A DNA stretch of 64,000 nt from an uncultured Burkholderiales bacterium. GTDB taxonomy: Bacteria; Pseudomonadota; Gammaproteobacteria; Burkholderiales; Burkholderiaceae_C. The translations under genes and the position numbers were made by a program. The number at the start of each line of letters is the position of its first letter. The first letter of the stretch is position 1. The stretch is from positions 1 through 64,000 of the forward strand of contig CAIZSE010000087.1 in NCBI GenBank assembly GCA_903935585.1, read 5' to 3'. This document shows, in pieces, positions 1 through 64,000 of the stretch. The notes below the pieces were generated by a model. That model saw nothing but the letters and a program-made list of their open reading frames with translations. It was not told the DNA's origin and did no database searches.

Positions 1-27
1 CATTGCAATTAATATTGCCAACACTCA

Positions 28-591
28 TTGCATAGAAGATTGCCACTACCTAAAATTCAGAACATCAGCTGTAAGTGCTTGATTTTGTTGAGGCCGGATA
101 GGCGAAAACGGGAAAAATCGGGATTTGCTGTCGAACTCGGGTTGGCAGCGGTAATCTCCGCCGTCAATGCTGCGTCCGTTAAAACCACATTCAAGTCCGC
201 AGCCACCTTACGGGCAATGGGCAGAAGTTGCCCCGTGCTGGCAGCATTCATCTCCACCAAAACACATCTGTCTTTCAGTCCCGAGGTTTACACAACGCCT
301 CCATCATTACCTTCGACAGCCAAAGTTGGTGATGTTTTTGTTGTAGGAAGATTGAATGAATACACAAACAGCACTAAAACCACATCTACTGGGCGCGACG
401 ATACTACACTTGTTATGGAGGCAGATACTGCTACGACTGCTATAGCAAATCTTATATCCAAATCTTACAACGCATCTGGGACACTCACCTCTACTTCACA
501 AGGTAGATATAGTGTTGCTGCTGACGGTTCGCTCAGGCCGATTTCAGTTGACATACAGTACTCAAATGGCACTAGGATTATTGGTAATTAA
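28..591 (+). CDS. hypothetical protein, possibly chimeric or truncated
   Basis: A 187-codon frame that I do not recognise. The first ~90 codons are basic, of mixed composition and without a convincing ribosome binding site. The last ~95 codons are rich in Thr, Ser and Asn and read like the end of an exported or surface protein. Base composition drops sharply around 280-300, so the frame may join an unrelated 5' segment to the surviving 3' end of an older gene. It lies beside an IS3 transposase remnant, which fits a mobile or decayed neighbourhood. No function is proposed. Confidence 0.3.
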   Translation: MHRRLPLPKIQNISCKCLILLRPDRRKREKSGFAVELGLAAVISAVNAASVKTTFKSAATLRAMGRSCPVLAAFISTKTHLSFSPEVYTTPPSLPSTAKVGDVFVVGRLNEYTNSTKTTSTGRDDTTLVMEADTATTAIANLISKSYNASGTLTSTSQGRYSVAADGSLRPISVDIQYSNGTRIIGN

Positions 592-602
592 TGAGGATTG
601 AA

Positions 603-716
603 ATGAGCGCACCACAACAACGACTTGAAGAAATCGCCGCACAAGAAAAACAACTTTCTAAAGAAAAAGCAAAGTTGCTGGCAGAGTCAAAAGATGCCGA
701 CGGGGGGGCGGCGTAA
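603..716 (+). CDS. small charged 37-aa ORF
   Basis: A short frame starting 11 bases after the preceding stop, with a weak purine-rich stretch upstream. It encodes 37 residues with Gln/Glu/Lys heptad-like spacing that could form a short helix, ending in Asp-Gly-Gly-Ala-Ala. A run of seven G at 702-708 lies just before the stop, so the frame could be a slipped or truncated end of a longer protein. Either a small gene co-transcribed with the upstream frame or debris. Confidence 0.3.
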   Translation: MSAPQQRLEEIAAQEKQLSKEKAKLLAESKDADGGAA

Positions 717-729
717 AACTTGGACTGGT

Positions 730-807
730 TTATTTAGTAAATCCTAGACTCGCTCGGTATTCCATGGGACTGAGTGTGCCAAAGGATATCTTGATCCTCT
801 TTTCGTT
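730..807 (-). pseudogene. IS3-family transposase OrfB, C-terminal remnant
   Basis: The complement reads N-E-K-R-I-K-I-S-F-G, then T-L-S-P-M-E-Y-R, then a stop. This matches the pattern 'YN..RIK..LGGLSP..YR' that ends IS3-family (IS150/IS51-like) DDE transposases. Upstream of the Asn codon the similarity stops, and no other part of the element or its terminal repeats is visible. It is therefore a relic, lying 30 bases beyond the end of dctM. Confidence 0.5.
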
Positions 808-837
808 AGGCCCTCTTCGCATCAGCTGCAGTGTCGA

Positions 838-2139
838 TCAGCGCGTCACTGAGGGCAACCACAGGGCCAGCGAAGGCCACGCGATCAATGCAAATGTGAG
901 CAAAATCGTCAGGAACAGGAACGGATAGCAACCGCGAAAGATGACGTGCGTGGGTACGTCGGGTGCTACGCTGCGCATGACCGCCACAGTGATGCCTACG
1001 GGTGGGCTGACTGCGGCAAGTTCCATCATCACGCAAAGAAAGATGCCGAACCAGACCTTGTCTACGCCGGCAGTGGCCATCAAGGGCATCACGAAGGGCA
1101 GAGACAGGATCAGCATGCCCAGACCATCGAGGGCTGTGCCCAAGATGAAGTAGAAAACCAGCATCATCAGCAGGAGCGTGGTCTTGTTTAGATTCCAGTC
1201 AGCGATCATGCCCACGAAATCGGCGGTGACGTTGGTGTGCACCATGAAGCGGGTGAACATGATGCCTGTGACCACGATCACGAAAACCATGCCCGAAGTC
1301 TGAATGGTTTGGCGCAGAGATTCAGCCACGGCTTTCCAGCGCAAGCGGCGCATGACGATGGCAATCGCCAGTACGCCCAGAACGCCTACTGCCGCAGACT
1401 CCGATGGCGTCATGATGCCGCCGTAGATACCACCGAGCACCACGGTGATGACGGCCAGTGCGGGTAGCAATCTTTTCAGAGAGGAAAAACGTTCGGGCCA
1501 AGAATAGGACGGTCCTGGCGGGCCCATCTCGGGCTTCAGTGCACACCAGATGGCCAGCGTGGCGCAATAGACGACCGTGAGCAGCACGCAGGGCACGATC
1601 CCGGCCATAAAAAGTTCCGAGATGGAGGTTTCGGTCCAGACCCCATAGATCACAAGCAAGGTGCTGGGTGGCACCAGCACGGCCAGCGTTCCGGCTGAAG
1701 CGAGTGTGCCGGTGGCAAGGCTCATGTCATAGCGGTACTTGCGGAATTCGGGCATGACCATCGGGCCAAGCGTAGCGACCGATGCGATGCTGCTGCCTGT
1801 GACGGCGCCATAGGCCGCGTTGGACAGAACGGCGGAGACCGCGATACCGCCCGGGAGGTGGCCAAACCATTTACTCACGCAGTCATACAAGTCATCGGTG
1901 ATGCCGGTGCGAAACGCCAACTGACCCATCAGCAAGAAAAGCGGAAGCGCGATGAAGACAAAAAGCGTGCCGTTTTCCCACAGTGTCAGGCTCAGCTTGG
2001 ATGCCGCAGCGATGGGGCCGGTGACGTAGAACTCGCCGAGCAAGCCCACAATGGCCATTGACCAGCCGATCGGAATGCCGAGCAATATCAGCGCCAGCAT
2101 GGTCACGATGGCCATGTAACCGATGGCAATGAGACTCAT
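838..2139 (-). CDS. dctM: TRAP transporter large permease, DctM family
   Basis: Large membrane subunit of a tripartite ATP-independent periplasmic transporter, which imports a substrate (usually an organic acid) with a sodium gradient. The 433 residues form about 12 hydrophobic segments and contain the family blocks PLFLLMGQLAF (near residue 65), the NAAYGAVTGSS region (near 107) and LVPPSTLLVIYG (near 155). The start overlaps the dctQ stop by four bases, implying translational coupling. Last gene of a leftward operon of GAF protein, VOC protein, hydrolase, dctP, dctQ and dctM. Substrate unknown; the linked enzymes suggest an aromatic or keto acid. Confidence 0.95.
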   Translation of the reverse strand: MSLIAIGYMAIVTMLALILLGIPIGWSMAIVGLLGEFYVTGPIAAASKLSLTLWENGTLFVFIALPLFLLMGQLAFRTGITDDLYDCVSKWFGHLPGGIAVSAVLSNAAYGAVTGSSIASVATLGPMVMPEFRKYRYDMSLATGTLASAGTLAVLVPPSTLLVIYGVWTETSISELFMAGIVPCVLLTVVYCATLAIWCALKPEMGPPGPSYSWPERFSSLKRLLPALAVITVVLGGIYGGIMTPSESAAVGVLGVLAIAIVMRRLRWKAVAESLRQTIQTSGMVFVIVVTGIMFTRFMVHTNVTADFVGMIADWNLNKTTLLLMMLVFYFILGTALDGLGMLILSLPFVMPLMATAGVDKVWFGIFLCVMMELAAVSPPVGITVAVMRSVAPDVPTHVIFRGCYPFLFLTILLTFALIAWPSLALWLPSVTR

Positions 2140-2726
2140 GCTTCAGCTCCATTGCGGATGGCATCGCGTGCTCGCTCGGTCATGCGCACCAGCAACTGGA
2201 TCGCGCCAAACATCATGCACACTGCGACGAATATGCTGATCGGCCAGTATGAAATGTTGATGAACTCGGCACCTTCGCCCCGTTGGTACAGTCCGGGAAG
2301 CTCACGGATTTGCCAGATGGCGACAACGCCCATGAATACGGCACCACACAGGGCAGCGACTGCATCAGCGATGCTGCGCTGGCGTGGGCTGTACTTCTCG
2401 TACAGGGTCTCGGTGCGCACATGGCCATCTGCAGCCGTAGCGAACGGGATCGCTGCAACAAAGAGCAACAAAAGAGCCAGCGTGGCCACTTCTTGTGACC
2501 ACTGGAAGGGGTGGTTGAAGAAGTAACGACCCACCACATCCACAGCGATCACCAGCACGATGATCGGCAGAAAAACGAATGCAGCGGCATCACGCAGCAA
2601 TTCGGGCAAACGCACGTTCAGCCAGCGGCCTCCCCATGCGTTTGGCTTGAGTACGGGAACAGCCAGGCCTTCTTCTCGCGCTTCCTGCGAGTCCAACACC
2701 TGCTGGTTCAAACCCGGCGCACTCAT
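2136..2726 (-). CDS. dctQ: TRAP transporter small permease, DctQ family
   Basis: Small membrane subunit of the TRAP transporter. The 196 residues contain four predicted membrane helices; the second carries the DVVGRYFFNHPFQWSQEV block typical of DctQ. The N-terminal ~45 residues are a longer cytoplasmic extension than usual. It overlaps dctP at its 5' end and dctM at its 3' end by four bases each, so the three subunits should be made in a fixed ratio. Confidence 0.93.
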   Translation of the reverse strand: MSAPGLNQQVLDSQEAREEGLAVPVLKPNAWGGRWLNVRLPELLRDAAAFVFLPIIVLVIAVDVVGRYFFNHPFQWSQEVATLALLLLFVAAIPFATAADGHVRTETLYEKYSPRQRSIADAVAALCGAVFMGVVAIWQIRELPGLYQRGEGAEFINISYWPISIFVAVCMMFGAIQLLVRMTERARDAIRNGAEA

Positions 2727-3853
2727 GGGTTGACGATGACCGGATTCTCAATCGACAACTTCATCAGTTCGTCAGGTGTCATCGACTGGTACTTGGCAGA
2801 CAAAGTCTGTATATCCTTGAGCAAAGCGCGAGCGGGGATTTTGTCCTTTTCCAGATCATCGGCCCAGGCGTCCACCAGCGGCTGCAGTTTGTCCTTGAAA
2901 CGCTTGAGCTCGGCCGGCGCCAGGGTGATCATCTCCACGTTGGCTGCTTTGTAAGCGTCTACAGCCTTGGCAGCAAAGTCGACCCCTGAGACTTTGACGC
3001 TTTGCATGGCAAAGGGCTCCAGTCCACGCATGAAGACCTGATGGATATCCGGCGGCAGTTTGGCCACAGCTTCGGTGTTGTAGCAGGTCCATGCCCCGCC
3101 GCCAGTCAGGGCCAGGGCCGTGTGGTACTTGGCAACCTCATGCAGCTTGAACGGAATGAAGCCGGCATCGACCCAGAAGACTGCGTCAATGATGCCTTGC
3201 TGCAGCGCTGTGTACAGCTCGGGATAGGGCAGGTTGACCAGCGCGACGCCAAGGGCCTTTGCGATTTCAGGAGAGAAGCCCTGTGCACCGATCTTCATCC
3301 CCTGCAAGTCTTCGATTTTGCGAATGGGCTTTTTGCTCAGGACGTCCGAGGGCTTAAACGCCACATAATTGCCCCAGGAAACCCCTTGCTTCTTGAATTC
3401 AGGAACAAAGTACTTGCTGGCCAACTCTTGTGCCACGCGCGTTGCGGCCATGGGGTTGGATGGCGTGATGAATGGTTGCTCCCAAACGCGCGACAAGGCC
3501 ATGCCGCGGCCTTCGTAGGTCGGGTAGCAAATGCCCCATTCGCCTACACCGGTGCGAACGCCCTTGAAGCCATCCTTGGCACCGAACAGACTGCCGGAGC
3601 CGTATTCCTTGATGAGCAGCTTGCCATTGGTGGCTGCGGCAATGCGTTTGATGTTGGCTTGGGCGACAGGCACCAACACAGAGGCTGGTGGTGATGGGTG
3701 GCCGTATTTCAATTCGATCGGTGCGCCGGAGTAGGTGATGGCTGGTTTGCCGCTGCTCTTGCCAGCCAGCCAGTCTTCGCCACGGTCCGCCTGCGCTAAG
3801 TTAACCACCAGCAGGGTGCTGGTGGCTGCGACGATCTTCAAGGTGCGTAACAT
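2723..3853 (-). CDS. dctP: TRAP transporter periplasmic solute-binding protein, DctP family
   Basis: Extracytoplasmic substrate receptor. A Sec signal peptide spans residues 1-22 (hydrophobic core AATSTLLVVNLA, cleavage after AQA). The mature protein has family features: the KIGAQGFSPEIAKALG region around 210 and NLPYPELYTALQQGIIDAVFW around 225-245, a region that in DctP proteins contributes to carboxylate binding. The length of 376 aa is slightly above the usual 330-350. A purine-rich AGGACA lies just before the start. It begins 22 bases after the hydrolase stop, in the same operon. Confidence 0.93.
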   Translation of the reverse strand: MLRTLKIVAATSTLLVVNLAQADRGEDWLAGKSSGKPAITYSGAPIELKYGHPSPPASVLVPVAQANIKRIAAATNGKLLIKEYGSGSLFGAKDGFKGVRTGVGEWGICYPTYEGRGMALSRVWEQPFITPSNPMAATRVAQELASKYFVPEFKKQGVSWGNYVAFKPSDVLSKKPIRKIEDLQGMKIGAQGFSPEIAKALGVALVNLPYPELYTALQQGIIDAVFWVDAGFIPFKLHEVAKYHTALALTGGGAWTCYNTEAVAKLPPDIHQVFMRGLEPFAMQSVKVSGVDFAAKAVDAYKAANVEMITLAPAELKRFKDKLQPLVDAWADDLEKDKIPARALLKDIQTLSAKYQSMTPDELMKLSIENPVIVNP

Positions 3854-3875
3854 GATGTGTCCTTTCAGGGGTGGA

Positions 3876-4670
3876 TCAACGTGAGGACTGCTCAGCAGTC
3901 AGAAAACGAACAAGGTGCGCCGCTACGGCATCTGGTGCCTGCAGCGTTGTCGCGTGACCAACGCCCGGGAGCATGACCTTTTGCGCATGAAGCAGTTGTT
4001 CTGCAATGCCCAAGGTCAGGGGTGGCGGGACGATTTGGTCGAGCTCGCCTGTCATGAGCAGTACCGGCATCGTGAGCAAGGACCAGTCGATGCTCAGGCA
4101 TGAGTCAACTGCGGCTTGACGCCGCAGCGAGCGCGCATGGCCTGCCTGTACGTCCTTGAAAATGTGGCGCAGTTCGGGGCGTTGTTGCAGGAAATGTTCA
4201 GGGAAAAATAACCCAGCCAATTCCTGCGCCGTATCGGGCAAGCCGCTGCGCAAGGCTTGCAGGCGTGCCGTGCCCTGCGGGTTGAGCTCTTTGAGGGTGT
4301 GCGGCAAGGGCCAGGTGCTGGCCAGTACAAGTCTATCGACCCGTTGGGGATGTCGCGCAGACAGCGCCTGGGCAACGCGCCCCCCGAAGGAAGAGCCGAA
4401 CACATGGACACGTGAAAAGCCGAGGTCTGTGACGAGTGCATGCGCATCATCAGCCAGATCGGTCAGTGTGGCTGGTTGGTCGGGTGATTGTGTTTCGCCA
4501 CAGTCGCGTTGGTCATAGGCAATCACGGTGAAGTGATCTGACAAATGCCCTGTCAGCGCGTCGAAACTGTGCCGATTGGCTTCTGCACCATGAATCACAA
4601 GCAGGGCAGGTCCGTGCCCACTGACCTGGTAGGCCATGCGCGTCACACCGCTTGTCACAAACTCGGTCAT
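3876..4670 (-). CDS. alpha/beta hydrolase
   Basis: A 264-residue alpha/beta-hydrolase-fold enzyme. The nucleophile elbow is G-S-S-F-G with Ser94, the acid is Asp211 in GELDQIVPP and the base is His239 in GVGHATT; the oxyanion strand is VIHGAE near residue 27. This layout is that of meta-cleavage-product hydrolases, enol-lactone hydrolases and related C-C or ester hydrolases. It overlaps the VOC gene by four bases and is followed by the TRAP genes, so it probably acts on the imported compound or a product of it. The exact reaction cannot be read from sequence. Confidence 0.88.
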   Translation of the reverse strand: MTEFVTSGVTRMAYQVSGHGPALLVIHGAEANRHSFDALTGHLSDHFTVIAYDQRDCGETQSPDQPATLTDLADDAHALVTDLGFSRVHVFGSSFGGRVAQALSARHPQRVDRLVLASTWPLPHTLKELNPQGTARLQALRSGLPDTAQELAGLFFPEHFLQQRPELRHIFKDVQAGHARSLRRQAAVDSCLSIDWSLLTMPVLLMTGELDQIVPPPLTLGIAEQLLHAQKVMLPGVGHATTLQAPDAVAAHLVRFLTAEQSSR

Positions 4671-5059
4671 GTCTGATCGTTCAGCGAAAAGGTCAACTCA
4701 ACCTTCAGACCCGAGGGGTCGCGCAAAAAGACCTGGTGCAAGGGCCAGCCTGGCACCGGGACTTCATCGAATGCAATGTCCATCGCCCTGAGCGATGCGC
4801 GCATTTCATCCAGTCCGCTGGCGCTAAAGGAAATGTGATCCAGTGGACCTGTGCCGACATCCTTTTGCTCTCCGATCGCATAAAGGTGGACGATGGCCTG
4901 CCCCTGGCTGTAGAGCCAGTAGCCAGGTGCCGGAATGTCAGGGCGTGCGCCTGCTTTCAGGCCGATCACGCGTGTGTAGAAGTCCAGCAGAGGCACCAGA
5001 CCGGAAACCGAGCAACGAATGGTGTAGTGGTTCAGAGTACCGACAGGCATGGTGCGCAC
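4667..5059 (-). CDS. VOC (glyoxalase/extradiol dioxygenase-like) protein
   Basis: A single-module vicinal-oxygen-chelate protein of 130 residues. Plausible metal ligands are His11 (NHYT), His75 (LDHISF) and Glu121 (KVELTF), the H-H-E pattern of the superfamily. It is about half the length of a two-domain extradiol dioxygenase, so a small isomerase, lyase or dimeric dioxygenase is more likely. Being coupled to an alpha/beta hydrolase suggests consecutive steps on one substrate. Confidence 0.82.
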   Translation of the reverse strand: MRTMPVGTLNHYTIRCSVSGLVPLLDFYTRVIGLKAGARPDIPAPGYWLYSQGQAIVHLYAIGEQKDVGTGPLDHISFSASGLDEMRASLRAMDIAFDEVPVPGWPLHQVFLRDPSGLKVELTFSLNDQT

Positions 5060-5062
5060 CTT

Positions 5063-5617
5063 TCAGGCGGTTGTCAGTGAAGCCGGCAAGGCCGTATCAA
5101 AGACATACGATAAATCCGCAATGGGTGTCACCCAGCGTGTGGCAGTCAGGGCAAGCAGGCGCATGGCACTGATCTCGTCGGCTTGCCACCGACCCCGTTT
5201 GCCGAAGACATTGAAGGTGGCATAGCACAACCGGTCTTTGAGCAGGGGCACATTGATCACCGTGTTGAGTCCCAGCGCACGCATTTCCGGGTAGTCATCG
5301 AAAGTCTGCGACAGCGCCTCCTCACCTTCTGCAACAAAAATGTCGCCATCGACGAAAAGCGTTTTTGTCCATGGTGTGAGCGTCTTGTGCTTTCGCCCTT
5401 TGACCGGAAAGTTACTGGCATGCGACGAGTAATAACGCTGCAGCAGTATCTCGTTTTTGGGATCGTTGCGGGTGGTCACATTCAGTTGAATGCTGAATGT
5501 CCCCGGCCCCGCGAACAGCCGTCGGAAGGCGTCCACCTGCCTGAGCGCAGTCGCAGCATCGGGGGCATCAGACATGGCATCAAGCAGCTTGGTATACAGA
5601 TCGGTGGTCAACATCAT
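5063..5617 (-). CDS. GAF-domain protein
   Basis: First gene of the leftward catabolic operon, 184 residues. The segment from ~55 to ~170 looks like a GAF fold (LGLNTVINVPLLKDRLCYATFNVFG), as in stand-alone GAF proteins next to TRAP or decarboxylase genes. No output domain is attached. It could sense or bind the substrate, but sequence does not settle this. Two adjacent ATG codons (5617, 5614) are possible starts. The promoter proposed at 5646-5674 lies directly upstream. Confidence 0.75.
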   Translation of the reverse strand: MMLTTDLYTKLLDAMSDAPDAATALRQVDAFRRLFAGPGTFSIQLNVTTRNDPKNEILLQRYYSSHASNFPVKGRKHKTLTPWTKTLFVDGDIFVAEGEEALSQTFDDYPEMRALGLNTVINVPLLKDRLCYATFNVFGKRGRWQADEISAMRLLALTATRWVTPIADLSYVFDTALPASLTTA

Positions 5618-5645
5618 TGAGCTTCCTGAAGAAGGTCAGATAAAC

Positions 5646-5674
5646 TAAACATGACCAAAGTTTATGATTGTCAA
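5646..5674 (-). promoter_or_regulatory. candidate sigma-70 promoter of the GAF-VOC-hydrolase-TRAP operon
   Basis: On the minus strand a perfect -35 TTGACA (5674-5669) is followed after 17 bases by TGTTTA (5651-5646) as the -10. Transcription would begin near 5639, about 20 bases before the GAF start codon. It lies in the AT-rich divergent region shared with the LysR gene. Confidence 0.5.
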
Positions 5675-5706
5675 ATTACTTTTAATGCCTAATTTGTTAT
5701 TATCAT

Positions 5707-5722
5707 ATAACTTTTAAGTTAT
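5707..5722. promoter_or_regulatory. palindromic operator candidate for the LysR regulator
   Basis: The perfect inverted repeat ATAACTT-TT-AAGTTAT lies between the divergent LysR gene and the catabolic operon, about 33 bases upstream of the operon's proposed -35. Position and symmetry suit a LysR-type recognition site that both autoregulates and activates. The regulator assignment is inferred from location only. Confidence 0.4.
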
Positions 5723-5775
5723 GGCTGTGCAGGCTTTAGGTGGTCGCCCATACTGCCTTGAAACGGGGTTCTTTC

Positions 5776-6777
5776 ATGACCGAACATGCTTCCCGCCTGC
5801 AACACACCATGTTGTCGCGTCTCAAGTTGCGGCATCTTGGGCTGCTGCAAAGTATTGCTCGTCACCGCACTTTGAGCCGGGTTGCGCTGGAAATGAAACT
5901 GAGTCAGCCGGCCATCACCAAGTCCTTGCGCGAAGTCGAGGACATCTTCATGACGCGTTTGTTTGACCGCACCAGTCGTGGCCTCGAAGCCACGCCAGCT
6001 GGCAAGGAGATCTTGCACTTTGCCTTGGTGACTTTGGCCGATATGGAGTCTGCGGCGCAAGTACTTGCAGCCATTGATACCGGACTCACCGGGCGTGTGC
6101 GCATCGGCATCACGCCTCAGGTGCCAGAGTCTTTGCTCAATGCAGCACTCACGCACTTGTTGGGCCAAAGCCCCAAAGTCTCGGTGCTCGTCAAAGAAGG
6201 TACAACCGATGAACTGGTGGCTGCGCTTCATGCCCGTGAACTTGACTGCGCCATCGGCCGTTCGTTTGATGATTCCATCGGTGACGAAATCACACAGGAG
6301 CCCATCTATGACCAAGAGCCTTGCTTGCTGGTGCCTGCCAGGAGTCGTGCGCGGCTGTCGCGAGGGGCGTTGAACTGGGCTCGCATGGCCGAACTTGAAT
6401 GGATATTCCCACCACCCAATACGCCCATGAGGCGGACCTACAGTGCCATTTTTTTGAGTGCGGGTGTGCAGCCTCCCTCACCCATTGTGGAAACCATGTC
6501 CTTGCGCAGCATCGAGAATGTGCTGCGCAACGAATCCAATGCGGTCACCATTTTGGCCCGCGACGTAGCGGCTGAACTTGTGCTGGGCGGCGTTTGCGCC
6601 GTACTGCCTTACAAGCTCACCTGGAATCTGCCACCCGTGAGCTTTTTCGTGCCACGGCATATGGTGCAGCACCCGACAGTTCGAACGCTGGCTGCAGTGA
6701 TCCGAACTGCGGCTCTCGGACTCCCGGGGTCGCCGTTCACAAAAGCGCATCGAGCTGGCATTACCGAAAAGTTATAG
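5776..6777 (+). CDS. LysR-family transcriptional regulator
   Basis: A 333-residue LysR-type regulator. The N-terminal winged HTH is clear (RLKLRHLGLLQSIARHRTLS, then ALEMKLSQPAITKSLREVE), followed by a periplasmic-binding-like effector domain from ~100. I prefer the ATG at 5776; a GTG at 5740 would add 12 residues with no domain content. Divergent orientation to the TRAP operon suggests it controls that operon in response to the imported compound. The family resembles GbpR/CbL-type regulators of aromatic and sugar acid catabolism. Confidence 0.92.
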   Translation: MTEHASRLQHTMLSRLKLRHLGLLQSIARHRTLSRVALEMKLSQPAITKSLREVEDIFMTRLFDRTSRGLEATPAGKEILHFALVTLADMESAAQVLAAIDTGLTGRVRIGITPQVPESLLNAALTHLLGQSPKVSVLVKEGTTDELVAALHARELDCAIGRSFDDSIGDEITQEPIYDQEPCLLVPARSRARLSRGALNWARMAELEWIFPPPNTPMRRTYSAIFLSAGVQPPSPIVETMSLRSIENVLRNESNAVTILARDVAAELVLGGVCAVLPYKLTWNLPPVSFFVPRHMVQHPTVRTLAAVIRTAALGLPGSPFTKAHRAGITEKL

Positions 6778-6865
6778 CGGAATGAAAATTCTCTCTTGAG
6801 GTTGAATTCAGCGTCACTAGACTCTCTGTACCGTCAATCGACATCACTGCCTCAGGAGCGCACAC

Positions 6866-7987
6866 ATGAAGGTCCTTATCTCTGGAGCCAGTATGGCCGG
6901 CCTGACGGCCGCTTACTGGTTCGCCCGTCTTGGCCACAGTGTGACGGTTGTCGAGCGAGCCGATGGATTGCGTCCAGGCGGCGCCCCGATCGATGTTCGT
7001 GGCCAAGCCCTGGGCACGACTGAACGCATGGGCATTCTGGCTGAAATCAATGCGCAGAAGATCGCCGTCGTGGCGCCGATGCCTGTCCTTGATGCCTCGG
7101 GCACGCAAGTTGCCACCCTGGATCTGAGCTGGTTTGCCAATGAGACCGATCACGATGTTGAAATCACGCGGGACCGGCTAAACCAGATTGTTCTGAATGC
7201 CATACCCAACGGCGTCGACTTTTTCTTTAATTCATCCATCGCCTCGATCGCCGATCAGCCTGGTGGCGTGGACGTGGTTTTTGTGGATGGCCGGCAGGGT
7301 CGTTACGATTTGGTTGTCGGGGCAGACGGACTCCATTCCAATGTGCGCAAGCTTGTGTTTGGACCAGAGAAAGACTATGTCCGCCACTTCGGCTATTACG
7401 TTGCCCTCATTGACCTGCCGAGCCACCGTGACTGGCAGCGTGCCATGCTCAACATCCCCGGCCTGACGATTGCCGTGCGTGATACCGGCGATGGTCCTCA
7501 GGCCATGATGCTCGCCGCCAAAGCCGAGCTGGACTATGACCATCGCAATCTCGATGCACAACGCAAAATGATTGATGACTTCCTATCGCAAGTCAGCACA
7601 TGGCAGATGCCTGAATTGCGCGAGGCGTTTGCCGACCCCACGGCCAAGGGCTTTTATTTCGATTCGGTCAGTCAAACACACATGCCAAGTTGGATCAAGG
7701 GCAATGTGGCGGTGATCGGTGACGCGGGTCATTGCGCTGCGCTGCTGTCTGGCATGGGAACGACACTGGCCATGGTCGCCGCTGAAGCACTGGCCACCAC
7801 CTGGACCGAAAACGATGGAAACACCTTGGCGGCGTCACCCATCTACCACGACCGCATGCGCCCCTACGTAGAGCAGTGCCAGGCATTCGCGCATGAAGGC
7901 GGCCCCATCATGGTGCCGCCAACTCAAGAAGCGCTCGATACGCGCAACGCAACTTTCCGAGAGTACGCCTCGAAATTGGCCGCTTAA
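6866..7987 (+). CDS. FAD-dependent monooxygenase (aromatic hydroxylase/TetX-like)
   Basis: A 373-residue class A flavoprotein monooxygenase. It has the N-terminal dinucleotide motif GASMAG (residues 7-12), the DG motif region in VVGADGLHSNVRK (near 157) and the C-terminal FAD-ribityl motif GDAGHCAALLSGMG (near 287). These enzymes hydroxylate aromatic or polyketide-like substrates using NAD(P)H and O2. It follows the LysR gene by 88 bases on the same strand. With the neighbouring VOC and hydrolase genes it may complete a hydroxylation, ring-opening and hydrolysis route; the substrate is unknown. Confidence 0.85.
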   Translation: MKVLISGASMAGLTAAYWFARLGHSVTVVERADGLRPGGAPIDVRGQALGTTERMGILAEINAQKIAVVAPMPVLDASGTQVATLDLSWFANETDHDVEITRDRLNQIVLNAIPNGVDFFFNSSIASIADQPGGVDVVFVDGRQGRYDLVVGADGLHSNVRKLVFGPEKDYVRHFGYYVALIDLPSHRDWQRAMLNIPGLTIAVRDTGDGPQAMMLAAKAELDYDHRNLDAQRKMIDDFLSQVSTWQMPELREAFADPTAKGFYFDSVSQTHMPSWIKGNVAVIGDAGHCAALLSGMGTTLAMVAAEALATTWTENDGNTLAASPIYHDRMRPYVEQCQAFAHEGGPIMVPPTQEALDTRNATFREYASKLAA

Positions 7988-8355
7988 ACGGCGCAGTGTT
8001 GTGGTGAGTCGGCTTGGCTGAAATTGACGCTGCAAAAAGTGTGGCACGTTTTATTTCGCGGCTACTTTTGTGGGCTGTAACTTGTCGATTTAAAAGGAAA
8101 ACGCCAGGCGCTCACGTTGAAAATCTGCGTGTCGATGCTTCGATTTCGCCCCAGGCCACTGGTTTTACACCGCAGTTTCGCAAGAGGCGGCGGTGTTTTG
8201 CTTTGTGGGGCCAGCGAGGCACACAATTGGCCAATGTCGTGCCTACTTGCTTCACGCTGTGGGGCTTGCTGAGTGAGGCAGCCACCACACATTCCTTCGT
8301 ATTTAGACAACGAACGACATGCGGATGGGAAAAAGTCTGCGTTTGTAAAAACCCC
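7988..8355. other. 368-bp stretch without a supported gene
   Basis: Between the FAD monooxygenase and the Lrp gene, which converge on it. Open frames exist on both strands but lack ribosome sites and family features; the longest plus-strand frame runs into the antisense of the Lrp gene. No tRNA or strong terminator is evident. This probably marks the left edge of the high-GC block. Confidence 0.5.
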
Positions 8356-8832
8356 TCATTCGACGGCAATCAAAGGGCTGCCGTCGACAGGCACGGCGGT
8401 GGAGTACTTGATCTCCTCCATCGCAAAGCTAGAACTGACGTCGAACATTTCCACCGAGTGGATCAGCTTGTGATAGACGGCATCCAGTCCCTCGATGTCG
8501 CGTACCACAACACGCAGCAGGTAGTCGATCTCACCGGTCATCCGATAGACCTCGACGATTTCGGGGATCCGTTGCACCGCAGCAGCGAACCGTTCTAGCC
8601 AAATGGCATTGTGCTGGTTGGTGCGTACCGTGACGAAGGCGACCGCCCCGTAGCCCATCTTCTTTGGATCACAGAGAACGACCTGCTTGCGGATGACGCC
8701 ATCTTTCTTCAACCGCTGAATCCGCTTCCAGCACGGCGTTGCCGAAAGGTTCACTGCCTCGGCAATTTCTCCGATGGGCATTGAGGCGTCATTCTGTAGC
8801 AATTGCAGAATTTTCCGATCAGTAGCGTCCAT
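8356..8832 (-). CDS. Lrp/AsnC-family transcriptional regulator
   Basis: A 158-residue feast/famine regulator. An N-terminal HTH (MDATDRKILQLLQND, then GEIAEAVNLSATPCWKRIQR) is followed by the RAM ligand domain with MTGEIDYLLRVVVRD. The ATG at 8832 gives the standard start (M-D-x-T-D-R-K-I-L); the 39 extra codons further upstream are untypical. It is divergent from a PLP C-S lyase gene, the arrangement seen for cysteine-responsive Lrp relatives such as DecR/CyuR and their desulfhydrase genes. It is the most likely regulator of the island and its ligand may be an amino acid. Confidence 0.93.
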   Translation of the reverse strand: MDATDRKILQLLQNDASMPIGEIAEAVNLSATPCWKRIQRLKKDGVIRKQVVLCDPKKMGYGAVAFVTVRTNQHNAIWLERFAAAVQRIPEIVEVYRMTGEIDYLLRVVVRDIEGLDAVYHKLIHSVEMFDVSSSFAMEEIKYSTAVPVDGSPLIAVE

Positions 8833-9003
8833 TGAGTGCACCCTAATTTGTGGAATAAAAATCTCTTCGGAGGGGTAATTGAGAGAGAAAAAGAGACGAA
8901 ATTCTCCTCCTGCCCTGATAGCATTCTTACATGACAAAATAAAAACCATCGTCGCTATTGCATGAATGCGAGGGTGTGCATGACCAGACTACACAGGGAC
9001 ACA
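8833..9003. promoter_or_regulatory. divergent control region between lrp-like and C-S lyase genes
   Basis: An AT-rich 171-bp divergent intergenic region. It contains an imperfect inverted repeat: GGAGGGGTAATT near 8870 and AATTCTCCTCC near 8901. This suits an Lrp-type regulator acting on both directions. I could not fix -10/-35 boxes with confidence. Confidence 0.35.
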
Positions 9004-10206
9004 ATGGAACGGAAAATTTACCGAGAAGACACCGAGGCCACGCGCGTCGGCAGGGACCGTTCGATATGCGGCCGGTTAGTGAATCCGCCGATCGCGCGGA
9101 CCACCACGGTTCTCGCCAGCAATCTGGCCGAGTGGGAGCAGACCTGCCGCGAGCCGGTTACTGGTGAGCCGACCAAGTACTACGGCCGATTCGGCACCGT
9201 GACCACGCAGGCCCTGGAGCAGGCGATGGTGCAACTTGAGGGAGGGTATCGCGCGATGTTGTTTCCGTCTGGACTGGCGGCCTGTACCCACAGCTTGATG
9301 GCCTTCGCGCGGCCGGGCGACCATGTGCTGATCGTAGACTCGGCTTATGGTCCGGTTCGCCATTTCGCCAACGAGACCCTCATCCCGTTCGGGATCGACG
9401 TGACCTTCTATGATCCGGGCATCGGGGCCGGCATCAATGCGCTTGTGCGTGACAACACTCGGGTGATTTATATGGAGTCGCCGGGGTCGATGAGCTTCGA
9501 GATGCAGGACGTACCCGCGATCTGCGCGGTCGCGAAGCAGCGCGGGATCACCACCCTGATCGACAACACCTGGGCCACCCCGTTCTATTTCAAGCCGCTG
9601 GCGCATGGCGTCGACATTTCAATCCATTCGGCGACCAAGTACATCTGTGGCCATTCGGACACCTTGCTCGGCATTGCAACCTGCAACCGCGAATCGTGGG
9701 ATGCACTGGCCAACAGTGCCAGCAACTTCGGAGAAACGGCCAGCCCGGATGCCGCTTACGTGGCGTTGCGGGGCCTGCGCACGCTGCCGACGCGGCTGCG
9801 CCAGCATCACGCCTCGAGCTTGCAGGTCGCGGAATGGCTGGAGCGCCAGCCTGAGGTGGCGTGCGTCCTGCACCCCGCACTGGCTAGCGACCCCGGCCAC
9901 GCGCTCTGGCAGCGCGATTGCACGGGTGCCAGCGGACTCTTCGCCTGTGTGCTGCATCCAGTGCCCCGCCAGGCGTTTGCTGGGTTCATCGACAGCCTTG
10001 AATTGTTCGGGCTCGGCGTCTCCTGGGGTGGCTACGAAAGCCTTGTGGCGCCCATCAATCTGCGCAACCTTCGCACCAGCACGCGCTGGTCGCACGAAGG
10101 GCCCGCCGTTAGACTTCACGTAGGTCTCGAAGACCCAGAAGACCTGATACAGGATCTTGCTGCATCGTTTAAGCTAATGGAGGCCCTGTGCGCGCGTGCC
10201 GCATGA
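9004..10206 (+). CDS. metC: PLP-dependent cystathionine beta-lyase / Cys-Met metabolism lyase
   Basis: A 400-residue fold-type I PLP enzyme of the Cys/Met metabolism family. The cofactor lysine is Lys212 in SIHSATKYICGHSD. The YYGRFGTVTTQALEQAM stretch supplies the Tyr/Arg phosphate-binding residues and IDNTWATP the pyridine-N aspartate. The SWGGYESL segment near 340 is typical of beta-lyases rather than gamma-synthases. The start at 9004 follows an AGGGA sequence; an in-frame ATG at 8962 is possible. It would split cystathionine or, in this context, L-cysteine or another beta-thio amino acid to pyruvate, ammonia and a thiol. First gene of the rightward island operon. Confidence 0.88.
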   Translation: MERKIYREDTEATRVGRDRSICGRLVNPPIARTTTVLASNLAEWEQTCREPVTGEPTKYYGRFGTVTTQALEQAMVQLEGGYRAMLFPSGLAACTHSLMAFARPGDHVLIVDSAYGPVRHFANETLIPFGIDVTFYDPGIGAGINALVRDNTRVIYMESPGSMSFEMQDVPAICAVAKQRGITTLIDNTWATPFYFKPLAHGVDISIHSATKYICGHSDTLLGIATCNRESWDALANSASNFGETASPDAAYVALRGLRTLPTRLRQHHASSLQVAEWLERQPEVACVLHPALASDPGHALWQRDCTGASGLFACVLHPVPRQAFAGFIDSLELFGLGVSWGGYESLVAPINLRNLRTSTRWSHEGPAVRLHVGLEDPEDLIQDLAASFKLMEALCARAA

Positions 10207-10263
10207 ACGGTTGTGACTGTCATGCGATGACAACCCGGATGCCGCGAAATTCAAGGAGTTTGG

Positions 10264-11577
10264 ATGCCCACTGATTATTCGAATGCTTCTGCAGCGGACA
10301 CGGGGTCTCTCTGGTCCGCGGTTACGCCCGATGACCCTGCGTGTCCGACGTTAAGGGGCAGCGTGCAAGCTGACGCGGTCGTCATAGGCGCCGGTTTTAC
10401 GGGCCTGTCTACCGCGTTAAACCTTCGCAAGGCCGGCGTCGACGTGGTTGTGGTCGAGGCCGCCGAGCCGGGCTGGGGTGCATCAGGGCGCAACAATGGC
10501 CAAGTGATTCCCACGCTGTCCCGCCCCGATCCCGATGACATCGAGGCGCGGCATGGCGAGGCCGGCGAGCGCTTCGTGCACTTGCTGCGCGATTGCGCAT
10601 CGACCTTGTTCGACACCGTTCGTGAACACGGCATCCAGGCCGAGGCCGAGCAGACCGGCTGGGTTCAGCCGGTGCATTCGCCCGGCAGGATGGCAATCGC
10701 CGAACGGCGCTTCAAGCAATGGTCTCAACGCGGCGCGCCTGTCGAGCTGCTTGACGCGGGCCAGGTGCAAAAAATGGTGGGCTCGCAGGCCTGGCATGGT
10801 GGCTTCTGGAATCGAACTGGCGGTCACATCAACCCACTGGCGCTGGCTCGGGGTCTCGCGCGGGCCGCGATCCAGGCCGGTGCGCGGATCTATGCACACA
10901 CACCCGCGATCGAATTTGTACGCCGGGAGGGCTACTGGGTGGTGCGAACGCCCTCGGGCGAGGTGCGTGCACGTGCGCTGGTGCTCGCCACCAATACCTA
11001 CACCGGTGAGTTCTCCAGCGTCCTGGCACCGCGCATCGCTCGCGAGGTGGTGCCCATCCGGTCTTGGCAGATGGCGACTCAGCCATTGCCAGACAGTGTC
11101 CGGGCCACGGTGATCCCCGGTCGTCAAGCGCTCTCTGATACGCATGGCGAGCTGGTTTTCGCGCGTTACGATGCACGCAATCGACTCATCACCGGCGGGG
11201 CGATCTTGCTGCCATTCGATCGCGCCGATCGCCTGAAGGCCGCTGTGGCCGAACGGATCGAGCGGCTGTGGCCTCAGATCGGCAAGGTGCATTTTGAGTA
11301 CATCTGGAACGGCTATGTCGGAATGACCGACGACTTCATGCCGCGCTTTCACCGTCTCGGTCCTGATGCGTGGGCCTGGGCGGGTTGCAATGGCCGGGCG
11401 GTCGGCCTGTCGATCGCGTTGGGCGGGGAATTCGCGAAGGCCGTGCGCGGGGTGCCCGACCGTGAGCTGGCTCTGCCGTTCACCGAGCCGGCACCACTAG
11501 CGCTGCACGGCATCGTCCGTCGGGTCGCGCCGCTGATGCTGATGCGCTACCGACGCATGGACCGAACGGAAATCTGA
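10264..11577 (+). CDS. FAD-dependent amine/amino-acid oxidoreductase (DadA/PuuB family)
   Basis: A 437-residue DAO-family flavoprotein with the Rossmann motif GAGFTG (42-47), the glutamate VVVVEAAEPGWGASGRNNG that follows it, and a C-terminal GYVGMTDDFMP plus WAGCNGRAVGLSIALG closing the FAD site. Closest in style to gamma-glutamylputrescine oxidase and D-amino-acid or sarcosine-like oxidases. It starts 57 bases after the lyase stop with an AAGGAG site. It probably oxidises an amine or imino acid; in a thiazoline-acid context it might handle a ring imine, which is speculation. Confidence 0.82.
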   Translation: MPTDYSNASAADTGSLWSAVTPDDPACPTLRGSVQADAVVIGAGFTGLSTALNLRKAGVDVVVVEAAEPGWGASGRNNGQVIPTLSRPDPDDIEARHGEAGERFVHLLRDCASTLFDTVREHGIQAEAEQTGWVQPVHSPGRMAIAERRFKQWSQRGAPVELLDAGQVQKMVGSQAWHGGFWNRTGGHINPLALARGLARAAIQAGARIYAHTPAIEFVRREGYWVVRTPSGEVRARALVLATNTYTGEFSSVLAPRIAREVVPIRSWQMATQPLPDSVRATVIPGRQALSDTHGELVFARYDARNRLITGGAILLPFDRADRLKAAVAERIERLWPQIGKVHFEYIWNGYVGMTDDFMPRFHRLGPDAWAWAGCNGRAVGLSIALGGEFAKAVRGVPDRELALPFTEPAPLALHGIVRRVAPLMLMRYRRMDRTEI

Positions 11578-11601
11578 TCGTAATCAATAGGAGGCCACTG
11601 C

Positions 11602-12453
11602 ATGCTCGCTAGCCTTGAAGGACTCGACCACCTCGTGGTGATGGTCAGCAATCTCGATCGCGCCGCCGACCAATGGCGTGCCTTGGGCTTCACCCTTTCG
11701 CCGCGTGGCACCCACAGTGCCCATTTGGGCACGGGCAACTACACGATCATGTTCGGCGTCGACTATCTAGAATTGCTGGGCGTGCTGAACGATACAGCGC
11801 TGAACGTGCCAAGCCGTGCCTTTCTTGACCGTCGCGGCGAGGGCATCGAGCGCGCAGCCTTCACGACCAGCAATGCTGCGGCCGGCGTGAGCGCACTGCA
11901 GACCCGCGGTATCGACGCAAAGGGTCCGATCGAATTCAGCCGGCCGGTCGATCTGAGCGACGGCCGTCGCGCAGAAGCCGCATTCAGCGTTTTTCATTGG
12001 CCGATCGAACAGCGGCCGGCGGACCTCCGCATTTTTGCCTGCCAGCACCACACGCGCGACACGGTCTGGCTTCCTGAATTGCAGGCGCACCCGAACGGGG
12101 CCACTGGCATCGTGTGCGTCGAAATCGTGACACCTACGCCGGCAGAGGCGGCGACGCAGCTCGCCGGCCTGATCGACGGACTGGCCCAGCCTTGCGACGC
12201 CGGGGTGCGGGTAGCCACCGGGCAGGGCCGGGGCGATTTCTTGTTCCTGACGCACGACACGTTTTTGGCACGCCGTCCCTCAGCACAGCGCGACGCCCTG
12301 CCTGCCGAAGGCGTGGCGGCCCTGGTGCTGCGCGTGACGGATCTGGTCACCGCCGCTCGTTCGGCTGGAGCGGCCGCCGTGGTCGACACGACATCGGTCA
12401 CGGTGCCCGCCGACCGCGCGAGTGGTGCCATGATCGTGTTCGAAGCCTCATAA
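11602..12453 (+). CDS. VOC-family protein, glyoxalase-3-like
   Basis: A 283-residue protein with an N-terminal VOC module (GLDHLVVMVSNLDRAADQW) and a second, weaker one after ~165. This is the layout of PF13468 'glyoxalase-like' proteins, whose reactions are mostly unknown. It follows the oxidoreductase by 24 bases with an AGGAGG-like site and precedes the ABC importer. The first module retains His but the metal site cannot be completed by eye. Confidence 0.72.
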   Translation: MLASLEGLDHLVVMVSNLDRAADQWRALGFTLSPRGTHSAHLGTGNYTIMFGVDYLELLGVLNDTALNVPSRAFLDRRGEGIERAAFTTSNAAAGVSALQTRGIDAKGPIEFSRPVDLSDGRRAEAAFSVFHWPIEQRPADLRIFACQHHTRDTVWLPELQAHPNGATGIVCVEIVTPTPAEAATQLAGLIDGLAQPCDAGVRVATGQGRGDFLFLTHDTFLARRPSAQRDALPAEGVAALVLRVTDLVTAARSAGAAAVVDTTSVTVPADRASGAMIVFEAS

Positions 12454-12503
12454 GCTCATAATCCGAAAATTGTTACTTGAAAATTAACTAACTGGAGACA
12501 AAA

Positions 12504-14108
12504 ATGACATTCACCCGAAGAAACGCACTGCTCACCGGGCCCGCACTGGCCCTTTCTGCCGCGATCCCTGGCGTACTGCAAGCCCAGGCGGTCCCTACAC
12601 CGCGCCGCGGCGGAAGCGTCACCGTGCACATGACCGGCGAACAGCGGGTGCTGAACCCGGCGCTGCGCGCCTCGACCGGCGTCTATGTGATCTCCGGCAA
12701 GATCATGGAAGCGCTGGTCGACCTGGATGCCAATGGCGGCCCGGCCCCGGTGCTGGCCACCGCTTGGAACTCCTCACCCGACGGAAAGACGATCACATTC
12801 ACGCTGCGCGAGGGCGTGAAGTGGCACGACGGCAAACCCTTCACCTCGGCGGACGTGCAGTTCAGCGCGATGGAGATGTGGAAGAAGCACCTGAACTACG
12901 GCACGACGCTGCAGCTCTACCTAGAAGCCGTAGACACGCCGAACGCGAAGACCGCCGTGTTTCGCTACTCGCGCCCGATGCCGCTGGACCTGCTGCTGCG
13001 CGCGCTGGCCGACCTGGGCTATGTCGCGCCGAAACATGTCTACGAAGGCACCAACATCCTCGAGAATCCGGCCAACACCGCGCCGATCGGCACCGGGCCG
13101 TTCAAGTTCTCGAAGTACGAGCGCGGCCAGTACGTCATCGCAGTGCGCAACGAGAACTACTGGCGCGCGGGCTTTCCTTATCTTGACCAGATCATCTGGC
13201 GCTTCGTGCCCGACCAGGCCGCCGCCGCGGCCGCGATGGAGTCCGGGCAGATCCAGATCAGCCCCGAAGGCGGCTTCGCACTGTCCGACCTCAACCGCCT
13301 GAAGAAGGGCAACACCTTCGAGGTCTCGACGCGGGGCAACGAGGGCAACGCGGTGATGAACACCATCGAGTTCAACCACCGCCGCAAGGAACTGGCCGAC
13401 CGCCGGGTACGCGAAGCCATCGTGCGCGCAACCGACGTCAACTTCTTCTGCGAGAACTTCCTGTACGGATTCGCCAAGCCCGCAACCGGTCCTTATCCCG
13501 CCACGTCGCCGAAATTCTTTGCGAAGGACGTTCCGCGCTACCCTTTCGACAAGAAAAAGGCCGAAGCGTTGCTCGACGAGGCCGGCTACAAGCGCGGCGC
13601 CAACGGGCAGCGCTTCTCGCTGCGGCTGGTGCCGGCGCCCTGGGGCGAAGACATCGCGCTGTGGGCCACCTTTCTGCAGCAATCGCTGCAGCAGGTGGGC
13701 ATTGGCATCGAGATCGTGCGCTACGACGCCGCGGGCTACCTCAGCAACGTTTACAAGGACTGGAACTTCGACCTCGCGACCGGCTGGCACCAATACCGCG
13801 GCGACCCGGCCGTTTCTACCACCGTCTGGTACCGCTCGGGCAGCCCCAAGGGCTCGCCCTGGACCAACCAGTGGGGCTGGGAGTCGGCGGCCATCGACAA
13901 GCTGATCGACTCGGCGGCCTTCGAGATCGATCCGGCCAAGCGCCGCAAGCTCTACGGCGACCTGGCCACCGCGGTGAATACCGAGATTCCGTTGTGGATG
14001 TCGATCGAACGCCTGCTGATCTCGGTCACCAACAAGTCTCTGCAGAACCACCACAACCAGCCGCGCTGGATCTCCAGCAGCTGGGCCGACCTCTGGCTAA
14101 AGGTTTGA
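12504..14108 (+). CDS. ABC transporter substrate-binding protein, family 5 (peptide/nickel type)
   Basis: A 534-residue SBP_bac_5 receptor. The N-terminus has a twin-arginine-like start (TRRNALL), a hydrophobic core and an AQA cleavage site near residue 29. The mature region shows the hallmarks WKFREGVKWHDGKPF-like (TLREGVKWHDGKPFTSADV near 103), PIGTGPFKF (near 196) and WGWESAAIDKLI near the end. Family members bind peptides, glycosides, nickel chelates or modified amino acids, so the ligand is open. The two permeases follow at once. Confidence 0.93.
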   Translation: MTFTRRNALLTGPALALSAAIPGVLQAQAVPTPRRGGSVTVHMTGEQRVLNPALRASTGVYVISGKIMEALVDLDANGGPAPVLATAWNSSPDGKTITFTLREGVKWHDGKPFTSADVQFSAMEMWKKHLNYGTTLQLYLEAVDTPNAKTAVFRYSRPMPLDLLLRALADLGYVAPKHVYEGTNILENPANTAPIGTGPFKFSKYERGQYVIAVRNENYWRAGFPYLDQIIWRFVPDQAAAAAAMESGQIQISPEGGFALSDLNRLKKGNTFEVSTRGNEGNAVMNTIEFNHRRKELADRRVREAIVRATDVNFFCENFLYGFAKPATGPYPATSPKFFAKDVPRYPFDKKKAEALLDEAGYKRGANGQRFSLRLVPAPWGEDIALWATFLQQSLQQVGIGIEIVRYDAAGYLSNVYKDWNFDLATGWHQYRGDPAVSTTVWYRSGSPKGSPWTNQWGWESAAIDKLIDSAAFEIDPAKRRKLYGDLATAVNTEIPLWMSIERLLISVTNKSLQNHHNQPRWISSSWADLWLKV

Positions 14109-14109
14109 C

Positions 14110-15087
14110 ATGACTGTCCTGGCACTGGCGCTGCGGCGCTTGGCTGCGAGCGTGCCGACCCTGCTGATCATCCTAGCCGGCCTGTTCCTGCTGCTGCAGT
14201 TGGCGCCGGGCGACACGGTCGACGCGCTGGTGGCCCAAATGGGCGGCGGCGACGCGGCGATGATCGAGCAGTTGCGGCAGTTCTACGGCCTGGACGCCTC
14301 GGTGCCGGTGCAGTTGGGGCGCTACCTGTGGCGGCTGGTGCAGCTGGACCTGGGCTACTCGGCGATCTACGCCAAGCCGGTGCTCGACGTCATCCTCGAG
14401 CGCCTACCGGCGACGCTGCTGCTGATGGTCTCGGCGCTGTCGTTTGCCTTCACCGCCGGCCTGGTGCTCGGCGTGCTGGCGGCGCGGCGCGTCAATCACT
14501 GGCCCGACACGATGATCTCGACGCTGGGCCTGGTCTTTTACGCCACGCCGTCGTTTTGGTTCGGGCTGATGGGCATCGTGCTGTTCTCGATCCACCTGGC
14601 CTGGCTGCCATCGGGCGGCTTCGAGACCATCGGCAGCGGGCTGACCGGGTTGGCACGTGTGCTAGACATCGCGCGCTTCCTGGTGCTGCCGACGATGACG
14701 CTGGCGCTGGGCTTCCTGGCGGTCTACCTGCGCATCATGCGGGCGTCGATGCTGGAGGTGCTGAGCCTGGACTTCGTACGCACCGCACGCTCCAAGGGAC
14801 TCGCTGAGACCGCCGTCGTGGTCCGCCATGTGCTGCGCAACGCGCTGCTGCCGATGGTCACCCTGGTCGGGCTGCAGGCCGGCACGATGCTGGGCGGGTC
14901 GGTGGTCGTCGAGAGCGTGTTCGCATTGCCGGGCCTCGGTCGCCTGGCCTACGAGTCGGTCGTGCAGCGTGACCTCAACACCCTGCTGGGCATCGTCTTC
15001 ATCTCGGCGGTGCTGGTCATCGTCATCAACTTCATCGTCGACTTGGCCTATGCGCGGCTCGATCCGCGCATAGGCGCCGGCCGCTAG
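14110..15087 (+). CDS. ABC transporter permease, DppB family
   Basis: A 325-residue inner-membrane permease with six predicted helices. It carries the EAA loop region typical of peptide importers (FVRTARSKGLAETAVVVRHVLRNA-type, near 230) and the C-terminal VVESVFALPGLGRLAYESV signature. The start lies one base after the binding-protein stop. It forms a heterodimer with the next gene product. Confidence 0.93.
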   Translation: MTVLALALRRLAASVPTLLIILAGLFLLLQLAPGDTVDALVAQMGGGDAAMIEQLRQFYGLDASVPVQLGRYLWRLVQLDLGYSAIYAKPVLDVILERLPATLLLMVSALSFAFTAGLVLGVLAARRVNHWPDTMISTLGLVFYATPSFWFGLMGIVLFSIHLAWLPSGGFETIGSGLTGLARVLDIARFLVLPTMTLALGFLAVYLRIMRASMLEVLSLDFVRTARSKGLAETAVVVRHVLRNALLPMVTLVGLQAGTMLGGSVVVESVFALPGLGRLAYESVVQRDLNTLLGIVFISAVLVIVINFIVDLAYARLDPRIGAGR

Positions 15088-15093
15088 CACCGC

Positions 15094-15924
15094 ATGAGAT
15101 TCCTTCGCCTTTACCTTCGCAATCCGGCGGCCCTTATCGGGCTGGTGCTGCTCTTCTTGGTGCTGTTCCTCGCCGGCTCGGCCGACCTGTTGTTTCCAGG
15201 CGACCCGCTGAGCCTGGCCGGCCGGCCACTGTCCTGGCCGCTGTCCAACCCGCGCTTCCCGCTCGGCACCGACTCGTCGGGCCGCGACATCGCCGCGCAG
15301 ATCTTCCACGGCGCACGCATCTCGCTGCTGATCGGGGTGGCCGCCACGCTGATCGCGATACTCGTAGGCACGGTGATCGGCGCCGTCGCCGGGTTCTACG
15401 GTGGCTGGACCGACGATCTGCTGATGCGCATCACCGAGGCCTTCCAAACCGTGCCGAGCTTCCTGCTGCTGCTGGTGCTGGTGGCCGTCTTCGGCTCGAA
15501 CCTGCTGACGGTGACGCTGGCCATCGGCGTGGTCTCCTGGCCGGCGCCCGCGCGGCTGACCCGGGCCGAGTTCCTGTCGCTCCGCAACCGCGAGTTCGTA
15601 CAAGCCTGCCGCACGCTGGGCCTGCGCGACAGCGCGATCATCTTTCGCGAGATCCTGCCCAACGCAATGCCGCCGCTGATCGTCTATGCCAGCGTCGTGA
15701 TGGCCACCGCGATCCTCATGGAGAGCGCGCTCGCCTTCCTGAGCCTGTCGGACCCGAACGTCGCCTCCTGGGGCAACCTGATCGGCCAGGGCCGCGGCGT
15801 GCTTCGTACCCAGTGGTACGTGTCGGCGATCCCCGGCGCGGCCATCCTGCTCACGGTTCTGGCGGTGTCGCTGGTCGGCCAGGGCCTAAACGACGCGCTG
15901 AACCCGCGACTGAAATCCCGATGA
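15094..15924 (+). CDS. ABC transporter permease, DppC family
   Basis: The 276-residue second permease. It has the DppC-type N-terminal helix, the motif LGTDSSGRDIAAQIFHGARI (near 60) that defines this subfamily, and the EAA loop FVQACRTLGLRDSAIIFRE (near 167). It starts six bases after dppB-like and overlaps the ATPase gene by four bases. The overlaps point to a stoichiometric operon. Confidence 0.93.
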   Translation: MRFLRLYLRNPAALIGLVLLFLVLFLAGSADLLFPGDPLSLAGRPLSWPLSNPRFPLGTDSSGRDIAAQIFHGARISLLIGVAATLIAILVGTVIGAVAGFYGGWTDDLLMRITEAFQTVPSFLLLLVLVAVFGSNLLTVTLAIGVVSWPAPARLTRAEFLSLRNREFVQACRTLGLRDSAIIFREILPNAMPPLIVYASVVMATAILMESALAFLSLSDPNVASWGNLIGQGRGVLRTQWYVSAIPGAAILLTVLAVSLVGQGLNDALNPRLKSR

Positions 15925-17609
15925 GCCGCCTAGATCCCAGCCCCGCCGCCGACCTGCCGGCTCCGATCCTGCGCCTGGACGGGCTGAGCGTACGCCTGCC
16001 GCGCAACGCCGAGCGCGAACACGCCATCCTCGACGTCAGCCTGGCGCTGGCACCCAACGAGATCCTATGCGTCGTTGGCGAGTCGGGCTCGGGCAAGTCG
16101 ATGACCAGCAGCGCCATCATGCGTCTGCTGCCGCCCGGCGTAGTGGCCGACCACGGTTCCATCGTCTTCGACGGCCGCGACCTGCTGAAGCTGAGCGAGG
16201 CGCAGATGCGAGAGGTGCGTGGGGCGCAGATCGCGATGGTCTTCCAGGAGCCGATGACGGCGCTGAACCCGCTGCACACCGTGGGGCAGCAGATCGGCGA
16301 AATGTTCCGCATCCACACCGCCTTCGGTGTCGACGTCATCGAGCAGCGCGTGCATGCGCTGCTCGATGAGGTGCGCATGCCCGATCCGCAGGCCGCGGCG
16401 GGCGCCTATCCGCACGAACTGTCAGGCGGACAGCGCCAGCGGGCCATGATCGCAATGGCGCTTGCGCTCGAACCCCGGGTGCTGATCGCCGACGAGCCGA
16501 CCACCGCGCTCGACGTCACCACCCAGGCGCAGATCCTACGCCTGATCCGCGACCTGCAGAAGCGCAAGAGCACCTCGGTGCTATTCATCACCCACGACTT
16601 CGGCGTCGTCGCCGAGATCGCCGACCGCGTCGCCGTGATGCAGCAGGGCCGCCTGGTCGAACAGGGGCCGGCGTCGCAGGTGCTCAATGCCCCGCGCCAC
16701 GCCTACACGCGGCAGCTGATCGGCGCGGTACCGTCGCTAACGCCGCCCGCATCGCGGCCGGCGGTGCCTGGCGGCGCGGTGCCGGCGCTGGTGGTGGAAG
16801 AGGTCTCGAAGACCTACCGCACCGGCGGCTTCCTAGCCCGCGGCGCCCGCGTCACCAAGGCGCTGGATCATGTCTCGCTGGAACTGCCCAAGGGCGCAAC
16901 GCTAGGTGTGGTCGGCGAATCGGGCTCGGGCAAGTCGACGCTGGCGCGCTGCATCGTGCGCCTGATCGACCCAGACGGCGGGCGCATCATGATCGACAAC
17001 CTTGACCTGGCCGCGATGTCGCACCGCCAAGTCCGGGCCGCCACGCAGCGCGTGCAAATGGTATTCCAGGATCCCTACGCGTCGCTGAACCCACGCCGGC
17101 GTGTCGGCGAGTTGGTGGCGCAGGGGCCGATGGCGCACGGCGTCAGCCGCCGCGAGGCGATGGCCAAGGCGCTGTCTCTGCTTTCGCTGGTGGGCCTTGA
17201 CCCGGCGGCCATCGACCGCTTCCCGCACGAGTTCTCCGGTGGCCAGCGCCAGCGTATCGGGCTGGCACGCGCGCTTGCCCTAGACCCCGAGATCCTGATC
17301 GCCGACGAGCCGGTCTCGGCACTTGACGTCTCGGTGCAGGCGCAGGTGCTAGGCCTTCTCGAGGACCTCAAGCAGCGGCTCGGGTTGTCGATGCTGTTCG
17401 TCACGCACGACCTCCGGGTGGCCGCGCAGATCTGCGATGTGGTGGTCGTGATGAAGGCCGGAAAGATCGTCGAAGCCGGTCCCACCGCCCAGGTTTTCAC
17501 GAATCCGCAAGCCGAATACACACGCGCACTGCTCGAGGCCATTCCGGGGCGCGAATGGTCCGCACACGCAGCGCCAGAACAAAACCACCACAAAGGAGAA
17601 TTGACATGA
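15921..17609 (+). CDS. ABC transporter ATPase, fused DppD-DppF (double ABC)
   Basis: One 562-residue polypeptide carrying both nucleotide-binding domains of a peptide-type importer. The first has Walker A GESGSGKS (53-60) and LSGGQRQRA; the second has Walker A near 332-339 and FSGGQRQRI. Each has an IADEP Walker B and ends in an oligopeptide-transporter C-terminal extension. Fusion of DppD and DppF is known in GsiA-type importers (glutathione uptake), interesting given the sulfur-linked neighbours. The ATG at 15921 overlaps the permease stop; further-upstream in-frame codons fall inside the permease gene. Confidence 0.93.
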   Translation: MSRLDPSPAADLPAPILRLDGLSVRLPRNAEREHAILDVSLALAPNEILCVVGESGSGKSMTSSAIMRLLPPGVVADHGSIVFDGRDLLKLSEAQMREVRGAQIAMVFQEPMTALNPLHTVGQQIGEMFRIHTAFGVDVIEQRVHALLDEVRMPDPQAAAGAYPHELSGGQRQRAMIAMALALEPRVLIADEPTTALDVTTQAQILRLIRDLQKRKSTSVLFITHDFGVVAEIADRVAVMQQGRLVEQGPASQVLNAPRHAYTRQLIGAVPSLTPPASRPAVPGGAVPALVVEEVSKTYRTGGFLARGARVTKALDHVSLELPKGATLGVVGESGSGKSTLARCIVRLIDPDGGRIMIDNLDLAAMSHRQVRAATQRVQMVFQDPYASLNPRRRVGELVAQGPMAHGVSRREAMAKALSLLSLVGLDPAAIDRFPHEFSGGQRQRIGLARALALDPEILIADEPVSALDVSVQAQVLGLLEDLKQRLGLSMLFVTHDLRVAAQICDVVVVMKAGKIVEAGPTAQVFTNPQAEYTRALLEAIPGREWSAHAAPEQNHHKGELT

Positions 17610-18133
17610 GCCAAGTGCCGTCCACCCACCCGCAGAACCTGTCCATGCTGGCCAAGCGTCGCATCGAGGCCGAGATCCTTGGGCACGTCTACGAAGTGCT
17701 CAAGGCCAGCCACGGCAAGGAGGCGGCGATGCAGGCCGTTGGAAACGCGGTGCGCCGCTCCTCTATTGACCAGGCCCAGCGCTTTGCCGCGGAGACGGGA
17801 GGTCCGACATCGCTGCAGAGTTTTATCGATATCAGCGCGCTGTGGGAGAGCGAGGATGCGCTGAAAATCGAGGTGCGCAAGAAGACCGACACGGAGTACG
17901 TGTTCGACGTCGTGCGCTGCCGCTATGCCGAGATGTACAAGGCGATGGGCCTGGGCGAGATTGGCCACCTGCTGTCCTGCCAACGCGACGGTACCTTCTG
18001 CGAAGGCTACGACCCGAAGCTGAAGTTCGCGCGTACCCAGACCATCATGCAGGGCGCGAGCCACTGTGATTTCCGCTATTCGTATGAAGCCGATGGCGCA
18101 GAGACCGCACCTTCGCGCGACGCCACCAGCTGA
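17606..18133 (+). CDS. L-2-amino-thiazoline-4-carboxylic acid (ATC) hydrolase family protein
   Basis: A 175-residue protein matching the ATC hydrolase family (PF14196). The C-terminal half shows the pattern CRYAEMYKAMGLGEIGHLLSC, then RDG.FCEGY.P.LKF.RTQT, then GASHCDFRY. The conserved Cys, Asp, Arg and His positions (CRYAE, SCQRDG, ARTQTI, HCDF) are the family core. In Pseudomonas, ATC hydrolase opens the thiazoline ring of L-ATC to S- or N-carbamoyl-cysteine on the way to cysteine. The family is broad, so the true substrate may be another cyclic amidine or thiazoline. It overlaps the ATPase stop by four bases. Confidence 0.78.
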   Translation: MSQVPSTHPQNLSMLAKRRIEAEILGHVYEVLKASHGKEAAMQAVGNAVRRSSIDQAQRFAAETGGPTSLQSFIDISALWESEDALKIEVRKKTDTEYVFDVVRCRYAEMYKAMGLGEIGHLLSCQRDGTFCEGYDPKLKFARTQTIMQGASHCDFRYSYEADGAETAPSRDATS

Positions 18134-18151
18134 TCGATCACCGGAGTTCCC

Positions 18152-19267
18152 ATGCAACCTGTCAGCATCGCACTCGCCAGCTCCTGCTTCAGCCCGTCCT
18201 ATGCCAGTGCACGCGGCCGTTTCCTGCTTGCCGCCGACCGCGCGGGCGCGCGTTTGGACATCTTCACGAACACCGTGGCCAGGGGGCCAGATGGCGGAAC
18301 GCTCACGACCGACGTCGCCGTGCTCGGACCGCCGGATGCGCAAAACGCTTTGGTGATCGTCAGCGGCACGCACGGCCCCGAGGGCTTCGTTGGCTCGGCT
18401 GCGCAGATCGCGCTGCTCGATGCGCTGGCGACCCAAGCGCAGGCCCTTGATGTGCGTGTCGTGCTGGTGCATGCGATCAATCCGTGGGGCTTCGCCCACA
18501 TCAGCCGCACCACCGAAAACAATGTTGACCTGAACCGCAATTTCATCGACTGGCGGTCGCCGCCGCCGGCCAATCCGCCCTATGCAGATCTGCATCCCCT
18601 GCTTTGCCCCTCGGAATGGTCGCCCCAGGCGATCGAAGCCGCCAATGCGGGACGGGATGCCTGGACCGTGAAGCACGGTCTGGACGCCTACGTCAACGTG
18701 ACCAGTCGCGGCCAGTACAGCCACCCGGATGGCTTGCACTATGGCGGCATTGGCCGCGAATGGTCGAACCTGACCCTCGAAACGATCATTGAGCGCCATC
18801 TCGATGGCGTCAAGCGGATCGCGCTGATCGACTGGCACACCGGACTCGGCGAACCAGGCGAGCCGTTCTTCCTGTGCTTCAACGAGCGCGGCGGTCCGGG
18901 CTGGGAACGGGCCTGCGGCTGGTGGGGTCGTGAGAGCGTCGAGACCAAGGGCGGCTTCGAGGGCGCGGGCCGGCCCAGCTATTCTGGCCTGCTGTTCCAT
19001 GGTGTACAGCAGTTCGCCCCCGCGGCCGAAGTGACCGGTGCGGTCATCGAATTTGGCACCCGAAGTCGGGCCGAGATGCGTTACGCGCTGCAGATCGACC
19101 ATTGCCTGCGGTTCGACGCCACCCTTCCCAAGTCGCAACATGCGGCGATGCGCGAGCAACTGCTGGACGCGTTCTCGCCCTTTTCGCCTGGCTGGCAGCG
19201 CAGCGTGCTCGGCCACGCGATCGCAATCCAGCAGCAGGCGCTCCAGGGTGCGGCCGGCTGGCGCTGA
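18152..19267 (+). CDS. DUF2817 protein, M14 carboxypeptidase/deacylase-like
   Basis: A 371-residue DUF2817 protein with a zinc carboxypeptidase (M14-like) core: His74 and Glu77 in GTHGPEG, Asn128-Arg129 in DLNRN for carboxylate binding, His229 in DWHTG as third ligand and Glu300 in VIEFGT as catalytic base. No signal peptide, so it is cytoplasmic and would act after import. Such enzymes remove a C-terminal residue or an N-acyl group. With the importer and ATC hydrolase homologue it may free an amino acid from the imported conjugate. It starts 18 bases after the ATC-hydrolase stop. Confidence 0.78.
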   Translation: MQPVSIALASSCFSPSYASARGRFLLAADRAGARLDIFTNTVARGPDGGTLTTDVAVLGPPDAQNALVIVSGTHGPEGFVGSAAQIALLDALATQAQALDVRVVLVHAINPWGFAHISRTTENNVDLNRNFIDWRSPPPANPPYADLHPLLCPSEWSPQAIEAANAGRDAWTVKHGLDAYVNVTSRGQYSHPDGLHYGGIGREWSNLTLETIIERHLDGVKRIALIDWHTGLGEPGEPFFLCFNERGGPGWERACGWWGRESVETKGGFEGAGRPSYSGLLFHGVQQFAPAAEVTGAVIEFGTRSRAEMRYALQIDHCLRFDATLPKSQHAAMREQLLDAFSPFSPGWQRSVLGHAIAIQQQALQGAAGWR

Positions 19268-19324
19268 TGCGCGGCGCCTTGAGGCGGCCCGCCACGCCCG
19301 ATCTCTTCTCTACCAAAGTTCATC

Positions 19325-20956
19325 ATGAAAAACAGCTCTGGCGCGACGCCTGATAAGACCTTTGACGTCATCGTGGCGGGTTCGGGCGCGGCAGCACTGA
19401 CGGCGGCCCTGACCGCGGCGGTGGCCGGATTGAAGGTTCTGGTGCTGGAGAAATCCTTGCTGCTGGGCGGAACGTCCGCCATGTCAGGGGCGGGGATGTG
19501 GGTGCCAGCCAATCATCTGGCAGCGGCCGCCGGCTTCCAGGACAGCCCGCAGGAAGCCTTGGCCTATTTGAGGAGCGCGTCGCCGGCCGACTGGCGGTCG
19601 ACGGAAGATCCCTTGTGGCAGCGCTTCACCGAGGAGGCGCCGAACATGCTCGCGTTCGTGGAACGCCACACCCCGCTGCGCTTTTCGCTGACCAATGAGC
19701 CCGACCCGATGGCCGAGCACGAGGGCGGCAAGCTTGAGGGGCGCATGGTGTCGCCCAAGCTGCTGAGCCGTCGCCTCGTGGGCCAGTATGCGCGCCGCTT
19801 GCGGCCGTCGACGATGTCGCACCTGTTCACCTACAACGAGATGAGGTCGACCGGCATCTACACCCGGCCCGTGCGCGCCATCGTGTGCATGCTTCCCAAA
19901 CTGCTGTGGCGCGCGCTCACTCGCCGCGCGGGGCAAGGCAGCGCGTTGATCACCGGCCTGCTGAAGGGCTGCCTGGATCACGGATGCCGCGTCGAGACGT
20001 CGGCCCGGGTTTTAGACCTTTTGGTCGACGACGCTGCCGGGCGCATCGTCGGCGTGCGGGTGCAGCAGGGCGGCGAAACACTTGACTACTACGCCAGGCG
20101 CGGCGTCGTGCTGGCCACCGGCGGCTTCGAATGGGACGAGACGCTCAGGCAAACCCATTTTCCAGGCCCGCTAGACCGGCTCGGCAGCCCTCGCACCAAC
20201 GAGGGCGATGGCCAGCGCATGGCTCAGAAAGTCGGAGCGCGTCTGGATCGCATGGACCAGGCCAATGTGTATCCGACGCTGCCCACGGTCTACGAAGGGA
20301 AACCTCACGGGTTGCCCTTTCCCTTTCAGGCCTTTGCGCATGCGATCGTGGTGGATCGTCACGGGCGCCGCTTCGTCAGTGAAAGCGATTACAACATCGG
20401 CGAGCATCTGGACAGGCGCAACGCGGATGGTTCATCTGTGCATCTGCCGGCCTATGTCGTCGCTGACGCACGGTTCATGAAGCACTCGCTGCCCTTCCGG
20501 TGGTTCGCGCGCAAGCAGCCGGGTTGGGTACACAGTGCGCCCACCCTGGCAGAACTGGCCGTTCGGTTGGGCTTGCCGGTCTCATCGTTGCAAGACACCG
20601 TGTCTCGCTTCAACGGTTTTTGCGCACAAGGCAAAGACTTGGATTTCGCGCGTGGCGAAAGCGTGTGGGAACGCTTCCAGTCGAGCGGAAAAGTCAACTG
20701 GGGACGCGTGGAGCAAGGGCCTTTTTTCGGCATGTCGATCAACCGGTCCATCCTCGGAACCAAAGGCGGACCTCGCACCGACCCCGGAGGCCGGGTGCTG
20801 CGAACCGATGGCAGCGTGATCAAGGGGCTCTACTGTGCGGGGAACGCAATGGCCAACCCCATCGGCACTCGCGCAGTGGGTGCCGGCACCACGATCGGCC
20901 CGTGCATGACCTGGGGCTTCATCTGCGCAAGCTCTGCGGTCAGCGAGATTGGATGA
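19325..20956 (+). CDS. FAD-binding dehydrogenase (3-ketosteroid-1-dehydrogenase/fumarate reductase-like)
   Basis: A 543-residue flavoprotein with the N-terminal FAD motif VAGSGAAALTAAL, GGTSAMSGAGMWVPAN near 47, and the C-terminal LYCAGNAMANPIGTRAVGAG block. This is the signature set of FAD_binding_2 dehydrogenases such as KstD and other Delta-1-dehydrogenases. They desaturate a C-C bond beside a carbonyl or reduce an enone. Last intact gene of the high-GC island; a decayed GST gene begins right at its stop, so this marks the island's right edge. Confidence 0.85.
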   Translation: MKNSSGATPDKTFDVIVAGSGAAALTAALTAAVAGLKVLVLEKSLLLGGTSAMSGAGMWVPANHLAAAAGFQDSPQEALAYLRSASPADWRSTEDPLWQRFTEEAPNMLAFVERHTPLRFSLTNEPDPMAEHEGGKLEGRMVSPKLLSRRLVGQYARRLRPSTMSHLFTYNEMRSTGIYTRPVRAIVCMLPKLLWRALTRRAGQGSALITGLLKGCLDHGCRVETSARVLDLLVDDAAGRIVGVRVQQGGETLDYYARRGVVLATGGFEWDETLRQTHFPGPLDRLGSPRTNEGDGQRMAQKVGARLDRMDQANVYPTLPTVYEGKPHGLPFPFQAFAHAIVVDRHGRRFVSESDYNIGEHLDRRNADGSSVHLPAYVVADARFMKHSLPFRWFARKQPGWVHSAPTLAELAVRLGLPVSSLQDTVSRFNGFCAQGKDLDFARGESVWERFQSSGKVNWGRVEQGPFFGMSINRSILGTKGGPRTDPGGRVLRTDGSVIKGLYCAGNAMANPIGTRAVGAGTTIGPCMTWGFICASSAVSEIG

Positions 20957-21303
20957 AGGCTACAAAGAAATGGACTTTTGGTGCCGGTCCTGCTTTCTGG
21001 GGACCATGTCGTGCGCGACAGTTGGGACATTGCCATTTACCTGGGCCAACCTGCCTGACAAGCGTGCATTGTTTCCCACAGAAGGGAACGTCAGAATGGC
21101 AACGTTCATCCATCACTGGACGGTGACTCAACGCCATCTTTCCGTCTTCAAAACGTTGGCAGCTGACATCTGGGACGCTTTGAATTCTCAGGACTAAGCT
21201 TATTTTCGAGAGTCTCGAGAGAAACGTTTGAACGATGCCTGGACTTGCACGGAGGGCTGGGGCGCCGTGGCGTTCAGCAAGTGCGCGATGCGCAGGCCCT
21301 TTA
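20957..21303 (+). pseudogene. glutathione S-transferase, truncated and frameshifted
   Basis: Reading across frames reconstructs a GST. Frame A (from 20957) gives LQRNGLL..VLLSGDHVVRDSWDIAIYL, matching the thioredoxin-fold end 'vDGDrVVrDSWDIAeYL'. A frameshift near 21041-21046 moves to frame B, WANLPDKRALFPTEG...HHWTVTQRHLSVFKTLAADIWDALNSQD. This ends at a TAA (21195-21197) in place of a sense codon, then continues AYFRESREKRLND. A further shift gives GVQQVRDAQAL, and similarity stops near 21300. The first ~45 residues are missing at the junction with the upstream dehydrogenase. A dead host gene, presumably cut by the island's insertion. Confidence 0.75.
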
Positions 21304-21500
21304 ACAAAGCAGGTCATAACAACAAGTTGGCTTTCTGCCCGTTGTCTAGGAAGCGTCTGAGCGCCAGCCTTAGCCTCAGGATGTCCATGCTCCGGGTCGT
21401 GGGCAAGCCCTCCGACATATGGGCTCGCTGCTCGCTGAGCCAGGTGTGCAGTTTGTTCACGAAACCCTCGATGCGAGCGAAGATTTCTGACTGCATCCCA

Positions 21501-23129
21501 TCAAGGCTTGATGGGCGCATCCCCTTGAATCTGTTGCCACAACGCCCATTCATCGGGCGTCAGCCGGTTCTTTTGTTGGGCCACTGATTCAAATCGGGCG
21601 GCATCGGTCATGACGCCCAGCTGCCGAATCTGGGAGATCAGCACTTTGTAGTGCTCAATGGCGTGTTCTGAGGTGGCCGCGATCTTGTGCAGGGGCAGCA
21701 CTGAGACATCTTCCTTGAGCTCTCTTTCCCTTTTCGCTTTGACGATCAGGCGGTTGACTTCTTCATCGCTCAAATGAAGTCGCTTGGCTTCGGCCATGAC
21801 TTTGTCAGTCTCGGCCCCGTTCAGCACGCCGTCTGAGAGCATCTCATACAGTTCGTTATTCAATGTTTCCCGCTCGATGCGGAGCTGGTCGGTAAAGGCA
21901 GAGGACAGCAAGGCCGCAGGAATCGCAAAGATACCAATCCCGAGCAAAGCCAGGATGATGGTCATCACCCGGCCCATGGGTGTGATGGGCGAAATATCGC
22001 CATATCCGACGGATGCCAGCGTGATCACCGCCCAATAAATGGATTGGGGAATGTTTTCAAACTTTTCAGGTTGGGCTTCGTGCTCGAACAGATAGCCCAG
22101 GCTGGCCGTCATGATGACCAGCAGCAGCATGATGAACGCTGATGCCGCCAGCACTGGCCATTCCCTGGAGATGACACGGGTGAGGGTGGTGGTGGCACCG
22201 GTGTATCGGGTGAGCTTGAGCAGCCGCAGCAATCGGAAAACCCGTAAGAACCGCAAGTCCAGCAAATGGTGAAGGAAGAACTCCAGAAAGAACGGCAAGA
22301 TGGCCAGAAAATCGATGATGGAACTGGTGGTTTTGGCTTGCTTGATGCGCCCGCCCAGCGCATGTTTCATGCCTGGATTTTCAACGCAGCTGTAGATTCG
22401 CAAGCAGTATTCCAGCGTGAAGATGCCCACTGCGAGGGCATCCAGAATGATGAACTCCAGATTCAGCAGGTATTGGATGCTGTGCACCGATTCGAAGATC
22501 ACGGCGATGACGGAAACGATCACCCAAAAAACAATGAAGTTGTCAAAAATATGATGGAGCTCGCCACCAAAAGGGCTTGGAAACACCAGGGCGTGGACCT
22601 TTTGCCTGAATGTTCTGCCTTGGTTGGCTTGCTTGAACTCATGAAATGCGGGCACGAGCACCCTGAACAGCTTGAGGATTCGCAGCAAACGAAGCAGCCT
22701 GAGGGCGCGCAGATCCAGCGGGATGAATGCCTGCAAATAAAACGGCAGCACGGCGATCAGGTCGATCAGCGCAAACGGACTGAGGGCATAGCGCACTCTG
22801 GGCCGGTGTGCAGCCTTGAACTCTTCATCTTCTGGCGCCAGGTAAAGGCGCAGCAGGTATTCGATGGTGAAGACAGACACTGAAAAAACATCAAACGCAT
22901 GAAACCATGCGGTGAATGGTGTGTAGATGGATGGAATGTGTTCGGCCACCAAGGCGACCAGATTGACCACGATCAAGAGGCTGATCCAGCGGTCGATCAC
23001 TTTTTGGAAGTTGTCCTTTTGATGGGGTGACAACAGCCACAAAAATAACCACCTGCGCAAAGGCAAATCACTCGAGATGATGCTTTGGTCCATGGGCGTG
23101 TTGTTGATAGCGGGTTCTTTGGTTTCCAT
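21501..23129 (-). CDS. voltage-gated potassium channel with two tandem voltage-sensor domains
   Basis: A 542-residue membrane protein. Residues ~46-158 form a first S1-S4 sensor whose S4 has positive charges every third position (Arg141, 144, 147, 150, Lys153, Arg156). Residues ~194-309 form a second S1-S4 with the same spacing (Arg293, 296, 299, 302, Lys305, Arg308). The two repeats share S2 (FTIEYLLRLY / FTLEYCLRIY) and S3 (IDLIAVLPFYL / IDFLAILPFFL). One pore domain follows: S5 ~325-347, filter TLASVGYGD (370-378), S6 ~384-412. The cytoplasmic tail 413-542 is helical and charged. Ordinary bacterial Kv channels have one sensor per pore. The ATG at 23129 is preceded by an unremarkable site. 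Confidence 0.88.
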   Translation of the reverse strand: METKEPAINNTPMDQSIISSDLPLRRWLFLWLLSPHQKDNFQKVIDRWISLLIVVNLVALVAEHIPSIYTPFTAWFHAFDVFSVSVFTIEYLLRLYLAPEDEEFKAAHRPRVRYALSPFALIDLIAVLPFYLQAFIPLDLRALRLLRLLRILKLFRVLVPAFHEFKQANQGRTFRQKVHALVFPSPFGGELHHIFDNFIVFWVIVSVIAVIFESVHSIQYLLNLEFIILDALAVGIFTLEYCLRIYSCVENPGMKHALGGRIKQAKTTSSIIDFLAILPFFLEFFLHHLLDLRFLRVFRLLRLLKLTRYTGATTTLTRVISREWPVLAASAFIMLLLVIMTASLGYLFEHEAQPEKFENIPQSIYWAVITLASVGYGDISPITPMGRVMTIILALLGIGIFAIPAALLSSAFTDQLRIERETLNNELYEMLSDGVLNGAETDKVMAEAKRLHLSDEEVNRLIVKAKRERELKEDVSVLPLHKIAATSEHAIEHYKVLISQIRQLGVMTDAARFESVAQQKNRLTPDEWALWQQIQGDAPIKP

Positions 23130-23140
23130 ACGCAGTGCCT

Positions 23141-23701
23141 TTAGAACTCGATCTCACCAATGCGAACCACATTGGCGCCCTTGTCGCAAACCGACAACCT
23201 GATTTGAAATTTTTGTCCAATGTCGTCGCTGTCTGCCAAAGCGGTCAACAGGGTGGGAATGGCCGAGCCGGGTGGGGTGGGCGTGTGTTTTTCAAACACC
23301 AAAGAACCCGCCAAAGTCCGGTCCTGAGAATCGCATTTGACGCCACGCTGCAAGCGGCCGCCAGAAAAGGGGTTGGTCAGTGAGCCAAGTGGGCCGTCAG
23401 GTGCCGTGATGCTTTCGAAACAGCCCCCCCAAGTCTGTGTGGCAGGAGGCAATTGCGCGGCACAAGCGGCCGGCTCGTAACCAGGTTCATGCCGGCTCTT
23501 GGCAGATTCGCTCAGCCATTTGAGCCAGGCCTCCCCATTGCGTTTGGACGTTTCCTCAAGCTTTCCCTGTTGGTAGGTCGTGTAACCCATCAACGCCACC
23601 ACGCAGGTCATGCAAATCATGAAAAAGATGAACAATTTGTCTGTACGCTTCAACGGCGGGGAAATTTGCTGGGTGCTGGCTTGTTTTGTATCCATGGCCA
23701 T
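23141..23701 (-). CDS. membrane-anchored protein of unknown function
   Basis: A 186-residue protein with one N-terminal membrane segment (LFIFFMICMTCVVALMGY, ~23-41) and a periplasmic domain containing Cys79, Cys93, Cys122 and a Cys near the C-terminus, so two disulfides are possible. No family recognised. It ends 11 bases before the tandem-sensor channel start on the same strand, so the two are probably co-transcribed and this could be a channel accessory. Starts at 23701 or 23695 are equally possible. Confidence 0.7.
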   Translation of the reverse strand: MAMDTKQASTQQISPPLKRTDKLFIFFMICMTCVVALMGYTTYQQGKLEETSKRNGEAWLKWLSESAKSRHEPGYEPAACAAQLPPATQTWGGCFESITAPDGPLGSLTNPFSGGRLQRGVKCDSQDRTLAGSLVFEKHTPTPPGSAIPTLLTALADSDDIGQKFQIRLSVCDKGANVVRIGEIEF

Positions 23702-23906
23702 TTGTAAAAGTCGTCAAAACGCTACATTGAGGCCGCAAGACCGCCAAGTCAATATATTTTGTCTTTTTGTCGATTTATGTATTATTTTTATCTATTTGAT
23801 ATTTTGGTTGATTCAAATAGGGTGGTTTTTGAAACGACCTAAACTGAGTGCGCATGCGACATGACCGAGTGCTGGTGTACTGCACCCGTTTCGTCCAAAT
23901 AAAAAT
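23702..23906. promoter_or_regulatory. very AT-rich intergenic region
   Basis: Positions ~23745-23825 are far more AT-rich than the surrounding sequence, with long T tracts. It lies upstream of the leftward anchor-protein and channel genes, and downstream of nothing on the plus strand. It probably carries their promoter and is a likely site for nucleoid-protein binding. I cannot assign boxes reliably. Confidence 0.35.
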
Positions 23907-24650
23907 TCAGACGACTGGCTGGGCAGGGGCCACAGACGCCCCCTGAATACCGTGCACGGTCAATGCCTCGGCGACCTTGCCGGATGCCTTCATGTCTTCT
24001 ACAAATCGGCTCAGGCTTGCAAGCGCTTGCGGCCCTCTGACTTTGGGCGTGCCCATGGCTTGCTCGATGACCATGAAGCGGCCCGGCAAAACACGCAAAT
24101 GCCCATGCCGGCGGGCATCGGATTCGAGTTGCTGGCGCACGCCGGCTGCGACTTCCAGTCCTTGCGCCAAAAACACATCAACCACAGTGGGCGAAGTGGG
24201 TGCCCGAACAATGCCGGCCTGCTTTAAGGCGCGTGTGAGGTACAAGTCGTAAGCACTGCCCTTGCCCACGGTGACTTGTATGCCCGCTTCATCCACTTGT
24301 TCATTGCGCGTGATGGCCGACCCTTCGCGCACCATGTAGCTGCCTTCTATCAAGACATAAGGGGGAGAAAAAGCGATGTCTTTGCCACGCAGCGGATCGA
24401 TGGCAAAAAAACCGATGTCGACCTGGTTCGAACTGGCAGCTTCCACCGATTGGCCCGCAGAGTCAAAAACACTCAAAGTCAGCTCGAGCCCCAGAGACAG
24501 GGCCAAGGCGCGGGCCATGTCCACCGAAACACCGGCAGGTTCACCGGTCTCGGGGTGGCGATAAGCAAGAATCGGATTGCCCAAATTGATGGCTGCGCGC
24601 AAAACGCCAGTGGGCGCCAGTGCATCGATGAGATCAGAGTCAATGGCCAT
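23907..24650 (-). CDS. solute-binding protein, family 3 (amino-acid type), without signal peptide
   Basis: A 247-residue SBP_bac_3 fold protein: GVLRAAINLGNPILAY, then GVSVDMARALALSLG, then a VDIGFFAIDPLRGKDIAFSPPY block matching the family's 'D.....t.eR...fsfpY'. The length is that of a mature domain and the N-terminus (MAIDSDLIDALAPTG) is hydrophilic, so no export signal is visible. No ABC permease or ATPase gene is near. It may be cytoplasmic, or a start further upstream was lost to mutation; the latter has no frame support in the 195 bases before it. Confidence 0.75.
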   Translation of the reverse strand: MAIDSDLIDALAPTGVLRAAINLGNPILAYRHPETGEPAGVSVDMARALALSLGLELTLSVFDSAGQSVEAASSNQVDIGFFAIDPLRGKDIAFSPPYVLIEGSYMVREGSAITRNEQVDEAGIQVTVGKGSAYDLYLTRALKQAGIVRAPTSPTVVDVFLAQGLEVAAGVRQQLESDARRHGHLRVLPGRFMVIEQAMGTPKVRGPQALASLSRFVEDMKASGKVAEALTVHGIQGASVAPAQPVV

Positions 24651-24800
24651 GTTTTTACTTTCAAAATGAAGGGCAACTCTTTGTTGGCCACGGCAGAGGA
24701 TAGTTTGTTTGTGTGAAGAATATAAGCGCTTCTTTCACCACCAATGGACCCGTTTAAAAGGCAACTGCAAACGACCTAGAGCATCACCGATCAGCCATAA

Positions 24801-24827
24801 AAAAACCCGTCACATGGACGGGTTTTT
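24801..24827 (-). terminator. rho-independent terminator of the RRM gene
   Basis: CCCGTC (24806-24811), loop ACATG, GACGGG (24817-24822), flanked by A and T runs, so it can act in both directions. It lies 19 bases after the RRM gene's stop on the minus strand. Confidence 0.85.
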
Positions 24828-24845
24828 GGAGCAAGCTGAAAAAGA

Positions 24846-25139
24846 TCAGTTGCGTGTGTCGCGGTAACCGCTGCCGTAGCCGGTGCTTGGCTCTTTCGGC
24901 TTGGAGATGTTCACCACGATGGAGCGACCGCTGACCGACATGCCATTGAGGCCCGTGATCGCGGCTTGGGCTTCTTCAGCGCTGGACATTTCGACAAATG
25001 CGAAGCCTTTGGAGCGACCTGTGTCGCGGTCCATCATGACTTTGGCCGACAGGACGCCGCCAAACTCCGAGAAGTTTTGACGCAAGCTGGCGTCGTCGAT
25101 GGTGTAAGGCAAGTTGCCCACGTAAAATTTGCTGCTCAT
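24846..25139 (-). CDS. RNA-binding protein with one RRM domain
   Basis: A 97-residue RRM protein: RNP2 is FYVGNL (residues 5-10) and RNP1 is KGFAFVEM (near 44-51), with a Gly/Tyr/Arg-rich tail. Such small RRM proteins in Burkholderiales and cyanobacteria are RNA-binding proteins, often cold- or stress-inducible. The ATG at 25139 follows a GAAAGGCTCAACC site; an upstream in-frame ATG at 25190 adds residues outside the fold. Monocistronic with its own terminator and a long leader. Confidence 0.92.
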   Translation of the reverse strand: MSSKFYVGNLPYTIDDASLRQNFSEFGGVLSAKVMMDRDTGRSKGFAFVEMSSAEEAQAAITGLNGMSVSGRSIVVNISKPKEPSTGYGSGYRDTRN

Positions 25140-25470
25140 GGTTGAGCCTTTCAGAGAGGTGGCATGCAGATTTTGAAACAAACCCTGCACACAGGAAATG
25201 GCGGTTTCTTGGAAGATCCCGCCGGGAAAAGTGCATCGCCTGACGGCGTCTGCACATTTGTTGGGTTGAGCTTGGAACTTGCAACCCGTCGCGGGTCAAG
25301 TCAGTGAGGCATCGTGGGTCATGTCCAGACCCTGGGGGCTCGAGGTCAATTGAGGGCGAGCCGGAATGTTAAAAAAACGTCTGAAATCCGCAATAAATCT
25401 ATTCAAATCAAAGCCGATTGTATTCTTATAAATTTTGCTGTACCCAGCCAAGCGGGGGGAGGCTTGAGTT
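25140..25470. other. 331-bp gene-free region with the RRM gene leader
   Basis: Separates the leftward MBL gene's stop from the leftward RRM gene. No coding frame is supported. An AT-rich block at ~25365-25440 probably holds the RRM gene's promoter, implying a 5' leader of up to 200 bases, as seen for cold-inducible mRNAs. No terminator was identified for the MBL gene. Confidence 0.4.
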
Positions 25471-26403
25471 TCATGCGTCGTGCAAGAAGCCATCACGCAC
25501 TTCGAGGGCACCGCTGCGTTCCAGTTCGGACAGCATCATGTCCAGCCAGGTGGGCCAGTCGTGGTCGAGGCCAAAGCGGTGGTGCAGGTCGTTCAAATAG
25601 GGCACCCGCATGGCCCAGTCGCTGAATTCGGTTTTGGAGATGCGACCCCATTCCAGCAATTTGAATTTGAGCAGCACCTTGGTGCCATAGCGTGCGTGGC
25701 GCTCCGGGTTTCGGGCAAAGGCTTCCAGTTTGCTGCGTGCCAGAGCCAGTGCGGGGGCCACTTCGGTGAAGACGGCGCCATGCCCCGGGATGATGGTGGT
25801 GGGCTTGAGTTGCTCGATCAGGTCGAGCGTTTGCCCGACCTCGTCAAAAGCGTCAATGCCCACCAGTTCAGGAAACACCACCCCGAATCCGTTTTGCCAC
25901 AGGGCATCGGCTGACATCAGCAGCCGGTGTTCTGGCGCGAACAAAATCACCGAGTGCGGATCATGGCCGGGGGCGGCATGGACTTCCCAGTCCGTATTGG
26001 CCCAGCGGCGGTTGGTTCCAGGTTGGAGCAAACCGGTGAAGGTGAAGGGGGGGCAATTTTGCCCGGTGGGTTTGTAGCTCAACGCATCTTCAGACCAGGC
26101 TTGTACGTCAGCCGCCAATCCGGGGGGTATCCAGGTTTGCAAAGCCGGGTAGCGGGCTTGCAGGGCCTGGTTGCCGCCGCAGTGGTCGCTGTGCAAGTGG
26201 GTGTTGGCCAATTGGTCCAGCGTGCGGCCTTGCAAAGCTTGCTCGACCAAGGCCAGTGTTTGCGCCTGGTGCGTGACATAGCCACTGTCCACCAGCGTGG
26301 CGCTGTCCGCATCGCAAAGCAGCACATTGTTGGCCGAAAGCCAGCCACGCTCAAGGACGGTGACGCCCTCGGGCAAATAAATGCTTGAGTTCATGCTGGA
26401 CAA
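25471..26403 (-). CDS. MBL-fold metallo-hydrolase
   Basis: A 310-residue metallo-beta-lactamase-fold protein. The zinc motif T-H-L-H-S-D-H-C-G-G lies near residues 68-77, with further ligands in AAPGHDPHS, MSADALW and PGHGAVF. Family members hydrolyse thioesters, lactones or phosphodiesters. A C-terminal extension (~220-310) follows the core. It ends up 8 bases from the fadD stop side, on the same strand, so an acyl-CoA or acyl-thioester hydrolase role is possible but unproven. The second Met (26394) may be the true start. Confidence 0.85.
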   Translation of the reverse strand: MSSMNSSIYLPEGVTVLERGWLSANNVLLCDADSATLVDSGYVTHQAQTLALVEQALQGRTLDQLANTHLHSDHCGGNQALQARYPALQTWIPPGLAADVQAWSEDALSYKPTGQNCPPFTFTGLLQPGTNRRWANTDWEVHAAPGHDPHSVILFAPEHRLLMSADALWQNGFGVVFPELVGIDAFDEVGQTLDLIEQLKPTTIIPGHGAVFTEVAPALALARSKLEAFARNPERHARYGTKVLLKFKLLEWGRISKTEFSDWAMRVPYLNDLHHRFGLDHDWPTWLDMMLSELERSGALEVRDGFLHDA

Positions 26404-26411
26404 CGGGGGCT

Positions 26412-28097
26412 TTATTTGTTGCTGCGCAGTTCCCGGCGCAAAATTTTGCCAACGTTGGATTTGGGCAACTCGTCCCGGAACTCGATGTATTTGGGGCGTT
26501 TGTAGCCCGTCAGATTTTCATGACAGAACTGGGCTACCGCCTCTTCGGTCAGCAGTGGGTCGTTGCGCACCACAAAGGCCTTGATGGTTTCGCCTTGCAT
26601 GGCATCTGGGATGCCCACAACGGCGCACTCCACCACGCCAGGGCAAGTCGAGATGACGTTTTCCAACTCGCTTGGAAAGACGTTGAAGCCGCTCACGATG
26701 ATCATGTCTTTCTTGCGATCGACGATGCGTGTGTAGCCTTCGTGGTCCATGATGCCCACATCGCCCGTGCGCATGAAGCCGTCGGGTGTGAAGGTCTTGG
26801 CGTTTTCTTCGGGCTGGTTGAAATAGCCGGTCATCACATTGGGGCCACGAATACAAATTTCGCCCGAGCTGCCGATGGGCAAGCTTTCGCCTTCATCGTC
26901 TTTGATGGCGATGTCGATGCTGGGCAGCGGCAGACCGATGTTGCCGCTGAAGTGGGTTTGTGTGACCGGGTTGTTGGTGCCAATGGCGCAGGTCTCGCTC
27001 ATGCCCCAGCCTTCGATCATGGCGCTGCCGGTGGCTGCTTGCCAGTGTCGTGCAGTGCCTTCGGATGCGGCCATGCCCCCTGCCTGAGTCAGTCGCAGCG
27101 ACGAAAAGTCGATGGTCTTGAACATGGGGTGTTGCATCAAGGCGTTGAACAAGGTGTTGACCCCGGGCAGCATGTGAAAAGCCCGCTGTTTGAGCACCCC
27201 GATGAACTTGGCAAAGTCACGTGGGTTGGGCACCAGCGTCAGGTGTGAGCCTTGACGGATCGCCAGCAAACACAGTGTCAAGGCAAAGATGTGATACAGC
27301 GGCAAGGCCGCAATGCTGTTGACTTTGCGCAAATCGCCAATGCTGGCCAAGGCCGGGGTGAACCAGCCTTCGGCTTGCAAAATGGCCGCCACCACGTTGC
27401 GATGCGTCAATACCGCGCCTTTGGACAGGCCGGTCGTCCCGCCGGTGTATTGCAAAAATGCCATGTCATCCAGCGTTTGGTGCGTTGGTTTCAGGCTCAG
27501 GTTGCGGCCTTGTGCAATGGCTTTCTTGAACGAGGTGACCGTGCGCCCGCCATCCAGCGACAGCTCGAATTCAGGCACCATTTTGGCCAGGTGCCGCACG
27601 GCAAATGTCATCCAGCGGCCGTACCAGGGGCCCAGCAAGTCGCCGATTGAAGCCAGCACCACATGTTGAACGGCCGTGTGGCCCTGCACATTTTGCAAGG
27701 TGGCTGCAAAATTTTCCAGAATGACGATGGCCGTGGCACCGGAGTCCTTGAGTTGGTGTTCCAGTTCGCGGGCGGTGTAGAGCGGGTTCACGTTCACGCA
27801 GGTGTAACCGGCGCGCAAGATGGCGGCCATGGTCACGGCAAATTGGGGCAGGTTGGGCAGCATGATGGCCACCCGGCTGCCGGGCGCCAAGCCTTTGTCC
27901 TGAAGCCAGGCGCCCAGGGCTCTGGACAGTTCGTCGAGTTCCTTGTAGCTCATCCAGCGGTCCATGCAGACCGAAAACGGGCTGTTGCTGTGCTCACTGA
28001 AAGCCCTCTCCATCAAGTCGGTCAGACTGGTGTATTGGTTCGGGTCGATGTCGTGCGGGACGCCGGGTGGGTAGTTTTTCAGCCAAATACGTTCCAT
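26412..28097 (-). CDS. fadD: long-chain fatty acid-CoA ligase
   Basis: A 561-residue acyl-CoA synthetase that activates fatty acids to acyl-CoA via an acyl-AMP. The AMP-binding P-loop is LQYTGGTTGLSKGAVLTH, followed by the GWGMSET motif, the adenosine-binding MRTGDVG and the C-terminal DRKKDMIIVSGFNVFPSELE and GKILRRELR. The last carries the catalytic Lys. The ATG at 28097 has an AGGAG site; the frame extends upstream without homology. The MBL gene follows in the same direction. Confidence 0.95.
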   Translation of the reverse strand: MERIWLKNYPPGVPHDIDPNQYTSLTDLMERAFSEHSNSPFSVCMDRWMSYKELDELSRALGAWLQDKGLAPGSRVAIMLPNLPQFAVTMAAILRAGYTCVNVNPLYTARELEHQLKDSGATAIVILENFAATLQNVQGHTAVQHVVLASIGDLLGPWYGRWMTFAVRHLAKMVPEFELSLDGGRTVTSFKKAIAQGRNLSLKPTHQTLDDMAFLQYTGGTTGLSKGAVLTHRNVVAAILQAEGWFTPALASIGDLRKVNSIAALPLYHIFALTLCLLAIRQGSHLTLVPNPRDFAKFIGVLKQRAFHMLPGVNTLFNALMQHPMFKTIDFSSLRLTQAGGMAASEGTARHWQAATGSAMIEGWGMSETCAIGTNNPVTQTHFSGNIGLPLPSIDIAIKDDEGESLPIGSSGEICIRGPNVMTGYFNQPEENAKTFTPDGFMRTGDVGIMDHEGYTRIVDRKKDMIIVSGFNVFPSELENVISTCPGVVECAVVGIPDAMQGETIKAFVVRNDPLLTEEAVAQFCHENLTGYKRPKYIEFRDELPKSNVGKILRRELRSNK

Positions 28098-28257
28098 CAC
28101 TTGTTCTCCTGATTGCCTTGATTGTGGCCAACTGTTTGCCAAAGTGTGATCGGGCAAAACCTCGGTCGTGTCCGGCAAGGTCTCACAGGCGACAAATAAC
28201 CGGAACAGACAAGGCCGGGCCATTGGGTGTAGAGTTAGGGAAAACCCTTGAATATAT

Positions 28258-28998
28258 ATGACCTTGAACACCAACCACCGTCCTGGATTTTGGCGCCATT
28301 TCTGGCAGCGCTGGGTTGTGGGTGGCGTGTTGGGCTGGGCTGCGGAGAGGCCCCCCGTCCGCGCAAGTGGCGGGTGGATTCCCATTCGGTCTTTGTCGCC
28401 GCGCCACAAGCCGCGCATCCTCAAGCATTTGTTGTCCCTGGATGTGCAGGACCGTTACTTGCGTTTTGGGTACCAAGCGACCGATGAGCAGATTGAGCGC
28501 TACGTCTTGGGCTTGAACTTTGAGCGCGATGAGATTTTTGGGGTGTTCAACCGCCGCCTTGAACTGGTGGCCATGGCGCATTTGGCGTATTCGGTCGATC
28601 CACAGTGGGCCACTTGCGCTGAGTTCGGTGTGTCGGTCGCTTCCCATCAGCGCGCCAAAGGCTTGGGAGTCCGCCTTTTCAACCACGCCGCCATGCACGC
28701 CCGCAACCAGGGTGTGAGCATGCTGTTCATCCACGCGTTGAGTGAAAACGTCGCCATGCTCAAAATTGCGCGCCATGCTGGCGCCAAAGTCCAGCGTGAT
28801 GGCAGCGAATCCGAGGCCTATTTGACCTTGCGTGAGGCGACGCTGGACAGCCAGTTGAGCGGGCTCATGCAAGAGCAAATGGCCGAATTGGACTACCAGT
28901 TGAAAAACCAGGCGCAGCAATTTCGCGAATGGCTGGCCACCATGCAAGAGATTCGCCAAGGGGTGCGCGATGCCCGCCACGCATCACACAAGCCCTGA
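28258..28998 (+). CDS. GNAT-family N-acetyltransferase
   Basis: A 246-residue protein with a central GNAT fold (~50-190): FGVSVASHQRAKGLGVRLFNHAAM holds the acetyl-CoA pyrophosphate loop (R-x-x-G-x-G). The N-terminal 45 residues and a Gln-rich helical C-terminus (200-246) are extensions. Substrate unknown. Divergent from fadD over a 160-bp gap. Confidence 0.85.
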   Translation: MTLNTNHRPGFWRHFWQRWVVGGVLGWAAERPPVRASGGWIPIRSLSPRHKPRILKHLLSLDVQDRYLRFGYQATDEQIERYVLGLNFERDEIFGVFNRRLELVAMAHLAYSVDPQWATCAEFGVSVASHQRAKGLGVRLFNHAAMHARNQGVSMLFIHALSENVAMLKIARHAGAKVQRDGSESEAYLTLREATLDSQLSGLMQEQMAELDYQLKNQAQQFREWLATMQEIRQGVRDARHASHKP

Positions 28999-29070
28999 TT
29001 TGTCGGCTTGTCATCTGAATCCGCTATCCTTGTGACTTGCCCATAACAGCATGTCCTGCACTTTCTGACT

Positions 29071-29964
29071 GTGTCCGACCCTCACCCCGCGCGTTACCTT
29101 GAACGCGAAGACAAGCGCAGTTTTCTGCAAAAGCTTGCCGAATTCATCCATCCCGGCCCCGACTCGACCGACGAGTTGATCGAAACCCTCGCCGAGGCCG
29201 AAGACAACCACATCATCAATACAGAGAGCCGCCTGATGCTCGAGGGCGTGATCCGCATGGCCGACATGACGGCGGGCGATGTGATGGTGGCCGCGCCCCG
29301 GATGGACTTGCTGGACATTGAAGACTCGGTTGACCAGTTGCTGAACCACGTGATCGAGACTGCGCACTCGCGTTTTCCGGTCTTTGAGGGTGAAAAAGAA
29401 AACATCATTGGCATCTTGCTCGCCAAAGACCTGCTCAAGCTGCAGCGTGCCCCCGAGTTGAACATTCGCGCCTTGCTGCGTCCGGCGGTCTTTGTGCCTG
29501 AGAGCAAAGGCCTGAATGACTTGCTGCGGCAGTTCCGAGACAACCGCAACCACCTGGCCATCGTCATCGATGAGTTCGGGCGTACCGCTGGCCTCATCAC
29601 CATTGAGGATGTGCTGGAACAAATTGTGGGCGAGATCGAGGACGAATTCGACATCGCCGATGACGAGGGCGACATTTTTGGTTTGCCGGACCGGAGTTTC
29701 CGTGTCAGTGGTGACACCTCGCTTGACCGTGTCAGCGAAGCCTTTGGCGTCAACTTGCAAGAAGCGCGCGAAGACAGTGAGGGCCCTGACTTTGACACCG
29801 TCGGTGGCCTGATTGCCCACGAAATGGGCCATGTGCCGCGTCGGGGCGAACGACACGTTCTGGCGGGCCTGCAGTTCGTCGTCTTGCACACCCGTGCCGG
29901 TGCGGTGCGCTGGTTCAAGGTGTCGCCTGTTTCCACGGTTCCCCCCCCCGAGCCCAAGGCATGA
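29071..29964 (+). CDS. corC: CorC/YbeX-type Mg2+/Co2+ efflux CBS-domain protein
   Basis: A 297-residue cytosolic protein with a CBS pair (AGDVMVAAPRM at ~70, RTAGLITIEDVLEQIVGEI at ~175) and the C-terminal CorC_HlyC domain (FRVSGDTSLDRVSEAFG, TVGGLIAHEMGHVPRRGE). It links to magnesium efflux and ribosome-associated stress. The start is GTG. It overlaps lnt by four bases; corC-lnt adjacency is conserved across proteobacteria. Confidence 0.95.
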   Translation: MSDPHPARYLEREDKRSFLQKLAEFIHPGPDSTDELIETLAEAEDNHIINTESRLMLEGVIRMADMTAGDVMVAAPRMDLLDIEDSVDQLLNHVIETAHSRFPVFEGEKENIIGILLAKDLLKLQRAPELNIRALLRPAVFVPESKGLNDLLRQFRDNRNHLAIVIDEFGRTAGLITIEDVLEQIVGEIEDEFDIADDEGDIFGLPDRSFRVSGDTSLDRVSEAFGVNLQEAREDSEGPDFDTVGGLIAHEMGHVPRRGERHVLAGLQFVVLHTRAGAVRWFKVSPVSTVPPPEPKA

Positions 29965-31529
29965 ATTTTCGCCCGGCGCGAGTGCGCGGTCTGCAAACCG
30001 TGTGGCCCGCTTTGGCGGGTGCAGCGCAGGCCGCGTCCATGGCCATGCCCGGCAATGGCCAGGCGCAAGGGTGGCTACAGGTTTTGAGTTTGTCCTTGCT
30101 GGCCGCTGGCCTGGTGCGAACAGTGCGCGACGACCAACCGGCCCGTTCTTCGGCCAGGCAGGCCGCTTGGGCGGGTGGTGTGTTTGCCACCGCCTGGCTC
30201 ACGGGCTGCTTTTGGTGGTTGTTTGTGTCCATGCACGATGTGGGTGGTTTGCCTGCCCCCTTGGCTGCTCTGGCAGTGGGTGCTTTGGCGGCGGCTTTGG
30301 CGCTGTATTACGCTGCGGCCTCGGCAGCTTGGGTGGTCCTGGCCAGAGGCGGCATGGCGCATCGGCCAGGTTGGGCCAGCGCGCTATTTGCCGCCTTGTG
30401 GACCCTGGCCGAACTCATGCGTGGACGCTGGCTGACCGGTTTTCCTTGGGGTGCTGGCGGTTATGCGCATGTGGATGGCGTGTTGTCTGTCTGGGCGCCC
30501 TGGATCGGGGTGTACGGTATTGGCGCCCTGGCTGCCTGGCTGGCCATGCGCCTGGCTCTGACAGGTTGGGGTTTGCGCGCGCTCAAGCCATTGATCGGTG
30601 TGGGCTTGGTGTCCTGGGGGCTGCAGGCATGGGGCCCCACTTTCACCACTTCGGCCGGGATGGGGCAGGTTGAGTTGCTGCAGGCCAACATTTCACAAAG
30701 TGCCAAATTTGATGCGGCCAGTGGCGTTCGGGATGCGCTGCAGTGGTACGACGCGAAACTGCGTGGCAGCCAGCAGGCCTTGGTGGTGGCACCCGAGACC
30801 GCCGTGCCTTTGCTGCCACGGCATTTGCCCGAGGGCTATTGGTCTGGTTTGCAGCAGCATTTCGCTGCAACGGGTCGTCCGATGGCGCTGGTGGGGCTGC
30901 CATTGGGCAGCCAGGCCGAGGGTTACACCAACTCGGTGGTCGCGCTGGGCCCCACCGGTTCCCCGGATTACCGATACGACAAGTCGCACCTGGTGCCCTT
31001 TGGCGAATTCATGCCGCCCGGATTTGTCTGGTTCGTGCAAATGATGAACATTCCATTGGGCGATTTCCGATCCGGGGGGTGGGCGCAGCCTTCTGTGCAT
31101 TGGCAAGGCCAGCGACTGGCCCCGAATGTTTGCTACGAAGACCTGTTTGGCGAAGAGCTCGCCATTCGGTTCAAAGACCCGGCGCAGGCGCCCACTGTGA
31201 TGGTGAACGTGAGCAACATCGCCTGGTTTGGCGATACGCTGGCCGTTGACCAGCACCTGAGCATCTCGCGCATGCGTGCCATTGAACTGGGGCGACCCAT
31301 GCTGCGTGCAACCAATACAGGGGCCACGGCCATCATTGACCACCAGGGCCGCGTGACCCATCAGCTGCCGCGCTTTACCCGGGGCAGCCTGACAGGTGCC
31401 TATGAAGGTCGCAACGGGATGACGCCGTTTGCTCGCTGGGCTTCGGCTTGGGGTTTGTGGCCGCTTTGGGCCTTGTGTTGCGCGCTGGTGGCCTGGGCTG
31501 TCATCAGGTCGTGGCAACGCCGACAATGA
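29961..31529 (+). CDS. lnt: apolipoprotein N-acyltransferase
   Basis: A 522-residue inner-membrane enzyme that N-acylates the diacylglyceryl cysteine of lipoproteins. The N-terminal half has about six membrane helices. The nitrilase-like domain carries the triad Glu279 (VAPETAVP), Lys341 (YDKSHLVPFGE) and Cys391 (NVCYEDLFGEE). A final helix precedes the C-terminus. Overlaps corC. Confidence 0.96.
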   Translation: MNFRPARVRGLQTVWPALAGAAQAASMAMPGNGQAQGWLQVLSLSLLAAGLVRTVRDDQPARSSARQAAWAGGVFATAWLTGCFWWLFVSMHDVGGLPAPLAALAVGALAAALALYYAAASAAWVVLARGGMAHRPGWASALFAALWTLAELMRGRWLTGFPWGAGGYAHVDGVLSVWAPWIGVYGIGALAAWLAMRLALTGWGLRALKPLIGVGLVSWGLQAWGPTFTTSAGMGQVELLQANISQSAKFDAASGVRDALQWYDAKLRGSQQALVVAPETAVPLLPRHLPEGYWSGLQQHFAATGRPMALVGLPLGSQAEGYTNSVVALGPTGSPDYRYDKSHLVPFGEFMPPGFVWFVQMMNIPLGDFRSGGWAQPSVHWQGQRLAPNVCYEDLFGEELAIRFKDPAQAPTVMVNVSNIAWFGDTLAVDQHLSISRMRAIELGRPMLRATNTGATAIIDHQGRVTHQLPRFTRGSLTGAYEGRNGMTPFARWASAWGLWPLWALCCALVAWAVIRSWQRRQ

Positions 31530-31603
31530 CCGTAAAATCAAGGGTTCGCGCATCGACTGCGCCCATCTAACCCTCGCCAGCTCGCTGCTGGCCTGCTCAG
31601 GCC

Positions 31604-32509
31604 ATGTTGACCTTTCAGCAAATCATTTTGAAACTGCAGCAATACTGGGATGCCCAGGGCTGCGCCTTGCTCCAGCCCTACGACATGGAAGTTGGTGCGG
31701 GCACCAGCCACACCGCCACCTTTTTGCGTGCCATCGGTCCCGAGCCCTGGAAGGCCGCCTACGTGCAGCCCAGCCGCCGACCCAAAGACGGCCGCTATGG
31801 CAAAAACCCCAACCGTTTGCAGCACTATTACCAGTTCCAGGTCGTGCTGAAGCCGGCACCCAGCAACATTCTGGAGCTGTACCTCGGCTCGCTCGAGGCG
31901 CTGGGTTTTGACCTGAAGCAAAACGACATCCGATTTGTGGAAGACGACTGGGAGAACCCGACGCTGGGTGCCTGGGGCCTGGGTTGGGAAGTCTGGCTGA
32001 ACGGCATGGAAGTCACGCAGTTCACTTATTTCCAGCAAGTCGGTGGCATCGACTGCAAGCCCATCACCGGCGAGATCACCTATGGCCTCGAGCGCCTGGC
32101 CATGTATTTGCAAGGCGTGGACAACGTCTACAACCTGAAGTGGACCGACACCATGAGCTATGGGGATGTCTACCTGCAAAACGAGCAGGAACAGTCCGCC
32201 TACAACTTCGAACACTCGGACGCTGACTTTTTGTTCGTCGCGTTCAGCGCGCACGAGCAGCAGGCGCAAAACCTGATCGCCAAGCAACTGGCACTGCCAG
32301 CGTACGAGCAAGTGCTCAAGGCGGCCCACACCTTCAACCTGTTGGATGCCCGTGGCGCGATCAGCGTCACCGAGCGTGCCGCCTACATCGGCCGCATCCG
32401 CAATCTGGCCCGCAGCGTGGCCCAGAGTTATTACGAAAGCCGCGAACGTCTGGACTTCCCGATGGCCCCGCGCGAATGGGTTGCTCAGATGCCCAAGAAA
32501 GCCGCGTGA
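31604..32509 (+). CDS. glyQ: glycyl-tRNA synthetase alpha subunit
   Basis: The 301-residue class II catalytic subunit of the alpha2beta2 glycyl-tRNA synthetase. It opens with [19 protein letters not shown] and contains the motif 2 region and the [19 protein letters not shown] active-site block near 60. Nearly invariant in bacteria. glyS follows after 11 bases. Confidence 0.98.
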
Positions 32510-32520
32510 GGAAGTACGAC

Positions 32521-34653
32521 ATGACGACACAAAATTTGCTGGTTGAACTGTTTGTGGAAGAGTTGCCGCCCAAGGCGCTCAAGAAGCTGGGTGAATCCTT
32601 TGCCGCCACCTTGGTGGAGCAATTGCGCGCCCAAGGCCTGGCTGCGGCCGATTCGCAAGTGACGGCTTTTGCCTCGCCCCGCCGTCTGGCCGCCCATGTC
32701 ACGGCGGTGTCTGCGCAAGCCGCCAACAAGGCGGTGCAGCAAAAGCTGATGCCCGTGGCGGTGGGCCTGGACGCGAGCGGCAACGCCAGCCCCGCCTTGC
32801 TTAAAAAATTGCAGGCACTGGGCGCTGACGTGAGTGACCCGGTTGCTGCTGTGGCCGCGCTCAAGCGCGCCCCTGACGGCAAGGGCGAAGCCTTGTTTTA
32901 TGACAGCGTCGTCACAGGCTCAACCCTGGTGGTTGGGCTGCAAAAAGCGCTGGAAGAAGCGCTGGCCAAGTTGCCGATCCCCAAAGTCATGCAATACCAG
33001 CAGGAGACCGATTGCGAATTGCCCGGCTGGAGCAGTGTGAACTTTGTGCGCCCGGCGCACAGCCTGATCGCCTTGCATGGCAGCGTGGTGGTGCCCGTCA
33101 AGGCGCTGGGCCTGACAGCCGGCAACAGCACGCAAGGTCACCGCTTTGAAGCCCATGTCTCGCCTCTGGTGTTGGCCCATGCCGACCAGTACGCCGAGGT
33201 GCTGAGAAAAGACGGTGCAGTGATTGCCAGCTTTGCCGAACGACGCGCCGACATCGTGCGCCAGTTGCAGGCGGCTGCTGCGAAAGTCGCAGGGGGTGTC
33301 CGGCCGATCGAAGACGACGCCCTGCTGGATGAAGTGACCGCCCTGGTTGAGCGGCCGAACGTGCTGACTTGCCAGTTCGAGACCGAGTTTCTTGATGTGC
33401 CGCAAGAGTGCCTGATCCTCACGATGAAGGCCAACCAGAAATACTTCCCGCTGCTTGATGCTGCAGGCAAGTTGACCCACCGGTTTTTGGTGGTGAGCAA
33501 CATCAGCCCGGATGACGCCAGTGCGGTGATCGGCGGCAATGAGCGCGTGGTGCGCCCGCGCCTGGCCGATGCCAAATTCTTCTTCGACCAGGACCGCAAA
33601 AGAACACTCGAATCTCGCGTTGAGGGCCTGTCCAAAGTGGTTTATCACAACAAGCTGGGCACACAAGGCGAGCGCATGACACGGGTCTGTGCCATGGCCA
33701 AGGCGATTGGCCAGCAAGTGGGTGGTGATTTGCTGGCCCGGCAAGCCGAACAAGCGGCACGCCTGGCCAAGACGGATTTGCTGACCGACATGGTGGGCGA
33801 GTTTCCCGAGTTGCAAGGCATCATGGGTGGCTACTATGCGCGCCACGATGGTTTGAGCGCCGAGGTGGCCGAGGCCATCGAAGACCATTACAAACCGCGC
33901 TTTGCGGGCGACGACTTGCCCCGCAACGGTGTCGGTTTGGTTGTGGCCTTGGCCGACAAACTCGAAACGCTTGTGGGCATGTTCGGTATTGGCAATGTGC
34001 CCACGGGCGACAAAGACCCGTTCGCTCTGCGCCGCCATGCCTTGGGTGTGATCCGCATGCTGATCGAGAAAGACATGACGCTGGGGCTGCCCGAATTGCT
34101 GGCGCTGTCTGTGCCCGTTTTTGGCGACAAGATCACCGATCCTTCCGCGCTCTTGATCGATTTCATCTACGACCGCTTGTCAGGCAGCCTGCGCGAGCAA
34201 GCTTACAGCCCGCAAGAGGTGGATGCCGTGATGGCATTGCGCCCCGCCCGCTTGGGCCAGGTCGGCGAGTTCCTGTCGGCGGTTCGTGCTTTTGCGGCCT
34301 TGCCCGAAAGCCCTGCACTGGCTGCGGCCAACAAGCGCATTGGCAACATCCTGAAGAAAGCCGGTGAAGTGGATGCCCATGTGAATGTCGCGCTGCTGCA
34401 GGAAGATGCCGAAAAAAGCCTGCACGCCATGATGCAAAGGTTGTTGCCTGAGTCCGAGGCGCAGTTCAAGGCCGGTGATTACACGGCCAGCCTGCAGACT
34501 TTGGCGGCGCTGCGTGGACCAGTCGACGCTTTCTTTGACGACGTGATGGTCAACGCCGAAGCCATGGACCTGCGCCTGAACCGTCAGGGCTTGCTCAAAT
34601 CCTTGCATGTGGCCATGAACCGTGTGGCCGATTTGTCGAGGCTGGCGGCCTGA
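32521..34653 (+). CDS. glyS: glycyl-tRNA synthetase beta subunit
   Basis: The 710-residue tRNA-binding subunit. It starts with LLVELFVEELPPKAL, carries the family blocks GNSTQGHRF and LTMKANQKYFPL, an HD-like core and a C-terminal anticodon-binding domain. The ATG at 32521 aligns with the family; the 15 codons upstream overlap glyQ and are not part of it. Confidence 0.98.
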   Translation: MTTQNLLVELFVEELPPKALKKLGESFAATLVEQLRAQGLAAADSQVTAFASPRRLAAHVTAVSAQAANKAVQQKLMPVAVGLDASGNASPALLKKLQALGADVSDPVAAVAALKRAPDGKGEALFYDSVVTGSTLVVGLQKALEEALAKLPIPKVMQYQQETDCELPGWSSVNFVRPAHSLIALHGSVVVPVKALGLTAGNSTQGHRFEAHVSPLVLAHADQYAEVLRKDGAVIASFAERRADIVRQLQAAAAKVAGGVRPIEDDALLDEVTALVERPNVLTCQFETEFLDVPQECLILTMKANQKYFPLLDAAGKLTHRFLVVSNISPDDASAVIGGNERVVRPRLADAKFFFDQDRKRTLESRVEGLSKVVYHNKLGTQGERMTRVCAMAKAIGQQVGGDLLARQAEQAARLAKTDLLTDMVGEFPELQGIMGGYYARHDGLSAEVAEAIEDHYKPRFAGDDLPRNGVGLVVALADKLETLVGMFGIGNVPTGDKDPFALRRHALGVIRMLIEKDMTLGLPELLALSVPVFGDKITDPSALLIDFIYDRLSGSLREQAYSPQEVDAVMALRPARLGQVGEFLSAVRAFAALPESPALAAANKRIGNILKKAGEVDAHVNVALLQEDAEKSLHAMMQRLLPESEAQFKAGDYTASLQTLAALRGPVDAFFDDVMVNAEAMDLRLNRQGLLKSLHVAMNRVADLSRLAA

Positions 34654-34666
34654 TCGCGCAACAGCC

Positions 34667-35242
34667 ATGCAAATCAAACTCGTGATTCTGGACCGCGACG
34701 GCACGATCAACCGGGCCAGTGACGAGTTCGTCAAATCACCCGAAGAATGGCACCCTTTGCCCGGAGCGCTTGAGGGCATCAGTCGCCTGAACCACGCCGG
34801 GTTTCACGTGGTGCTGGCCACCAACCAGTCGGGTTTGGGGCGTGGCCTGTTTGACATGGCTGCGCTCAACGCGGTGCATGCCCATATGCTCAAGTCCTTG
34901 GCCGCTGCAGGTGGCCGGATCGATGCGATTTTTTACTGCCCCCATGCGCCTGGCGAAGGCTGCGCCTGCCGCAAGCCTGCACCGGGCTTGTTGCAACAAA
35001 TTCAAGAGCGCTACGGCATCGACCTGAAGGGGGTGCCCTATGTCGGTGACAGCCTGCGCGACATGCAGGCGGCCCAAGCGGCTGGCTGCGCGCCGCACAT
35101 GGTGTTGACCGGGCGACATCCTGATCTGCAGGCTCCGTCCTTTCCCATTGGCTTTCCCCCCGACACACAAGTTCATGCCGATCTGGGGGCTTTTGTCGAC
35201 CACCTGCTTGGCGACGCGACCGACCGCGACAAGACCACCTGA
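34667..35242 (+). CDS. gmhB: D-glycero-beta-D-manno-heptose 1,7-bisphosphate 7-phosphatase
   Basis: A 191-residue HAD-family phosphatase of the LPS heptose pathway. It has the nucleophile motif ILDRDGTIN (Asp9, Asp11), the zinc loop C-P-H-x8-C-A-C near 100-110, and the loop VGDSLRDMQAA. This zinc insertion is characteristic of GmhB. It follows glyS by 13 bases. Confidence 0.95.
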   Translation: MQIKLVILDRDGTINRASDEFVKSPEEWHPLPGALEGISRLNHAGFHVVLATNQSGLGRGLFDMAALNAVHAHMLKSLAAAGGRIDAIFYCPHAPGEGCACRKPAPGLLQQIQERYGIDLKGVPYVGDSLRDMQAAQAAGCAPHMVLTGRHPDLQAPSFPIGFPPDTQVHADLGAFVDHLLGDATDRDKTT

Positions 35243-35279
35243 CAAGACCACTTGATATTCCCACCTGATATTCCCACCT
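35228..35279 (+). repeat. four 13-bp tandem units in two versions
   Basis: GACAAGACCACCT and GACAAGACCACTT (35228-35253) are followed by GATATTCCCACCT twice (35254-35279). All units share the frame GA-----CCACYT. The array begins inside the last codons of gmhB and ends 15 bases before plsC. Likely slippage expansion. Confidence 0.85.
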
Positions 35280-35294
35280 GAGTCCTCACACTGC

Positions 35295-36044
35295 ATGAAT
35301 TTCATCCGCTCTCTTGCCCATGTTTTGTGGATGGCCATCACCGTCGTGCCGTGGGCCTTGTTTGTGGTGGGCGTGTCGTACTTCATCAGCAGTACCCGCC
35401 TGTACTGGATTTGCGCCGGCTGGCTGCGCTTGGCCGTGAACAGCGGCACCTGGATTCTGGGCATCGAAAACCGCATTCAAGGCATGGAAAACCTGCCGCA
35501 GGGCCGCAAAGACCCGGCCGTCTTGCTGGTCAAGCACCAGTCGACCTGGGAGACTTTTGTGATGCCCGCGATCATGCCGCACCCGCTGGCTTATGTGTTC
35601 AAGAAAGAGCTGCTCAGCGTGCCGTTTTTCGGTTGGGCCATGGGCCGCATGGACATGATCCACATCGACCGCAAAGAGCGCTCGCGCGCCTTTGCCAAAG
35701 TGGTCCAGCAGGGCCGTCGCCTGATGCAGGAAGGCGTCTGGGTGATCATGTTTCCCGAGGGCACCCGCATCCCGCGTGGTCAAAAGGGCGAGTACAAAAG
35801 CGGTGGTGCGCGGCTGGCGATTGCCGCGGGTGTGCCGGTGATTCCGATTGCCGTGACTTCGGCGCGTTGCTGGCCGACCCGGGCGTTTGTCAAAAAACCG
35901 GGCGTGGTCGACATCTCGATTGGCAAAGCGATTCCGAGTGAAGGGCGAAGTGCTGACGAACTGATGCTGGAGGTCGAGGCCTGGATCGAGTCTGAAATGC
36001 ACCGCCTGGACCCCGAGGCTTACCCTGCCGCCATCGGGCACTGA
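35295..36044 (+). CDS. plsC: 1-acyl-sn-glycerol-3-phosphate acyltransferase
   Basis: A 249-residue membrane acyltransferase of phosphatidic acid synthesis. An N-terminal helix is followed by the motif HQSTWE (an H-x4-E variant of the usual H-x4-D, common in betaproteobacteria), the glycerophosphate site MFPEGTRIPRG and VPVIPIAVTSARCW. Position after gmhB and before the metallopeptidase is typical for Comamonadaceae. Confidence 0.93.
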   Translation: MNFIRSLAHVLWMAITVVPWALFVVGVSYFISSTRLYWICAGWLRLAVNSGTWILGIENRIQGMENLPQGRKDPAVLLVKHQSTWETFVMPAIMPHPLAYVFKKELLSVPFFGWAMGRMDMIHIDRKERSRAFAKVVQQGRRLMQEGVWVIMFPEGTRIPRGQKGEYKSGGARLAIAAGVPVIPIAVTSARCWPTRAFVKKPGVVDISIGKAIPSEGRSADELMLEVEAWIESEMHRLDPEAYPAAIGH

Positions 36045-36061
36045 GACGAAACGGGCAAACC

Positions 36062-36967
36062 ATGCGCGCGCCTTTGCAGTTTGTGTTGGACTTTTTCACG
36101 GGGGGCGATCCGGTCTTGCCCGTGAAAACACAGCCGACCTCTCCGGCATTCCCGGCGTCTTCGCAGGTACCTCCAGCCCCTGAGTTGGTCAGTTCTGTGG
36201 CGCTGCCCCATGTCGACGGTCTGGGGTTCACCCACCCTGCGGCCAACCGGCATGCGCAGTTGCAGGGCGTCACGGTGTCTTTTCGTTTTGAGCGCTCACG
36301 CCGCAAAAGCATCGGCTTCATGGTCGGGGCCGACGGTCTGGTGGTGCGTGCACCGAGTTGGGTGACTTTGCGCGAAGTGGACACTTCCGTGCAGGAAAAA
36401 GGCGCCTGGATCGTGGCCAAGTTGCAGCAGTTCAAAGAGCAGCAGACCGAACAATTTCAACAAGCCATTGAGTGGCGTCATGGCGCTGAGGTGCCCTATC
36501 TGGGACGCATGGTGCAACTGTGCGTGCTGGAGCGTGGCGTAGGCCGCGTGCTCGGCCAAGACATTCCTGCTGAGCAAGTGTTGCCTGTGACGGTGCCACC
36601 CGGCGCCACCGTGACCCAGGTGCGCGATGCGGCGCAGGTGTGGCTCAAGAAGCAGGCCAAGGGTTTGTTTGAGCAGCGCCTGAACCACTTTGCACCCTTG
36701 CTGGGTGTGCGCTGGCAAAAACTCAGCCTGTCGAGCGCCAGCACGCGTTGGGGGAGCGCCCGCACCGATGGCCACATCCGCCTGAATTGGCGACTCATCC
36801 ATTTGCCCATCAGCCAGATCGATTACGTGGTGGTGCACGAGTTGGCCCATTTGCGCGAGATGAACCACGGCCCTCGCTTTTGGGAAACAGTGGGCGAGGT
36901 CATGCCCGATTACGCTCAGCGGCGCAAAGCCTTGCGTCAGGCCCCGTCAGGTCTCAATCAAGACTGA
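36062..36967 (+). CDS. YgjP/SprT-like zinc metallopeptidase (DUF45)
   Basis: A 301-residue protein with the zinc motif HELAHLREMNH (HExxH plus downstream His) near residue 260, preceded by RWGSA.-type SSASTRWGSAR. The N-terminal ~80 residues are variable and Pro-rich. Homologues are uncharacterised M48-like or SprT-like peptidases. Its final codons overlap the end of the convergent MBL gene. Confidence 0.88.
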   Translation: MRAPLQFVLDFFTGGDPVLPVKTQPTSPAFPASSQVPPAPELVSSVALPHVDGLGFTHPAANRHAQLQGVTVSFRFERSRRKSIGFMVGADGLVVRAPSWVTLREVDTSVQEKGAWIVAKLQQFKEQQTEQFQQAIEWRHGAEVPYLGRMVQLCVLERGVGRVLGQDIPAEQVLPVTVPPGATVTQVRDAAQVWLKKQAKGLFEQRLNHFAPLLGVRWQKLSLSSASTRWGSARTDGHIRLNWRLIHLPISQIDYVVVHELAHLREMNHGPRFWETVGEVMPDYAQRRKALRQAPSGLNQD

Positions 36968-38094
36968 GCGGTTCTGAAGCGAATAATGCCATCGCCATCG
37001 CGCTGGCGCAGCATCTGGCCGGACAGCCACAGCAGGTTCAAATGGGCCACCGCTTCGCCCAAGGCAAAGGTGGTCTGGTGCATGTCGAGTGGGCGCTTGA
37101 ACAATATGGGCAGCAATTCGTGGGCGCACTTGGCTTGATCGCGGCAGGCTTGCAGCAGTTCGGCCAAGCGGTCTGCATGGTGCACACAAAGCTGTTCAAT
37201 GCGCGATGCTGCGCCCCGAAACGGGCGGCCGTGCGAGGGCAGGATCAGGGTGTGGTCCGGCAGGTGCGCCATTTTTTCCAGAGAATCCAGAAACAGCTGA
37301 AGCGGGTTGCTGTCCGGCTCCATGGCGTACACGCTGACGTTGGTGGAAATGGCTGGCAGCAGCATGTCGCCGCTGATCAACAACTGGTTTTTGGCGTCAT
37401 GCAGTGCCATGTGTTCTGGTGAGTGGCCGTAACCACTGATGCATTGCCAGACCCGGTCGCCGATCTGCACAGGCGCCCCCGCCATCAGGCGAACGTAGGC
37501 GCCAGGAATTTGAGGCACCATGCTCGGGTAGTAGCCGACACGGGCTTTGACCTGGGCCAGTTCCTCGGGCTGGCGCCAGCCGTGCGCTGCAAAAAAGGCC
37601 ATGGTGGGCGCACCGCCAAAGTTGGACACCCCGCTGCTGGCCAACAAGGCCGATTGGTATTCGCTGGTACTCATCCACAAAGGGGCCTGCCAGCGCTCAC
37701 ACAGCCAATGGGCCAGACCCATGTGGTCCGGGTGCATGTGGGTGACCAGCACACGCAAGACGGGCAAGCCCTGCAGCATTTGCTGTTCCACTTGCAACCA
37801 GGCTTCTCGGGTCGCGGGGTTGTCGATGCCGCAGTCCACCACCGTCCAGCCTTCTTGCATCTCGCCCCCTTGCGTGGGGTGCGGCAGGCGGTCACGCAGC
37901 AGCCACAGGTTGATGTGGTTCAGGGCAAAGGGCAGGGCCATGCGCAACCAGAAAATGCCAGGCGCGACCTCGATGGCTGAGCCCGTGTCGGGCAGTTGGT
38001 CTGCCAAGGGGAAGCTCAGCGGATGACTCGGGGTGTGGGGCGGGACGCGGGCGTCTGGCTGTTGCATCACGGGGGCTGTGGGCAATGTGGACAT
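36958..38094 (-). CDS. MBL-fold metallo-hydrolase, LACTB2/thioesterase-like
   Basis: A 378-residue MBL-fold enzyme with THMHPDHMG near 130 and the later ligands in YGHSPEHMALHD and LPSHGRPF. A C-terminal winged-helix region (~290-370) is typical of the LACTB2-like group. Divergent from the MerR regulator, with a regulator palindrome 33 bases upstream of its start, so it may be a member of the liu regulon, possibly hydrolysing an acyl thioester. Confidence 0.85.
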   Translation of the reverse strand: MSTLPTAPVMQQPDARVPPHTPSHPLSFPLADQLPDTGSAIEVAPGIFWLRMALPFALNHINLWLLRDRLPHPTQGGEMQEGWTVVDCGIDNPATREAWLQVEQQMLQGLPVLRVLVTHMHPDHMGLAHWLCERWQAPLWMSTSEYQSALLASSGVSNFGGAPTMAFFAAHGWRQPEELAQVKARVGYYPSMVPQIPGAYVRLMAGAPVQIGDRVWQCISGYGHSPEHMALHDAKNQLLISGDMLLPAISTNVSVYAMEPDSNPLQLFLDSLEKMAHLPDHTLILPSHGRPFRGAASRIEQLCVHHADRLAELLQACRDQAKCAHELLPILFKRPLDMHQTTFALGEAVAHLNLLWLSGQMLRQRDGDGIIRFRTAQS

Positions 38095-38126
38095 GCGTCA
38101 GGTGGTTTGGGTTAGCATTCGGGTCA

Positions 38127-38142
38127 TTGACGTTAACGTCAA
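38127..38142. promoter_or_regulatory. LiuR-type operator in the MBL/merR divergent region
   Basis: The perfect 16-bp palindrome TTGACGTTAACGTCAA. It differs in one central base from the second site at 38664-38679. Location between the MBL gene and the merR gene suits autoregulation and control of the MBL gene. Confidence 0.75.
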
Positions 38143-38222
38143 CGTAAACATGAATTTGTATTTTAGGGGGCGGCTTGTCACAGGGCTGTCCCCGCTGCGC
38201 AAGCACGGTGAGGAACCACGCC

Positions 38223-38627
38223 ATGGCGAACACATACACGATCAGCGATCTGGCCCAGGAATTTGACCTGACCACGCGCGCCATCCGTTTTTACGAAGAC
38301 ATGGGCTTGCTTGAGCCTGAGCGATCCGGCCCTGGTGGGCGCAACCGCGTGTATTCATCGCGTGACCGCACCCGCCTCAAGCTGACGCTGCGGGCCAAAC
38401 GCCTGGGTTTGTCCCTCACCGAGGCCAAAGACCTGATCGATATGTACGACAGTCCGCGCGACACGGTGCCCCAGCTCAAGAAGTTTCTGGTGGTGCTGGC
38501 CGAACACCGCCAGCAACTGGAGTCGCAGCTGGCCGACCTGGAGGCCACGCTGGACGAGGTCAAAACCCACGAAAAAGAAACCCGGACGCTGTTGACCAAG
38601 GCGACCAAAGCCGCACAGCTTGCCTGA
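38223..38627 (+). CDS. liuR: MerR-family transcriptional regulator, LiuR-like
   Basis: A 134-residue MerR regulator: N-terminal HTH (YTISDLAQEFDLTTRAIRFYEDMGLL) with a wing (RNRVYSSRDRTRLKL), then a long helical dimer arm (75-125). There is no cysteine pair, so it is not metal-sensing. Position before an isovaleryl-CoA dehydrogenase gene and the palindromes on both sides match LiuR, known in Proteobacteria to regulate branched-chain amino-acid degradation. The ATG at 38223 is preceded by GAGGAA; the upstream frame extension is not needed. Confidence 0.85.
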   Translation: MANTYTISDLAQEFDLTTRAIRFYEDMGLLEPERSGPGGRNRVYSSRDRTRLKLTLRAKRLGLSLTEAKDLIDMYDSPRDTVPQLKKFLVVLAEHRQQLESQLADLEATLDEVKTHEKETRTLLTKATKAAQLA

Positions 38628-38652
38628 ACACAAGGCAAGGATGGATGCGGTT

Positions 38653-38686
38653 TTTAATTGACGTTGACGTAAACGTCAATTAAAGT
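38653..38686 (+). promoter_or_regulatory. MerR-type promoter and operator of the liu operon
   Basis: A -35 TTGACG (38658-38663), 17-bp spacer and -10 TAAAGT (38681-38686). The spacer contains the palindrome TTGACGTAAACGTCAA (38664-38679). Thirteen-base arms TTTAATTGACGTT / AACGTCAATTAAA (38653-38684) also pair around it. An operator within the spacer is the MerR arrangement. The first gene starts ~25 bases after the predicted start of transcription. Confidence 0.75.
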
Positions 38687-38715
38687 CAGGGTTTCCCAAA
38701 ACCACTGGATTTGAT

Positions 38716-39150
38716 GTGAGTACTGCCCTTTCAGCCCACGAGCGCGTCGTCGCCAGCCTGGCCCGGCAGGGCATGATGAACCACCTTGGTGTGCGTTTGT
38801 TGTCGGCCACGGCAGGCCAGGTCGAATTGGCCTTGCCTTACAGCGACAAGGTGACGCAGCAACAAGGCGGCTTCCATGGTGGCGCCATTGGCGCACTGGC
38901 CGACATTGCCGGCGGTTACGCCGCCCTGACGGTCGCACCTGAGGGCATGGAAGTGGTCACCATTGAATACAAAATCAATTTTCTGAACAGCTTGCAAGGC
39001 GGCGAAATCCGCGCCACCGGCAAGGTGATCAAAGCCGGTCGACGCGTCATCGTCACTTCGGCCGAGGTGGTGCACATCGACAGCCAGGGCAAAAGCACCC
39101 CTTGTGCCGTGATGCAGCAAACCCTGACCCCCATACCCAAAACCTATTGA
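38716..39150 (+). CDS. PaaI-family hotdog thioesterase
   Basis: A 144-residue hotdog-fold protein with the family pattern GGFHGGAIGALADIAGGYAA near 55 and IEYKINFLN near 79. It hydrolyses acyl-CoA thioesters, possibly relieving CoA trapping in leucine breakdown. The start is GTG (38716); an ATG two bases earlier is out of frame and hits a stop at once. First gene of the liu operon. Confidence 0.88.
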   Translation: MSTALSAHERVVASLARQGMMNHLGVRLLSATAGQVELALPYSDKVTQQQGGFHGGAIGALADIAGGYAALTVAPEGMEVVTIEYKINFLNSLQGGEIRATGKVIKAGRRVIVTSAEVVHIDSQGKSTPCAVMQQTLTPIPKTY

Positions 39151-39195
39151 CCCAGCAGGTCAAGCGCCCTTATTCCAAAACGACAGGAAACCCTT

Positions 39196-40377
39196 ATGAA
39201 CAACTTGCCAGGCCTTAATTTTCAACTCGGTGAAGACATCGATGCATTGCGCGATGCCGTGCGCGACTTTGCGCAAGCCGAAATCGCACCGCGCGCCGCC
39301 GAGATCGACAAAAACGACCAGTTCCCGATGGACCTGTGGCGCAAGATGGGTGACCTGGGCGTGCTGGGCATCACGGTGGGCGAGGAATACGGTGGCGCCA
39401 ACATGGGCTACCTGGCGCACATGATCGCCATGGAGGAGATCTCCCGCGCCTCGGCCAGCGTGGGCCTGAGCTATGGCGCGCACAGCAACCTGTGCGTGAA
39501 CCAGATCAAGCGCAACGGCAACGAAGCCCAGCGCGCCAAGTACCTGCCCCAGCTGATTTCAGGCGAGCACGTGGGGGCTTTGGCCATGTCCGAGCCTGGC
39601 GCCGGTTCGGATGTCCTCAGCATGAAGCTCAAGGCCGAAGACAAAGGTGGTTACTACCTGCTCAACGGCTCCAAGATGTGGATCACCAACGGTCCTGACG
39701 CCGATACCCTGGTTGTTTATGCCAAAAGCGAACCTGAGTTGGGTGCGCGTGGCGTGTCCGCTTTCCTGATCGAAAAAGGCATGAAGGGCTTTTCGGTGGC
39801 GCAAAAGCTCGACAAGCTGGGCATGCGCGGCAGCCACACGGGCGAGTTGGTCTTCAACAACGTCGAAGTGCCTGCGGAAAACATCCTGGGGGGGCTGAAC
39901 AACGGTGCCAAAGTGCTGATGAGTGGCCTGGACTACGAACGCGCCGTGCTGTCCGGCGGCCCGCTGGGCATCATGCAATCGGTCATGGACAACGTGATCC
40001 CCTACATCCATGACCGCAAGCAGTTCGGCCAAAGCATTGGCGAGTTTCAACTGATTCAGGGCAAAGTGGCGGACATGTACACCGTGCTGCAAGCCGGACG
40101 CTCGTTTGCCTACACCGTGGCCAAAAACCTGGACCTGCTGGGTGCCGAGCATGTGCGCCAGGTGCGCAAGGACTGCGCCAGCGTGATTTTGTGGACCGCC
40201 GAAAAAGCCACCTGGATGGCGGGCGAGGGCGTGCAGATTTTTGGTGGCAATGGCTACATCAACGAATACCCGCTGGGCCGTTTGTGGCGCGATGCCAAGT
40301 TGTACGAGATCGGCGCGGGCACCAGCGAAATCCGCCGCATGCTGATTGGCCGCGAATTGTTTGCCGAGACTTGTTGA
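39196..40377 (+). CDS. liuA: isovaleryl-CoA dehydrogenase
   Basis: A 393-residue FAD acyl-CoA dehydrogenase converting isovaleryl-CoA to 3-methylcrotonyl-CoA. The catalytic Glu is Glu248 in [14 protein letters not shown], the helix G position used by isovaleryl-CoA dehydrogenases. The usual C-terminal Glu of short/medium-chain enzymes (YEGT) is replaced, reading [12 protein letters not shown]. The FAD motifs [10 protein letters not shown] and WITNG are present. This, plus linkage to methylcrotonyl-CoA carboxylase genes, makes the assignment firm. Confidence 0.95.
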
Positions 40378-40407
40378 AGGCTTTTCCTGGACTGCGACAA
40401 TCACCGC

Positions 40408-41064
40408 ATGAGCACATCACTGCAACACCTTTTTGACAACAACCGTGAATGGGCCGCGCGCATGGTGCGCGAGAACCCTGCGTATTTTTCACGCCTGGCC
40501 AACCAGCAAACCCCCAAGTACTTGTGGATCGGCTGCTCTGACAGCCGCGTACCGGCCAACCAGATCACCGGACTTGACCCTGGCGAGGTCTTTGTGCACC
40601 GCAACGTGGCCAACGTGGTGGTGCATTCCGACTTGAATGCCTTGTCGGTCATTCAGTACGCGGTCGATGCCTTGAAGGTCGAGCACATCATGGTGGTCGG
40701 TCATTACGGCTGCGGCGGCGTATTGGCTGCCACGCGGGGCACGCGGGTGGGTCTGGCCGACAACTGGCTGCGCCACGTACAAGACGTGCGCTTGCGCCAC
40801 CGTCAGCGCCTGAACCATTTGCCGCAAGCCGAACTCGAATCCGCCATGTGCGAGATGAACGTGATTGAACAGGTGGGCAACGTGGCCTTGTCCAACGTCA
40901 TGCAAGACGCATGGAGCCGTGGCCAGAATGTCACCGTGCACGGCTGGATTTACGGTCTGGACGATGGCCTGGTGAAAGACCTGGGTGTCAGCATGACCGG
41001 CGCCAGTGAGGTGGTTGACGTGTTCCGTCGCGCCTTCAAGCGTTACCCACGCGGCGGCATGTGA
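40408..41064 (+). CDS. can: beta-class carbonic anhydrase
   Basis: A 218-residue zinc enzyme. Ligands are Cys43 and Asp45 with Arg47 (CSDSRVPANQ), His99 and Cys102 (HYGCGGV). It makes bicarbonate from CO2. Its place between two acyl-CoA oxidation genes and upstream of a biotin carboxylase suggests supply of bicarbonate to methylcrotonyl-CoA carboxylase. No signal peptide. Confidence 0.95.
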   Translation: MSTSLQHLFDNNREWAARMVRENPAYFSRLANQQTPKYLWIGCSDSRVPANQITGLDPGEVFVHRNVANVVVHSDLNALSVIQYAVDALKVEHIMVVGHYGCGGVLAATRGTRVGLADNWLRHVQDVRLRHRQRLNHLPQAELESAMCEMNVIEQVGNVALSNVMQDAWSRGQNVTVHGWIYGLDDGLVKDLGVSMTGASEVVDVFRRAFKRYPRGGM

Positions 41065-41163
41065 CGCGGGTGACGGACGTGCGTGTTGTACATCTTCAGA
41101 TGTCTTCCGTACGCTGTGCAAAACAACGAAAGTTGATTTCTTTTTGAATTGTTGGAGAACACC

Positions 41164-42345
41164 ATGTCCGATCCCATCGTCATCGTCAGTGCTGCCCGCA
41201 CCCCCATGGGCAGTTTCCAAAGCGACTTCGCCAGTCTGGCCGCGCACGACCTCGGGGGTGCCGCCATCAAGGCCGCCGTCGAGCGGGCTGGCATCAGCCC
41301 CGAACTGGTCACCGAGGTTTTGTTTGGCAACTGCCTGATGGCTGGTCAGGGCCAGGCCCCGGCGCGTCAGGCTGCCTTCAAGGGCGGCTTGCCCAAGAGC
41401 GCAGGCGCGGTCACTTTGTCAAAAATGTGCGGCTCGGGCATGCGCGCGGCCATGTTTGCGCACGACGCGCTGGTGGCCGGCACGCACGACGTGCTGGTGG
41501 CCGGTGGCATGGAAAGCATGACCAATGCACCTTACCTGTTGCTCAAGGGGCGCGGCGGTTACCGCATGGGCCATGACCGCATCTTTGACCACATGATGCT
41601 CGATGGCCTGGAGGACGCTTACGAACCTGGCCGCAGCATGGGCACCTTTGGCGAAGACTGCGCTGCCAAATACAACTTCACCCGCGCTGAGCAAGACCAC
41701 TTTGCCACCACCAGTGTGCAGCGTGCCAAGGCCGCCACCGAGTCGGGCGCCTTTGCCACCGAGATCACGCCGGTCACCGTGAAAGACCGCAGCGGTGAGC
41801 GCGTGGTGTCCATCGACGAAGGCCCGGGCAAAGTCAAGCTCGACAAGATCACATCGCTCAAACCCGCCTTCAAGAAAGACGGCACCATCACCGCCGCCAG
41901 CAGCTCGTCCATCAACGACGGCGCGGCCGCCATGGTGCTGATGCGCGAAAGCACGGCCGCCAAGCTGGGCTGCAAACCCCTGGCCCGCATCGTGAGCCAC
42001 GCCACCCACGCCCAAGAGCCCGAGTGGTTTGCCACCGCCCCCGTGGGCGCGACTCAAAAGGCCTTGGCCAAAGCGGGTTGGACGGTGCAAGATGTGGACC
42101 TGTGGGAAGTCAACGAAGCCTTTGCCGTGGTGCCCATGGCGCTCATGAAAGAGCTGAATGTGTCGCACGACAAGGTGAATGTGAATGGCGGCGCTTGCGC
42201 ACTGGGGCACCCCATTGGCGCATCGGGTGCGCGCATCATGGTCACGCTGATCCACGCCCTGAAGGCGCGTGGCCTCAAAAAGGGTCTGGCCACGCTGTGC
42301 ATCGGCGGCGGTGAAGGCACGGCGATTGCCCTCGAACTGGTTTGA
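41164..42345 (+). CDS. acetyl-CoA C-acetyltransferase (thiolase)
   Basis: A 393-residue thiolase with active-site Cys89 (KMCGSGM), the NEAFA motif, GHPIGASGARI (His) and the second cysteine in CIGGGEG. It cleaves acetoacetyl-CoA to acetyl-CoA, the natural end of leucine catabolism after HMG-CoA lyase. The ATG at 41164 follows TTGGAG. The next gene starts 13 bases after its stop. Confidence 0.93.
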   Translation: MSDPIVIVSAARTPMGSFQSDFASLAAHDLGGAAIKAAVERAGISPELVTEVLFGNCLMAGQGQAPARQAAFKGGLPKSAGAVTLSKMCGSGMRAAMFAHDALVAGTHDVLVAGGMESMTNAPYLLLKGRGGYRMGHDRIFDHMMLDGLEDAYEPGRSMGTFGEDCAAKYNFTRAEQDHFATTSVQRAKAATESGAFATEITPVTVKDRSGERVVSIDEGPGKVKLDKITSLKPAFKKDGTITAASSSSINDGAAAMVLMRESTAAKLGCKPLARIVSHATHAQEPEWFATAPVGATQKALAKAGWTVQDVDLWEVNEAFAVVPMALMKELNVSHDKVNVNGGACALGHPIGASGARIMVTLIHALKARGLKKGLATLCIGGGEGTAIALELV

Positions 42346-42358
42346 CCGAAAGACACCC

Positions 42359-43486
42359 ATGCTGCTGACCCCCGACCAGGAAATGATCCGCGAAGCCGTG
42401 CGCGATTTTGCGCAGCGCGAGCTGTGGCCCCACGCTGCAGAGTGGGACAAAAAGCACCACTTCCCCAAAGACGTGCACAAGGGCCTGGCCGCGCTGGGGG
42501 CGTATGGCATCTGCGTGCCTGAAGAGCTGGGTGGCGCGGGTCTGGACTATGTGTCGCTGGCGCTGGTGCTTGAAGAAATCGCTGCCGGTGATGGCGGCGT
42601 CAGCACCACCATCAGCGTGACCAACTGCCCGGTGAATGCCATCCTCATGATGTATGGCAACGCCGCACAAAAATCGCAGTGGCTCACACCTTTGGCCCAA
42701 GGGCAAATGCTCGGCGCGTTTTGCCTGACCGAGCCACATGTGGGCTCGGACGCTTCGGCCTTGCGCACCACCGCTGTGAAAGACGGCGACGCGTACGTGA
42801 TCAACGGCGTCAAGCAGTTCATCACCAGTGGCAAGCACGGCGATGTGGCGGTTGTGATCGCTGTGACCGACAAGGGCGCGGGCAAGAAAGGCATGAGCGC
42901 CTTTTTGGTGCCCACCAGCGCGCCCGGTTATGTGGTGGCACGCCTCGAAGACAAGCTGGGCCAGCATTCCAGTGACACGGCACAGATCAACTTCGACAAC
43001 TGCCGCATCCCGGCCGAAAATCTGATTGGGCAAGAGGGCGAGGGCTACAAAATCGCCTTGTCATCGCTCGAAGGTGGCCGCATCGGCATCGCCGCACAAA
43101 GCTTGGGCATGGCCCGCAGCGCGCTGGATGTGGCGATCGACTACGCCAAGCAGCGTGAGAGCTTTGGCACGAGCATCTTCAACCACCAGGCGGTGGGTTT
43201 TCGCCTGGCCGACTGCGCCACGCAACTCGAAGCGGCGCGCCAGCTGATCTGGCACGCTGCCAGCCTGCGCGACGCGGGCAGGCCTTGTCTGAAAGAAGCC
43301 GCCATGGCCAAGCTGTTTGCCAGCGAGGCTGCCGAAATGGTCTGCTCGGCTGCCATCCAGACCCTTGGAGGCTACGGCTATGTGAGCGACTTTCCGGTTG
43401 AGCGCATTTACCGCGATGTGCGCGTCTGCCAAATTTACGAAGGCACGAGCGACGTGCAAAAAATCATCATCCAGCGCGCCCTTTAA
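42359..43486 (+). CDS. acyl-CoA dehydrogenase (short/branched-chain type)
   Basis: A 375-residue acyl-CoA dehydrogenase with FAD motifs CLTEPHVGSDA and FITSGK and the catalytic Glu in QIYEGTSDVQK near 362, the short/medium-chain position. This sets it apart from LiuA, 3 kb upstream, so a different acyl-CoA (butyryl, isobutyryl or 2-methylbutyryl) is likely. The ATG at 42359 gives a standard N-terminus; longer frames overlap the thiolase. Confidence 0.9.
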   Translation: MLLTPDQEMIREAVRDFAQRELWPHAAEWDKKHHFPKDVHKGLAALGAYGICVPEELGGAGLDYVSLALVLEEIAAGDGGVSTTISVTNCPVNAILMMYGNAAQKSQWLTPLAQGQMLGAFCLTEPHVGSDASALRTTAVKDGDAYVINGVKQFITSGKHGDVAVVIAVTDKGAGKKGMSAFLVPTSAPGYVVARLEDKLGQHSSDTAQINFDNCRIPAENLIGQEGEGYKIALSSLEGGRIGIAAQSLGMARSALDVAIDYAKQRESFGTSIFNHQAVGFRLADCATQLEAARQLIWHAASLRDAGRPCLKEAAMAKLFASEAAEMVCSAAIQTLGGYGYVSDFPVERIYRDVRVCQIYEGTSDVQKIIIQRAL

Positions 43487-43506
43487 CAAACAAGAAGGAG
43501 ACTCCC

Positions 43507-43938
43507 ATGCCGATCACCAAAGGATTCCAGGCACTCGTCGACGAGGCCATGGGCCAAGTCACGACCTACAGTGTTGAACAGGTCAAAGCCCGCCTGAACG
43601 ACCCGAAGGTGCAGATCGTGGACATCCGCGACCCGCGAGAGCTGGAACGTGAAGGCACGGTTTCGGGTGCCTTGCTGGCCCCGCGGGGCATGCTGGAGTT
43701 TTGGGTTGACCCCGCCTCGCCTTATTTCAAGCCGGTGTTTGCAGATGAAAGCAAAGAGTTCATTTTGTTTTGCGGCGCTGGCTGGCGCAGCGCCTTGGCC
43801 ACCAAAACCTTGCAAGACATGGGCATGACCAATGTGGCCCACATCGACGGTGGCTACAGCGCCTGGAAAAAAGCCTTTGCACCCATGGTCACGCTGGAGC
43901 AGCACAAGGCTGAAAGCGCTTCGCGCAAAGTACCTTGA
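43507..43938 (+). CDS. single-domain rhodanese-like protein
   Basis: A 143-residue rhodanese domain with active-site Cys89 in LFCGAGWRSA and IVDIRDPRELEREG near 37. It transfers sulfane sulfur or acts as a redox carrier. An AAGAAGGAG site precedes it. Its role inside the liu cluster is unclear. Confidence 0.9.
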   Translation: MPITKGFQALVDEAMGQVTTYSVEQVKARLNDPKVQIVDIRDPRELEREGTVSGALLAPRGMLEFWVDPASPYFKPVFADESKEFILFCGAGWRSALATKTLQDMGMTNVAHIDGGYSAWKKAFAPMVTLEQHKAESASRKVP

Positions 43939-43969
43939 CACTCGTTCCCCCCTCTGAAAAACCAAGCCC

Positions 43970-44371
43970 TTGGCGGGAGTGAATTTGCAAGCTTGCCCCT
44001 GTGGACGCCGCACGGCCAAAGGCCAAACCTTTGACTTGGACCATTGCTGCGGCCCTTTGCACTCAGGCCAGGCTGCACCCGATGCCGAACGCCTCATGCG
44101 CTCGCGCTACAGCGCCTTTGTGCGGGGCGATGTGGCGTATTTGCTGACGACCTGGCACGCCAGCAGACGCCCTGCAACGATCGAACTCGACGCGGGTTCC
44201 AAATGGTTGGGACTGGAGATCAAACAGCACCGCACCACAGGCCCTGAAACCGCTGAGGTCGAATTCGTCGCCCGCTTTCGAGTTGGCGGCAAGGCCGTGC
44301 GCCAGCATGAACGCAGCCGTTTTGTGCAAGAAGAGGGGCGCTGGTTTTATGTGGACGGTGATGTGCTCTGA
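43970..44371 (+). CDS. YchJ-family (UPF0225) protein
   Basis: A 133-residue protein with the N-terminal Cys block ACPCGR.....F..CCGP and the YchJ middle ([23 protein letters not shown]). SEC-C-like zinc-binding and NTF2-like folds are known for this family; function is not. The start is TTG 43970 or GTG 43979, both with a GGGAG nearby. Confidence 0.85.
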
Positions 44372-44377
44372 AACCTT

Positions 44378-45037
44378 ATGATCACCTGCATGAACTTTGA
44401 AGCCATTTTGTTTGACTGCGACGGCGTGCTGGTCGACAGCGAAGCCATCACCTGCGGCGTGTTGCGTGACATGTTTGAGCAGCAAGGCTGGCGCATGACG
44501 CTGGCCGAATGCATGCAGCGCTTTGTGGGCCATACGGTCAAAAGCCAGCGCGCCTTCATTGAAGAAAACACCGGTCAGCCCCTCACCGACGCCTGGCTGG
44601 AACAGTTTTTTGCCCTGCGCAACGAGCGTCTGACGCAAAGCATCACCGCCATCGAGGGCGTGCACGATGCGGTGGCGCACCTGCACGACCACTGCCAGGG
44701 CCGCATCGCCGTGGCTTCTGGGGCTGACCGCTTCAAGGTCGAGATGATGCTCAAGCAAGTGGGGTTGATGGCCTTTTTTGAAGGCCGCATTTTCAGTGGG
44801 CACGAAATGCCGCGCAGCAAACCGCACCCCGATGTGTACCTGGCGGCGGCTGCTCATTTGCAAATCGACCCGGCGCGTTGTCTGGTGATCGAAGACACCA
44901 CGGTGGGCATCACCGCAGGTGTGGCAGCAGGTGCCACCGTGTGGGCCTATGCCGCACCACCGGCCGAGCATGCACCGCTGCTGCAGTCGGGCGCGCAGCG
45001 GGTCTTCACAGGCATGCACGAATTGCGGCTGGGCTGA
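44378..45037 (+). CDS. HAD-superfamily phosphatase/mutase-like hydrolase
   Basis: A 219-residue HAD subfamily IA enzyme: DCDGVLVDSE nucleophile loop, the small helical cap (25-85), the SGADRFKVE motif II, and KPHPDVYL / VIEDTTVGI motifs III-IV. Matches phosphoglycolate phosphatase or beta-phosphoglucomutase-like proteins. Starts at 44378 or 44390 are both possible. Confidence 0.87.
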   Translation: MITCMNFEAILFDCDGVLVDSEAITCGVLRDMFEQQGWRMTLAECMQRFVGHTVKSQRAFIEENTGQPLTDAWLEQFFALRNERLTQSITAIEGVHDAVAHLHDHCQGRIAVASGADRFKVEMMLKQVGLMAFFEGRIFSGHEMPRSKPHPDVYLAAAAHLQIDPARCLVIEDTTVGITAGVAAGATVWAYAAPPAEHAPLLQSGAQRVFTGMHELRLG

Positions 45038-45048
45038 CCGCCAGCTGC

Positions 45049-46092
45049 TCAGCCTGGCTGAGCCCCTCTGAACCCATCGGGCGTCTGGCCTGTCCAGCCC
45101 TTGAACGCCCGCATGAAACTTTTTTCATTCTGAAAGCCCACTTCCGAGGCGATCTGCTTGATCGGACGCTGTGTGCGCAGCAGCAAGTCCATGGACAGGT
45201 CACGGCGCACGGCGTCTTTGAGTTGCTGCAGGCTGGCGCCTTCGTCTTTCAGTTGCCGGTGCAGCGTGCGTGCCGACAGGTTCAGCCATGCGGCCAGGTC
45301 GCTGGCGTTGCGGCTGTGTTCGGGGTGTTCGGCCAGGGTCTGGCGGACTTTTTCCACCAGCAAGCGGTCGCGTCGGTAGGGCCGCACCGTGAGCAACAAG
45401 GCGCGTTGCAGCATGCGTTGCAATGCGGCTTCGTCGCGGCGCACCGGCAGGCTCAGGTAGCCCGCGTCGAACTGCAGGCTGTGCATGGGGGCATTGAATT
45501 GCGTGGGCCCGTCAAACAGCACTTGGTAGCTGTCGGCATGCGCGGGGGGTGCAAATCGCAAGGTGGTGTGCAGCAAAGGAATGCGCGAGTCGGTCAGCCA
45601 GCAGGCCACGCCTAAAGCGTTGCGCAGCACCGATACCACGCAAAATTCCTGAAATTGGCCCAAATCGCGGCCTACGTGCAATTCCAGGCTGGCGACGCCA
45701 CGGTCTTGGGAAATTTTCAAATGGATGTCGTCGGTCAACAGGCCGTGGTGGCGGCACCAGCGTTGCAGCGCCACGCCCAGGTTGGGGGCCGTCAGCGATG
45801 CGCGCACCAGCATGCCGTAACTGCCCCAGGGCAGGCGGCGGCTGAACCAGCCCAGGGCTTCGTCGTCCAGCGCCTTCATGGCGGTGGCAGACAACCACTC
45901 CATTTGCAAGGCGGTGATGCGCGCCTCGGCATTTTTAAGTAAGTTTGGCGCAATTTGTGCTTGGGTCAGCGCGGGCAAAGGGTCCATGCCGCGTTGAGCG
46001 TAGGCGGTCGCAATGGCCTGCACAAAAGCCATGGGTGTTTCTGTTCGGCCGGTGGGGCTCAGGTTGGGGATGTCCGTATCGTTGGGGCTCAT
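45049..46092 (-). CDS. AraC-family transcriptional regulator
   Basis: A 347-residue regulator with an N-terminal arabinose-binding-like domain (PF12625 style) and a C-terminal double HTH (DLAAWLNLSARTLHRQLKDEG and PIKQIASEVGFQNEKSFMRAFKGWTG). The ATG at 46092 gives the normal family start; the frame continues upstream without homology. Divergent from the methylcrotonyl-CoA carboxylase beta gene over 133 bp, so a second, pathway-specific regulator for that half of the cluster is likely. Confidence 0.9.
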   Translation of the reverse strand: MSPNDTDIPNLSPTGRTETPMAFVQAIATAYAQRGMDPLPALTQAQIAPNLLKNAEARITALQMEWLSATAMKALDDEALGWFSRRLPWGSYGMLVRASLTAPNLGVALQRWCRHHGLLTDDIHLKISQDRGVASLELHVGRDLGQFQEFCVVSVLRNALGVACWLTDSRIPLLHTTLRFAPPAHADSYQVLFDGPTQFNAPMHSLQFDAGYLSLPVRRDEAALQRMLQRALLLTVRPYRRDRLLVEKVRQTLAEHPEHSRNASDLAAWLNLSARTLHRQLKDEGASLQQLKDAVRRDLSMDLLLRTQRPIKQIASEVGFQNEKSFMRAFKGWTGQTPDGFRGAQPG

Positions 46093-46225
46093 GATGGTGT
46101 AAATTGTGGCACGATTTGCAACCCATTTGACACCCTGCAAGCCGCAAACAGGCCTAAGCTGATGGCCATTGCACTTTAAATACCCGGTTTGGCCAAACCA
46201 GGTGGTGCACCGACAAGGAAGCCCC

Positions 46226-47833
46226 ATGACTGTTTTGCACTCCCAACTGAACCCGCGCTCAGCCGATTTCCAGCACAACGCTGCCGCCATGCGTGGTCTG
46301 GTCGATGACCTGCGCACCCATCTTGAACGCGTGGCTTTGGGCGGTGGCGATGCCCCCCGCGCCAAGCACACGGCCCGTGGCAAGCTGCTGCCAAGAGACC
46401 GCGTGCAAATGCTGCTCGACCCCGGCACGCCTTTCCTCGAAGTCGCACCCTTGGCTGCGCTCAACATGTACAACAACGATGCGCCCAGCTCGGGCGTGAT
46501 CGTGGGCATTGGCCGTGTGAGCGGGGTGGACTGCATGATTGTGTGCAACGACGCCACCGTGAAGGGGGGCACCTATTACCCCATGACGGTCAAAAAGCAT
46601 TTGCGCGCGCAGGAAATCGCGCAGCAAAACCAATTGCCCTGCATTTACCTGGTCGATTCGGGCGGCGCCAACCTGCCCAACCAAGACGAGGTTTTTCCGG
46701 ACCGCGACCACTTCGGCCGCATCTTTTTTAACCAGGCCAACATGAGTGCGCAGGGCATCGCGCAAATTGCGGTGGTCATGGGCAGCTGCACAGCGGGCGG
46801 CGCGTATGTGCCCGCCATGAGCGACGAAACCATCATCGTCAAAAACCAGGGCACCATCTTTCTGGGCGGCCCACCGTTGGTCAAGGCGGCCACGGGCGAG
46901 GTGGTCACTGCAGAAGACTTGGGCGGCGGCGACGTGCACACACGCTTGTCCGGAGTGGCCGATCACCTGGCGCAAAACGATGTGCACGCCTTGGCCCTGG
47001 CGCGCCAGGCTGTGAAAAATCTGAACGCCCAAAAGGCGCCGAACATCGCAACGCATGCCCCCGTGCCTCCCAAGTTCGATGCGAAAGAGCTGTATGGCGT
47101 GATTCCCACAGACACGCGCAAGCCCTTTGATGTGCGCGAGATCATCGCCCGCATCGTGGATGGCTCCGAGTTTGATGAATTCAAATCGCGCTTTGGCACC
47201 ACCTTGATTTGCGGCTTTGCGCGCATCGAAGGCATGCCGGTGGGCATCATTGCCAACAACGGCATTTTGTTCAGTGAGTCGGCGCTGAAAGGTGCGCACT
47301 TCATCGAGCTGTGCTGCCAGCGCAAGATCCCGCTGGTGTTTTTGCAAAACATCACCGGCTTCATGGTGGGGCGCAAATACGAAAACGAAGGCATCGCCCG
47401 CAACGGCGCCAAGATGGTCACCGCCGTGGCCACCGCTGCGGTGCCCAAATTCACCATCATCATTGGCGGCAGCTTTGGCGCGGGCAACTACGGCATGTGC
47501 GGCCGCGCTTACAGCCCGCGTTTTTTGTGGATGTGGCCCAACGCCCGCATCAGCGTCATGGGCGGCGAGCAGGCCGCGAGCGTGCTGGCCACCGTCAAGC
47601 GCGATGGCATTGAAGGCAAGGGCGGGCAGTGGAGCATGGAAGAAGAAGAAGCCTTCAAGGCACCGATCAAGCAGCAATACGAAGATCAGGGGCACCCTTA
47701 CTACGCCACCGCCCGCATCTGGGATGACGGCATCATCGACCCGGCCGACACGCGCCGCGTGCTGGCGCTGGGCCTGTCGGCCTCCCTCAATGCGCCGATC
47801 CCTGAAACGAAATTTGGACTTTTCCGCATGTGA
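46226..47833 (+). CDS. liuB: methylcrotonyl-CoA carboxylase, carboxyltransferase (beta) subunit
   Basis: A 535-residue carboxyltransferase that transfers CO2 from biotin to 3-methylcrotonyl-CoA. Features are [29 protein letters not shown]-type substrate region near 160, [16 protein letters not shown] near 190, the [11 protein letters not shown] loop near 395 and [16 protein letters not shown] near 427. Its partner liuD lies 2 kb downstream, separated by vapBC and a DinB gene. ATG 46226 has an AAGGAAG site. Confidence 0.96.
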
Positions 47834-47862
47834 TGTGTATGATTTTGTAAATTCATACACAT
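47814..47862 (+). promoter_or_regulatory. vapBC promoter and palindromic operator
   Basis: A -35 TTGGAC (47814-47819), 18-bp spacer and -10 TATGAT (47838-47843). The 10-bp arms ATGTGTATGA (47833-47842) and TCATACACAT (47853-47862) form a palindrome over the -10. This is the layout of an autoregulated toxin-antitoxin promoter. It overlaps the liuB stop codon. Confidence 0.7.
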
Positions 47863-47877
47863 TCAGGGGCTGAAAAC

Positions 47878-48204
47878 ATGCGAACCAACATCGAAATCGA
47901 CGACGACTTGATGGCCGCCGCCATGGCGGCGGGCGGCTTCAAGACCAAAAAGGAAGCGGTCGAAGAGGGCTTGCGCCTGGTGCGTCGGCGTCAGGTCTAC
48001 AACGGTTTGCTGGCCTTGCGTGGCAAGTTGCAATGGGACGACTCAGACGCCGCTTGGGCGCAAGCCCACACGCCAGAGGCTTCAGTCATGGCCGCCCAAG
48101 AGCCTCAGGGCGCGTACGGCGTGAAGCCCAAGCCTGCAACCACGACCGGACGCTCGGCAAAAGCCAAAAAACCGGTCGCGGCAAAACGGAGCAAGGCCAA
48201 ATGA
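47878..48204 (+). CDS. vapB: VapB-type antitoxin with a basic C-terminal tail
   Basis: A 108-residue antitoxin: ribbon-helix-helix start RTNIEIDDDLMAAAM, then KTKKEAVEEGLRLVRRRQ, the VapB family core (~1-50), and a middle toxin-neutralising segment (LALRGKLQWDDSD). The last ~35 residues are Ala/Lys/Pro-rich, longer and more basic than in most VapB proteins (70-85 aa). It overlaps vapC by four bases. Confidence 0.87.
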   Translation: MRTNIEIDDDLMAAAMAAGGFKTKKEAVEEGLRLVRRRQVYNGLLALRGKLQWDDSDAAWAQAHTPEASVMAAQEPQGAYGVKPKPATTTGRSAKAKKPVAAKRSKAK

Positions 48205-48602
48205 TCTTGGTGGACGCCAGTGTCTGGATCGACTTCTTCCGTGAAGGGCGAAGCACGCAAAGTCAGACCTTGGCCCGTTGCTTGGGCGATTCCAGTGTGG
48301 AGGTCGGCATGGCCGATCTGGTGCTGTTCGAGGTCATGCGTGGGTTTCGCGAAGGGGGCTTGATGCGCGAAGCCCAAACACTCATGAGCGCATTGCCGCA
48401 GGTGGAAATCGGGGGGACAGCGCCTGTGTTGAGGGCGGCAGAGCGTTACCGGCAATTGCGCAGCCAGGGCCGCACCGTGCACAGCCCCATTGACGTGCTG
48501 CTGGCCAGCTACTGCATGACCCACAGCCACGCGCTGCTGCACCGCGATGCTGACTTTGAATCACTCAAAACTCTCGGAGGGCTTGACACATGGCCACATT
48601 GA
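48201..48602 (+). CDS. vapC: VapC-type PIN-domain ribonuclease toxin
   Basis: A 133-residue PIN nuclease. Acidic site: Asp5 (LVDASVWIDFF), a Glu near 43 (FEVMRGF), an Asp near 98 (IDVLLASYC) and Asp residues in HRDADFE. It would cleave RNA when freed from VapB. It overlaps the DinB start by 13 bases, so it is in series with liu genes. Confidence 0.9.
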   Translation: MILVDASVWIDFFREGRSTQSQTLARCLGDSSVEVGMADLVLFEVMRGFREGGLMREAQTLMSALPQVEIGGTAPVLRAAERYRQLRSQGRTVHSPIDVLLASYCMTHSHALLHRDADFESLKTLGGLDTWPH

Positions 48603-49129
48603 AACCATCACTGAGCCCTTTTCATACCCACTTCGACCAGCAAGCGCGATACCACGTCTGGGCCACGCACCGACTGCTTGAGGCGGTCTCGCGCGTGTCC
48701 GCAGAAGACTACAAGCGCGATGTGGGCCTGTTCTTCAAAAGTATCCATGGCACGCTGAACCATCTGCTGGTGGCCGAGCACCTGCTTTGGTATGCGCGTT
48801 TTTCAAAAGGCGCATCGCCGGTGCTGGCGCTGGATAGCGAGATTGAACCTGACCGCGAACGCCTGGCGCAGGCACTCAACGGTGGCTCGGCCAACTGGTC
48901 GCAGCTCATCAGCACCTGGCCCGTCACGCTTTTTGAGGGCCATCTGGCTTACCGGACCAGCCAGGGTGAGCCGCAGTCTTTGCCATTTGCACCCACCTTG
49001 GCGCATGTGTTCAACCATGCCACGCACCACCGTGGCCAGATCACGGCAGCCCTGACGCACCTGGGCCATGAGTGCCCGGCGCTCGATATGGTTTTCTTCC
49101 TTCAAGAACAGCAGAGTCCCAAAGCATGA
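48590..49129 (+). CDS. DinB-family protein (putative metal-dependent, YfiT/DinB fold)
   Basis: A 179-residue four-helix DinB-like protein: the His triad comes from HGTLNHLL near 46-50 and HVFNHATHHRGQI near 143-151. Family members include thiol-dependent enzymes and bacillithiol transferases; this one is uncharacterised. It overlaps liuC by four bases. Confidence 0.85.
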   Translation: MATLKPSLSPFHTHFDQQARYHVWATHRLLEAVSRVSAEDYKRDVGLFFKSIHGTLNHLLVAEHLLWYARFSKGASPVLALDSEIEPDRERLAQALNGGSANWSQLISTWPVTLFEGHLAYRTSQGEPQSLPFAPTLAHVFNHATHHRGQITAALTHLGHECPALDMVFFLQEQQSPKA

Positions 49130-49908
49130 GTACAGCCCTCAATATTTCCACCCAGAGCGGCGTGCAGACCATCACGCTGTCGCGCCCCGATGTGCGCAAC
49201 GCCTTCAACGACGAAGTGATTGCCGAGCTGAAAAACGCTTTCATGGCGGTGGCGCAAGACAGCGCTGTGCGCTGCGTCGTGCTGGCTGCCGTGGGCCCTG
49301 CCTTTTGTGCTGGCGCAGACCTGAACTGGATGCGACGGATGGCCGACTACACCCGCGAAGAAAACCTGGCCGATGCAGGCGAGTTGGCCGCCATGCTGCG
49401 TGCCATCTACCAATGCCCGCAGCCGACCATCGCCCGTGTGCAGGGCGATGTGTACGCTGGCGGCATGGGCCTGGTGGCCGCGTGTGACATGGCGGTGAGC
49501 GTTGACACGGCCAACTACTGTTTGAGCGAGGTCAAGCTGGGCCTGATCCCGGCGACCATCAGCCCGTATGTGATTCGGGCCATGGGCGCGCGTGCGGCGC
49601 ACCGCTACTTTTTAACGGCCGAGCGCTTTGGTGCTGCCGAGGCGCACCGCATCGGCCTGGTACACGAAGTGGTTGCCGTGGATGCGCTGGATGCCAAAGT
49701 GGCCGAACTGACGCAGGCATTGGTAAATGCCAGCCCCCATGCCGTGCGTGCCTGCAAAAAATTATTGCAAGACGTGGCCGAGCGCGACATCAACGACGCA
49801 CTGGTGGCGCAGACGGTGGCCGGCATCGCCGACATCCGTGCCAGCAGCGAGGGCAAGGAGGGCGTGCAGTCCTTTTTGCAAAAAAGAAAACCCTATTGGG
49901 TGGCTTGA
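49126..49908 (+). CDS. liuC: methylglutaconyl-CoA hydratase (enoyl-CoA hydratase family)
   Basis: A 260-residue crotonase-fold enzyme with oxyanion loops FCAGADL and GDVYAGGMGLVAACD and Glu in LSEVKLGLIPATISPYV. Operon position between the carboxylase subunits identifies it as LiuC, hydrating 3-methylglutaconyl-CoA to HMG-CoA. ATG 49126; the preceding codons lie inside the DinB gene. Confidence 0.93.
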   Translation: MSTALNISTQSGVQTITLSRPDVRNAFNDEVIAELKNAFMAVAQDSAVRCVVLAAVGPAFCAGADLNWMRRMADYTREENLADAGELAAMLRAIYQCPQPTIARVQGDVYAGGMGLVAACDMAVSVDTANYCLSEVKLGLIPATISPYVIRAMGARAAHRYFLTAERFGAAEAHRIGLVHEVVAVDALDAKVAELTQALVNASPHAVRACKKLLQDVAERDINDALVAQTVAGIADIRASSEGKEGVQSFLQKRKPYWVA

Positions 49909-49918
49909 GGAAGCAAAC

Positions 49919-51928
49919 ATGTTCAAAAAAATACTCATCGCCAACCGTGGCGAAATCGCTTGCCGCGTTGCGGCCACTGCCCGCCGTCTGGGCATCCAAA
50001 CGGTGGCTGTTTACTCAGACGCCGATGCAGGGGCCAAGCATGTTCAGGCTTGCGATGAAGCGGTGCATGTGGGCGGCAGCGCCCCCAAAGACAGCTATTT
50101 GCGCTGGGAGCGAATTCTGGAGGCGGCGAAAGCCACGGGTGCCGAGGCTGTGCACCCCGGCTATGGTTTCTTGAGCGAAAACGAAGACTTTGCCAAGGCC
50201 TGCGCGGAAGCTGGTCTGGTGTTCATTGGCCCGCCCGCATCGGCCATTCTGGCGATGGGCCTGAAGGCCGAGTCCAAGCGCCTGATGGCGTCGGCCGGCG
50301 TGCCACTCGTGCCCGGTTACCACGGGGTCGACCAGGACCCGGCGCTGCTGCAACGCGAAGCCGACAACATCGGTTACCCGGCACTCATCAAGGCCAGTGC
50401 AGGCGGCGGCGGCAAGGGCATGCGCGTGGTTGAAAAGTCGGAAGACTTTGCGGCGGCATTGGCCAGTTGCCAGCGCGAGGCCATCAACAGCTTTGGCAGC
50501 GATGCGGTGCTGATTGAAAAGTATGTGCAGCGCCCTCGTCACATCGAGATTCAGGTGTTTGGCGACACGCAAGGCAATTGCGTGTATTTGTTCGAGCGCG
50601 ACTGCTCGGTGCAGCGCCGCCACCAGAAGGTGCTGGAAGAAGCGCCGGCGCCTGGCATGACCGAAACCCTGCGCGCGCAAATGGGCGCAGCCGCTGTGGC
50701 GGCGGCCAAGGCCGTGAACTACGTGGGCGCGGGGACAGTGGAGTTCATCGTCGAGCAAACGGCCTACGACCAACCCGAATCGATGAAGTTCTTCTTCATG
50801 GAAATGAACACCCGCCTGCAGGTGGAGCATCCCGTGACCGAGGCCATCACCGGGCTGGATCTGGTGGAGTGGCAATTGCGTGTGGCCAGTGGCGAGCCAC
50901 TGCCATTGCGGCAGGACCAGTTGCGCATCCAAGGCCATGCCATCGAGGCGCGCATCTGTGCCGAGAACCCGGACAACAACTTTTTGCCCGCCACCGGGAC
51001 TTTGCAGGTTTACCGCAAGCCACAAGCGACCAGTTTTGAACGCGGTCACGTGCGTGTCGACGACGGCGTGCGCGAGGGCGACACCATCAGCCCGTTTTAC
51101 GACTCCATGGTGGCCAAACTGATTGTGCATGGTGACACGCGTGAGCAGGCGCTGGCACGGCTCGACATCGCGTTGGCGCAAACCCACATCGTGGGCCTGA
51201 ACACCAATGTGCAGTTCTTGCGGCATGTGGTGCGCTCATCGGCATTTGTCCAGGCGCAACTCGACACCGCACTCATTCAGCGTGAAGCTGCGGTGCTTTT
51301 CAAGCAGGAAACTGTGGGCTTGCCAGCGGCCGTGGCCGCCGTGGTGGCGCACACTTTGCACGCCGAGCAAGCCTTGCAGGGGCACGACCCGTTCAGCCGC
51401 CGCGATGGCTGGCAGTCGCATGGCGTGACGCAGCGTCGCTTTGAATTTCTTTGGCAAGACCAGCCGCGTTCTGCCCGCCTGAATTGCTTGCACGACGGCG
51501 CCTTGAGCTTGTCGCTGGAAGGTGATGCCCCCGTGGCTGGTTTGCTGAGTTTTGTGGCCGATGGCGCCGGCTTGTGGGTTCAGTGGGGCGATGCCCCGCG
51601 TTTGTTCAGCCAGCTCGATTGGCAAGGCGAAACCGCGCACCTTTTCACGCCCCAGGGCGCGACCCGCATCACCGTGCTCGACCCACTGGCCCATGCGGGC
51701 GAAGCCGTGCAAGAAGGTGGTCGCCTGACCGCGCCCATGCCGGGCAAGGTGGTGTCGTTTGCCGTCAAGGCCGGTGACAAAGTCAAGGCCGGCCAGCCGC
51801 TGGCCGTGATGGAGGCCATGAAAATGGAGCACACGATCAGCGCACCGAAAGATGGTGTGGTGGCCGAGTTGCTCTATGCGCCCGGCGACCAGGTCGCCGA
51901 CGGGGCAGAGCTGCTCAAGCTCAGCTGA
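49919..51928 (+). CDS. liuD: methylcrotonyl-CoA carboxylase, biotin carboxylase (alpha) subunit
   Basis: A 669-residue protein: biotin carboxylase (FKKILIANRGEIACRV; ATP-grasp with KASAGGGGKGMRVV near 160; EMNTRLQVEHPVTE near 290) followed by a BT linker and a C-terminal biotinyl domain with EAMKMEH, biotin on Lys635. It needs bicarbonate, which the operon's carbonic anhydrase could provide. Starts 10 bases after liuC. Confidence 0.97.
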   Translation: MFKKILIANRGEIACRVAATARRLGIQTVAVYSDADAGAKHVQACDEAVHVGGSAPKDSYLRWERILEAAKATGAEAVHPGYGFLSENEDFAKACAEAGLVFIGPPASAILAMGLKAESKRLMASAGVPLVPGYHGVDQDPALLQREADNIGYPALIKASAGGGGKGMRVVEKSEDFAAALASCQREAINSFGSDAVLIEKYVQRPRHIEIQVFGDTQGNCVYLFERDCSVQRRHQKVLEEAPAPGMTETLRAQMGAAAVAAAKAVNYVGAGTVEFIVEQTAYDQPESMKFFFMEMNTRLQVEHPVTEAITGLDLVEWQLRVASGEPLPLRQDQLRIQGHAIEARICAENPDNNFLPATGTLQVYRKPQATSFERGHVRVDDGVREGDTISPFYDSMVAKLIVHGDTREQALARLDIALAQTHIVGLNTNVQFLRHVVRSSAFVQAQLDTALIQREAAVLFKQETVGLPAAVAAVVAHTLHAEQALQGHDPFSRRDGWQSHGVTQRRFEFLWQDQPRSARLNCLHDGALSLSLEGDAPVAGLLSFVADGAGLWVQWGDAPRLFSQLDWQGETAHLFTPQGATRITVLDPLAHAGEAVQEGGRLTAPMPGKVVSFAVKAGDKVKAGQPLAVMEAMKMEHTISAPKDGVVAELLYAPGDQVADGAELLKLS

Positions 51929-51940
51929 CACAATCATGGC

Positions 51941-52861
51941 ATGAACATCACCATCTGTTTTGCCAGCCTCGCACCCGAGCCTTGGGTGCAGGCCTTGCAA
52001 CAAGCTTTGCCTGGGGCACAAGTGTCGCCATGGGTCCCGGGTGCCCCGCAAGCCGATCACGCCATCGTTTGGGCACCATCCCAGCAATTCATCGACGAGC
52101 AGTCAGGTCTGAAAACCCTGTTCAACATCGGTGCAGGCGTGGATGCCTTGCTGCAGCTCAAGCTGCCACCTGCGCTCAAGGTGGTGCGCCTGGACGATGC
52201 CGGCATGTCGGTCCAGATGGCCGAATACGTTTGCCACGCGGTGATCCGGCATTTCCGTGAATTCGACGCCTACGACGCCGATACGCAGATGGGCAAGTGG
52301 TCTTACCTCAAGCCGCGCAACCGATCTGACTTTGCCGTGGGCGTGATGGGCCTGGGTGTGCTGGGTGAGCGGGTGGCCAAAGCCTTGCAGGTGTTCGAGT
52401 TCCCGGTCAATGGTTACAGCCGCAGCCCCAAAGACCTGCCGGGCATCCGGTGCTTCAGCGGAACGCAGTCCTTGCCCCAATTCCTGCAGGCCACCCGGGT
52501 GCTCGTCAACCTGATGCCGCTCACGCATCAAACCGAAAACATGCTCAACCAGACCACGCTGTCGCAATTGCAAAAGGGCGGCTACGTCATCAATGTGGCC
52601 CGGGGCAAGCACCTGGTCGAAGACGACCTGATCGCCCTGATCGACACAGGACATCTGGCAGGCGCTACCCTGGATGTGTTTCGCACCGAGCCACTGCCCA
52701 AAGAGCACCCTTTTTGGCAGCACCCGAAAATCACGGTGACCCCCCACACCTCCGCCCGCACTTTGCGCGAAGAGAGCATTGCCCAGATAGTGGGCAAAAT
52801 TCAGGCTTTGCAGCGAGGGGAGGCGATCAACGGTGTCGTGGACCCTCAGCGCGGCTATTGA
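51941..52861 (+). CDS. ghrA: glyoxylate/hydroxypyruvate reductase A-type dehydrogenase
   Basis: A 306-residue D-2-hydroxyacid dehydrogenase with Rossmann motif GVMGLGVLGERVAKAL near 133, NVARGKHL and the catalytic HTSARTLREES region near 267. The GhrA subfamily reduces glyoxylate or 2-keto acids. Its tight place between liuD and liuE (12 and 17 bases) suggests co-expression, perhaps for a branched 2-keto acid. Not part of the canonical leucine pathway. Confidence 0.88.
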   Translation: MNITICFASLAPEPWVQALQQALPGAQVSPWVPGAPQADHAIVWAPSQQFIDEQSGLKTLFNIGAGVDALLQLKLPPALKVVRLDDAGMSVQMAEYVCHAVIRHFREFDAYDADTQMGKWSYLKPRNRSDFAVGVMGLGVLGERVAKALQVFEFPVNGYSRSPKDLPGIRCFSGTQSLPQFLQATRVLVNLMPLTHQTENMLNQTTLSQLQKGGYVINVARGKHLVEDDLIALIDTGHLAGATLDVFRTEPLPKEHPFWQHPKITVTPHTSARTLREESIAQIVGKIQALQRGEAINGVVDPQRGY

Positions 52862-52878
52862 AAAGAAAGAGAACCTTC

Positions 52879-53787
52879 ATGTCGATTCCTTCACGCGTTC
52901 AAATCATCGACGTCGGCCCCCGTGACGGTCTGCAAAACGAAAAGCAGCCTGTGCCGGCCAGCGTCAAGATTGAGTTGGTGCACCGCCTGCAGGCGGCAGG
53001 CCTGAAAGAGATCGAAGTCACCAGCTTTGTCAGCCCCAAGTGGGTGCCCCAAATGGCCGACAACGCCGAAGTCATGGCGGGCATTCAGCGCGCTTCGGAC
53101 GTGCGTTACTCGGTGCTCACCCCCAACATGCAGGGCTTCCAAGCGGCGGTGGCTTCCCGGCCCGACGAGATTGTGGTGTTCGCGGCGGCCAGCCAGGCTT
53201 TCAGCCAGAAAAACATCAATTGCTCAATTGAAGAAAGCATCGAGCGCTTTGCCCCGGTGGTGCAGGCTGCCCGCGATGCGGGCATCGCGGTGCGGGGTGC
53301 CATGAGTTGCACGGTGGGTTGCCCCTACGAGGGCGATGTGTCGCCTGAGAGTGTGGCGTATCTGGCCGGCCTGATGAAGCAGATCGGCGTGCAGCGTGTG
53401 GACGTGGCCGACACGATTGGCACGGGCACACCGCTCAAGGTTCAAAGGGCGATCGAAGCCACGCTGAAACACTTTGATGTGGCGAACATCTGCGGCCACT
53501 TCCACGACACCTATGGGCAGGCGCTGGCCAACACCTTGGCCGCGTTGCAAGTCGGCGTGTGGAACTTCCAGTCGTCGGTCGCCGGCCTGGGCGGTTGCCC
53601 CTACGCCAAGGGTGCGACGGGCAATGTGGCCACCGAAGAGGTGGTTTACATGCTGCTTGGCATGGGCATCGAAACGGGCATTGACCTTGACAAGTTGGTC
53701 GATGCGGGCGCTTTCATCAGCGACTTTTTGGGCCGAAAATCCAATTCGCGCGTGGCAACGGCCGTTCTCAACAAACGGGCGGGTTGA
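52879..53787 (+). CDS. liuE: hydroxymethylglutaryl-CoA lyase
   Basis: A 302-residue TIM-barrel lyase with IIDVGPRDGLQNE (Arg/Asp site), HFHDTYGQALAN metal ligands near 212 and the Cys loop GCPYAKGATGN near 240. It splits HMG-CoA to acetoacetate and acetyl-CoA. The ATG at 52879 is the family start; a longer frame overlaps ghrA. Confidence 0.96.
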   Translation: MSIPSRVQIIDVGPRDGLQNEKQPVPASVKIELVHRLQAAGLKEIEVTSFVSPKWVPQMADNAEVMAGIQRASDVRYSVLTPNMQGFQAAVASRPDEIVVFAAASQAFSQKNINCSIEESIERFAPVVQAARDAGIAVRGAMSCTVGCPYEGDVSPESVAYLAGLMKQIGVQRVDVADTIGTGTPLKVQRAIEATLKHFDVANICGHFHDTYGQALANTLAALQVGVWNFQSSVAGLGGCPYAKGATGNVATEEVVYMLLGMGIETGIDLDKLVDAGAFISDFLGRKSNSRVATAVLNKRAG

Positions 53788-53790
53788 CGC

Positions 53791-54303
53791 ATGTGCGGCT
53801 CAGAACTGCATGCGCTGCCTGAAGGGGTGCAACGTGTGTCGCGCGCACTGCAAGAAGCAGGTCACCCCCATGCGCCGGTCATGTTGGATGGTGCTGCCCG
53901 CACCGCACAAGAGGCGGCGGATGGGCTGGGTGTGATGCTGGGTCAGATTGCCAAGAGTGTGATCTTCAAACGCAAGCAAGATGGCGTGGCCGTGCTGGTG
54001 GTCACCTCGGGCGACCGGCGGGTCGACGAGAAAAAAGTGTCGACGCTGGTGGGCAAGGTGGGCCGTGCTGATGCCGATTTCGTCAAGGCCCATACCGGCT
54101 TTTCGATTGGTGGTGTCTCCCCGGTGGCGCACCTCAACCCGCCTGTCACCTTGCTCGACCAAGACCTGTGGCGCTTTGCAGTGGTCTGGGCCGCGGCAGG
54201 TCACCCGCATGGCGTTTTTCAGTTGCAGCCGGAGGACCTAAAGCGCCTGACCGGTGCACCGGTGGTGGATGTGGTTCAGGCCACGTCAGAGGTGGTTGCA
54301 TGA
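53791..54303 (+). CDS. YbaK/EbsC-family aminoacyl-tRNA deacylase
   Basis: A 170-residue YbaK fold domain: GQIAKSVIFKRKQDGVAVLVV with the conserved Lys, and FSIGGVSPVAH, which forms the acyl pocket. Probably edits misacylated tRNA (Cys- or Ala-type). Begins three bases after liuE; overlaps the DUF1289 gene by four bases. Confidence 0.9.
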   Translation: MCGSELHALPEGVQRVSRALQEAGHPHAPVMLDGAARTAQEAADGLGVMLGQIAKSVIFKRKQDGVAVLVVTSGDRRVDEKKVSTLVGKVGRADADFVKAHTGFSIGGVSPVAHLNPPVTLLDQDLWRFAVVWAAAGHPHGVFQLQPEDLKRLTGAPVVDVVQATSEVVA

Positions 54304-54557
54304 GCGAGCACTACTGGAAAAAACTGGCTGAGCGTGCTGCCCAGGTGCTGGCCCAGCCGGTGCCGCCAGCGCCCAATTCAGTGCCATCACCTTGTGTCTC
54401 GCTGTGCCTGATGCACCCCGGCGCAGGCTGGTGTGATGGTTGTTTGCGCACCCTGCCTGAAATCGGTGGCTGGAGCCGCGCCAGCGACGAGGAAAAGCGT
54501 CTGGTGTGGTCGCAGATTCCTGAGCGCTTGTTGAAGCGCCAGGCGACCGACCGTTGA
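54300..54557 (+). CDS. DUF1289 zinc-ribbon-like protein
   Basis: An 85-residue protein with the DUF1289 cysteine pattern SPCVSLCLMHPGAGWCDGC (C-x3-C, C-x2-C) and the usual LPEIGGW tail. Function unknown; common in Burkholderiales. It overlaps the deacylase stop. Confidence 0.85.
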   Translation: MSEHYWKKLAERAAQVLAQPVPPAPNSVPSPCVSLCLMHPGAGWCDGCLRTLPEIGGWSRASDEEKRLVWSQIPERLLKRQATDR

Positions 54558-54591
54558 GTCCCACCACTTTTAGCCCCCGGCCTGGAGACCC

Positions 54592-55233
54592 ATGAAAACC
54601 ATCCACTTTTACCTGGACTTCATCTCGCCTTATGCCTGGATGGCATTCGACGCCTTGCCCCAAGCCTTGCAGGGCATCAGTTACCGCGTGGTGCACAAGC
54701 CAGTGGTGCTCGGCGCCATGCTCAAACACCATGGGCAGTTGGGTCCGGCAGAGATTCCCGCCAAACGCGACTGGACTTACCGCCAGGCGCAATGGCAAGC
54801 CCGTGCGCAGGGCACGCCCTTGCAGTTGCCCGCCAGCCACCCTTTCAATTCGCTGGGCTTGTTGCGTCTGGCCACGGCTTGCGATGCAGCAGGTGAGCCC
54901 AACCGGTTTGTGTGCGAGAAGATTTTTCGGCATGTCTGGTGCAGCGGCCTGGAAGCGGCAGACACCGAGCGCCTGGCCGCTTTAAGCGCCGATCTGGCAC
55001 CGAGTGCGGATGTCGGCAGCGACGAAGTCAAGAAGCTCTTGAAGAACAACACCGATGAAGCCTTGGCACTGAACTTGTTTGGCGTGCCCAGTTTTGTGGT
55101 GGACGGGCAGGTGTTCTGGGGCAACGATGCCATGCCCATGCTGCGGGCTTATTTGCAGGGTGACCCCTGGTTCCAGTCGCCCGAATGGACCAGCGTGGCG
55201 CAACTGCCCGTGGGCATTCAGCGCAAGCTTTGA
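54592..55233 (+). CDS. 2-hydroxychromene-2-carboxylate isomerase-like (DsbA/kappa-GST fold)
   Basis: A 213-residue DsbA-fold protein with the N-terminal DFISPYAWMAF motif, where Ser activates glutathione in HCCA isomerases, and GVPSFVVDGQVFWGND near 165. No CxxC, so it is not a disulfide oxidase. It could isomerise an aromatic intermediate; no linked naphthalene genes are visible. Confidence 0.85.
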   Translation: MKTIHFYLDFISPYAWMAFDALPQALQGISYRVVHKPVVLGAMLKHHGQLGPAEIPAKRDWTYRQAQWQARAQGTPLQLPASHPFNSLGLLRLATACDAAGEPNRFVCEKIFRHVWCSGLEAADTERLAALSADLAPSADVGSDEVKKLLKNNTDEALALNLFGVPSFVVDGQVFWGNDAMPMLRAYLQGDPWFQSPEWTSVAQLPVGIQRKL

Positions 55234-55345
55234 AGCTGTGCTTACCCAGGCCGTTCTGCTGGACAGGGAACGGTCAATGCTTTCAGCTTGATCTGAGGCA
55301 ATTCCAGTGGATGTTTGAACTGGCATCATGACCGCGGAGATTCCC

Positions 55346-56107
55346 ATGAAACTGGCCCTGATTTCAGACATTCACGCCAACCGCCAGGCTTTGCAGGCTT
55401 GTCTGGCCCATGCGCGCCAGCAAGGGGCTGACCGGTTTGCCTTCTTGGGGGATCTGGTGGGCTACGGCGCAGACCCGGTTGCTGTGCTGGATGAAATCAT
55501 GGACTTGGCGTCTCAGGGCGCGCTGGTCTTGCGGGGCAACCACGACGAGATGGCTTTGAACCCGCCAGCTTTAAAAGGTGCGGACGTCAGCATGGGGTCG
55601 CAAGGCGCGCATTGGACCCACGATCAGTTGACGGCCCGTCACCGCGCATTCTTGACCGAATTGCCGCTCACCTTGACCCACGACCACATGTTGCTCGTTC
55701 ATGCCAGTGCAGACCGGCCTGAGGCTTGGCGCTATGTGGACGGTGAGGGCGCTGCAGGGCGGTGTCTGGACCAGGCCTTGGCCCAGCGGCAGGGGCCGCA
55801 TGTGCTGGTGGGGCATGTGCACCACCAAACCCTGTACTACCGGGGGGCCGGGCGCAACTTGATGAGCTTCGATCCGAAACCGGGCTTGCCGGTGCCCACT
55901 CCAGCGCACAGGCCCATGGTGGCTTGTGTCGGCTCATGTGGTCAGCCGCGTGATGGCGATCCCCGGGCGATGTATGCCATCTGCGACCACACGGCGCAAA
56001 AGATGACGTTTCACCGGGTGCCTTACAACCACGCCGAAGCGGCTGCGGCCATTCGTTCAGCCGGCTTGCCGGAATTTTTTGCACAACGACTGGAACTTGG
56101 ACGGTGA
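55346..56107 (+). CDS. metallophosphoesterase (calcineurin-like)
   Basis: A 253-residue phosphoesterase with dimetal motifs Asp8-x-His10 (ISDIHAN), GDLVGYG (Asp36), RGNHDE (Asn65, His66), a later His (LVHAS) and GHVHHQ. The ATG at 55346 has a GGAG; an upstream in-frame ATG lacks one. The stop overlaps the start of a protein kinase gene (GTGA), so the two are translationally coupled and could be an opposing phosphatase/kinase pair. Confidence 0.87.
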   Translation: MKLALISDIHANRQALQACLAHARQQGADRFAFLGDLVGYGADPVAVLDEIMDLASQGALVLRGNHDEMALNPPALKGADVSMGSQGAHWTHDQLTARHRAFLTELPLTLTHDHMLLVHASADRPEAWRYVDGEGAAGRCLDQALAQRQGPHVLVGHVHHQTLYYRGAGRNLMSFDPKPGLPVPTPAHRPMVACVGSCGQPRDGDPRAMYAICDHTAQKMTFHRVPYNHAEAAAAIRSAGLPEFFAQRLELGR

Positions 56108-57549
56108 AACTCCTGAACCCCGGACACCTGATCGATGGCTTTGAGGTCGAAGCCTGCTTGCATGCCGGTGGCATGGCCCACATTTACAAAGTGGTTTACG
56201 CCCCTTCTGATGATGGCAACCGCCGAGCGGCCGAATTTCCAATGGCCATGAAGATTCCGCGCATGACGACATCGGACGGCGCTGAAAACATTGTCAGTTT
56301 TGAGGTCGAGCTGCAAATATTGGCCGACCTCAAAGGCCCGCACGTGCCGCGTTTTGTGGCCGCTGGTGATTTGTCCAGGGTGCCTTACCTGGTCATGGAG
56401 TACATCGACGGCAAGACCTTGCAGCACTGGCTGGATCACCGCGAAAGCCTGACTGTGCCCGAAATGGCGGCCTTGGGCGCTGCCATGGCGCGTGCGGCGC
56501 ACAGCCTGCACCAGCAAAATGTCTGTCACCTCGACTTGAAACCCGCCAATGTGCTGATCCGCCACGACGGATCGGCGGTCATGCTGGACTTTGGCTTGTC
56601 GTGCCACGCGCAATACCCAGATTTGCTGGCCGAGGAGTTGCGCAAAGCGGTTGGCTCGCCCGTCTGGATCTCGCCCGAGCAGGTGGTGGGGGTGCGGGGC
56701 GATCCCCGCAGTGATATTTTTGCGATCGGTGTGATGTTGTACGAGTTGGCCACCGGTGAGCTGCCTTTTGGGCAGCCCGCAACTGCCGCAGGCATGCGCC
56801 AGCGCTTGTGGATGGACCCGCCGCCGCCACGCAAATACCGCCCTGATTTGCCCGAATGGCTGCAAGAGGTGATCTTGCGTTGTCTGGAGCCTGTGGCCGC
56901 AGACCGCTACCCTTCAGCCTCACATCTGGCCTTTGATCTGACCCACCCGGACCAGGTCAAAGTGACAGAGCGGGGCAAAAAAACCAAGGGCACAGGATTT
57001 TGGACGCATTTCAAGCGCTGGGTCCGTGCCAGCGGCATGGCGTACAGCCCGAGCCCTGTGCCTGTGCAGCAAATTGAACAAGTGCCGATCATCATGGTGG
57101 CTGTGCCGCACCAGGATGTGAGCGATGCCACCTTGTATTCATTGCGCGAAGCCGTGGCCCGATCGCTGGGCATTCGCCCGGGTGCCCGGCTGGCCTGTGT
57201 GACGGTGATTTCGTCGGGACTGACCAGCAGCACCGAGGCCGACAAGGGCGAGACCCAGGTGCACCGATGGCACTTGAGCCGGCTGCAGCAATGGGCGCAG
57301 CCGCTGGACTTGGCCGGGCACCAGACATCCTTTCATGTGCTCGAGTCGGGTGATGTGGCGGATGCCTTGCTGCGCTATGCGCAGGGCAATCAGGTGAACA
57401 TGCTCATCCTGGGGGCGGCAACGCATGGCTTGCAAATGCAGCGCGTGTTGGCCACGGTCCCGATCAAGGTGGCCATGCAGGCGCCCTGCACGGTGATTCT
57501 GGTCAAACAGAGCCTGCCTTTTGAGCGGCTTGCAGAAATCGAAACCTGA
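56104..57549 (+). CDS. serine/threonine protein kinase with C-terminal universal stress protein domain
   Basis: A 481-residue cytoplasmic protein. Residues ~8-280 form a Hanks-type kinase: Lys50 in MAMKIPRM, HLDLKPAN (142-149; Asp144 catalytic, Leu in place of Arg), DFG (162-164), WISPEQ and a downstream Asp/Arg. Residues ~320-470 are UspA-like (PIIMVAVPHQD, then INMLILGAATHG-type GAATHG with IKVAMQAPCTVILV); the usual G-(S/T) ATP motif is altered to AT, so ATP binding is uncertain. The start is GTG. No membrane segment or PASTA repeats. Confidence 0.87.
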   Translation: MKLLNPGHLIDGFEVEACLHAGGMAHIYKVVYAPSDDGNRRAAEFPMAMKIPRMTTSDGAENIVSFEVELQILADLKGPHVPRFVAAGDLSRVPYLVMEYIDGKTLQHWLDHRESLTVPEMAALGAAMARAAHSLHQQNVCHLDLKPANVLIRHDGSAVMLDFGLSCHAQYPDLLAEELRKAVGSPVWISPEQVVGVRGDPRSDIFAIGVMLYELATGELPFGQPATAAGMRQRLWMDPPPPRKYRPDLPEWLQEVILRCLEPVAADRYPSASHLAFDLTHPDQVKVTERGKKTKGTGFWTHFKRWVRASGMAYSPSPVPVQQIEQVPIIMVAVPHQDVSDATLYSLREAVARSLGIRPGARLACVTVISSGLTSSTEADKGETQVHRWHLSRLQQWAQPLDLAGHQTSFHVLESGDVADALLRYAQGNQVNMLILGAATHGLQMQRVLATVPIKVAMQAPCTVILVKQSLPFERLAEIET

Positions 57550-57555
57550 AGGGCC

Positions 57556-57834
57556 TCAATGTGAGGAAGGGGGCGCTTTCGCCTCTTCATCGCGCAGCTC
57601 TTTTTCCCAGCGGTTGATGCAAAGGGCATTCAAAACGGTGAGCAGCAAAAAAACCAGCAAGCTGCCTTGCGCGGCCATCCAGAAGTTGACCGTCCACTCC
57701 CCGATTTTGAAGTTCAGGTCTCGGGCAAACCAGACCCAGCCAAAAGCAGCCACGGCCCAGGCCATCAGCAACAAGCCCGTGAACACACGAATTTTTCGGC
57801 GAATCAGCGCTGTTTTGGGGTTTGTCACGTGCAT
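57556..57834 (-). CDS. orphan DUF4212 sodium:solute symporter small subunit
   Basis: A 92-residue protein with two membrane helices and the DUF4212 pattern (RVFTGLLLMAWAVAAFGWVWF, then NFWMAAQGSLLVFLLLTVLNALCINRWEKE). This family is the small partner of SSS-family symporters and normally precedes the large subunit gene. Here the kinase gene ends 7 bases away on the opposite strand, so no partner is adjacent. The ATG at 57834 fits the family; a longer frame to 57990 is low complexity. Confidence 0.8.
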   Translation of the reverse strand: MHVTNPKTALIRRKIRVFTGLLLMAWAVAAFGWVWFARDLNFKIGEWTVNFWMAAQGSLLVFLLLTVLNALCINRWEKELRDEEAKAPPSSH

Positions 57835-58052
57835 GGAGCTGCTGGATGTGGTGATTTGCAATTCATTATGGCGTTCTGAGAGGTTAGGGATTACCCGTGA
57901 GTTGTGCGCATATTTCACATTAAGGGAGGAAAACCAAGGGTTTCCACTCGGTGTGTAAGTATTTGTTGGTTCCCCGTCAGACCAGGGCAAGTGCCACGTC
58001 CAAGAATCGCGCTAAGTTTCCATGTTGGAGACTCTTTTTTGGAGACAGCGCT

Positions 58053-59813
58053 ATGGCCACAACTGAACCCCGCCCGATGTCGGCGGAAGAGAAGAAGGTG
58101 ATTTTTGCCTCTTCTCTGGGTACCGTGTTCGAATGGTATGACTTTTATCTGTACGGCTCATTGGCCGCCATCATTGCCAAGCAATTTTTCAGCGGCCTGG
58201 ATGAAGGCTCGGCCTTCATTTTCGCGCTGTTGGCCTTTGCTGCCGGTTTCATCGTGCGTCCTTTCGGCGCGATCTTCTTCGGCCGTCTGGGCGACATGAT
58301 CGGTCGTAAATACACCTTCCTGGTCACGATCCTGATCATGGGTGCATCGACATTCATTGTGGGCATCTTGCCCAACTACGCCAGCATTGGCGTTGCTGCC
58401 CCCGTCATCCTGATCTGCCTTCGCTTGTTGCAAGGTCTGGCATTGGGTGGTGAGTACGGTGGTGCTGCCACTTATGTGGCCGAGCACTCACCTCACGGCA
58501 AACGCGGTGCTTACACCGCCTGGATCCAGACCACTGCGACCTTGGGCTTGTTCCTGTCGTTGATGGTGATTCTGGGCACACGGACCATCATCGGTGAAGA
58601 AGCTTTCGCCGACTGGGGCTGGCGCGTTCCGTTCCTCGTCTCCATCATCATGTTGATCATCTCGGTCTACATTCGCTTGAGCATGAACGAATCGCCTGCT
58701 TTCGTGAAAATGAAAGCCGAAGGCAAGACCTCCAAGGCGCCTTTGGCCGAGTCATTTGGCCAGTGGAAAAACCTGAAAATCGTGATCTTGGCCCTGATTG
58801 GTTTGACCGCTGGTCAAGCTGTGGTCTGGTACTCGGGTCAGTTCTACGCTTTGTTCTTCTTGACGCAAGCCCTGAAGGTGGACGGTGCAACCGCCAACAT
58901 CATGGTGGCGATCTCCTTGATCATCGGCACACCGTTCTTCGTTGTCTTCGGTGCCCTGTCTGACAAGATTGGCCGCAAGCCCATCATCTTGGCCGGTTGC
59001 TTGTTGGCCGCTTTGACCTACTTCCCCGTGTTCAAGGCACTGACCAAGGCTGCTAACCCAGACCTGTATGCTGCTCAAGCCGCATCGCAAGTGGTGGTGA
59101 TCGCTGATCCAGCCGAGTGCTCGTTCCAGTTCAACCCCACAGGCACCAAGAAGTTCACATCGTCTTGCGACATCGCCAAGCAGCGTTTGGCTGGCGCTTC
59201 GGTGAGCTACTCCAACGAAGTGGCAGCTGCTGGTACACCCGCCATCATCAAGGTGGGCGACACCGTGGTGAATGTCAAGTACTCGGCTGAAGATGTTGCT
59301 GCTGCCAAGGCCAAGGCCGAGGAAAAGCTGGCTGCTCTGAATGCTGCCGAACCCAAAGACGCCAAGGCCATCGAAGCTGCTACCAAGTCTGTCAAAGACC
59401 TGAGCAACGAGAAGACCGCTGGCACCACCTTGTTGGCTTCGAACCTGGGTGCAGCACTGAAAGGTGCAAACTACCCTGTCAAAGCCGACATGGCCAAGTT
59501 CGACAAGGTCACCGTCATCATCATCCTGTCTTACCTGGTGTTGTTGGTGACCATGGTGTACGGTCCCATCGCGGCCATGCTGGTGGAAATGTTCCCCACA
59601 CGCATCCGCTACACCTCCATGTCCTTGCCCTACCACATTGGTAACGGCTGGTTCGGTGGCTTGCTGCCCACCACGGCGTTTGCCATCGTGGCCCAGACCG
59701 GCAACATGTACAACGGCTTGTGGTACCCCATCATCATCGCCGGTGCAACCGTCGTGATCGGTGGCTTGTTCATCAAGGAAACCAAAGACGTCGACATCTA
59801 CGCCGACGACTGA
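58053..59813 (+). CDS. MFS transporter, metabolite:H+ symporter family, with periplasmic insert
   Basis: A 586-residue MHS-type transporter (ASSLGTVFEWYDFYLYG start, GRLGDMIGRKY between TM2 and TM3, RLLQGLALGGEYGGA). Between TM9 (~310-330) and TM10 (~486-510) lies a ~150-residue loop, predicted periplasmic, with Cys356 and Cys372 and a Lys/Ala-rich helical part (~415-455). Typical MHS loops there are short. The ATG at 58053 follows two GGAGAC repeats. The transporter is likely monocistronic; a terminator follows. Confidence 0.9.
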   Translation: MATTEPRPMSAEEKKVIFASSLGTVFEWYDFYLYGSLAAIIAKQFFSGLDEGSAFIFALLAFAAGFIVRPFGAIFFGRLGDMIGRKYTFLVTILIMGASTFIVGILPNYASIGVAAPVILICLRLLQGLALGGEYGGAATYVAEHSPHGKRGAYTAWIQTTATLGLFLSLMVILGTRTIIGEEAFADWGWRVPFLVSIIMLIISVYIRLSMNESPAFVKMKAEGKTSKAPLAESFGQWKNLKIVILALIGLTAGQAVVWYSGQFYALFFLTQALKVDGATANIMVAISLIIGTPFFVVFGALSDKIGRKPIILAGCLLAALTYFPVFKALTKAANPDLYAAQAASQVVVIADPAECSFQFNPTGTKKFTSSCDIAKQRLAGASVSYSNEVAAAGTPAIIKVGDTVVNVKYSAEDVAAAKAKAEEKLAALNAAEPKDAKAIEAATKSVKDLSNEKTAGTTLLASNLGAALKGANYPVKADMAKFDKVTVIIILSYLVLLVTMVYGPIAAMLVEMFPTRIRYTSMSLPYHIGNGWFGGLLPTTAFAIVAQTGNMYNGLWYPIIIAGATVVIGGLFIKETKDVDIYADD

Positions 59814-59856
59814 TTGATCCTGTCAGCATCCCGGGGTGACTCGGGTGCTACATTTT

Positions 59857-59883
59857 GGGCCTTCCTCTGTGGAGGGCCTTTTT
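59857..59883 (+). terminator. rho-independent terminator of the MFS gene
   Basis: GGCCTTCC (59858-59865), loop, GGAGGGCC (59871-59878), then TTTTT. One G-T pair in the stem. It lies 45 bases after the MFS stop. Confidence 0.85.
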
Positions 59884-59901
59884 CATTATTGGAGTAGAAC
59901 T

Positions 59902-60081
59902 ATGTGGAAAATTGCTGTTGGATTTGCGATCTTTGCTGCCTTGGGTATTTATGTGATCAGCAAGGGCGGTGACAAGTTGGACATGAGTGGTGAAAAGCAT
60001 GGCGCTGACGCTGTGCATGTTGAGCCCGCCAAAGACGGTGCACCTGCTGCACCCGCTGCTGAAGCCAGCGCTGCCAAGTAA
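59902..60081 (+). CDS. small single-helix membrane protein, 59 aa
   Basis: A 59-residue protein with one N-terminal helix (IAVGFAIFAALGIYVIS) and an Ala/Pro/Lys-rich tail. GGAG eight bases upstream and a terminator on each side make it a real monocistronic gene. No family recognised. A possible membrane-anchored peptide or regulator. Confidence 0.65.
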   Translation: MWKIAVGFAIFAALGIYVISKGGDKLDMSGEKHGADAVHVEPAKDGAPAAPAAEASAAK

Positions 60082-60144
60082 GTGCTTGTGTTGTCCATGG
60101 GTGACTGACCTCGGGTCGGTTGCCTAGGCTCAAAGCCTCACCCG

Positions 60145-60174
60145 AAAGCCACGCCCTTGCGTGGCTTTTCTTTT
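60145..60174 (+). terminator. rho-independent terminator of the small membrane protein gene
   Basis: The stem AAAGCCACGC (60145-60154) and GCGTGGCTTT (60159-60168) with a 4-base loop, then TTCTTTT. Strong GC stem. Confidence 0.9.
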
Positions 60175-60237
60175 GCGCGTCAGAATTGTCATGCTCTCCG
60201 TCCTAGAATGTTTGGCCTTCACCCCAAAAAGCCCAGC

Positions 60238-63200
60238 ATGTCCCAAGGTCTCATCCGCATCCGTGGTGCCCGTCAGCACAACCTCAAAAACCTCGATCTG
60301 GACATCCGCACGGGCGAATTGACTGTGGTCACTGGGCCCAGTGGTTCAGGCAAGTCGAGTCTGGTGTTTGACACGCTGTATGCCGAAGGCCAGCGGCGAT
60401 ATGTGGAGACCTTCAGCGCCTACGCCCGCCAGTTTCTGGACCGCATGGACAAACCGGCTGTCGACAAGGTCGAAGGCGTGCCCCCGGCCATTGCGATTGA
60501 CCAGACCAACCCGGTGCGCAGTTCACGCTCTACGGTGGGCACCATGACCGAGCTGAACGACCACCTCAAGTTGTTGTTTGCCCGTCTGGGGCAGTTGTTT
60601 GACAAGGACACGGCCCAGCCCGTGCGCCATGACACGCCCGAAACCATTTATGCCGAACTGGCGCAGCGCGCAGCGCAAGCGCAAGACCCGCGCCTGTACC
60701 TGACCTTCCCTGTCGAGTTGCCTGCCAACACCAGTGCCGAGCAGGTGTCGCAATGGCTGTCGGCCAGCGGCTTCACCAAAGTGCAGGCCGAGCGCGAGGT
60801 GGCCACGCCCACAGGTCCACGCAAGGTGTTGGATGTGATCGCCGATCGGTTTCGTTTGGGCACCGCGGACAAGGCCCGCGTGATCGAGGCGATCGAAGTC
60901 GCCCTCAAACGGGGTGGCCGCCTCAATGTGTATGTTGAAAACCCTTCGGGCTCAGGCGCTGCTGCTGAAGCAGGGTCTGCCTTTGACCTCTGGCGTTTCT
61001 CTACAGGTCTGCATTGCCCCGACAGCGACCTGCGTTACACCGACCCGATCCCGTCGATGTTTTCCTTCAACTCGGCTGTGGGCGCGTGCGAAACCTGCCG
61101 GGGCTTTGGCCGCGTGATCGGTGTGGACTACGGCCTGGTCATTCCCAACGCCAAGCTCACGCTGCGGGCGGGCGCGATCAAGACCATCCAGACACCGGCC
61201 TGGAAGGAGTGCCAGGACGACTTGATGCGCCACGCCGAGACGGCAGGCATTCCGCGAGACACGGCCTGGGACAAGCTGACCCAGGGCCAAAAGGACTGGG
61301 TGATCAACGGTTCGCCGGAATGGAAGGGCAAGTGGAAGCATCAGTGGTATGGCATCAAGCGTTTTTTTGAATACCTCGAGACCAAGGCCTACAAGATGCA
61401 CATCCGCGTGCTCTTGTCCAAATACCGCAGCTACACCGAATGCCCCAGTTGCATCGGTGCCCGCCTCAAAACAGAAAGCCTGCTCTGGCGCATTGGCAGC
61501 CACAGCGATGCCGATGGCGTGCTGCCAGTGGCGCAGCGTTTCATGCCTGCAGGTGTGAAATGGTCACGAGCGCAGTTGGAAGCGCTGCCGGGCTTGAGCC
61601 TGCACGACATGATGATCATGCCGATTGACCAGTTGCGCCGATTTTTTGACCGCATGAGCGCCAGCGCGGTGGCGCTGGCTTCGGCAGACGCCGAGGCGCA
61701 AGCGCTGAAGTTGCTGCTCGAAGAAATCACCACGCGCCTGAAATACCTGTGCGATGTGGGCATCGGCTACCTCACGCTCAACCGCCAAAGCCGCACCCTC
61801 AGCGGGGGCGAGGTGCAGCGCATCAACCTGACCACGGCCTTGGGCACCTCGCTGGTGAACACCTTGTTTGTGCTCGATGAGCCCAGCATCGGTCTTCATC
61901 CGCGTGACATGAGCCGCATCACCCAAGCCATGCACCGCCTGCGCGACGCGGGCAACACACTGGTGGTGGTGGAGCACGACCCGGCCGTGATGCTGGCGGC
62001 CGACCGCATGATCGACATGGGCCCCGGCCCCGGCGAGCGTGGCGGACAAATTGTGTTTGACGGTTCGACCGCCGACCTGCGCAACGCCGACACGCTCACA
62101 GGTGCCTACCTGGGCGGGCGCAAGCAGGTGGGCCTGGGCTTCAAGCGCATGGTGACCGACAGCACGCCGCGTCTGATTCTGGAAGGTGCTCGCGAGCACA
62201 ACCTGCAAAACATCGATGTGGATTTTCCGCTGCAGCGCCTGGTGACCATCACAGGTGTGAGCGGCTCGGGCAAGTCCAGCCTGATACAGGATGTGCTGGC
62301 ACCCGCGTTGATGCGTCACTTTGGCAAAGCCACCGAGACCCCAGGCGCACACGACCGCCTGATGGGGGCTGACCACCTGAGCGATGTGGTGTTTGTTGAC
62401 CAGTCGCCCATTGGCAAAACGGCGCGCTCCAATCCTGCCAGCTATGTGGGGGCCTGGGATGCGGTGCGCGAGATTTTTGCGACCGCGCCTTTGTCGCGCC
62501 AACGTGGTTACACCGCCAGCAAATTCAGCTTCAACAGCGGTGATGGCCGTTGCCCCACCTGCGGTGGCTCGGGCTTCGAGCACGTGGAGATGCAATTTTT
62601 GTCCGATGTGTATTTGCGCTGCCCCGATTGCGATGGCAAGCGCTACCGCCCCGAGATTCTCGAGATCACCGTAGAGCGCCAAGCCATGGGTCAGGCGCAA
62701 GCGAGGCACCTCAACGTGGCCGATGTGCTGGCCCTCACGGTGAGCGAAGCCGCTGCCTTGTTTGCGCAAGACCGCGATGTGATCCGCGCCTTGCAGCCCA
62801 TCGTGGATGTCGGGCTGGAATACGTCAAGCTCGGCCAGCCCGTGCCGACTTTGTCGGGCGGGGAATCGCAGCGCCTCAAGCTTGCAGGCTTTTTGGCAGA
62901 GGCCGCCAAAAGTGCCTCCAGCAGCCGCCAGAAGTTGGCACGCAAAGGCACGTTGTTTTTGTTCGATGAGCCCACCACGGGCCTGCACTTTGACGACATT
63001 GCCAAACTGATGCGCGCCTTGCGCAAGTTGCTCGAAGCCGGTCATTCGCTGATCATCATCGAGCACAACCTGGACGTGGTTCGCGCCAGCGACTGGTTGA
63101 TTGATTTGGGCCCTGAAGGCGGTTATGCCGGTGGCCTCATCGTGGCCCAAGGCACACCTGAAGAGGTGCGGCAGCACGCCACATCGCACACCGGCAAGGC

Positions 63201-64000
63201 CTTGCGTGAATACGCCGAGTCCATGGGTGAGGTGCATGGTGCACAAGAGGGCGCAGTGTCTTATGTGGCGGCCAGCAAATCCGTGGCAAGCGCGCCAGCC
63301 ATCGTCCGCAAAGTGGTGCCCAACAACAACATCCAGATCGTCAACGCCAAAGAACACAACCTCAAAAACCTGAGCGTGGACATTCCTCGCGGCAAGTTCA
63401 ACGTGGTCACCGGTGTCAGTGGTTCCGGCAAATCCACGCTGGCCTTTGACATCCTGTTCAACGAAGGCCAGCGCCGGTATCTGGAGAGCCTGAACGCCTA
63501 CGCCCGCGCCATCGTGCAACCCGCTGGGCGCCCCGAGGTGGATGCGGTCTACGGCATCCCACCGACCGTGGCGATCGAGCAACGCCTGTCCCGGGGTGGC
63601 CGCAAATCCACCGTGGGCACCACCACCGAGGTTTGGCATTTCTTGCGGCTGCTGTATGTCAAGCTGGGCATCCAGCACTGCATGCATGACGGTACCCCTG
63701 TGCAGCCGCAAACACCCGACAGCATCGTGGCCCAACTCATGACCCGCTTTCGTGGCCAGCACATTGGCCTCCTGGCGCCATTGGTCACCAACCGGAAAGG
63801 TGTTTACACCGAATTGGCCGACTGGGCACGTCCGCGGGGCTACACCCACTTGCGTGTCGATGGCGACTTTTTGCCCACGCAAGGTTTTCCGCGCATCGAC
63901 CGCTTCAAAGAGCACAGCATCGAGTTGCCCGTTGCCAGTCTCGATGTTTTGCCATCGAATGAAACGGCGCTGCGCCAGGCTTTGAGCAAAACCCTGGAGC
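60238..64000 (+). CDS. uvrA: excinuclease ABC subunit A, oversized tandem form (3' end outside window)
   Basis: An open frame of 1,254 codons that runs off the end. Residues 1-~970 are a complete UvrA: Walker A GPSGSGKSS (~34), zinc-site relic HCPDSD..CETC (~260-290), CPSC (~402), SGGEVQRI (~522) with LDEPSIGLHPRD; Walker A GVSGSGKSS (673), zinc module RCPTCGG...RCPDCDG (~780-800), SGGESQRLKL (~875) and FDEPTTGLHFDD. After a ~60-residue linker a new UvrA begins: NAKEHNLKNLSVDIPRG, Walker A GVSGSGKST (1059) and EGQRRYLESLNAYARA. E. coli UvrA ends near 940. It should act in nucleotide excision repair. Confidence 0.93.
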   Translation, partial: MSQGLIRIRGARQHNLKNLDLDIRTGELTVVTGPSGSGKSSLVFDTLYAEGQRRYVETFSAYARQFLDRMDKPAVDKVEGVPPAIAIDQTNPVRSSRSTVGTMTELNDHLKLLFARLGQLFDKDTAQPVRHDTPETIYAELAQRAAQAQDPRLYLTFPVELPANTSAEQVSQWLSASGFTKVQAEREVATPTGPRKVLDVIADRFRLGTADKARVIEAIEVALKRGGRLNVYVENPSGSGAAAEAGSAFDLWRFSTGLHCPDSDLRYTDPIPSMFSFNSAVGACETCRGFGRVIGVDYGLVIPNAKLTLRAGAIKTIQTPAWKECQDDLMRHAETAGIPRDTAWDKLTQGQKDWVINGSPEWKGKWKHQWYGIKRFFEYLETKAYKMHIRVLLSKYRSYTECPSCIGARLKTESLLWRIGSHSDADGVLPVAQRFMPAGVKWSRAQLEALPGLSLHDMMIMPIDQLRRFFDRMSASAVALASADAEAQALKLLLEEITTRLKYLCDVGIGYLTLNRQSRTLSGGEVQRINLTTALGTSLVNTLFVLDEPSIGLHPRDMSRITQAMHRLRDAGNTLVVVEHDPAVMLAADRMIDMGPGPGERGGQIVFDGSTADLRNADTLTGAYLGGRKQVGLGFKRMVTDSTPRLILEGAREHNLQNIDVDFPLQRLVTITGVSGSGKSSLIQDVLAPALMRHFGKATETPGAHDRLMGADHLSDVVFVDQSPIGKTARSNPASYVGAWDAVREIFATAPLSRQRGYTASKFSFNSGDGRCPTCGGSGFEHVEMQFLSDVYLRCPDCDGKRYRPEILEITVERQAMGQAQARHLNVADVLALTVSEAAALFAQDRDVIRALQPIVDVGLEYVKLGQPVPTLSGGESQRLKLAGFLAEAAKSASSSRQKLARKGTLFLFDEPTTGLHFDDIAKLMRALRKLLEAGHSLIIIEHNLDVVRASDWLIDLGPEGGYAGGLIVAQGTPEEVRQHATSHTGKALREYAESMGEVHGAQEGAVSYVAASKSVASAPAIVRKVVPNNNIQIVNAKEHNLKNLSVDIPRGKFNVVTGVSGSGKSTLAFDILFNEGQRRYLESLNAYARAIVQPAGRPEVDAVYGIPPTVAIEQRLSRGGRKSTVGTTTEVWHFLRLLYVKLGIQHCMHDGTPVQPQTPDSIVAQLMTRFRGQHIGLLAPLVTNRKGVYTELADWARPRGYTHLRVDGDFLPTQGFPRIDRFKEHSIELPVASLDVLPSNETALRQALSKTLE

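Follow-up and report, generated by a model that had tools for sequence, protein, structure and literature searches.

The importer, DAO flavoprotein and PF14196 gene unit of a Burkholderiales bacterium: a possible route for thiazolidine-4-carboxylate catabolism

The genes at 8356..20956 of the window (the whole 64,000-nucleotide stretch analysed here) form a conserved unit in which, judged from gene content across genomes, a DAO-family flavoprotein goes together with acyl-deacylases rather than carbamoylases. The operon could serve the uptake and catabolism of thiazolidine-4-carboxylates, ring adducts of cysteine with formaldehyde or another aldehyde, a reading to which we give a little less than even credence. 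A family 5 ABC importer would take the ring in, the DAO would oxidise the ring secondary amine to thiazoline-4-carboxylate, and the PF14196 protein would hydrolyse the ring C=N to an N-acyl-cysteine (N-formyl-cysteine from the formaldehyde adduct); the DUF2817 protein, as an M14/AstE-type zinc hydrolase, would then strip the acyl group, and a PLP C-S lyase would convert cysteine to pyruvate, ammonia and sulfide. An Lrp-type regulator would control the pathway, probably by sensing cysteine. We infer all reactions and substrates, and the regulator's ligand, from comparative genomics.

Thioproline is a stable formaldehyde-cysteine adduct. More tentatively, Alpha- and Betaproteobacterial chromosomes and plasmids may carry a dedicated, importer-coupled pathway for such adducts (thioproline and its 2-substituted kin), in which PF14196 would be a V4R-type binding fold turned thiazoline hydrolase and DUF2817 would receive its first function, as an N-acyl-cysteine deacylase. 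If true, the dedicated operon adds a salvage route for sulfur, nitrogen and C1 units, provides a testable function for DUF2817, a family listed as of unknown function, and sets right the many database entries automatically labelled 'ATC hydrolase'. Searches limited to the open-access literature found no thioproline operon of this dedicated kind in bacteria. Thioproline is reported to drive formaldehyde toxicity in E. coli and not in Methylobacterium extorquens (preprint, PMC13131673), bacterial thioproline oxidation, where described, is ascribed to the general proline enzyme ProC (PMC12899673), and bacteria as well as mitochondria are said to turn thiazolidine-4-carboxylate into N-formylcysteine (PMC9814826).

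Gene content and setting of the operon

The genes named in an earlier note on this DNA, from Lrp/AsnC through the flavin dehydrogenase, were borne out by open reading frames and Pfam/NCBIfam scores (Table 1), including a complete importer of SBP_bac_5, two BPD_transp_1 permeases and a fused ATPase. Close spacing was likewise confirmed, with gaps of -4 to 57 bp from the C-S lyase through the flavoprotein and 129 bp to the divergent Lrp gene, whose start at 8832 is probable and was chosen by the analyst. The description as a high-GC island held for the C-S lyase to flavoprotein genes (0.625-0.681 vs 0.603 for the window) and failed for the Lrp gene (0.553).

Table 1 Genes of the operon and its divergent regulator, with proposed roles
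Feature	Position	Strand	Basis
Lrp/AsnC regulator	8356..8832	-	Pfam; divergent from operon
PLP C-S lyase, MetC/cystathionine beta-lyase family; proposed cysteine-destroying step	8962..10206	+	NCBIfam
DAO-family flavoprotein, pipecolate/proline-type; proposed thiazolidine ring oxidase	10264..11577	+	Pfam, NCBIfam, tree
VOC protein (Glyoxalase_3); DAO partner at some loci only	11602..12453	+	Pfam
Family 5 solute-binding protein (SBP_bac_5), importer	12504..14108	+	Pfam
Importer permease B (BPD_transp_1)	14110..15087	+	Pfam, conserved order
Importer permease C (BPD_transp_1)	15094..15924	+	Pfam, conserved order
Fused two-domain importer ATPase, DppD-DppF type	15921..17609	+	Pfam: two ABC_tran stretches
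PF14196 protein, 175 aa; proposed thiazoline ring hydrolase	17606..18133	+	Pfam; 4 bp overlap with ATPase gene
DUF2817 protein; proposed N-acyl-cysteine deacylase	18152..19267	+	Pfam, predicted M14/AstE-like zinc-carboxypeptidase fold
3-ketosteroid-dehydrogenase-like flavoprotein	19325..20956	+	NCBIfam; same transcription unit by spacing

The operon is likely an accessory island. A search of the genome for PF14196 matched this one gene and no other (E up to 0.001), a close copy occurred in none of 35 same-genus genomes searched, several of them incomplete, and a 43-47% relative occurred in 4 of the 35. No empty site was seen in the 94%-identical sister genome G011, where the alignment begins at window base 21483, which is also the start of the G011 contig. 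An Rfam scan of the window gave no matches.

Conservation of the neighbourhood and its partner genes

Importer, DAO and PF14196 genes recur together beyond chance in Beta- and Alphaproteobacteria, in agreement with the earlier proposal of a single uptake and breakdown system. The order DAO, solute-binding protein, permeases B and C, ATPase, PF14196 is kept in Zeimonas arvi, genome G502, and one MAG each of Rhodospirillales and Ideonella, none of which has VOC after the DAO as the window does; Lautropia and Castellaniella MAGs carry contig-truncated versions. An Agrobacterium plasmid (L104) combines Lrp, VOC, solute-binding protein, two permeases, fused ATPase, DAO, PF14196, an M20 aminoacylase and a Cds1-like gene.

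Two kinds of PF14196 locus emerge from gene content: a canonical-looking one with an M20 carbamoylase-type amidase and without DAO, and one with DAO and an acyl-deacylase, the latter being DUF2817 in the window and its near kin and an M20 aminoacylase elsewhere. Flanking sequence was retrieved for 120 loci, of which 117 gave a PF14196 row (the distant L145-L147 gave none); adding the window made 118, which collapsed at 90% identity into 56 groups, each scored on one representative, and this leaves a DAO at 36% in L034 out of the tally. A neighbouring gene was scored if it lay within 9.5 kb; the analyst set the identity thresholds, the probes came from the same loci, and a gene missing from an early-ending contig was scored as absent. 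Among these 56 loci an M20 aminoacylase or DUF2817 accompanied 10 of 14 DAO loci vs 1 of 42 without DAO (Fisher 2.8e-7; 2.8e-7 to 1.7e-5 as the identity threshold shifts from 30 to 50%), the single exception, L019, being an early-ending contig. A PLP cysteine-type enzyme was present at 7/14 vs 1/42 (p 1.0e-4), and a carbamoylase-type M20 at 0/14 vs 12/42 (p 0.026). Two loci without DAO narrowly missed the 45% threshold (L118, M20 aminoacylase, 43%; L107, C-S lyase, 44%), and their inclusion gives 2/42 instead of 1/42. Four of the 14 DAO loci lack a recognised deacylase.

PF14196 as a constant member of a DAO pathway was rejected, since 68 of 80 loci (the best 80 of 330 relatives) show no DAO, deacylase or carbamoylase in the 9.5 kb searched, with 19 of the 68 lying on stretches shorter than 12 kb; an argC-like gene family occurs at 42 of the same 80.

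The window protein belongs to the ATC hydrolase family by profile (129.6 bits, cut-off 28.1), and that family is named for ATC hydrolase activity. Canonical use of ATC would have 2-amino-thiazoline-4-carboxylate imported and opened by PF14196 to carbamoyl-cysteine, with DUF2817 as carbamoylase and the DAO acting on a side product such as D-cysteine. PF14196 relatives of about 50% identity do adjoin carbamoylase-type M20 enzymes, in one case accompanied by a gene of the racemase family. However, DAO and carbamoylase never occur together in the counts above, DUF2817 resembles an M14 peptidase or deacylase, and the M20 aminoacylase fits TIGR01891 and not the carbamoylase model. The PF14196 tree also speaks against it: the window lies in a 7-row clade (L016 and L133 being one genome) whose rows carry DAO, except L015 with DUF2817 only, and none of the 14 carbamoylase-linked rows falls in this clade or in the enclosing 10-row clade, 12 being outside the surrounding 83-row group and two (L086, L094) inside it. 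Because it falls outside the carbamoylase-linked groups, the window protein is unlikely to be an ATC hydrolase in the strict sense, which in part realises the tree position that the earlier note had named as refuting, and we judge canonical ATC use improbable. The same tree also weighs against the thiazolidine reading, since two of the 10 rows are without such a DAO in their vicinity and a 51-row sister clade, mostly of Alphaproteobacteria, lacks these partners throughout. The importer, which that note took as a difference from the canonical pathway, does not distinguish the two, since a Kosakonia PF14196/carbamoylase locus has a Liv-type importer of its own.

Candidate functions of the individual proteins

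The DAO, which the earlier note had overlooked as the key partner, best matches L-pipecolate oxidase AmaA in NCBIfam (263.8 bits, below the cut-off of 600); its relatives of known structure are remote in sequence (best 48 bits), and primary-amine enzymes are among them. In a DAO tree the window's DAO falls in a 27-row clade (support 100/100) separate from 23 paralogues; DAO-family genes near PF14196 in L020 (30%) and L034 (36%) lie outside this clade and were counted as paralogues. Since the rows of this tree were picked through PF14196, a search of plasmid DAOs is the less biased test: among matches with E up to 1e-80, PF14196 lies within 7 kb in 21 of 24 records, 15 of the 24 being Azospirillum. 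Across the order, PF14196 was found in 4 of 7 genomes with a DAO of at least 47% identity (own included) vs 7 of 392 (Fisher 1.1e-5), a threshold fixed after the list was seen. Of 32 genomes searched for DAO, 23 belong to neither the DAO-linked set nor the Phreatobacter group, and no DAO above 39% identity (E up to 1e-60) occurs in these, a further ground for rejecting PF14196 as a constant member of a DAO pathway.

The DAO also occurs apart from PF14196, and the operon might instead handle cyclic or secondary amines in general, whether or not they contain sulfur. Its imported substrates would then be a range of N-heterocycles or N-alkyl amino acids; the DAO, alone or together with VOC, would oxidise them, the amide so formed would be split by DUF2817, and PF14196 would be optional. 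The relation to pipecolate oxidase would fit, as would genome G751, where DAO, VOC and DUF2817 (61-68% identity) lie next to one another, together with a Liv importer and Dak1/Dak2 dihydroxyacetone-kinase-like genes, and PF14196 was not found at E up to 1; genomes G503 and G670 (DAO 47-49%) are likewise without it. A Shinella cluster joins the DAO to a weak VOC relative (31%) and a hydantoinase/oxoprolinase; one of the three Shinella DAO regions was viewed, the absence of PF14196 in the other two coming from an organism tally. In all three Phreatobacter-group genomes viewed (two Phreatobacter and a Hyphomicrobiales MAG adjoining them in the tree) PF14196 is solitary and DAO, VOC and importer cluster elsewhere; in the unlinked cluster that was scanned, from Phreatobacter, NAPRTase and SDR genes follow the DAO genes and no deacylase was recognised. 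Against a sulfur-independent role stand the PF14196 linkage of plasmid DAOs and the cysteine-type PLP enzymes recurring at half of the DAO loci, and we regard it as unlikely while giving it more weight than canonical ATC use. VOC itself, present at 4 of 14 DAO loci, may at a guess be an epimerase.

Under the thiazolidine reading, the PLP enzyme would dispose of cysteine. The window gene (Cys_Met_Meta_PP) scores above the cystathionine beta-lyase cut-off (459.5 vs 365.9 bits) and is kept in Zeimonas arvi (52% identity). A Cds1-like gene takes its place in G502 (L134), Cds1-like enzymes at other loci reach 562 and 533 bits against an L-cysteine desulfhydrase Cds1 cut-off of 600, and a SufS-like enzyme matches more weakly (146 bits, cut-off 475). 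By sequence family, the slot is thus occupied by three unrelated cysteine-type enzymes, MetC-like, Cds1-like and SufS-like; this recurrence agrees with the earlier proposal that the substrate is likely a sulfur ring and the product likely cysteine. One Azospirillum locus additionally has a Rid protein. Lrp relatives of 47-54% identity are found at comparable loci in Zeimonas, Azospirillum, Martelella and Agrobacterium; an open-access literature search yielded nothing usable on cysteine-responsive Lrp regulators. The terminal flavoprotein, nearest to 3-ketosteroid dehydrogenases (351.5 bits, below the cut-off of 788; NCBIfam scan only), has no match at other loci, and its operon-wide role was dropped, together with the earlier note's view of it as a pathway part.

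The solute-binding protein shares 57-62% identity with its Agrobacterium and Phreatobacter partners, and the fused ATPase 59% with Agrobacterium. Many solved relatives of the binding protein bind peptides, which, with the carboxypeptidase-like predicted fold of DUF2817, would suit import of a sulfur amino acid in conjugated or peptide-like form, which DUF2817 would cleave first and whose released ring PF14196 would open. Yet Liv-type amino acid importers replace the family 5 importer at Azospirillum and Chelatococcus loci, pointing to a substrate that is small and resembles an amino acid, and the DUF2817 slot after PF14196 is taken by an M20 aminoacylase at other loci; we consider this order of events the least probable of those discussed.

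As the deacylase of the proposed thiazolidine route, DUF2817 (Pfam 369 bits) has plausible features of a cleaving hydrolase, as the earlier note suggested. Residues H74, E77, N128-R129, H229 and E300 are invariant in 16/16 aligned proteins, with H74, E77, H229 and E300 fitting the HxxE...H zinc motif and catalytic Glu of M14 enzymes. Its predicted model (pLDDT 91.9) matches zinc carboxypeptidases in Foldseek (best E 4.3e-7, TM 0.46/0.54), AstE/AspA-family entries also being listed. In search listings of the open-access literature, the term DUF2817 was met in a single paper, on trypanosomatid TFIIIC.

In PF14196, residues C105, C125, C154, T146, G134, G150, A22 and A41 are invariant in 49/49 rows, window included. 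PDB sequence searches with the protein singly or as a profile gave no match. The predicted fold is V4R/TRAPP-like (Foldseek E 5.8e-5 to 8e-5, TM about 0.55), of a type that occurs in ligand sensors as well as TRAPP subunits, so the protein might bind and not catalyse; the V4R zinc ligands presumably are replaced by Arg143 and Thr146, as aligned by eye.

The earlier interpretation is thus partly supported, in its conserved uptake and breakdown system and not in its importer contrast, strict ATC hydrolase or dehydrogenase.

Relation to known pathways

The V4R phenol-sensor domains of MopR, DmpR and PoxR may share the predicted fold of PF14196, but sequence-level support is absent (hhalign profile probability vs V4R 0.5%). 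Ectoine breakdown uses a ring hydrolase followed by an AspA/AstE-type or M20-type deacetylase; it resembles the proposed route in opening a ring to an N-acyl amino acid and in filling one slot with two unrelated deacylase types, and differs in its ring, its ring-opening family and the lack of a DAO. DoeB2 and EutA models of that pathway gave hits below their cut-offs in the scan of enzymes at the PF14196 loci.

The Pseudomonas ATC-to-cysteine pathway (ATC racemase, ATC hydrolase, carbamoyl-cysteine amidohydrolase) shares a ring hydrolase followed by an amidohydrolase, with cysteine as the product; a desulfhydrase then degrades the cysteine, and N- and S-carbamoyl-cysteine are both given as intermediates (PMC10821248). 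In contrast, the window has a DAO, an importer, VOC and, in the carbamoylase's place, DUF2817; it lacks a racemase gene, its PF14196 protein sits in a different tree group, and Pfam/NCBIfam scans detected no M20-type carbamoyl-cysteine amidohydrolase among the genes at 8356..20956. The reaction order proposed for the window is that of mammalian thioproline oxidation, in which rat proline oxidase is reported to lead from thiazolidine-4-carboxylate through thiazoline-4-carboxylate and N-formyl-cysteine to cysteine and formate (PMC2645137). Whereas the mammalian route relies on a general proline enzyme and a cytosolic hydrolase, the window would encode a dedicated operon with its own importer.

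Genomic setting of the cluster

All of the genes named by the earlier note were found as open frames in the window. Ten of them, beginning with the C-S lyase and ending with the flavoprotein, share one orientation, with neighbours -4 to 57 bp apart, and the Lrp gene lies divergently 129 bp upstream of this run. GC content is 0.625-0.681 in the ten genes, 0.603 in the window and 0.553 in the Lrp gene. With the window protein of the ATC_hydrolase family (PF14196; ATC, 2-amino-thiazoline-4-carboxylate) as the query, matches were obtained in 6 of the 60 genomes searched: its own, four of 35 from the same genus (43-47% identity) and one from the same order (35%). A short-chain-dehydrogenase-like ORF adjoins PF14196 in the three same-genus loci viewed, one of which was scanned. 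The cluster is therefore likely to be an accessory element within the genus. G011, the nearest sister genome found (94% DNA identity), aligns only to the right of the cluster, where its contig ends. The intergenic segment at the left cluster edge is single-copy in the window and gave no Rfam match.

Features and loci with their coordinates
Feature	Location	Observation
Left cluster edge, intergenic	window 8115-8353	parts at 74-91% identity in 4/6 same-genus genomes searched
Same-genus PF14196 relative	L009:11210-12670	44-47% to window (range with L010, L011); context differs (short-chain-dehydrogenase-like ORF)
Same-genus PF14196 relatives L010, L011		as for L009
Operon-like run in G751	L246:2504-13156	DAO, VOC and DUF2817 at 61-68% to window's
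Shinella sumterensis plasmid cluster	L258:4542-9985	DAO (42%) and VOC (31%) relatives adjoin ABC importer genes; hydantoinase/oxoprolinase pair and DUF1028
Second DUF2817 gene of the window's genome (L148)	G000:C12:25809-26828	12 bp from ORF resembling M20 amidohydrolase, judged by eye
Second, very divergent PF14196 paralogue, Liv-type DAO operon	L111:3768-4280
Second, very divergent PF14196 paralogue, Liv-type DAO operon	L120:3672-4181
Second, very divergent PF14196 paralogue, Liv-type DAO operon	L036:4763-5206

Conservation and partner genes of PF14196

A scan of 84,980 species genomes identified 330 PF14196 relatives, and the analysis went on with the best 80 of these loci. Among these best 80 of 330, Zeimonas arvi, a Rhodospirillales MAG and an Ideonella MAG share one order of the genes for the amino-acid-oxidase-type flavoprotein (DAO), a family 5 importer and PF14196, the Zeimonas arvi locus also encoding Lrp and C-S lyase proteins. 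MAGs of Lautropia and Castellaniella have the arrangement truncated by the end of the contig, and its three components are present too in G502, a relative of Zeimonas arvi. No match to the window VOC protein was found at the Zeimonas arvi, Rhodospirillales, Ideonella or G502 loci. Three Chelatococcus genomes and one Hyphomicrobiales MAG combine DAO, a divergent second PF14196 gene, a Liv-type importer and PF14196, and in one Hyphomicrobiaceae MAG PF14196 is directly preceded by DAO. Two Phreatobacter genomes, and a Hyphomicrobiales MAG related to them, have the DAO, VOC and importer genes at one site and the PF14196 gene at another. No DAO, deacylase or carbamoylase was recognised within 9.5 kb at 68 of the best 80 of 330 loci, and an argC-like gene family was present at 42 of the same 80. 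Solitary PF14196 genes of Reyranella-type genomes (L022-L092) have argC-like, lipase-like and hemD-like neighbours.

Merging 118 loci, window included, at 90% identity gave 56, of which 14 possess DAO. An M20 aminoacylase or DUF2817 was encoded at 10 of the 14 DAO loci versus 1 of the 42 without DAO, and a PLP cysteine-type enzyme at 7/14 versus 1/42, whereas a carbamoylase-type M20 was found at none of the 14 but at 12 of the 42. When the identity threshold was varied between 30 and 50%, these counts were 8-10/14 versus 1-2/42 for the deacylase and constantly 0/14 versus 11-12/42 for the carbamoylase. With DAO as the starting point, PF14196 lay within 7 kb in 21 of the 24 plasmid records that matched. 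Across 399 genomes of the Burkholderiales, the window's own among them, PF14196 was present in four of the seven with a DAO of at least 47% identity and in 7 of the 392 others. The cluster is a genuine and conserved catabolic operon, which probably serves a single purpose.

Component proteins

The nearest named model for DAO is L-pipecolate oxidase, and its solved relatives by sequence, all distant, are a mixed set: dimethylglycine dehydrogenase, sarcosine oxidase and glycine oxidase on the one hand, D-arginine dehydrogenase and L-amino acid deaminase on the other. In the DAO tree, 27 rows (20 linked to PF14196, three of the Phreatobacter group and four without PF14196) separate with full support from 23 paralogues, two of which (L020, L034) do have a PF14196 gene no more than 9.5 kb away. 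The main rival explanation is that DAO has a wider role in ring or secondary-amine breakdown. This would fit an operon-like run in G751 of Liv importer genes, UroD-like, Dak1, Dak2, DAO, VOC and DUF2817, in a genome without PF14196; two further genomes (G503, G670) with a same-clade DAO and no PF14196; and Shinella, where DAO and VOC stand alongside hydantoinase/oxoprolinase. The Shinella sumterensis cluster is perhaps a parallel ring-opening pathway.

The window VOC protein is 61% identical to that of G751, 57% to that of G610 and 41-52% to those of Agrobacterium, Sagittula and Phreatobacter, and was missing at all eight other DAO loci tested (L016, L017, L018, L134, L082, L036, L111, L120); that it is an epimerase is a guess. 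DUF2817, an M14/AstE-like predicted hydrolase, has a predicted carboxypeptidase-like fold with conserved zinc-type residues.

The window PF14196 protein falls in a seven-row starred clade: DAO accompanies six of the rows (two from one genome), and DUF2817 the remaining one, on a truncated contig (L015); none of the 14 carbamoylase-linked rows belongs to this clade. DAO loci are scattered over several places of the PF14196 tree, which implies repeated gain or loss of the DAO-PF14196 partnership. Cys 105, 125 and 154 are present in every one of the 49 aligned rows, even in the second Azospirillum and Chelatococcus paralogues at 16-22% identity to the window protein, and the three may together form a metal site. 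Sequence search found no PF14196 structure. The predicted model (pLDDT 90.8) resembles TRAPP Bet3 and the V4R domains of MopR/DmpR/PoxR. Compared as a profile against four V4R proteins, PF14196 reached a probability of just 0.5%, even though the C-terminal motif was in register.

Proposed pathway and canonical-looking loci

Oxidation of a thiazolidine yields a thiazoline lacking the 2-amino group. The type of deacylase is telling because ATC should give a carbamoyl group, and a thiazoline without the 2-amino group an acyl group. The earlier note's strict ATC-hydrolase step is unlikely, as the window PF14196 lies outside the carbamoylase-linked rows and has a putative deacylase as its partner instead; nor was its weight on the terminal flavin dehydrogenase borne out. 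Its general idea, an importer and ATC-hydrolase-family enzyme serving a sulfur-ring amino acid, was right in outline.

A passage on rat tissue describes the proposed reaction order, with thiazolidine oxidation first (PMC2645137), and another source states that bacteria form N-formylcysteine, and also saw the compound arise when cysteine and formaldehyde met in buffer alone (PMC9814826). From the deacylase type, the rat-tissue order and bacterial N-formylcysteine we propose a five-step pathway, in which the substrate would be imported, oxidized by DAO, ring-opened by PF14196 and deacylated by DUF2817, and the resulting cysteine lysed. We consider it very likely that the cluster is a conserved functional unit yielding cysteine; DUF2817 is somewhat favoured to act as the deacylase, and the case for DAO as ring oxidase is evenly balanced. 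A formaldehyde adduct is a doubtful candidate for the main natural substrate.

Two kinds of locus occur on named plasmids. Canonical-looking ones comprise PF14196, a carbamoylase-type M20 and a Cds1-like gene on a Shinella plasmid, and a racemase family gene, PF14196 and M20 in Sinorhizobium meliloti; others are found in Aminobacter and, with a Liv importer, in Kosakonia. Among the DAO loci, that of Agrobacterium encodes Lrp, VOC, SBP, permeases, fused ATPase, DAO, PF14196, M20 aminoacylase and a Cds1-like protein, and those of Sagittula and Pseudosulfitobacter resemble it and include a class V enzyme with weak similarity to SufS. Azospirillum TSH58 carries Lrp, Rid, Cds1-like, PF14196, a Liv importer, PF14196, M20 aminoacylase and DAO, parts of which recur in further Azospirillum records. 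In G502, a divergent Cds1-like gene ~180 bp from DAO (59% to Agrobacterium's) occupies the position of the MetC-like gene of Zeimonas arvi. The cluster is a variant of the PF14196 pathway, not a new category.
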